A stretch of 17,497 nucleotides of DNA from Rhizobium sp. LCM 4573 (GTDB lineage: Bacteria; Pseudomonadota; Alphaproteobacteria; Rhizobiales; Rhizobiaceae). The notes under the pieces are model-generated. The model saw only the letters and a program-made list of their open reading frames with translations, had not been told where the DNA came from and did not search any database. Positions 1 to 17,497 of this stretch are shown in pieces (position 1 is the stretch's first letter; the number at the start of each line of letters is the position of its first letter). The stretch is taken from the NCBI RefSeq assembly GCF_001854865.1, contig NZ_MDDW01000001.1, forward strand, positions 487,040 through 504,536, read 5' to 3'. The translations under genes and the position numbers were made by a program.

Positions 1-1
1 G

Positions 2-130
2 CTTCCTCCGCAGCTTACGATCCGATCTTACCGGGAGATATTCACAGGCGAGGAATTTGCCGCCGCAGTGCCGATCACCATCGGTCTTGCCTTCAGCCAG
101 CACCCATTCGCCATCCTCGCCGCCCAGTAA
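2..130 (+). CDS. possible 3' end of an unidentified gene (partial)
   Basis: A reading frame is open from the window edge to a TAA at 128-130, giving about 42 residues that end HPFAILAAQ. It is moderately GC-rich at third positions, roughly 70% by eye, which fits a coding stretch but does not prove it. A terminator reading the other way lies just downstream, as expected for convergent genes. The minus strand of the same stretch is also open but has no obvious start codon with a ribosome binding site. The family is not recognised, and the strand could be wrong. Confidence 0.3.
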   Translation, partial: LPPQLTIRSYREIFTGEEFAAAVPITIGLAFSQHPFAILAAQ

Positions 131-158
131 ATTCAAAATGAAACGGGAATTCAGAATG

Positions 159-187
159 AAAAAGGCGCCGATCGAGGAACCGGCGCC
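159..187 (-). terminator. Rho-independent terminator of the microprotein pair
   Basis: Read on the minus strand, a perfect 7-bp stem (GGCGCCG at 164-170 with CGGCGCC at 181-187, 10-nt loop) is followed directly by five T's (159-163). It sits about 30 bases beyond the stop codon of the second microprotein, so it closes that transcript. Confidence 0.6.
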
Positions 188-215
188 CCATCTTCCTCCT
201 CTGGCAGCCAGCCTA

Positions 216-290
216 TCAGCCGAAGCCAAGCAACGACAGAACTGCGAGAACGATAACCACGGCTCCGACGAGCCAGATGATGCTGTTCAT
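216..290 (-). CDS. 24-aa single-helix membrane microprotein (second of tandem pair)
   Basis: The ORF has 24 codons plus TGA. The start ATG (290-288) follows a strong Shine-Dalgarno, AAGGAGG, at good spacing. The protein begins MNSIIWLVGAVVIVLAVLSL and ends with a short Gly/Phe tail, so it is almost entirely one hydrophobic helix with no charged residue. It would insert in the inner membrane. The neighbour at 354-428 encodes a near copy with the same length, the same MNSI(I/V)WLVGA start and the same GF end, which argues strongly that both are real genes and not chance ORFs. The pair probably shares one transcript from the promoter at 457-481 and ends at the terminator at 159-187. Its function is unknown. 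A structural or stress role in the membrane is inferred only from the promoter type. Confidence 0.75.
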   Translation of the reverse strand: MNSIIWLVGAVVIVLAVLSLLGFG

Positions 291-353
291 GGCTGCCTCC
301 TTTCTATCCAAAAGGTTCGTGGGCGACGGACCTGGCACCTACGGGTTTCGGCC

Positions 354-428
354 TCATGCGAAGCCGACCAGGTTCAGGATCGCAATGACGATGACGATCG
401 CGCCAACCAACCAGACGATACTGTTCAT
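354..428 (-). CDS. 24-aa single-helix membrane microprotein (first of tandem pair)
   Basis: The ORF has 24 codons plus TGA. The ATG (428-426) is preceded by AAGGAG in a GA-rich stretch. The protein begins MNSIVWLVGAIVIVIAIL and ends NLVGFA. It is uncharged and hydrophobic throughout, long enough to span the membrane once. By eye it matches the downstream microprotein at about 16 of 24 positions, and most differences are I/V/L swaps, a pattern of protein-level selection. A GGAAC-N16-CGTT promoter lies 29 bases before the start codon. The gap to the second copy is 63 bases. No named family is recognised. Confidence 0.75.
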   Translation of the reverse strand: MNSIVWLVGAIVIVIAILNLVGFA

Positions 429-456
429 CTCTCTCTCCTTGCCTGTTGTGGGAATG

Positions 457-481
457 AACGGCGGGGCCAACGAAAGGTTCC
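457..481 (-). promoter_or_regulatory. EcfG/RpoE2-type promoter of the microprotein pair
   Basis: Minus strand: GGAAC (481-477), 16-base spacer, CGTT (460-457). This is an exact match to the known alphaproteobacterial general-stress promoter form GGAAC-N16/17-CGTT. The expected start of transcription gives a leader of about 20 bases carrying the ribosome binding site of the first microprotein. It stands back to back with a similar motif facing ndh. Confidence 0.7.
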
Positions 482-496
482 GGGCTTGAGGTGAAC

Positions 497-522
497 GGAA
501 CTTTTAGCCAGAGTGGAATGTT
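497..522 (+). promoter_or_regulatory. EcfG-like promoter facing ndh
   Basis: Plus strand: GGAAC (497-501), 17-base spacer, TGTT (519-522). One base of the -10 differs from CGTT. Transcription would start near 530, upstream of the chosen ndh ATG at 566, and this placement argues against an ndh start as early as 491. Confidence 0.45.
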
Positions 523-565
523 GAAAGGGCATCACGGGCGATGCCGTGCTCGACGCGGGGACAGG

Positions 566-1903
566 ATGACTGGCGAGATCGCGACCATCGAGACACTCGA
601 TAAACCGGACGAAAAGACCGGCGCCCCGCGGGTAGTGATCGTCGGGGCGGGCTTCGGCGGGCTCGCCGCAGCCCGAGAGCTCGGCAATACCAATATCGAC
701 GTCACGGTCATCGACCGCCGCAACCACAATCTCTTTCAGCCGCTGCTCTATCAGGTCGCGACCGCCGCCCTTTCACCGGCCGATATTTCCGAGCCTATCC
801 GGCGCACCCTCGGCCGCTTCCGCAACATCAAGGTCATGCTGGCCGAGGTGACGGGCATAGATACCGCCGCCAAGACGGTTCATCTCGATTACGGCGCCGA
901 CGTGCCCTACGACTGGCTCATCATCGCCACCGGCTCGGAATACAACTATTTCGGCCACGAGGACTGGCGCGCCGCCGCACCCGGGCTGAAGACCATCCAC
1001 GAGGCGCGGCTGATCCGGCAACGCTTGCTTCTCGCCTTCGAAAAGGCCGAACTCAGCCAGGATCCGGAGGAGAAGAAGGCGCTTCTGACCAGCGTCATTA
1101 TCGGCGGCGGCCCGACCGGTGTCGAAATGGCCGGTGCCATTGCCGAGCTGGGCCGCTTCATGATCACGCGCGATTTCCGCAAGCTGGAGCCGGACCATCT
1201 GCGGGTTCTGCTGATCGAAGCCGGGCCGCGTATTCTCTCTGCCTTTCCGGAAGGGCTTATGAATTATGCGCAGCGTTCCCTTGAAGGAATGGGCGTGGAG
1301 ATAATGACCAACACGCCCGTCGAATCCATCGCGAAGGATGAGGTGCTCGCCGGTCCACACCGCATCCGCACAGGCTGCGTCATATGGGGCGCCGGCGTGA
1401 AGGCCTCACCTGCGGCGAGCTGGCTCGGCATAGAGGGGAAGGCTGGCGGGCGCATTCCCGTCGAGCCCGACCTATCCATTGCCGGTCACCCGGAAATCTA
1501 TGCGATCGGCGATACCGCCCTCGGCCTGAGCGACGACGGCAAGCCCCTGCCGGCGCTCGCCCAGGTCGCCAAGCAGCAGGGAGGCTATATAGGCAAGGCT
1601 TTGCGGCGCAAGCTCCTCGAGCGGAAGGACAGTCCACCCTTCCGCTTCAACAACCGCGGCAATACTGCCGTCGTCGGCCACAAGGCGGCGATCTTCGACT
1701 TCGGAACCTGGCGGCTCAAGGGAAGGATCGCCTGGTATCTGTGGGCGCTCGTCCACGTCTATCTGCTGGTCAATTTCGAAAAACGCCTGCTCGTCAGCAC
1801 TCAATGGGCCTGGCGCTATGTCAGCCGCCAGCGCGGCGCCCGTCTGATCGATGAAAACGCCGCATCCTTCGTGCCGTCTTCCACGCAAAGGACCGAGACA
1901 TGA
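566..1903 (+). CDS. ndh: type II NADH dehydrogenase (NADH:quinone oxidoreductase)
   Basis: A 445-aa flavoprotein that oxidises NADH and passes electrons to the quinone pool without pumping protons, working at the inner face of the cytoplasmic membrane. An FAD-binding GAGFGG motif lies at residues 27-32, preceded by VVIV. A second dinucleotide motif IIGGGPTGVEMAG lies near 178-190, for NADH. The flavin-closing IYAIGDTA is near 311-318. The hydrophobic, amphipathic C-terminal stretch (WYLWALVHVYLLVNF) is the usual membrane anchor. Length fits the family. The ATG at 566 is chosen because GGGGACAGG precedes it and the EcfG-like promoter lies between it and the earlier in-frame GTG at 491. The stop overlaps the next start (ATGA), so the two genes are translationally linked. 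Confidence 0.93.
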   Translation: MTGEIATIETLDKPDEKTGAPRVVIVGAGFGGLAAARELGNTNIDVTVIDRRNHNLFQPLLYQVATAALSPADISEPIRRTLGRFRNIKVMLAEVTGIDTAAKTVHLDYGADVPYDWLIIATGSEYNYFGHEDWRAAAPGLKTIHEARLIRQRLLLAFEKAELSQDPEEKKALLTSVIIGGGPTGVEMAGAIAELGRFMITRDFRKLEPDHLRVLLIEAGPRILSAFPEGLMNYAQRSLEGMGVEIMTNTPVESIAKDEVLAGPHRIRTGCVIWGAGVKASPAASWLGIEGKAGGRIPVEPDLSIAGHPEIYAIGDTALGLSDDGKPLPALAQVAKQQGGYIGKALRRKLLERKDSPPFRFNNRGNTAVVGHKAAIFDFGTWRLKGRIAWYLWALVHVYLLVNFEKRLLVSTQWAWRYVSRQRGARLIDENAASFVPSSTQRTET

Positions 1904-2184
1904 ACACAGCAAACCCGCAGCTCGAAGGCCTTTATCTCGCGGTCGCCGCCATCAACCGCCTGCTGGTGGCAAAGGGGCTCGCCACCCATCAGGATATTCA
2001 CCATGCGCTGCAGGGCGCGGAGCAGACCGTCCTTTCCGATGCCGGACAACTGACCATCTCCGCCTCGCACCAGAAGGCAGTCGCCTTCCCGATACGCTTC
2101 CTGATGCTCGCCAACGAAATGGCGGAAAAGGGCGGCGACTGTCAGTTCGAACCTCTGGCGAGGGAAATCGGCCGGCGGACGTAA
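1900..2184 (+). CDS. 94-aa protein of unknown function, coupled to ndh
   Basis: The ATG overlaps the ndh stop as ATGA, so expression is tied to ndh and probably depends on translational coupling. The protein is soluble-looking, with no signal peptide or membrane segment. It starts with MNTANPQLEGLYLAVAAINR and has an alanine/leucine-rich, likely helical first half (AINRLLVAKGLATHQDIHHAL) that resembles small helical adaptor-like proteins of rhizobia. No catalytic motif is visible. It might be a partner or regulator of Ndh, but that is inferred from position only. It is convergent with the dehydrogenase at 2227-3084, with 42 bases between them. Confidence 0.8.
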   Translation: MNTANPQLEGLYLAVAAINRLLVAKGLATHQDIHHALQGAEQTVLSDAGQLTISASHQKAVAFPIRFLMLANEMAEKGGDCQFEPLAREIGRRT

Positions 2185-2226
2185 CGGCGGCGCAAGGTTT
2201 TTTCACGCCGGCGAACCCATTTCGTC

Positions 2227-3084
2227 TCAGAGGATCGGCTTCCCGCCAGTGACCGCGATGGTCGCTCCGGACACGTAGCTCGACAGCGGATCAGCCAGCA
2301 TCACATAGGCGGTTGCGAGTTCCGCCGGCTGGCCCGGCCTCTTCATCGGCACCTGCTTGCCGAAATTGGTAACCGTGTCTTCCGGCATTGTGGAAGGGAT
2401 GAGCGGCGTCCAGATCGGTCCGGGAGCGACCGCATTGGCGCGGATGCCCTTCTCCGCCAGGAGCTGCGCAAGCCCCGCCGTGAAGTTCTGGATGGCGCCT
2501 TTGGTGGTCGCATAGGCAAGCAGCGTCGGGTTCGGAGTGTCGGAATTGATCGACGCCGTATTGATGATCGCGGCTCCGGGCTTCATGTGCGGCACGGCGG
2601 CCTTGGTGAGATAGAACATCGCATGGATGTTCACCTTGAAGGTCAGCTCCCACTCCTCGTCGCTGATATCCCCGATCGACTTGAATGTCGCCTGATGGGC
2701 CGCGTTGTTGACGAGGACATCGATGCCGCCGAGTTCCTTCACGGCCTTGTCAACGATCGCGCGGCAATGGGCCGGGTCTTGGATGTCACCCCGTACGAGC
2801 ACCGCCTTGCGGCCCGCCTCCTCGACCACACGCTTGGTATCCTCGGCGTCCTCATCCTCATCAAGATAGGAGATCAGCAGATCCGCGCCCTCGCGCGCAT
2901 AGGCGATCGCGACCGCCCGACCGATGCCGCTGTCGCCGCCGGTGATTACCGCCTTCTTGCCGGCAAGCCTGCCCGATCCGCGATAGGAAAGCTCGCCGTG
3001 GTCCGGCACCGGGTCCATCCGACCGGTAAAGCCCGGCATCGGCTGCTGCTGTTCGGGAAAGGGCGGGCTGGGATAGTTCGCCAT
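2227..3084 (-). CDS. SDR-family oxidoreductase with N-terminal extension (general stress protein 39-like)
   Basis: A 285-aa short-chain dehydrogenase. After a proline-rich N-terminal stretch of about 40 residues (PPFPEQQQPMPGFTGRMDP), the Rossmann fold begins. It shows TGGDSGIG (48-55) for NAD(P) binding, NNAA (126-129), and catalytic Ser178, Tyr191 and Lys195 (YATTK). The C-terminal end VSGATIAVTGGKPIL is typical of the family. The N-terminal extension and the GDSGIG variant are those of the Bacillus general stress protein 39/YhxC-type subgroup. The substrate is unknown. The start at 3084 has AGGAGG eight bases upstream. An earlier in-frame start at 3120 would fall at the promoter -10, so it is rejected. 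An EcfG-like promoter at 3119-3144 fits a stress-induced gene. Confidence 0.9.
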   Translation of the reverse strand: MANYPSPPFPEQQQPMPGFTGRMDPVPDHGELSYRGSGRLAGKKAVITGGDSGIGRAVAIAYAREGADLLISYLDEDEDAEDTKRVVEEAGRKAVLVRGDIQDPAHCRAIVDKAVKELGGIDVLVNNAAHQATFKSIGDISDEEWELTFKVNIHAMFYLTKAAVPHMKPGAAIINTASINSDTPNPTLLAYATTKGAIQNFTAGLAQLLAEKGIRANAVAPGPIWTPLIPSTMPEDTVTNFGKQVPMKRPGQPAELATAYVMLADPLSSYVSGATIAVTGGKPIL

Positions 3085-3118
3085 GGCGGCATCCTCCTGT
3101 GTTGACGGATGGCTTACC

Positions 3119-3144
3119 AACCCTCTCGCACCGGGGAATGTTCC
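3119..3144 (-). promoter_or_regulatory. EcfG-like promoter of the SDR gene at 2227-3084
   Basis: Minus strand: GGAAC (3144-3140), 17-base spacer, GGTT (3122-3119). One -10 base differs from CGTT. It lies 35 bases before the chosen start codon and downstream of the DUF983 stop, so the SDR gene can be transcribed on its own. Confidence 0.45.
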
Positions 3145-3163
3145 AGCCGGGTCGCTGCTCCCG

Positions 3164-3589
3164 TCAGCTACGGTTTGCCGGAGGACGCGTCTCGTCGCCG
3201 GCGGCCTTCGGGCCGAGATCGAGCTTGCCCTGCTCGGCCTTGTAGAAATACTGGCTCGCCACCAGCCATCCTTTCAAGGGTCTCAAGGGCAGGATGCAGG
3301 TCGCCAGCATGAACGGCACCGAGATCAGCAGATGAACCCAGAAAGGCGGCTGAAACGCCAGCTCCAGCCATACCGCGAGCGCCATACTCGGCACGCAGGC
3401 GAAGCACAGCACGAAGAAGGCCGGCCCATCGGCGGGATCGGCGAAGGAATAGTCGAGCCCGCAGGCTTCGCACCGGGGGCGCAGCTTTAGGAAGCCGTCG
3501 AAAAGATGTCCCTGGCCACAGCGCGGGCAGCGTCCTCGCATGCCGGTGCTGTAGGGCGAGAGCGGCGCCCATTTCGCTTCATCTGCCAT
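3164..3589 (-). CDS. DUF983 zinc-ribbon inner-membrane protein
   Basis: A 141-aa protein with an N-terminal zinc-ribbon-like part: two CxxC pairs, CPRCGQG near residue 22 and CEACGLDY near residue 40. Two membrane segments follow (about 55-77 and 83-103), then a short charged C-terminal tail. This layout is the DUF983 family, common in alphaproteobacteria; its biochemical role is not established. The start at 3589 follows AAAGGCGGA. It reads the same way as the downstream SDR gene, with 79 bases between. No strong promoter is certain: a possible CTTGCC-N17-GATATC lies upstream. Confidence 0.88.
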   Translation of the reverse strand: MADEAKWAPLSPYSTGMRGRCPRCGQGHLFDGFLKLRPRCEACGLDYSFADPADGPAFFVLCFACVPSMALAVWLELAFQPPFWVHLLISVPFMLATCILPLRPLKGWLVASQYFYKAEQGKLDLGPKAAGDETRPPANRS

Positions 3590-3728
3590 GACGTCCGCCT
3601 TTCGTGCCCGACGTTATAAATTCATGCCCGCGATATCGCTCAATCCTCCTCGGCGGCAAGCGGTTCCATGGCCATGCTTCACTCTGCCGCGCCCGCGGCG
3701 CGCCGGTTCCCCACTGGAACTACTTCCT

Positions 3729-3753
3729 GGAACCATTTTAACCGCCCTCCGTT
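3729..3753 (+). promoter_or_regulatory. EcfG/RpoE2-type promoter of the SDR gene at 3833-4627
   Basis: Plus strand: GGAAC (3729-3733), 16-base spacer, CGTT (3750-3753), an exact match to the general-stress promoter form. The -10 ends 79 bases before the ATG. A second GGAAC at 3716-3720 has no matching -10 and is ignored. Confidence 0.7.
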
Positions 3754-3832
3754 CAAACCCTGTACATCGTTTGAGAAATCCCGACGAAGGGAGATCGATA
3801 CGGAGCGCCGACCCGGCACGGGGAGGACTGAA

Positions 3833-4627
3833 ATGAACACAATCCGCGAACTCGCTGTGGTGACAGGCGCCTCCTCGGGCATAGGCTTCGAACTGGCGAA
3901 GCTTTGCGTCATCGAAGGCTATGACATTATCACGGTGGCAAACGAGCCGGAAATCCACACCGCGGCCGAAAAGCTCGCAGCCGAGGGCACGCGCATCACC
4001 GCAGTCGAAGCCGATCTCGCGGAAAAATCCGGTGTCGACAAGTTGATGGCCGCGATCGATGCCGATAGTCGACCGGTCGAACTTCTGTTTGCCAATGCCG
4101 GCAGCGGTCTCGGCGAGGGATTTCTCGACCGGGACTTCAAGGAGATCGAGCACGTCCTCCATACAAACATCACCGGCACGCTCGACGTGCTTCACAGGAT
4201 CGGCATGCAGATGCGTGCCCGAGGCCGCGGCCGCATCCTCATCACCGGCTCGATCGCCGGCTTCGTTCCCGGCAGCTTCCAGGCGGTCTACAACGCATCG
4301 AAGGCCTTCCTGAACAACTTCTCCTTCGCGCTTCGCAACGAGCTGAAGGACAGCGGAGTGACGGTCACCTGTCTGATGCCCGGTCCGACCGATACCGAAT
4401 TCTTCGAGCGCGCCGACATCGCCGACACTCCGCTCGGTGAGATGAAGAAGGACGACCCGGCATTCGTAGCCCGCATCGGCTTCGACGCCATGATGGAAGG
4501 GGAAGGTGACGTCGTGAGCGGCTGGAAAAACAAGCTTCAATCGGTGATCGCCAACGTCACGCCCTCCGAGATGCTGGCCGAGCAGCACCGCAAGATGGCC
4601 GAACCGGATCAGCACAAACCGGCGTGA
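3833..4627 (+). CDS. SDR-family NAD(P)-dependent oxidoreductase
   Basis: A 264-aa classical short-chain dehydrogenase with TGASSGIG (11-18), NAG (88-90), Ser140 in the ITGS strand, and Tyr153/Lys157 (YNASK). The region after PGPTDTEFF (183-191) is helical and charged, ending in a short tail. The substrate cannot be told; the closest general type is the DltE/YqjQ-like group. The ATG at 3833 has GGGAGGACTGAA before it. The frame is open further upstream but that part spans the promoter at 3729-3753, so the later start is chosen. Convergent with the lipoprotein gene at 4642, with 14 bases between. Confidence 0.9.
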   Translation: MNTIRELAVVTGASSGIGFELAKLCVIEGYDIITVANEPEIHTAAEKLAAEGTRITAVEADLAEKSGVDKLMAAIDADSRPVELLFANAGSGLGEGFLDRDFKEIEHVLHTNITGTLDVLHRIGMQMRARGRGRILITGSIAGFVPGSFQAVYNASKAFLNNFSFALRNELKDSGVTVTCLMPGPTDTEFFERADIADTPLGEMKKDDPAFVARIGFDAMMEGEGDVVSGWKNKLQSVIANVTPSEMLAEQHRKMAEPDQHKPA

Positions 4628-4641
4628 GCCCGCGACCGGCC

Positions 4642-4932
4642 TCAGTCGTCGTCCCATAACGGCCCGCGATAGACCCGGCGGCTGACGAGCCTGAGGCTGC
4701 GATCCGGCTGAAGGATATATCTCTCCTCGACCCGCTGGCCGAACTCGTTGCGGAATTCGTGGTTGACGACGCTGCCGATCGGCGACCGGATAAGGCGCGA
4801 GCGCGGCTGCCCGCCATAGGTGATGCTGCCGGGGATCGGCTCCAAGTCCGGCCCTGCTCCGTAGGTAACCGCACCGGCCGTACAGCCGGAAAGCGCAATT
4901 GCAAGGCCTGCTATGATGATGGCGTTCTTCAA
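4642..4932 (-). CDS. small lipoprotein (paralogue of the one at 5077)
   Basis: 96 aa from a TTG start at 4932, chosen because GGAGG lies eight bases upstream and because it places a textbook lipoprotein signal at the N-terminus: Lys, hydrophobic stretch, lipobox LSGC with Cys17. Starting at ATG codons further up would bury the signal peptide. The mature part carries LEPIPGSITYGGQPR and QPDRSLRLVSR, shared with the divergent neighbour, and ends in acidic WDDD. The +2 residue is Thr, so outer-membrane sorting is likely. The function is unknown. The ladder of short conserved blocks suggests a compact beta-rich domain. Confidence 0.82.
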   Translation of the reverse strand: MKNAIIIAGLAIALSGCTAGAVTYGAGPDLEPIPGSITYGGQPRSRLIRSPIGSVVNHEFRNEFGQRVEERYILQPDRSLRLVSRRVYRGPLWDDD

Positions 4933-5076
4933 GTCGTAATCCTCCGCCGGCAGATGGTATCGATATAGGCCGGAGTGTGACTTTTGGAACAGCGCTTCGA
5001 TGAAATAGGCTACTGCCGGCATCCTTGGAGATTGATGTTCGCAATCCGGCCCCTAGTTTGGAGCCATGGAGGAGAC

Positions 5077-5340
5077 ATGCGCGGCATTTTCGTGAGTATA
5101 TCCCTCATCCTCGTTCTCGCCGGCTGCGCCGCGAGTGAGGCGGAGCTGGAGCCGATTCCCGGCAGCATCACCTATAGCGGGCAGCCGCGGACGAAACTCA
5201 CGAAGGCTCCGGTCGGCAGCACCGTGACCAACCGGCTGAACGACGAGCTCGGCCGGCCGGCGGAGGAGACCTACATCATTCAGCCGGACCGATCGCTGAA
5301 ACTCGTCAGCCGTCACATCATCGAATTCCGTGACGATTGA
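5077..5340 (+). CDS. small lipoprotein (paralogue of the one at 4642)
   Basis: 87 aa. The ATG at 5077 is preceded by GGAGGAG. The N-terminus MRGIFVSISLILVLAGC is a lipoprotein signal with lipobox LAGC, Cys17, the same position as in the divergent paralogue. The mature part keeps LEPIPGSITYSGQPR, a conserved PxGS, E(E)xYI and QPDRSLKLVSR, and ends FRDD. By eye a little over half of the aligned mature residues are identical. The frame extends upstream to 4984, but that extension would displace the signal peptide. The two genes diverge from a 144-base gap that must hold both promoters; no confident -35/-10 pair was found there. Confidence 0.85.
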   Translation: MRGIFVSISLILVLAGCAASEAELEPIPGSITYSGQPRTKLTKAPVGSTVTNRLNDELGRPAEETYIIQPDRSLKLVSRHIIEFRDD

Positions 5341-5673
5341 AGCCACCTCAATCCTTTGGGTGAATTGAATGGAATGAATTAGCAGTATCTAATTAGAAAA
5401 CCAAAACACAGAGCGGGAACATGACAGTCGAGGAGAAATTGGAGGCGATCTGCCGAAAGGAGTGGAGTCGGGTCCTTGGACTTCCGGCGCGCGGGGCTTC
5501 ACGGCCTGCCTCGGCTGAGAAAAGGGCAGCCCCCTCGCCCTCCGATCGCTTGGACGGGAACGGTCCATCCCCTCGCCGTCCGCCACGCCCGAAGGGATAG
5601 CACCGCCCGCACGCGAAAAAGGCGCCCCGGATCGGAGCGGCCTCCGGCAGCTCCGGGCTTTCTCACGCGCAGA
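5341..5673. other. gene-poor stretch between lipoprotein and autotransporter remnant
   Basis: No gene can be firmly supported here. The first 80 bases are unusually AT-rich (around 5365-5405), like a promoter or the edge of inserted DNA. One plus-strand frame, 5421-5600 (59 codons, starting MTVEEKLEAICRKEWSRVLG), faintly recalls the N-terminus of some ECF sigma factors but then runs into low-complexity Pro/Arg sequence, so it is at most a remnant. Around 5617-5655 GC-rich inverted stretches beside a run of A's could form a weak minus-strand terminator. Confidence 0.4.
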
Positions 5674-6075
5674 TCAGAACGCGTAGCGCAGGCCCGACAG
5701 GTCATTGCTGAACCGCTCTCCGTTGACATGCACCACATTGTCCTTGGCGAACTCGTGCGCCACCAGCTTCAGATAGGGCTGGAACACGCCGCCGTCGGCC
5801 AGTTCATGGTTGAGGCCGATGTTCACCCCGAGACGTCCGACGAAGGACTTCATCGCGTCGGCATCGCCATACATGCCGTTGCTCAGCCAGTAGTCCTTGG
5901 AACCGGCCCTGACGGCGGCGATCTGCGCGAAGGGTTCGAAGAACCAATTGTCCGGTCCGGCGATATGGCGGCCGACCTCGATCTGCCCGCCGATGCCGAT
6001 ATTGTGGTAGTCGCCGGAAGCGCGCGCCTTCGCCCCCCAACCGCAACCATTGGCCGTACCACCGCAATATTCAAT
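5674..6075 (-). pseudogene. C-terminal remnant of an autotransporter beta-barrel protein
   Basis: A minus-strand frame of 133 codons is open between a TAA at 6078-6076 and a TGA at 5676-5674. It has no start codon with a ribosome binding site at its 5' end. The translation reads as the last strands of an autotransporter beta-domain: GDYHNIGIGGQIEVGRH, then WFFEPFAQIAAVRAGSKDYW, GRLGVNIGLNHEL, FQPYLKLVAHEF, ending LSGLRYAF with the C-terminal aromatic residue needed for barrel assembly. A full barrel is about 270 residues and the passenger domain is absent, so this is only the last third to half of one. The upstream region gives no continuing frame. Best read as a decayed gene left by deletion. 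Confidence 0.65.
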
Positions 6076-6080
6076 TTATT

Positions 6081-6104
6081 GTTGCAATCCGATCTGAATG
6101 CAAC
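6081..6104. repeat. inverted repeat GTTGCA-N12-TGCAAC
   Basis: A perfect 6-bp inverted repeat with a 12-base spacer lies in an AT-rich patch right at the broken edge of the autotransporter remnant and about 160 bases before the gene at 6265. It could be an operator or a trace of the rearrangement. Nothing further supports either. Confidence 0.3.
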
Positions 6105-6264
6105 TAACCTTCCCTTGTCGACCAGGCCCGCGAGGGAGGAATGTCCATGGCGGCGGGCGCGGCAAGCCAAGAATGCGTAGCCGGGAGCCCAGCCGATTGC
6201 TCGCGCCGCCTGGTCGGCACCGTGAACGACATATCCCGACCCTGTCGAAGAGGAGGATCGGTCC

Positions 6265-6834
6265 ATGGACCGGATACGTGCTTTCTATGCCGCCGATGCC
6301 AAATTGCGCGGCCTTGCGGAGATCGCCTGGGAAATGTGGAGAAGGCGGTTTTCGCGCGCGCCGCGCCCGGAAGCCGCCGCCGCCGTTGGAGCGAGACAGT
6401 TCGACAGAGGGCTCTCGACCGATCTTTCCAGGGTATTGCAGGAAGCCCAGTTCCCGGCCAGAAACACCAGCGGCTGGCTGCGCTACCATGGAGCCAAGGA
6501 TGGGGTGCGCATCGTCGTTCCGCCCTATGAGACGATGCGCCCCGGCGACGTCGTGACGCTTCTCTGGGTCGCCCATGACGATCTTTGGCTCGGCGGCAGG
6601 AATATTCCGGGAACCGAATTTGCGGACGAGAAACGCGTGACCCGGCAGGATATCGCCAACGGCGTCGAATTTCTCGTCGGGCCCTATCATTCCAAGGTCC
6701 GCCCGATTCTCAAATCCCAGAAGCTCTGGGGTGCCGCCCGCGTGTTCTACATGGTGACCCGCAACCGCGGAATCTTCTGCGGACCGGAAAGCACGGTGCG
6801 GATCAATCTCTTCGAGGATCCGGACCTCGGGTGA
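6265..6834 (+). CDS. 189-aa protein of unknown function with Ig-like C-terminal part
   Basis: The ATG at 6265 follows AGAGGAGGATCGGTCC. The first 45 residues are rich in Arg and Ala (MWRRRFSRAPRPEAAAAV) with no signal peptide or clear membrane segment. From about residue 80, VVPPYETMRPGDVVTLLWV, then VTRQDIANGVEFLVG and a final VFYMVTR...STVRINLF, follow the strand pattern of the Ig-like domains found in large adhesin-like proteins of proteobacteria (the VxxPxYxxMxxGDxVTLxW signature). Such a domain standing alone in a small cytoplasmic-looking protein is unusual. This assignment is by pattern only. Upstream no strong promoter was found. The gene lies between the autotransporter remnant and tRNA-Met. 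Confidence 0.72.
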   Translation: MDRIRAFYAADAKLRGLAEIAWEMWRRRFSRAPRPEAAAAVGARQFDRGLSTDLSRVLQEAQFPARNTSGWLRYHGAKDGVRIVVPPYETMRPGDVVTLLWVAHDDLWLGGRNIPGTEFADEKRVTRQDIANGVEFLVGPYHSKVRPILKSQKLWGAARVFYMVTRNRGIFCGPESTVRINLFEDPDLG

Positions 6835-6913
6835 GGCCTTGCGGGATGGATTTTCTGGGAAATGTCGCAGAGGAAGAAAACTGGTCAACGCCCGCCCAAA
6901 TCGGGGGGATGGA

Positions 6914-6990
6914 TGGTAGCGGGAGAGGGACTTGAACCCCCGACACGCGGATTATGATTCCGCTGCTCTAACCACCTGAGCTACCCCGCC
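6914..6990 (-). tRNA. tRNA-Met (CAT), elongator
   Basis: Minus strand, 77 nt including an encoded CCA. The acceptor stem GGCGGGG pairs with TCCCGCT with G-U pairs at both ends. The D arm is AGCTCAGGTGGTTAGAGC. The anticodon stem GCGGA/TCCGC carries loop ATCATAA, so the anticodon is CAT. T arm GGGGG-TTCAAGT-CCCTC. The paired first base rules out the initiator form, and the sequence does not match the GGGCCCG-type tRNA-Ile2, so it is elongator methionine. Confidence 0.95.
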
Positions 6991-7041
6991 ACAGGGTCAA
7001 CGGAGTCGTCCGCAAAGCGTCGATCCCGTGGGATGGGGGGC

Positions 7042-7070
7042 TTATAAGGTCGCTCCCCGCTTTGTGTCAA
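7042..7070 (-). promoter_or_regulatory. housekeeping promoter of tRNA-Met
   Basis: Minus strand TTGACA (7070-7065), 17-base spacer, TTATAA (7047-7042). It is preceded by C, giving the rhizobial CTTGAC form. Transcription would start near 7035, about 45 bases before the mature tRNA. It is followed by a G/C-rich discriminator (GCCCCCC), as often seen at stringently controlled stable-RNA promoters. Confidence 0.8.
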
Positions 7071-7084
7071 GCACATGATGGGAG

Positions 7085-7128
7085 AAAAACCGCCCCTATC
7101 TGAAACCTGCCGGAACGGCTGGTTTCAG
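7085..7128 (-). terminator. terminator of mnmA
   Basis: On the minus strand, CTGAAACC (7128-7121) pairs perfectly with GGTTTCAG (7107-7100). Inside it, after an A/A mismatch, GCCG pairs with CGGC around a 3-base loop. Five T's follow at 7089-7085, eleven bases beyond the stem. The stem begins at the mnmA stop codon itself. Confidence 0.6.
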
Positions 7129-8321
7129 GCCGCTACCGGCGCCGAAAGAAGCGCCTTCAGCGAGGCTTCCGCCTCCGCCGCGCGTTCCGAGCGCTCGATG
7201 AAGCCGCCGCCATAGACGCGCGCATCCGCACCCTCCGCCGAATAGAGAACACAGGCCTGGCCGGGAGCGACGCCCGCCTCGCCGACCAGCAGGTCGACAT
7301 AGACGCCGCGGTCATCGCAATGGAGGGTGGCGGGCGTCGGCGGCCGGGTCGAGCGCACCTTGGCGAAGCAGGCAAAACCGTCTTTCGCGTCGTTTTCCAG
7401 TGAGCTGTCGCCGATCCAGTTCATGTCGCGCAGATAGACGCGGTGCGTATCGAGAGCTTCCTTCGGCCCGACGATCACCCGGCGTGAGCGGGCGTCGAGA
7501 AAGACGACGTAGAGCGGCTCGCCGGTCGCGACCCCCAGCCCCTTGCGCTGGCCGATCGTGTAATTGACGATGCCTTCGTGCCGGCCGAGCACGCGCCCGT
7601 CGAGATGCACGATCTGGCCGGAAAGCGCCGCATTCGGCTTCAGCTTGTTGATGATGTCCGTATATTTGCCCTGCGGTACGAAACAGATGTCCTGGCTGTC
7701 GGCCTTCTTGGCGACGACGAGGCCCATTTCCTCCGCAAGCGCCCTCACCTCCGCCTTGGACATGCCGCCGAGCGGAAAGCGCAGGTAATCGATCTGCTCC
7801 TGCGTGGTCGCGAAGAGGAACCAGCTCTGGTCGCGGTCGGCATCGACGGGACGGAACAGCGCGCGGCGGTTCGGATTGTCGGCCGTCGGATTGGAAGTCG
7901 AGCGGATGTAGTGGCCGGTCGCCAGCGCGTCCGCCCCGAGTTCCCTGGCCGTCGCCAGGAGATCTGCGAACTTGACGGTCTGGTTGCAGGCCACGCAAGG
8001 GATCGGCGTTTCGCCCATCGCATAGGCTTCCGCAAACGGATTGATCACCGTTTCGCGGAACCGCTTCTCGTAATCGAGCACGTAATGCGGAATGCCGAGC
8101 GTTTCGGAAACGCGGCGCGCATCCTCGATGTCCTGGCCCGCGCAGCAGGAACCGGCGCGATGCACGGCCGCGCCATGGTCGTAAAGCTGCAGCGTGATGC
8201 CGAGCACATCATAGCCCTGGCGTTTGAGCAGGCCGGCCACCACGGAGGAATCCACTCCCCCCGACATGGCGACGACAACGCGCGTGTCTTCCGGCCTCTT
8301 GTCAAAATCCAGCGTGTTCAC
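7125..8321 (-). CDS. mnmA: tRNA-specific 2-thiouridylase MnmA
   Basis: A 398-aa cytoplasmic enzyme that thiolates uridine 34 of tRNA-Lys, -Glu and -Gln, using ATP to activate the base and sulfur passed along a relay. It has the ATP-pyrophosphatase loop SGGVDSS (20-26), LQLYD at 45-49, catalytic Cys109 in PCVACN, ATGHYIR (134-140), and the second Cys213 in DSQDICFVP, so both active-site cysteines are present. The C-terminal part (about 260-380) is the two beta-barrel domains. An extra CC (59-60) follows the first helix, as in alphaproteobacterial forms. The promoter is at 8418-8446 and the terminator overlaps the stop. Confidence 0.96.
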
Positions 8322-8417
8322 GGAACTCTCTCGATATCTCTGCCGCCGATGCAGCGCATTCAGGCGGAACCTCGAGCCTGCGACGGTATCGGCCGCCCGT
8401 CAGGCAATTGGCTCCGG

Positions 8418-8446
8418 ATATAGAAAGGATTGGGCTTCGGTGCAAG
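8418..8446 (-). promoter_or_regulatory. housekeeping promoter of mnmA
   Basis: Minus strand CTTGCA (8446-8441), 17-base spacer, CTATAT (8423-8418), close to the Sinorhizobium sigma-70 form CTTGAC-N17-CTATAT. It lies just after the stop codon of the channel gene, so mnmA need not depend on that gene's transcript. Leader of about 90 bases. Confidence 0.6.
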
Positions 8447-8456
8447 GAGGAGCCGA

Positions 8457-9578
8457 TCACGACTGCAGCGACTGGTGCCGCGCCGCCTCGCCGGCGACAG
8501 CCGCATTGCCATTGGCTGCCCCTTCCGCCCGTACACGCGGCAGGGCGGACGGATATTCCCGCTGGATGAAATCGATGATCTTTTCGCGCATCTCGCAGCG
8601 CAGATCGAAGGTCTTCGGCGCATTGTTGGCCGAAACCAGAATGCGGATTTCCATGACGTTTTCCCGGAAATCCGTGACCTGCACCGCGACCACCCTGCGA
8701 TCCCACAGCTTCGAGGCGGCAGCGATCTCCTCCACCTTGCGGCGGACGGCGGCCACCGGCACGCTGTAATCGAGATAGATCATCACCGTGCCGATCAAGG
8801 CGGAACCTTCGCGCGTCCAGTTCTGGAAGGGCTTTTCGATGAAATAGCTGAGCGGCAGGACCAACCGGCGCCAGTCCCAGAGTTTCACCACGACATAGGT
8901 GGAGGTGATCTCCTCGACATTCCCCCATTCGCCCTCGACGATCAGCGCATCGTCGATGCGGATCGGCTGCGTGATTGCGAGCTGAATGCCGGCGAACAGG
9001 TTCTTCAGCACCGGCTGCAGCGCAAGGCCGAGCACGATGCCGGCGACACCGGCCGAGGCAAGCAGGCTCACCCCATATTGCTGCACGGCCGGAAAGGTCA
9101 TGAGGATGGCCGCAAGCGTAATCGCGATGATGGCGATGCTGGCGATCCGCTCCATGATGCGGGACTGCGTGACATGCTTGCGGGCAAGCAGGTTGTCTTC
9201 CGCGTCGAGCTTGAAGCGGCGCAGATAGACCGTCATCCAGATGTGCAGCGCGATCTTCGCCATCCAGCCGACGACGATGATGAAGCCGATGAGGAGAATG
9301 TGGCGCAATGCCGAAGCCTGGTAATCCGTAAGCGGCGCTATGGCCGCTCCGAAGGAAAGCGCCCAGGTCAGGATCGCAAGCCGCATCGGCCGGCGCGTGC
9401 GGGCGACGAGCGAGCGCCAGAAGAGATCCTTGTTCTCCACCAGCCGGGTCAGGATGCGAAAGCCGAGGCGCTGGATGAAGAGTCCGAGTCCGAAGGCTGC
9501 GGCAAGCATCGCAATAGAAACCGCCCAGTCGGGCAGCCAGGCGAAGTCGCTGCGGAATTCCTCGATGAAGCGTTCCAT
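8457..9578 (-). CDS. MscS-family mechanosensitive ion channel
   Basis: 373 aa from the ATG at 9578, which follows AGGTCAGG. An in-frame ATG at 9599 is possible but lacks a ribosome binding site. Five predicted membrane segments lie near residues 20-36, 66-82, 93-116, 146-162 and 168-190. The last is the pore helix, rich in Gly and Ala (SLLASAGVAGIVLGLALQPV), followed by the amphipathic LKNLFAGIQLAITQPIRIDD and the beta domain (VEEITSTYVVVKLWDWRR), the hallmark order of MscS. The C-terminal mixed alpha/beta part ends in an Ala-rich tail. It belongs to the mid-size MscS group with two extra N-terminal helices, expected to release solutes on hypo-osmotic shock. Confidence 0.93.
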   Translation of the reverse strand: MERFIEEFRSDFAWLPDWAVSIAMLAAAFGLGLFIQRLGFRILTRLVENKDLFWRSLVARTRRPMRLAILTWALSFGAAIAPLTDYQASALRHILLIGFIIVVGWMAKIALHIWMTVYLRRFKLDAEDNLLARKHVTQSRIMERIASIAIIAITLAAILMTFPAVQQYGVSLLASAGVAGIVLGLALQPVLKNLFAGIQLAITQPIRIDDALIVEGEWGNVEEITSTYVVVKLWDWRRLVLPLSYFIEKPFQNWTREGSALIGTVMIYLDYSVPVAAVRRKVEEIAAASKLWDRRVVAVQVTDFRENVMEIRILVSANNAPKTFDLRCEMREKIIDFIQREYPSALPRVRAEGAANGNAAVAGEAARHQSLQS

Positions 9579-9700
9579 GCGGCCTGACCTAGGGTGCATC
9601 GCAGCAGCGTAAAGATCAAAAGGGGAAATTCGCCCGCCTATGCTCCCCAAAACCGGTCCCTGCCCTACCCTTGAGAGGGATGGAGTGGAGGAGCCAGACT

Positions 9701-10144
9701 ATGGCGAGCGGGAACGAACTCGATCTCGAACGCTTCGTGGAGGCGCAAGGTCCGATATACGAACAGGCGCTGCGGGAGCTTCGCGGCGGCCGCAAGCGCT
9801 CGCACTGGATGTGGTTCGTCTTTCCTCAGCTGGAGGGCCTCGGCTTTTCGGCGATGTCGCAGAAATACGCGATCGGATCGAAAACGGAGGCGCGCGCCTA
9901 TCTTTCGCATCCGGTTCTCGGCCCACGGCTGAACGAATGCGTGGAGGCGATGCTGGCCCACAAGGACCGCTCGGCCCACGAAATCCTCGGCTCGCCGGAC
10001 GACATGAAATTCAGAAGTTCGATGACGCTGTTTGCGGCCGTCAGCGAAAAGGGCTCGCCTTTCGAGCGAGCCCTTGAGCAGTTTTACGCAGGCGAACGCG
10101 ATGAAAGAACGATCGCGCTCCTGGAAAATCAGGCGGCCGACTGA
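9701..10144 (+). CDS. DUF1810 family protein
   Basis: 147 aa, from the ATG at 9701 after GGAGGAGCC. It contains the family signature KRSHWMWFVFPQLEGLG (near residues 35-51), then YAIGSKTEARAYLSHPVLGPRL and a late DDMKFRSSMTLF, covering the whole of DUF1810. Soluble, probably all-helical. The family function is unknown. It is divergent from the channel gene, 122 bases away. Its last 16 bases overlap, tail to tail, the end of the Tim44-domain gene. Confidence 0.92.
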   Translation: MASGNELDLERFVEAQGPIYEQALRELRGGRKRSHWMWFVFPQLEGLGFSAMSQKYAIGSKTEARAYLSHPVLGPRLNECVEAMLAHKDRSAHEILGSPDDMKFRSSMTLFAAVSEKGSPFERALEQFYAGERDERTIALLENQAAD

Positions 10145-11154
10145 ATGGCCGAAAGCTTCCAGTCATTGGCGGGCTTGCGCACGAAGGTCCAGACTTCGAC
10201 CGTTTCCGAGGCATGGTCGGGGTCACCCTCGGCCACAGCGCCGGTATTGCGGTCGCGCATGTAGTCGATGCTGGAATAGCGCATCGCCACCGTCGCATAA
10301 TCCTGACCGTTCTCGCGCCAGGCTTCCGCCAGGTCACCCTGCAGCAGCTGGACGTCCTTCACCTCGTTCTTGAGCCCGTTGGTGGCGTTTTCGCCAAGTT
10401 CTTCAGCGAGGTAGGACATCGCCTCCGGCGTGGTGAGATTGCGCAGCTTGCCGTAGTCCTCCTCGGCATAGGCCGCCTGGACGTCCTTCAGCAGCTTCTC
10501 GAAATGGTCGAGGTCGCGATTGGTGATGCCGATCTCGTCCGTTTCAGGACCCGCCTGGCGCGGTGCAGCGGCATATCCGCCTGCCCCGCCCGCAGCGGCA
10601 CCGCCGAGCGAGCCGATCTTCGGGATCTGGAAGCCGGAATTGCCCTGCTGCGGCGCTTCATAGGCGTTGCGCTGCTGGCCGTAATTGCCGGAAGGACCAG
10701 CCGGCTGCTGCTGCCGACGACCAAAGAAGCGGAAGGCGAGCATGGCGAGACCGGCGATGACCGCAATCTGCAGAAGCATGCCAAGGAAGCCGGCCATGCC
10801 GCCGAAACCGCCGCCGAACATCATGCCGAGCAGGCCGCCCATCAGGAGACCGCCCATCAGGCCGCCTGCGAGACCGCCGAAAAGGCCGCCGGGACGCTGC
10901 TGCTGGGTTGCGTTGGGACGCGCAGCGTTCTGCGTCGTGCCCTGCGGGCGCGGCGTCATGGAACGCTCGATGCCGGTTGCGGGACCGGGTGCGGTGTTCG
11001 TAGCCGGAGGCGCTGAATACGTGCGGGTGCCGCGGCTGCCGAAGCCACCGCCGCCGCGACGGGCTTCCGCGAAATCCACAGCTGTCAGCGAGACCGCGAG
11101 CCCGAGCGCGGCAACCGCGAACAGGTGCTTGAAACGCCGAAGGGATGAAAACAT
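10129..11154 (-). CDS. Tim44-domain membrane protein
   Basis: 341 aa. The ATG at 11154 has AGAGGAG upstream; a TTG just before it is not needed. Residues 1-31 form a signal peptide or anchor (LFAVAALGLAVSLTA, then AEA). Next comes a Gly/Ser/Pro/Gln-rich linker, a long Gly/Met/Leu-rich hydrophobic segment (about 90-145, many GGLMGG turns) ending in a basic FFGRRQQQ, a second low-complexity linker, and the Tim44-like domain from about 205 to the end (DLDHFEKLLKDVQAAYAEED ... VEVWTFVRKP). This is the usual bacterial Tim44-like arrangement, implying a soluble domain held at the membrane. Its role in bacteria is not settled; a link to protein translocation is inherited from the mitochondrial name only. 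Confidence 0.92.
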   Translation of the reverse strand: MFSSLRRFKHLFAVAALGLAVSLTAVDFAEARRGGGGFGSRGTRTYSAPPATNTAPGPATGIERSMTPRPQGTTQNAARPNATQQQRPGGLFGGLAGGLMGGLLMGGLLGMMFGGGFGGMAGFLGMLLQIAVIAGLAMLAFRFFGRRQQQPAGPSGNYGQQRNAYEAPQQGNSGFQIPKIGSLGGAAAGGAGGYAAAPRQAGPETDEIGITNRDLDHFEKLLKDVQAAYAEEDYGKLRNLTTPEAMSYLAEELGENATNGLKNEVKDVQLLQGDLAEAWRENGQDYATVAMRYSSIDYMRDRNTGAVAEGDPDHASETVEVWTFVRKPANDWKLSAIQSAA

Positions 11155-11341
11155 CAACTTTCTCCTCTTGAGCCGCAGAATGCGGCCGTTCCCGGTTCAT
11201 ATAGCGACGGGGTGCTCATGATTTGAGTCCCGCCATCGCATTTTTCACGTTGTGGTAGATATCGAAGTTTGAAACGGGAGCCAAGCGCCAAAAATACAAC
11301 CTATAAGGAAAGATGATGGTGCGAATGGTCGCAGGCGACTG
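11155..11341. other. upstream region of the Tim44-domain gene
   Basis: No clear gene. On the minus strand a 21-codon frame (11219-11154) ends TGATG on the start codon of the Tim44-domain gene but lacks a good ribosome binding site. On the plus strand a 9-codon frame (11313-11342) follows AAGGAAAG and stops directly at the terminator hairpin. Neither can be called. No confident promoter was found. Confidence 0.3.
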
Positions 11342-11372
11342 AAAAAGCCCGGCGCGAGATGCACCGGGCTTT
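11342..11372 (-). terminator. Rho-independent terminator downstream of serA
   Basis: A perfect 9-bp stem, AAAGCCCGG (11344-11352) with CCGGGCTTT (11364-11372), 11-base loop. On the minus strand the stem runs into five T's (11346-11342). It lies 185 bases beyond the serA stop, the RIME-like repeat standing between them. It could also work weakly on the plus strand. Confidence 0.7.
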
Positions 11373-11398
11373 GTTCGGAAACTTGAAAACCTGGAGTT

Positions 11399-11536
11399 TG
11401 CCCCTCATCCCGCTGCCGCGACCTTCTCCCCGCTCGCGGGGAGAAGGGGTATGCTGTGCCGTCGAGACAATCTTCAGCCTCCAGCGAGGCAAGTCTCCTC
11501 TCCCCGCGCGCGGGGAGAGGGTTAGGGTGAGGGGCA
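11399..11536. repeat. RIME-type palindromic intergenic repeat
   Basis: 138 bases bounded by inverted ends (TGCCCCTCAtCCc on the left, its near-complement AGGGTGAGGGGCA on the right). Inside are two strong palindromes: a 26-base one, CCTTCTCCCCGC..GCGGGGAGAAGG (11422-11447), and a perfect 24-base one, CCTCTCCCCGCG..CGCGGGGAGAGG (11497-11520). This two-palindrome mosaic is the form of the rhizobial intergenic element RIME1. It stands 20 bases past serA and appears inserted between the gene and its terminator. Confidence 0.75.
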
Positions 11537-11556
11537 GTATTTGAAGCCGCGGATTC

Positions 11557-13152
11557 TCAATCCACGTTGAAGACGAGCGGCTTGGCCTGCCGGATCGCCG
11601 GGTTGGCGCGAAGCTGGTCCAGCACCTCTTCGGAAACCGGACCGTCCACATAGAGCAGCGCGATCGCGTCCCCGCCTTCCTTCTCGCGGCCGAGCTGGAA
11701 GTTGGCAATGTTGACGCCGGCATTACCGAGCGTGGTGCCCATGAAGCCGATCATGCCCGGCACGTCGGTATTGGTGATGTAGATCATGTGGGCGCCGACA
11801 TCCGCATCCATGTTGATGCCCTTGATCTGGATGAAGCGCGGCTTGCCGTCGGAGAACACCGTGCCGGCCACCGACCGAACCTGGTTCTCGGTCTTGACTG
11901 TCAGCTTGATGTAGCCGTCATAGACGCCCGACTTGTCTCGCTTGACCTCGGAAAGAATGATGCCCTTTTCCTTCACCATGATCGGCGCCGAGACCATGTT
12001 GACATCGGCAACCTGGCTGCGGATCAACCCGGCCAGAAGCGCGCTCGTCAGGGCCTTGGTGTTCATGTTGGCGGTGGCGCCATCATAAAGGATCTCGATT
12101 TCCTTGGTCGGGCTTTCCTGCACCTGACCCACGAAGGAGCCGAGAACGTCGGCAAGGCGGATGAAGGGCTTCAGCCGCGGCGCTTCCTCGGCGGTGATCG
12201 AGGGCATGTTGATCGCGTTGGAGACGGCGCCCTTGATGAGATAGTCAGACATCTGCTCGGCAACCTGCAGAGCCACGTTCTCCTGGGCTTCCGTCGTGGA
12301 AGCGCCGAGATGTGGCGTGCAGACCACGTTTTCCAGGCCGAACAGCGGGCTTTCGGTGGCGGGCTCCACCTCGAAGACGTCGAAGCCAGCTCCGGCGACG
12401 TGGCCGGACTTGATGGCCTCGGCAAGGGCTGCTTCATCGACCAGACCGCCGCGGGCGCAGTTGATGATGCGAACGCCTTTCTTGGTCTTGGCCAGCGCTT
12501 CCTTGCTGATGATGTTGCGGGTCTTATCGGTCAGCGGTACGTGCAGGGTGATGAAGTCGGCACGCTCAAGCAGCTCATCGAGTTCGACCTTGACCACGCC
12601 CATCTCCTCGGCGCGCTCCTTGGAAAGGAAGGGGTCATAGGCAAGCACATGCATGCCCAGCCCGATCGCCTTCTTGCAAACGATGCCGCCGATATTGCCG
12701 GCGCCGATGACGCCGAGCGTCTTGCCGGTGATCTCGACGCCCATGAAGCGCGACTTCTCCCACTTGCCCGACTGGGTGGAAACGTCAGCGGCCGGAAGCT
12801 GGCGGGCGACCGCGAACATCAGCGCGATCGCATGCTCGGCGGTGGTGATCGAGTTGCCGAAGGGCGTATTCATGACGATGATGCCGCGGCGTGATGCGGC
12901 CGGGATATCGACATTGTCGACGCCGATGCCGGCGCGGCCGATGACCTTGAGATTGGTCGCGGCCGCGATCAGCTTTTCCGTTGCCTTCGTGGCCGAGCGG
13001 ATGGCAAGGCCATCATAATTGCCGATGATCTCGGCGAGCTTTTCCTTGTCCTTGCCGAGTTTCGGCTGGAAATCGACTTCAACGCCGCGGTCGCGAAAGA
13101 TCTGGACGGCGGTTTCGGAAAGTTCGTCGGATACGAGAACGCGAGGTGCCAT
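11557..13152 (-). CDS. serA: D-3-phosphoglycerate dehydrogenase
   Basis: 531 aa, the long form of SerA. It oxidises 3-phosphoglycerate to 3-phosphohydroxypyruvate with NAD, the committed step of serine synthesis, in the cytoplasm. It has the NAD-binding GAGNIG (150-155), active-site Arg234 (NCARGG), Glu263 (VFEVEP) and His281 (CTPHLGAST), an intervening domain (about 315-450), and a C-terminal ACT domain (about 455-531, MIYITNTDVPGMIGFMGTTL) that usually senses serine. The ATG follows AAGGAG. serC lies 78 bases upstream on the same strand with a hairpin between, so they likely form one transcript with reduced read-through. No residue is missing. Confidence 0.97.
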   Translation of the reverse strand: MAPRVLVSDELSETAVQIFRDRGVEVDFQPKLGKDKEKLAEIIGNYDGLAIRSATKATEKLIAAATNLKVIGRAGIGVDNVDIPAASRRGIIVMNTPFGNSITTAEHAIALMFAVARQLPAADVSTQSGKWEKSRFMGVEITGKTLGVIGAGNIGGIVCKKAIGLGMHVLAYDPFLSKERAEEMGVVKVELDELLERADFITLHVPLTDKTRNIISKEALAKTKKGVRIINCARGGLVDEAALAEAIKSGHVAGAGFDVFEVEPATESPLFGLENVVCTPHLGASTTEAQENVALQVAEQMSDYLIKGAVSNAINMPSITAEEAPRLKPFIRLADVLGSFVGQVQESPTKEIEILYDGATANMNTKALTSALLAGLIRSQVADVNMVSAPIMVKEKGIILSEVKRDKSGVYDGYIKLTVKTENQVRSVAGTVFSDGKPRFIQIKGINMDADVGAHMIYITNTDVPGMIGFMGTTLGNAGVNIANFQLGREKEGGDAIALLYVDGPVSEEVLDQLRANPAIRQAKPLVFNVD

Positions 13153-13199
13153 TGGTCACGGGCTCCTTGAAAGGGTGTAATCACTGAAAGCGGGTGAAA

Positions 13200-13221
13200 C
13201 GGTGCCGCCATCGCGGCACCG
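13200..13221 (-). promoter_or_regulatory. intercistronic hairpin between serC and serA
   Basis: A perfect 9-bp stem, CGGTGCCGC with GCGGCACCG around a 4-base loop, starts about 10 bases beyond the serC stop. On the minus strand only three T's follow, then mixed sequence, so it is a weak terminator at best. It may act as an attenuator or mRNA-stabilising stem that sets the serC/serA ratio. Confidence 0.45.
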
Positions 13222-13230
13222 GCAATCAAA

Positions 13231-14412
<1,182 letters not shown>

Positions 14413-14463
14413 GATAAGCTATCCTCTCAGATAGAAAGCCTCTCGTTGGGGAGAGGTGTCCCG
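14413..14463 (-). ncRNA. serC leader RNA motif (cis-regulatory)
   Basis: Between the probable start of transcription and the serC ATG, the minus-strand RNA folds into two hairpins. The first is CCTCTC (14456-14451) with GAGAGG (14444-14439), 6-base loop. The second is CTATC (14434-14430) with GATAG (14423-14419), whose loop carries the Shine-Dalgarno sequence. GAGAGG occurs again at 14428-14423, including that ribosome binding site, so CCTCTC could pair with either copy; the second pairing would hide the Shine-Dalgarno. Position and shape fit the serC motif known upstream of this gene in alphaproteobacteria, whose ligand, if any, is unknown. The match is from memory of that family; a covariance search would decide. 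Confidence 0.6.
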
Positions 14464-14469
14464 CCGCCG

Positions 14470-14498
14470 TGAGTATTCCTGTCCGGCTTCATAGTCAA
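14470..14498 (-). promoter_or_regulatory. putative serC-serA promoter
   Basis: Minus strand TTGACT (14498-14493, preceded by C), 17-base spacer, TACTCA (14475-14470). The -35 is good and the -10 weak. The predicted start near 14463 falls exactly at the beginning of the structured leader. Confidence 0.5.
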
Positions 14499-14550
14499 GC
14501 GGGTTATGTCGCTCTGAGATAATTCTTTGCCGCAGCCGCTAACCGGCGCC

Positions 14551-15678
14551 TTACCGCACGCCCCGAAGGATTTTCCACTTGAGCGGGCGCAGCGCCTGCC
14601 ACAACGCCGTCGCCCGCAGAGCCGCGATCAACCGCGTTCTTGCGTCGAAGAGACGGCCCCTTGCCGTAATGGCGGATTGCCTGGCCGTGAGCGGAAACGT
14701 CGTCTCGCAACTTTCGAGCTTCCACGGCTCATCGCCGATCCCGAGGTCCAGCCACTCGAAACCATGCTCGTGCAGCCATTGCAAAGTTCGGTAGTAAAGC
14801 ACGCTGCCGGGAGAGAATTTCGCCCAATCGCCCGCCTCGAAGGAAAGCATGACGGCGTAATACCGCCTGCCGGCGGTAAGCCCCCATATCGTGGCGATGA
14901 TCGTTTCGCCCGATTTAAGATAGAAAAGCTTCAGCATTCCCTCGCGGGCGAAGACCTCGGTGCCCTTGTCGAAGAAATCGCGCTTGTCCAGGTCGACATC
15001 GAAGCCCGGAACCAGCGTCTGCTCGAAGCGCCACTGCTTCTGGCGGATGAAGGCCGCCGTCGCCTCCCGGCGCTCGGGCTCGTCTTCCGCAAGCCCGAAG
15101 ACGAGCGGCGCCAGCTTTTCGAGATTCCTTATCTTGCGCATGAGCGTCTTGCGCTGCGGCACCCCGGCCTCCACCTCGACCCAAGGCCGCCGCAGATCGT
15201 TTCCGTGACAGGAGATCTCGTTCGGCCGGTCACCGAGAAGCGATAGCGGATTGGAAATGCCATCGATATCGCGCGGCATCTTGCTGAGCGACAGGAAGTC
15301 GAAGGGCGGCAATGCGCTGACGATCTGCCGCCAAAGAGCGTCCACGATCTCGCGGTCCCAGGTGATCTCCGTCGGAAACAGCACCGGCGCATTGTAATCC
15401 GCGGCCTCGGCGTCAATGAATTCCAAAATGCGCGCGCCCTTGCGGCGCGCAATACAGAGCGGCAGGAAGAGGATGGGCACGCCCTCCCCGTTCCGCACTT
15501 CAATGAAATGCAGGCTGCACTTCCCCGAACGGCCGAAACTGTCGAGCCACACGCGAAGAAACGTGACCGTCTGAAACGGATGATAGCGGGCGCCATGGGA
15601 ATCCGTCGCGCCGCTCGGCCAGTCGGCGGAGACGTCGTCCAGGCCATGGAAAACGGAAATCCTGAATTGCGGCTTCAT
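14551..15678 (-). CDS. GNAT-fold acyltransferase of the CelD/BcsL type
   Basis: 375 aa from the ATG at 15678 (ACAGGG upstream; a longer frame begins only at a TTG at 15741). The second half (about 180-330) is the Acetyltransf_6 domain: a helix with RKIRNLEKLAP, a long central helix, GMLKLFYLKSGETIIATIWGL, YYAVMLSFEAGDWAKFSPGSV, and HEHGFEWLDLGIGDEPWK. The first half is a related, decayed GNAT fold, as usual in this family. Such enzymes acylate polysaccharides, lipids or peptidoglycan-linked substrates; the substrate cannot be told. It is not clearly linked to the serine genes, being 138 bases upstream of serC with that gene's own promoter between. Confidence 0.9.
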   Translation of the reverse strand: MKPQFRISVFHGLDDVSADWPSGATDSHGARYHPFQTVTFLRVWLDSFGRSGKCSLHFIEVRNGEGVPILFLPLCIARRKGARILEFIDAEAADYNAPVLFPTEITWDREIVDALWRQIVSALPPFDFLSLSKMPRDIDGISNPLSLLGDRPNEISCHGNDLRRPWVEVEAGVPQRKTLMRKIRNLEKLAPLVFGLAEDEPERREATAAFIRQKQWRFEQTLVPGFDVDLDKRDFFDKGTEVFAREGMLKLFYLKSGETIIATIWGLTAGRRYYAVMLSFEAGDWAKFSPGSVLYYRTLQWLHEHGFEWLDLGIGDEPWKLESCETTFPLTARQSAITARGRLFDARTRLIAALRATALWQALRPLKWKILRGVR

Positions 15679-15782
15679 CGAATGCCCTGTCGCGATGTGC
15701 GGCGTTCCGATACCAACTGAGGGGTCAGGCTTGAAGCGCAAACCTGTTCCATCGTTAACGGCAAACAGGCCCTTAGAAAGAA

Positions 15783-15799
15783 GCCGCCCGATGGGCGGC
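15783..15799 (-). terminator. terminator of the outer-membrane protein gene
   Basis: Perfect 7-bp stem, GCCGCCC with GGGCGGC, 3-base loop, 18 bases beyond the stop codon. On the minus strand it continues into the T-rich TTCTTTCT. Confidence 0.65.
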
Positions 15800-15816
15800 C
15801 TCCGGCGGTCCGTGAA

Positions 15817-16641
15817 TTATTTGTAGACGATCGGCTCGGGGGGCGGCTCGTAGGCGACCGGCGTGTCGCAACCGTTGAAGACATAGCGGGCGCCGATCCG
15901 GGCCTCATGCATGTCGAAGCCCTTGTCGCGGCCCGGCCCGCCATTGTCGACATAACCGAACATGTCGCCGCCAGAGATATGGCGGAAGCGGTAACCGACA
16001 TCGGCCTTGAGGTTGCAGGTAAGGTCGATCGTGGCACCCGCCATGAGAGCGTAGCTGAAGCGCCAGCTTCCCTTGCCTTCGTGATCGCTGCCGTAGCAGC
16101 CCGGCATGGAAGGATCGTCGCAGATCCTGTTGCGCAGCTTGCCCCATTTCACGTAGCTGCCGCCGATGCCGGCGCCGACATAAGGCGTGACGCGGCCATA
16201 GGTGCCGAGATCGACATAGACGTTCGCCATCAGCGAATAGGCGCGCATCTCCGCCTCGTCGCGGGAGGAGCACATCACCGAGCCGCACCAGCCGGTCGTG
16301 CTGCCGCGGAAATCCGACTTGCCCAGGTAGTCGAAGGTGAGGTCGGTGCGAAGATAGTTGTTGACCTGGTAACCGACACCGGCGCCGACCACGAAGCTGT
16401 CCTTCAAGGTCGTGCGATCGAAATCGGCCAGGAAGGCGTTGGAGCCCTGGAAATATTCGGCCCCGCGCATGTGGTTGAAGGAATAGCCCACATCACCGCG
16501 CAGATACCAGCCGCTGGCTTCCTGAATTTCCACTTCCGGCGCGTCGATGATCGGCTCGGGCTGAGGCTCGTATAAATCGGCGGAATAGGCTGCACTTCCT
16601 GCCAGCGCCAGCAAGGCCGCGCCGATCAGACTCTTCTTCAT
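15817..16641 (-). CDS. outer-membrane beta-barrel protein (Omp25/31-like)
   Basis: 274 aa. The ATG at 16641 has TTGGAGA before it; the frame extends to 16743 but without signal. Residues 1-21 are a signal peptide (KKSLIGAALLALAGSAAYSA, cut before Asp). Alternating amphipathic strands follow from WYLRGDVGYSFNHM (about 45) to ARIGARYVF (near 260), the layout of 8-stranded alphaproteobacterial surface proteins. Six cysteines may form loop disulfides (WCGSVMC, ICDDPSMPGC). Unusually the chain does not end in the aromatic residue of the last strand but adds NGCDTPVAYEPPPEPIVYK, echoing the mature N-terminus DLYEPQPEPIID. A palindrome lies upstream and a terminator downstream. Confidence 0.88.
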   Translation of the reverse strand: MKKSLIGAALLALAGSAAYSADLYEPQPEPIIDAPEVEIQEASGWYLRGDVGYSFNHMRGAEYFQGSNAFLADFDRTTLKDSFVVGAGVGYQVNNYLRTDLTFDYLGKSDFRGSTTGWCGSVMCSSRDEAEMRAYSLMANVYVDLGTYGRVTPYVGAGIGGSYVKWGKLRNRICDDPSMPGCYGSDHEGKGSWRFSYALMAGATIDLTCNLKADVGYRFRHISGGDMFGYVDNGGPGRDKGFDMHEARIGARYVFNGCDTPVAYEPPPEPIVYK

Positions 16642-16722
16642 GGTTCCATCTCCAAGATCCATCTCATTGAACGGCGACGCGCCTATCAACGGGTTTATCC
16701 GGCATGGATAATGAAGGAGAAA

Positions 16723-16741
16723 GGTTAAGCCCCGCTTAACC
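16723..16741. promoter_or_regulatory. perfect palindrome upstream of the outer-membrane gene (possible operator)
   Basis: GGTTAAGC-CCC-GCTTAACC, two 8-base arms around 3 bases, about 80 bases before the start codon. It is AT-richer than its surroundings and stands where a promoter should be. It may bind a dimeric regulator; no T-run follows, so it is not a terminator. Confidence 0.4.
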
Positions 16742-16774
16742 ATGTCCGTTTACCAGTAAAAATGCAGGATAGAC

Positions 16775-16806
16775 AGGAAAGCCGGCCGCTTGCGGCCGGC
16801 TTTCCT
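16775..16806 (-). terminator. terminator of glmM
   Basis: A near-perfect long hairpin: 15 bases, AGGAAAGCCGGCCGC, pair with their complement around a 2-base loop, about 20 bases past the glmM stop. Because the outer stem is AGGAAAG/CTTTCCT it presents T's in both directions and would also block reading into glmM from the left. Confidence 0.75.
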
Positions 16807-16825
16807 CAAAAGGACTTGAGGTTAT

Positions 16826-17497
16826 TCAGGCCGCGCTGCGCACGTTGGAGATAACGCCGATGAGTTCGCCGACGATGCGCTCGATCTGGTCGCGATCGTC
16901 GCCCTCGGCCATCACCCGGATCAGCGGCTCGGTGCCGGAGGGACGGATCACCAGCCGGCCCTTGCCGGAAAGCTCCTGCTCCGCATCGGCGATCGCCTGC
17001 CGCACGATGATGTCCTCCAGCGGCTTGCCGCCCGCATAGCGCACGTTCTTCAGGATCTGCGGCACCGGCTCGAAGCGCCGGCAGACCTCGCTGACCGGCA
17101 GGTCGAGCCGCTTGACGCGGGCAAGGATCTGCAGGGCCGCGACGAGCCCGTCGCCGGTCGTGCCGAAATCGGACAGCACGATATGCCCGGATTGCTCGCC
17201 ACCCACGTTGAAATCGTGATTGCGCATATGCTCGACGACATAACGGTCACCGACCTTGGTGCGGGCGAGCTGGAGCCCCTTCCCATCCAGGAAGCGCTCG
17301 AGGCCGAGATTGGACATGATCGTCGCCACGATGCCGTCGCCCCGCAGCTTGCCGTCCTCGGCCCAGCTTTCGGCAATCGCCGCCATGAGCTGGTCGCCAT
17401 CGATGATCTCGCCGCGCTCGTCAACGATGATGACGCGGTCCGCATCTCCATCAAGGGCGATCCCGATATCGGCCCGCACCTCATGCACCTTCCTCTG
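16826..17497 (-). CDS. glmM: phosphoglucosamine mutase, 3' part (runs off window)
   Basis: About 224 codons of the gene are present, the frame being open to the window edge; the full enzyme is about 450 aa, so the first half is outside. GlmM turns glucosamine-6-phosphate into glucosamine-1-phosphate, leading to UDP-GlcNAc for peptidoglycan and lipopolysaccharide. Visible are the metal-binding loop ALDGDADR just inside the edge, [13 protein letters not shown], the sugar-binding GGEQSGHI, and the phosphate-binding [15 protein letters not shown] near the end. The GEQSGHI form and the DGDADR loop separate it from phosphoglucomutase and phosphomannomutase. The GTG at 17488 is internal, not a start. 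Confidence 0.95.

Follow-up and report, generated by a model that had tools for sequence, protein, structure and literature searches.

Two 24-codon ORFs and their setting

Two adjacent ORFs of 24 codons, lying between the end of treY and a divergent NADH dehydrogenase-like gene, raise the question of whether frames so short are genes at all and, if so, what two related peptides of the length of a single membrane helix would do. The window (the whole stretch of DNA analysed, 17,497 nucleotides from Rhizobium sp. LCM 4573) carries both on its minus strand, each exactly 24 codons long and each preceded by a ribosome-binding site (RBS), as an earlier note made from the sequence alone had stated. 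Its description of the peptides as uncharged also stands, Asp, Glu, Lys, Arg and His being absent from both. Its term "near-identical" has to be tempered, since 7 of the 24 positions differ (71% identity), although the predominance of Ile/Val/Leu exchanges is borne out by five of the seven, the others being N19S and A24G. At the DNA level, 48 of 72 nucleotides are identical, with 14.2 synonymous and 9.8 non-synonymous differences. The features of the locus are listed here; counts over 35 loci refer to a tandem set comprising 34 pairs from 40 genomes of the window's genus and one locus, G140, from outside those 40.

428..354, minus strand: microprotein A, MNSIVWLVGAIVIVIAILNLVGFA, 24 codons and TGA; Trp6/Ala10 subtype, Asn19
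290..216, minus strand: microprotein B, MNSIIWLVGAVVIVLAVLSLLGFG, 24 codons and TGA; Trp6/Ala10 subtype, Ser19
440-435, minus strand: RBS of ORF A, AAGGAG, read from the sequence; RBS-like motif in 34/35 loci
303-296, minus strand: RBS of ORF B, AAAGGAGG, read from the sequence; RBS-like motif in 35/35 loci
481-457, minus strand: putative EcfG/RpoE2-type box, GGAAC-N17-GTT (N16 + cGTT), GGAACCTTTCGTTGGCCCCGCCGTT; begins 53 nt upstream of ORF A
189-162, minus strand: intrinsic terminator-like hairpin 3' of the two-microprotein unit; its sequence, GGCGCC...GGCGCCTTTT, shows partial conservation across the 35 aligned loci
2..130, plus strand: 3' end of treY (malto-oligosyltrehalose synthase), convergent neighbour; start outside the window
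497..522, plus strand: second EcfG-like box, oriented towards the divergent NDH-2-like gene; its spacer exceeds that of the ORF A box by one base
566..1903, plus strand: NADH dehydrogenase (NDH-2)-like flavoprotein gene, divergent; likely ATG at 566, longest ORF from 491

The box, the two ORFs and the terminator-like hairpin thus make up one compact unit. Taken alone, the hairpin is at chance level (one found against 0.8 expected in shuffled sequences), so that its support comes from its partial conservation in the window's genus. As to the flanking genes, the treY end is 57% identical to the protein of locus L191, which matches TIGR02401 (E 8.2e-301), and the NDH-2-like product matches PF07992 (E 2.6e-52) and, just under the cut-off of that family, PF22366 (NDH2_C; E 3.2e-6).

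Coding selection and copy-specific residues

A 75-nt family pattern, drawn up from the window ORFs and their relatives, matched the window at the two ORFs only and gave no match in 200 shuffles. A profile built from 22 members of the 24-residue family (A1) found matches in all 40 genomes examined from the window's genus, where the reversed-profile control yielded a single partial match, covering 13 positions inside a 484-aa frame. The tandem pair is present in 34 of these genomes, and copy A stands alone at the locus in the remaining 6. Selection on the protein, which had been proposed from the Ile/Val/Leu character of the differences, is evident in both copies within the genus: pN/pS is 0.093 for copy A (35 unique sequences) and 0.130 for copy B (34 unique sequences). 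Variation follows the frame, with variable columns at codon positions 1, 2 and 3 (23 columns each) numbering 10, 0 and 22 in A and 7, 1 and 21 in B. The earlier note had set conservation of frame and RBS beforehand as one of the tests of its claim, and both proved to be conserved, the RBS in 34/35 loci for A and 35/35 for B. Start, RBS, frame and stop are accordingly under purifying selection, the pattern by which a protein-coding small ORF is recognised. In the alignment of the 35 loci, GGAACC and CGTT are invariant, and the start codons, the frames and the GGCGCC arms of the terminator stand out; the spacer between A and B (34-64 nt) is unconserved except for the RBS.

The two copies have kept their own residues. 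Throughout the tandem loci copy A has Ile15 (35/35) and Asn19 (34/35), and copy B has Ser19 (35/35) and mostly Leu15 (31/35), B being the nearer of the two to the consensus of the 24-residue family. Since both versions are retained, and since it is B, never A, that is missing from 6 of the 40 genomes, the pair looks, from these alignments, more like two specialised isoforms than like a means of extra dose. The suggestion that the duplication serves a dose-dependent role is weakened by the same copy-specific residues and A-only genomes. Separately from the tandem locus, some genomes of the genus have additional dispersed single copies (L092, L093, L095, L101 and L103), which have no EcfG box within 200 nt upstream.

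A putative general-stress promoter box

The box at 481-457 looks like a general-stress promoter and is treated here as putative. Promoters of the same form appear in a list of RpoE2-dependent promoters of S. meliloti (PMC6180224). Boxes were sought as GGAAC-N16/19-GTT within 130 nt upstream of a microprotein. The general-stress promoter claimed for the window is matched by a putative box in 35/35 tandem loci, beginning in every case 53-59 nt upstream of A, so that the box stands at promoter distance, as is expected of members of the EcfG (RpoE2) regulon. When all members of the family in the genus are considered, 41 of 46 have an upstream box, and the five that do not are dispersed extra copies outside the tandem locus. 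The box is likewise upstream of 63 of 104 alphaproteobacterial members from outside the genus and of none of the 9 members from outside the class.

These frequencies can be set against several controls. Random stretches of the same loci contain the box in about 4% of cases (1.3% for the outside-class group), and downstream regions of equal size contain it in 0/46 genus members, 2/104 other alphaproteobacterial members and 0/9 members outside the class. On the reverse complement of the upstream region it occurs in 5/104 members outside the genus and in 23/46 within it, the latter figure most likely reflecting, to judge by the layout at 497-522 of the window, a box that faces the divergent gene. 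Among the pattern-scan matches listed, 63 of 121 members have a box, vs 17 of 711 other long ORFs of the same loci.

Further EcfG-like matches occur elsewhere in the window: at 3144 (minus strand), ahead of an SDR gene (ORF 3120-2227, likely ATG at 3084); at 3729 (plus strand), some 104 nt before another SDR gene, whose likely start is the ATG at 3833; and at 5781 (plus strand). From the number of such boxes the window may represent a small cluster of general-stress genes.

Reach, length and residue pattern of the family

Within the taxonomic family of the window, A1 matched 88 of 199 genomes at E <= 1e-4; a search with a single sequence was insensitive, finding 37 of 199 at E <= 0.01. More widely, 127 of 397 genomes of the order and 38 of 385 of the class matched at E <= 0.05, counts that include short partial matches inside long frames as their weakest members, so that fewer are real. 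A phylum sample of 299 genomes gave 30 matches at E <= 0.01, and nine of these came from outside the class (the weakest of the nine at E 0.001). Relatives of the 24-mer are found in Alphaproteobacteria and in some beta- and gammaproteobacteria, many of the hosts being bacteria of soil or associated with plants. Because the strict 75-nt pattern fixes the length and several residues, it was used for names and gene context only; it matches at least 119 stretches in genome records, and the matches listed include, among Alphaproteobacteria, Rhizobium, Agrobacterium, Mesorhizobium, Bradyrhizobium, Bosea, Devosia, Microvirga and Phenylobacterium, with Yoonia and Roseovarius among the Rhodobacterales, and, outside the class, Pseudomonas, Halomonas, Marinobacter, and Azoarcus and Polaromonas bins. 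Two loci assigned to other phyla, L182 (Opitutus) and L207 (a Solirubrobacterales metagenome bin), were not counted as spread of the family, both being probably mis-binned contigs; for L182 this is argued by the grouping of its A2 gene (see below) among Devosia rows.

The length of the peptide is nearly fixed. After removal of members shorter than 20 aa from the set used for lengths and residues, 24 codons is the exact length of 192 of 194; the window's genus supplies 81 members of this set, and outside it the figure is 111 of 113, both exceptions (25 and 22 codons) lying there. As the stop codon is outside the profile, this constancy constitutes evidence independent of the search. Constraint is also unevenly distributed along the peptide. 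In 126 unique 24-mers (weighted; effective number 44.8) V12, L18 and G22 are present at about 100%, G9 at 98% and S19 at 83%; only Tyr and Trp occur at position 6, whereas adjoining positions exchange Ile, Val and Leu. Positions 6 and 10, tabulated over 220 unique peptides that include the pattern-scan matches listed, are combined as Tyr-Leu in 131, Trp-Ala in 62, Tyr-Ala in 13, Tyr-Val in 12 and Trp-Leu in 2. On this alignment evidence the residue conservation is more specific than that of a generic hydrophobic helix. The conserved positions showed no significant preference for one side of the helix (permutation p 0.31), and a single binding face is therefore not supported.

A2, a candidate partner protein

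Seventy loci, not all of them independent, have downstream of the microprotein, and on its strand, a gene for A2, an uncharacterised multi-helix membrane protein of about 290 aa; adjacency was accepted when the gap to the first aligned residue was greater than 0 and less than 300 nt. This arrangement accounts for 37 of the 119 pattern-scan matches listed and for 16 of 29 loci of the class (L062-L090), two and one of these, respectively, having been added by eye because of a non-positive gap or of a member listed at another point. It depends on subtype: 71 of 165 Tyr6/Leu10 members adjoin A2, with no adjacent A2 detected for the other 94 (some of whose loci are short), vs none of 119 members of the Trp6/Ala10 type to which the window copies belong, 81 of these being from the window's genus. 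In this tabulation L141 and L143, with two members each, were not scored as adjoining A2, so that one Tyr6/Ala10 and one Tyr6/Val10 member linked to A2 are absent from the adjacent counts.

A count was also made from the side of A2, so that loci were not chosen by their microprotein. In 199 genomes of the order, with mostly 12 candidates scored per genome, 32 full-length A2 hits (E <= 2e-58) were obtained, of which 28 have a transmembrane microprotein in the upstream slot: 14 belong to the 24-residue family and 14 to a second family described below. The four A2 genes with no recognised microprotein upstream are those of G374, G361, G371 and G231. A2 occurs in 22 of 45 genomes with a 24-mer vs 21 of 154 without one (tallied by hand; Fisher p 2.3e-6, a value that ignores kinship among the genomes). 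In the genome of the window, A2 is encoded on another contig (C26:499158-500009), with an EcfG box and a 25-codon ORF in front of it. Since no Trp6/Ala10 member adjoins A2, and since A2 here has its own 25-residue microprotein, A2 as the partner of the window pair is unsupported. An operon with a larger membrane protein, which would mark the subunit of a membrane complex, is accordingly a property of many relatives and not of the window copies.

Little can be said of A2 from databases. It matched no Pfam or NCBIfam family significantly, and its labels are mostly "hypothetical", with some "Mll5186 protein" and a few "phage holin family protein" (PF07332). When 20 members were compared with PF07332, a single one matched (E 0.0054), and the label was rejected as evidence of a holin; the name "PhnA-like" is without support and was not adopted. 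A structural model of A2 (pLDDT 81.5) comprises three long helices at the N-terminus, a long one at the C-terminus and others that are shorter, and matched no fold in the PDB (best E 0.91). Comparison with PDB chain sequences gave 14 matches up to E 1, the best being TLP-IPT (E 1.4e-6 over 32 profile positions) and the rest at E >= 0.006; these were not taken as homology.

A second microprotein family in the same slot

The other occupant of the slot, represented by MGRGILLWLLGVPIPIIILIALFYH and its relatives, is a second family of transmembrane microproteins, usually of 25 residues, which lies directly before A2 in 14 of the 32 loci; one of these 14 occupants has 24 codons. An example is:

L297 1378-1455, plus strand: 25-residue microprotein

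An EcfG box precedes the microprotein in 11 of the 14 A2-linked loci. The family matches 25 of 190 genomes of the class at E <= 0.001, and A2 lies directly downstream in only 7 of 30 loci that were fetched, so that this microprotein, too, often occurs without A2. Like the 24-mers, its members consist of a transmembrane segment alone, start with a hydrophobic-aromatic-x-x-Gly motif, in most A2-linked loci follow an EcfG box, and can occupy the slot before A2; they differ in a Pro-x-Pro motif and in their usual length. Comparison of the two profiles gave no reliable homology (HHalign probability 10%, over 9 columns). In a quick tree of 96 A2 sequences (72 with a 24-mer, 19 with a 25-mer and 5 with neither, the sample being enriched for microprotein loci), a single starred group takes in the rows with a 25-mer and, besides these, one of the rows lacking both microproteins, and the distribution can be explained by one change between the two occupants; the tree was rooted at its midpoint, and the direction of the change depends on the root. 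That a single change is enough implies that the upstream slot outlived an exchange between the two families.

Other neighbours and annotation

CreA is encoded directly after the microprotein in three loci (L178, L250 and L273, among them a Rhodobacteraceae bin and Tateyamaria), and SelO in three others (L208, L236 and L296, among them Phenylobacterium and a Caulobacterales bin); these neighbours were grouped by similarity, one of each being named by Pfam. Relatives on plasmids lie near genes for CsbD, PRC-barrel or "general stress" proteins. Together, the CreA, SelO and plasmid neighbours argue that A2 is a frequent, though not the sole, companion of the family.

A search of plasmid DNA returned seven records, all of which contain a 24-codon member. 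The prediction that such ORFs would be missing from annotation is borne out as far as it was tested, the microprotein being listed in none of five plasmid gene tables (PLSDB, a table incomplete by its own description); the other two records have no such table. On a Burkholderia multivorans plasmid (L154, 2504-2578), a 24-codon member, MYNVVWLVGAVVIVLFVLGYFGLR, is absent from the gene table; it lies between a CsbD gene and a gene for a hypothetical protein, with PRC-barrel genes further out. In R. etli 8C-3 (L153, 2462-2638), the "hypothetical protein" AM571_RS37020 is placed on the opposite strand over the microprotein ORF, possibly an annotation error; the copy in this strain has Asp in place of Gly9. 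Searches of the peptides against Pfam, NCBIfam and PADLOC gave no match (DUF3094, at E 0.21 for copy B, is non-significant), and Rfam gave none over positions 1-800 of the window. A tblastn search with single peptides against plasmids and phages returned nothing at E 10, probably because the low-complexity filter masked the peptide. In the open-licence papers searched, no description of the 24-residue family was found.

What the peptides may do

We favour, at about an even chance, the view that these are sequence-specific small membrane subunits or regulators, induced by stress, that act on a larger membrane protein. Coding selection, a near-fixed length, the EcfG box, the operon structure and the A2 neighbourhood are the observations behind this view, all of them made on sequence data. 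As we picture it, the general stress response would switch on, in an EcfG-dependent manner, a short transcript from the EcfG-type box that ends just after copy B; its translation would provide A and B as two diverged inner-membrane microproteins of 24 residues, each inserting into the membrane as a single helix; and these would serve as accessory or regulatory subunits, binding a larger membrane protein through G9, V12, L18, G22, W/Y6 and S/N19. For Tyr6/Leu10 members, the likely partner would be the A2 protein encoded immediately downstream. A broader version, which we advance as tentative and somewhat doubtful, envisages a new kind of inner-membrane stress module in which A2 nearly always has a dedicated transmembrane microprotein of 24-25 residues as an exchangeable subunit, usually behind a general-stress box, with free-standing duplicated isoforms acting in trans on A2 or on other proteins.

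The absence of a one-sided helical face (p 0.31) would also suit a peptide with no protein partner, one that is abundant, stress-induced and acts on lipid or by self-assembly, through packing, fluidity or domain formation. An uncharged peptide of single-helix length, encoded in the window as a self-contained unit that has an EcfG-type box and a terminator-like hairpin of its own, and with plasmid relatives near general-stress genes such as that for CsbD, fits such a role; the near-invariance of V12, L18, G22 and G9 amid neighbours that swap freely, and the conservation of the slot before A2 (28/32), count against it, and we regard it as rather unlikely. Ibs, TisB and Ldr are type I toxins, short hydrophobic peptides with which the 24-mers share that general character, and the earlier note had named type I toxins as an example. 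On that reading the 24-mers would harm the cell when abundant and would normally be repressed by an antisense RNA. Small uncharged transmembrane peptides in tandem copies, with dispersed extras in some genomes, are compatible with this. The 24-mers depart from those toxins, however, in their residue-specific purifying selection and in their general-stress box. No antisense RNA was detected, though one may have been missed: Rfam gave no match, and the genus alignment, inspected by eye, displays only the EcfG box, RBSs, coding sequence and terminator, with no conserved antisense block. The lack of a PADLOC match and the recurrent gene order with A2 speak against a toxin as well. The lack of an E. 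coli-type sigma-70 site on either strand of positions 1-700 is weak evidence, because such sites are rare in shuffled sequences too and that consensus may not be the host's. A toxin in the manner of these systems now appears quite improbable.

Two further alternatives would deny a function to the peptide as such. If the ORF were a leader peptide, or coupled translationally to the next gene, its translation and not its product would regulate what follows, and in 70 loci its stop codon does lie shortly before A2. Yet the amino-acid sequence is itself conserved, the 24-mer often has no A2 beside it, and the terminator-like hairpin and the convergent treY leave no downstream gene to regulate in the window, where no regulated gene is found directly downstream in the same transcript; this alternative is highly improbable. 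The ORFs might also be incidental to a regulatory small RNA: a short transcript from between genes, driven by EcfG and ending at a terminator, is something that could be catalogued as one. For S. meliloti, the account of the RpoE2 regulon includes sigma-E2 promoter motifs upstream of 23 small RNAs (PMC3616915). Transcripts of the kind described here could be listed among those 23. A purely regulatory RNA is nevertheless contradicted by the codon periodicity, substitutions following the frame in both ORFs, and by the unconserved A-B spacer, so that we hold it to be extremely improbable; an RNA with a dual function may be involved.

Relation to known systems and significance

For a small membrane subunit or regulator, the obvious parallels are CydX, KdpF and AcrZ, small accessory subunits of bacterial membrane complexes. 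These, too, are single-helix peptides of a few tens of residues, and relatives of the 24-mer are, like them, often encoded in an operon with a larger membrane protein. The 24-mers are unlike them in matching no Pfam or NCBIfam family, in their general-stress box and in having as candidate partner the uncharacterised A2, and the window pair differs further in forming no operon with A2. CydX of Brucella is mentioned in a paper that also describes SEP6 of S. meliloti, a protein of fewer than 30 aa with a predicted transmembrane helix, whose tagged form was confined to, or most abundant in, the P100 fraction, which contains ribosomes and membranes, and whose sORF is conserved in Hyphomicrobiales (PMC10117765). 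As far as that description goes, SEP6 resembles the 24-mers in length, predicted helix and the conservation of its sORF in Hyphomicrobiales. SEP6 may belong to the 24-residue or to the 25-residue family.

To our knowledge, the majority of the genes in the alphaproteobacterial general stress response lack an assigned function. Judged from sequence and gene order, the ORFs described here are real and conserved, and their products are predicted small transmembrane proteins with an unusual link to general stress and, for the family, a candidate partner. A family with an EcfG box ahead of most of its sampled alphaproteobacterial members, and under strong purifying selection, has yet no Pfam or NCBIfam entry, and the case shows how shortness can keep a gene out of sight even where 40 of 40 genomes sampled from a genus carry it. 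The putative association of such peptides with larger membrane proteins gives a hypothesis, open to testing, about the role of some of the stress regulon in the membrane.
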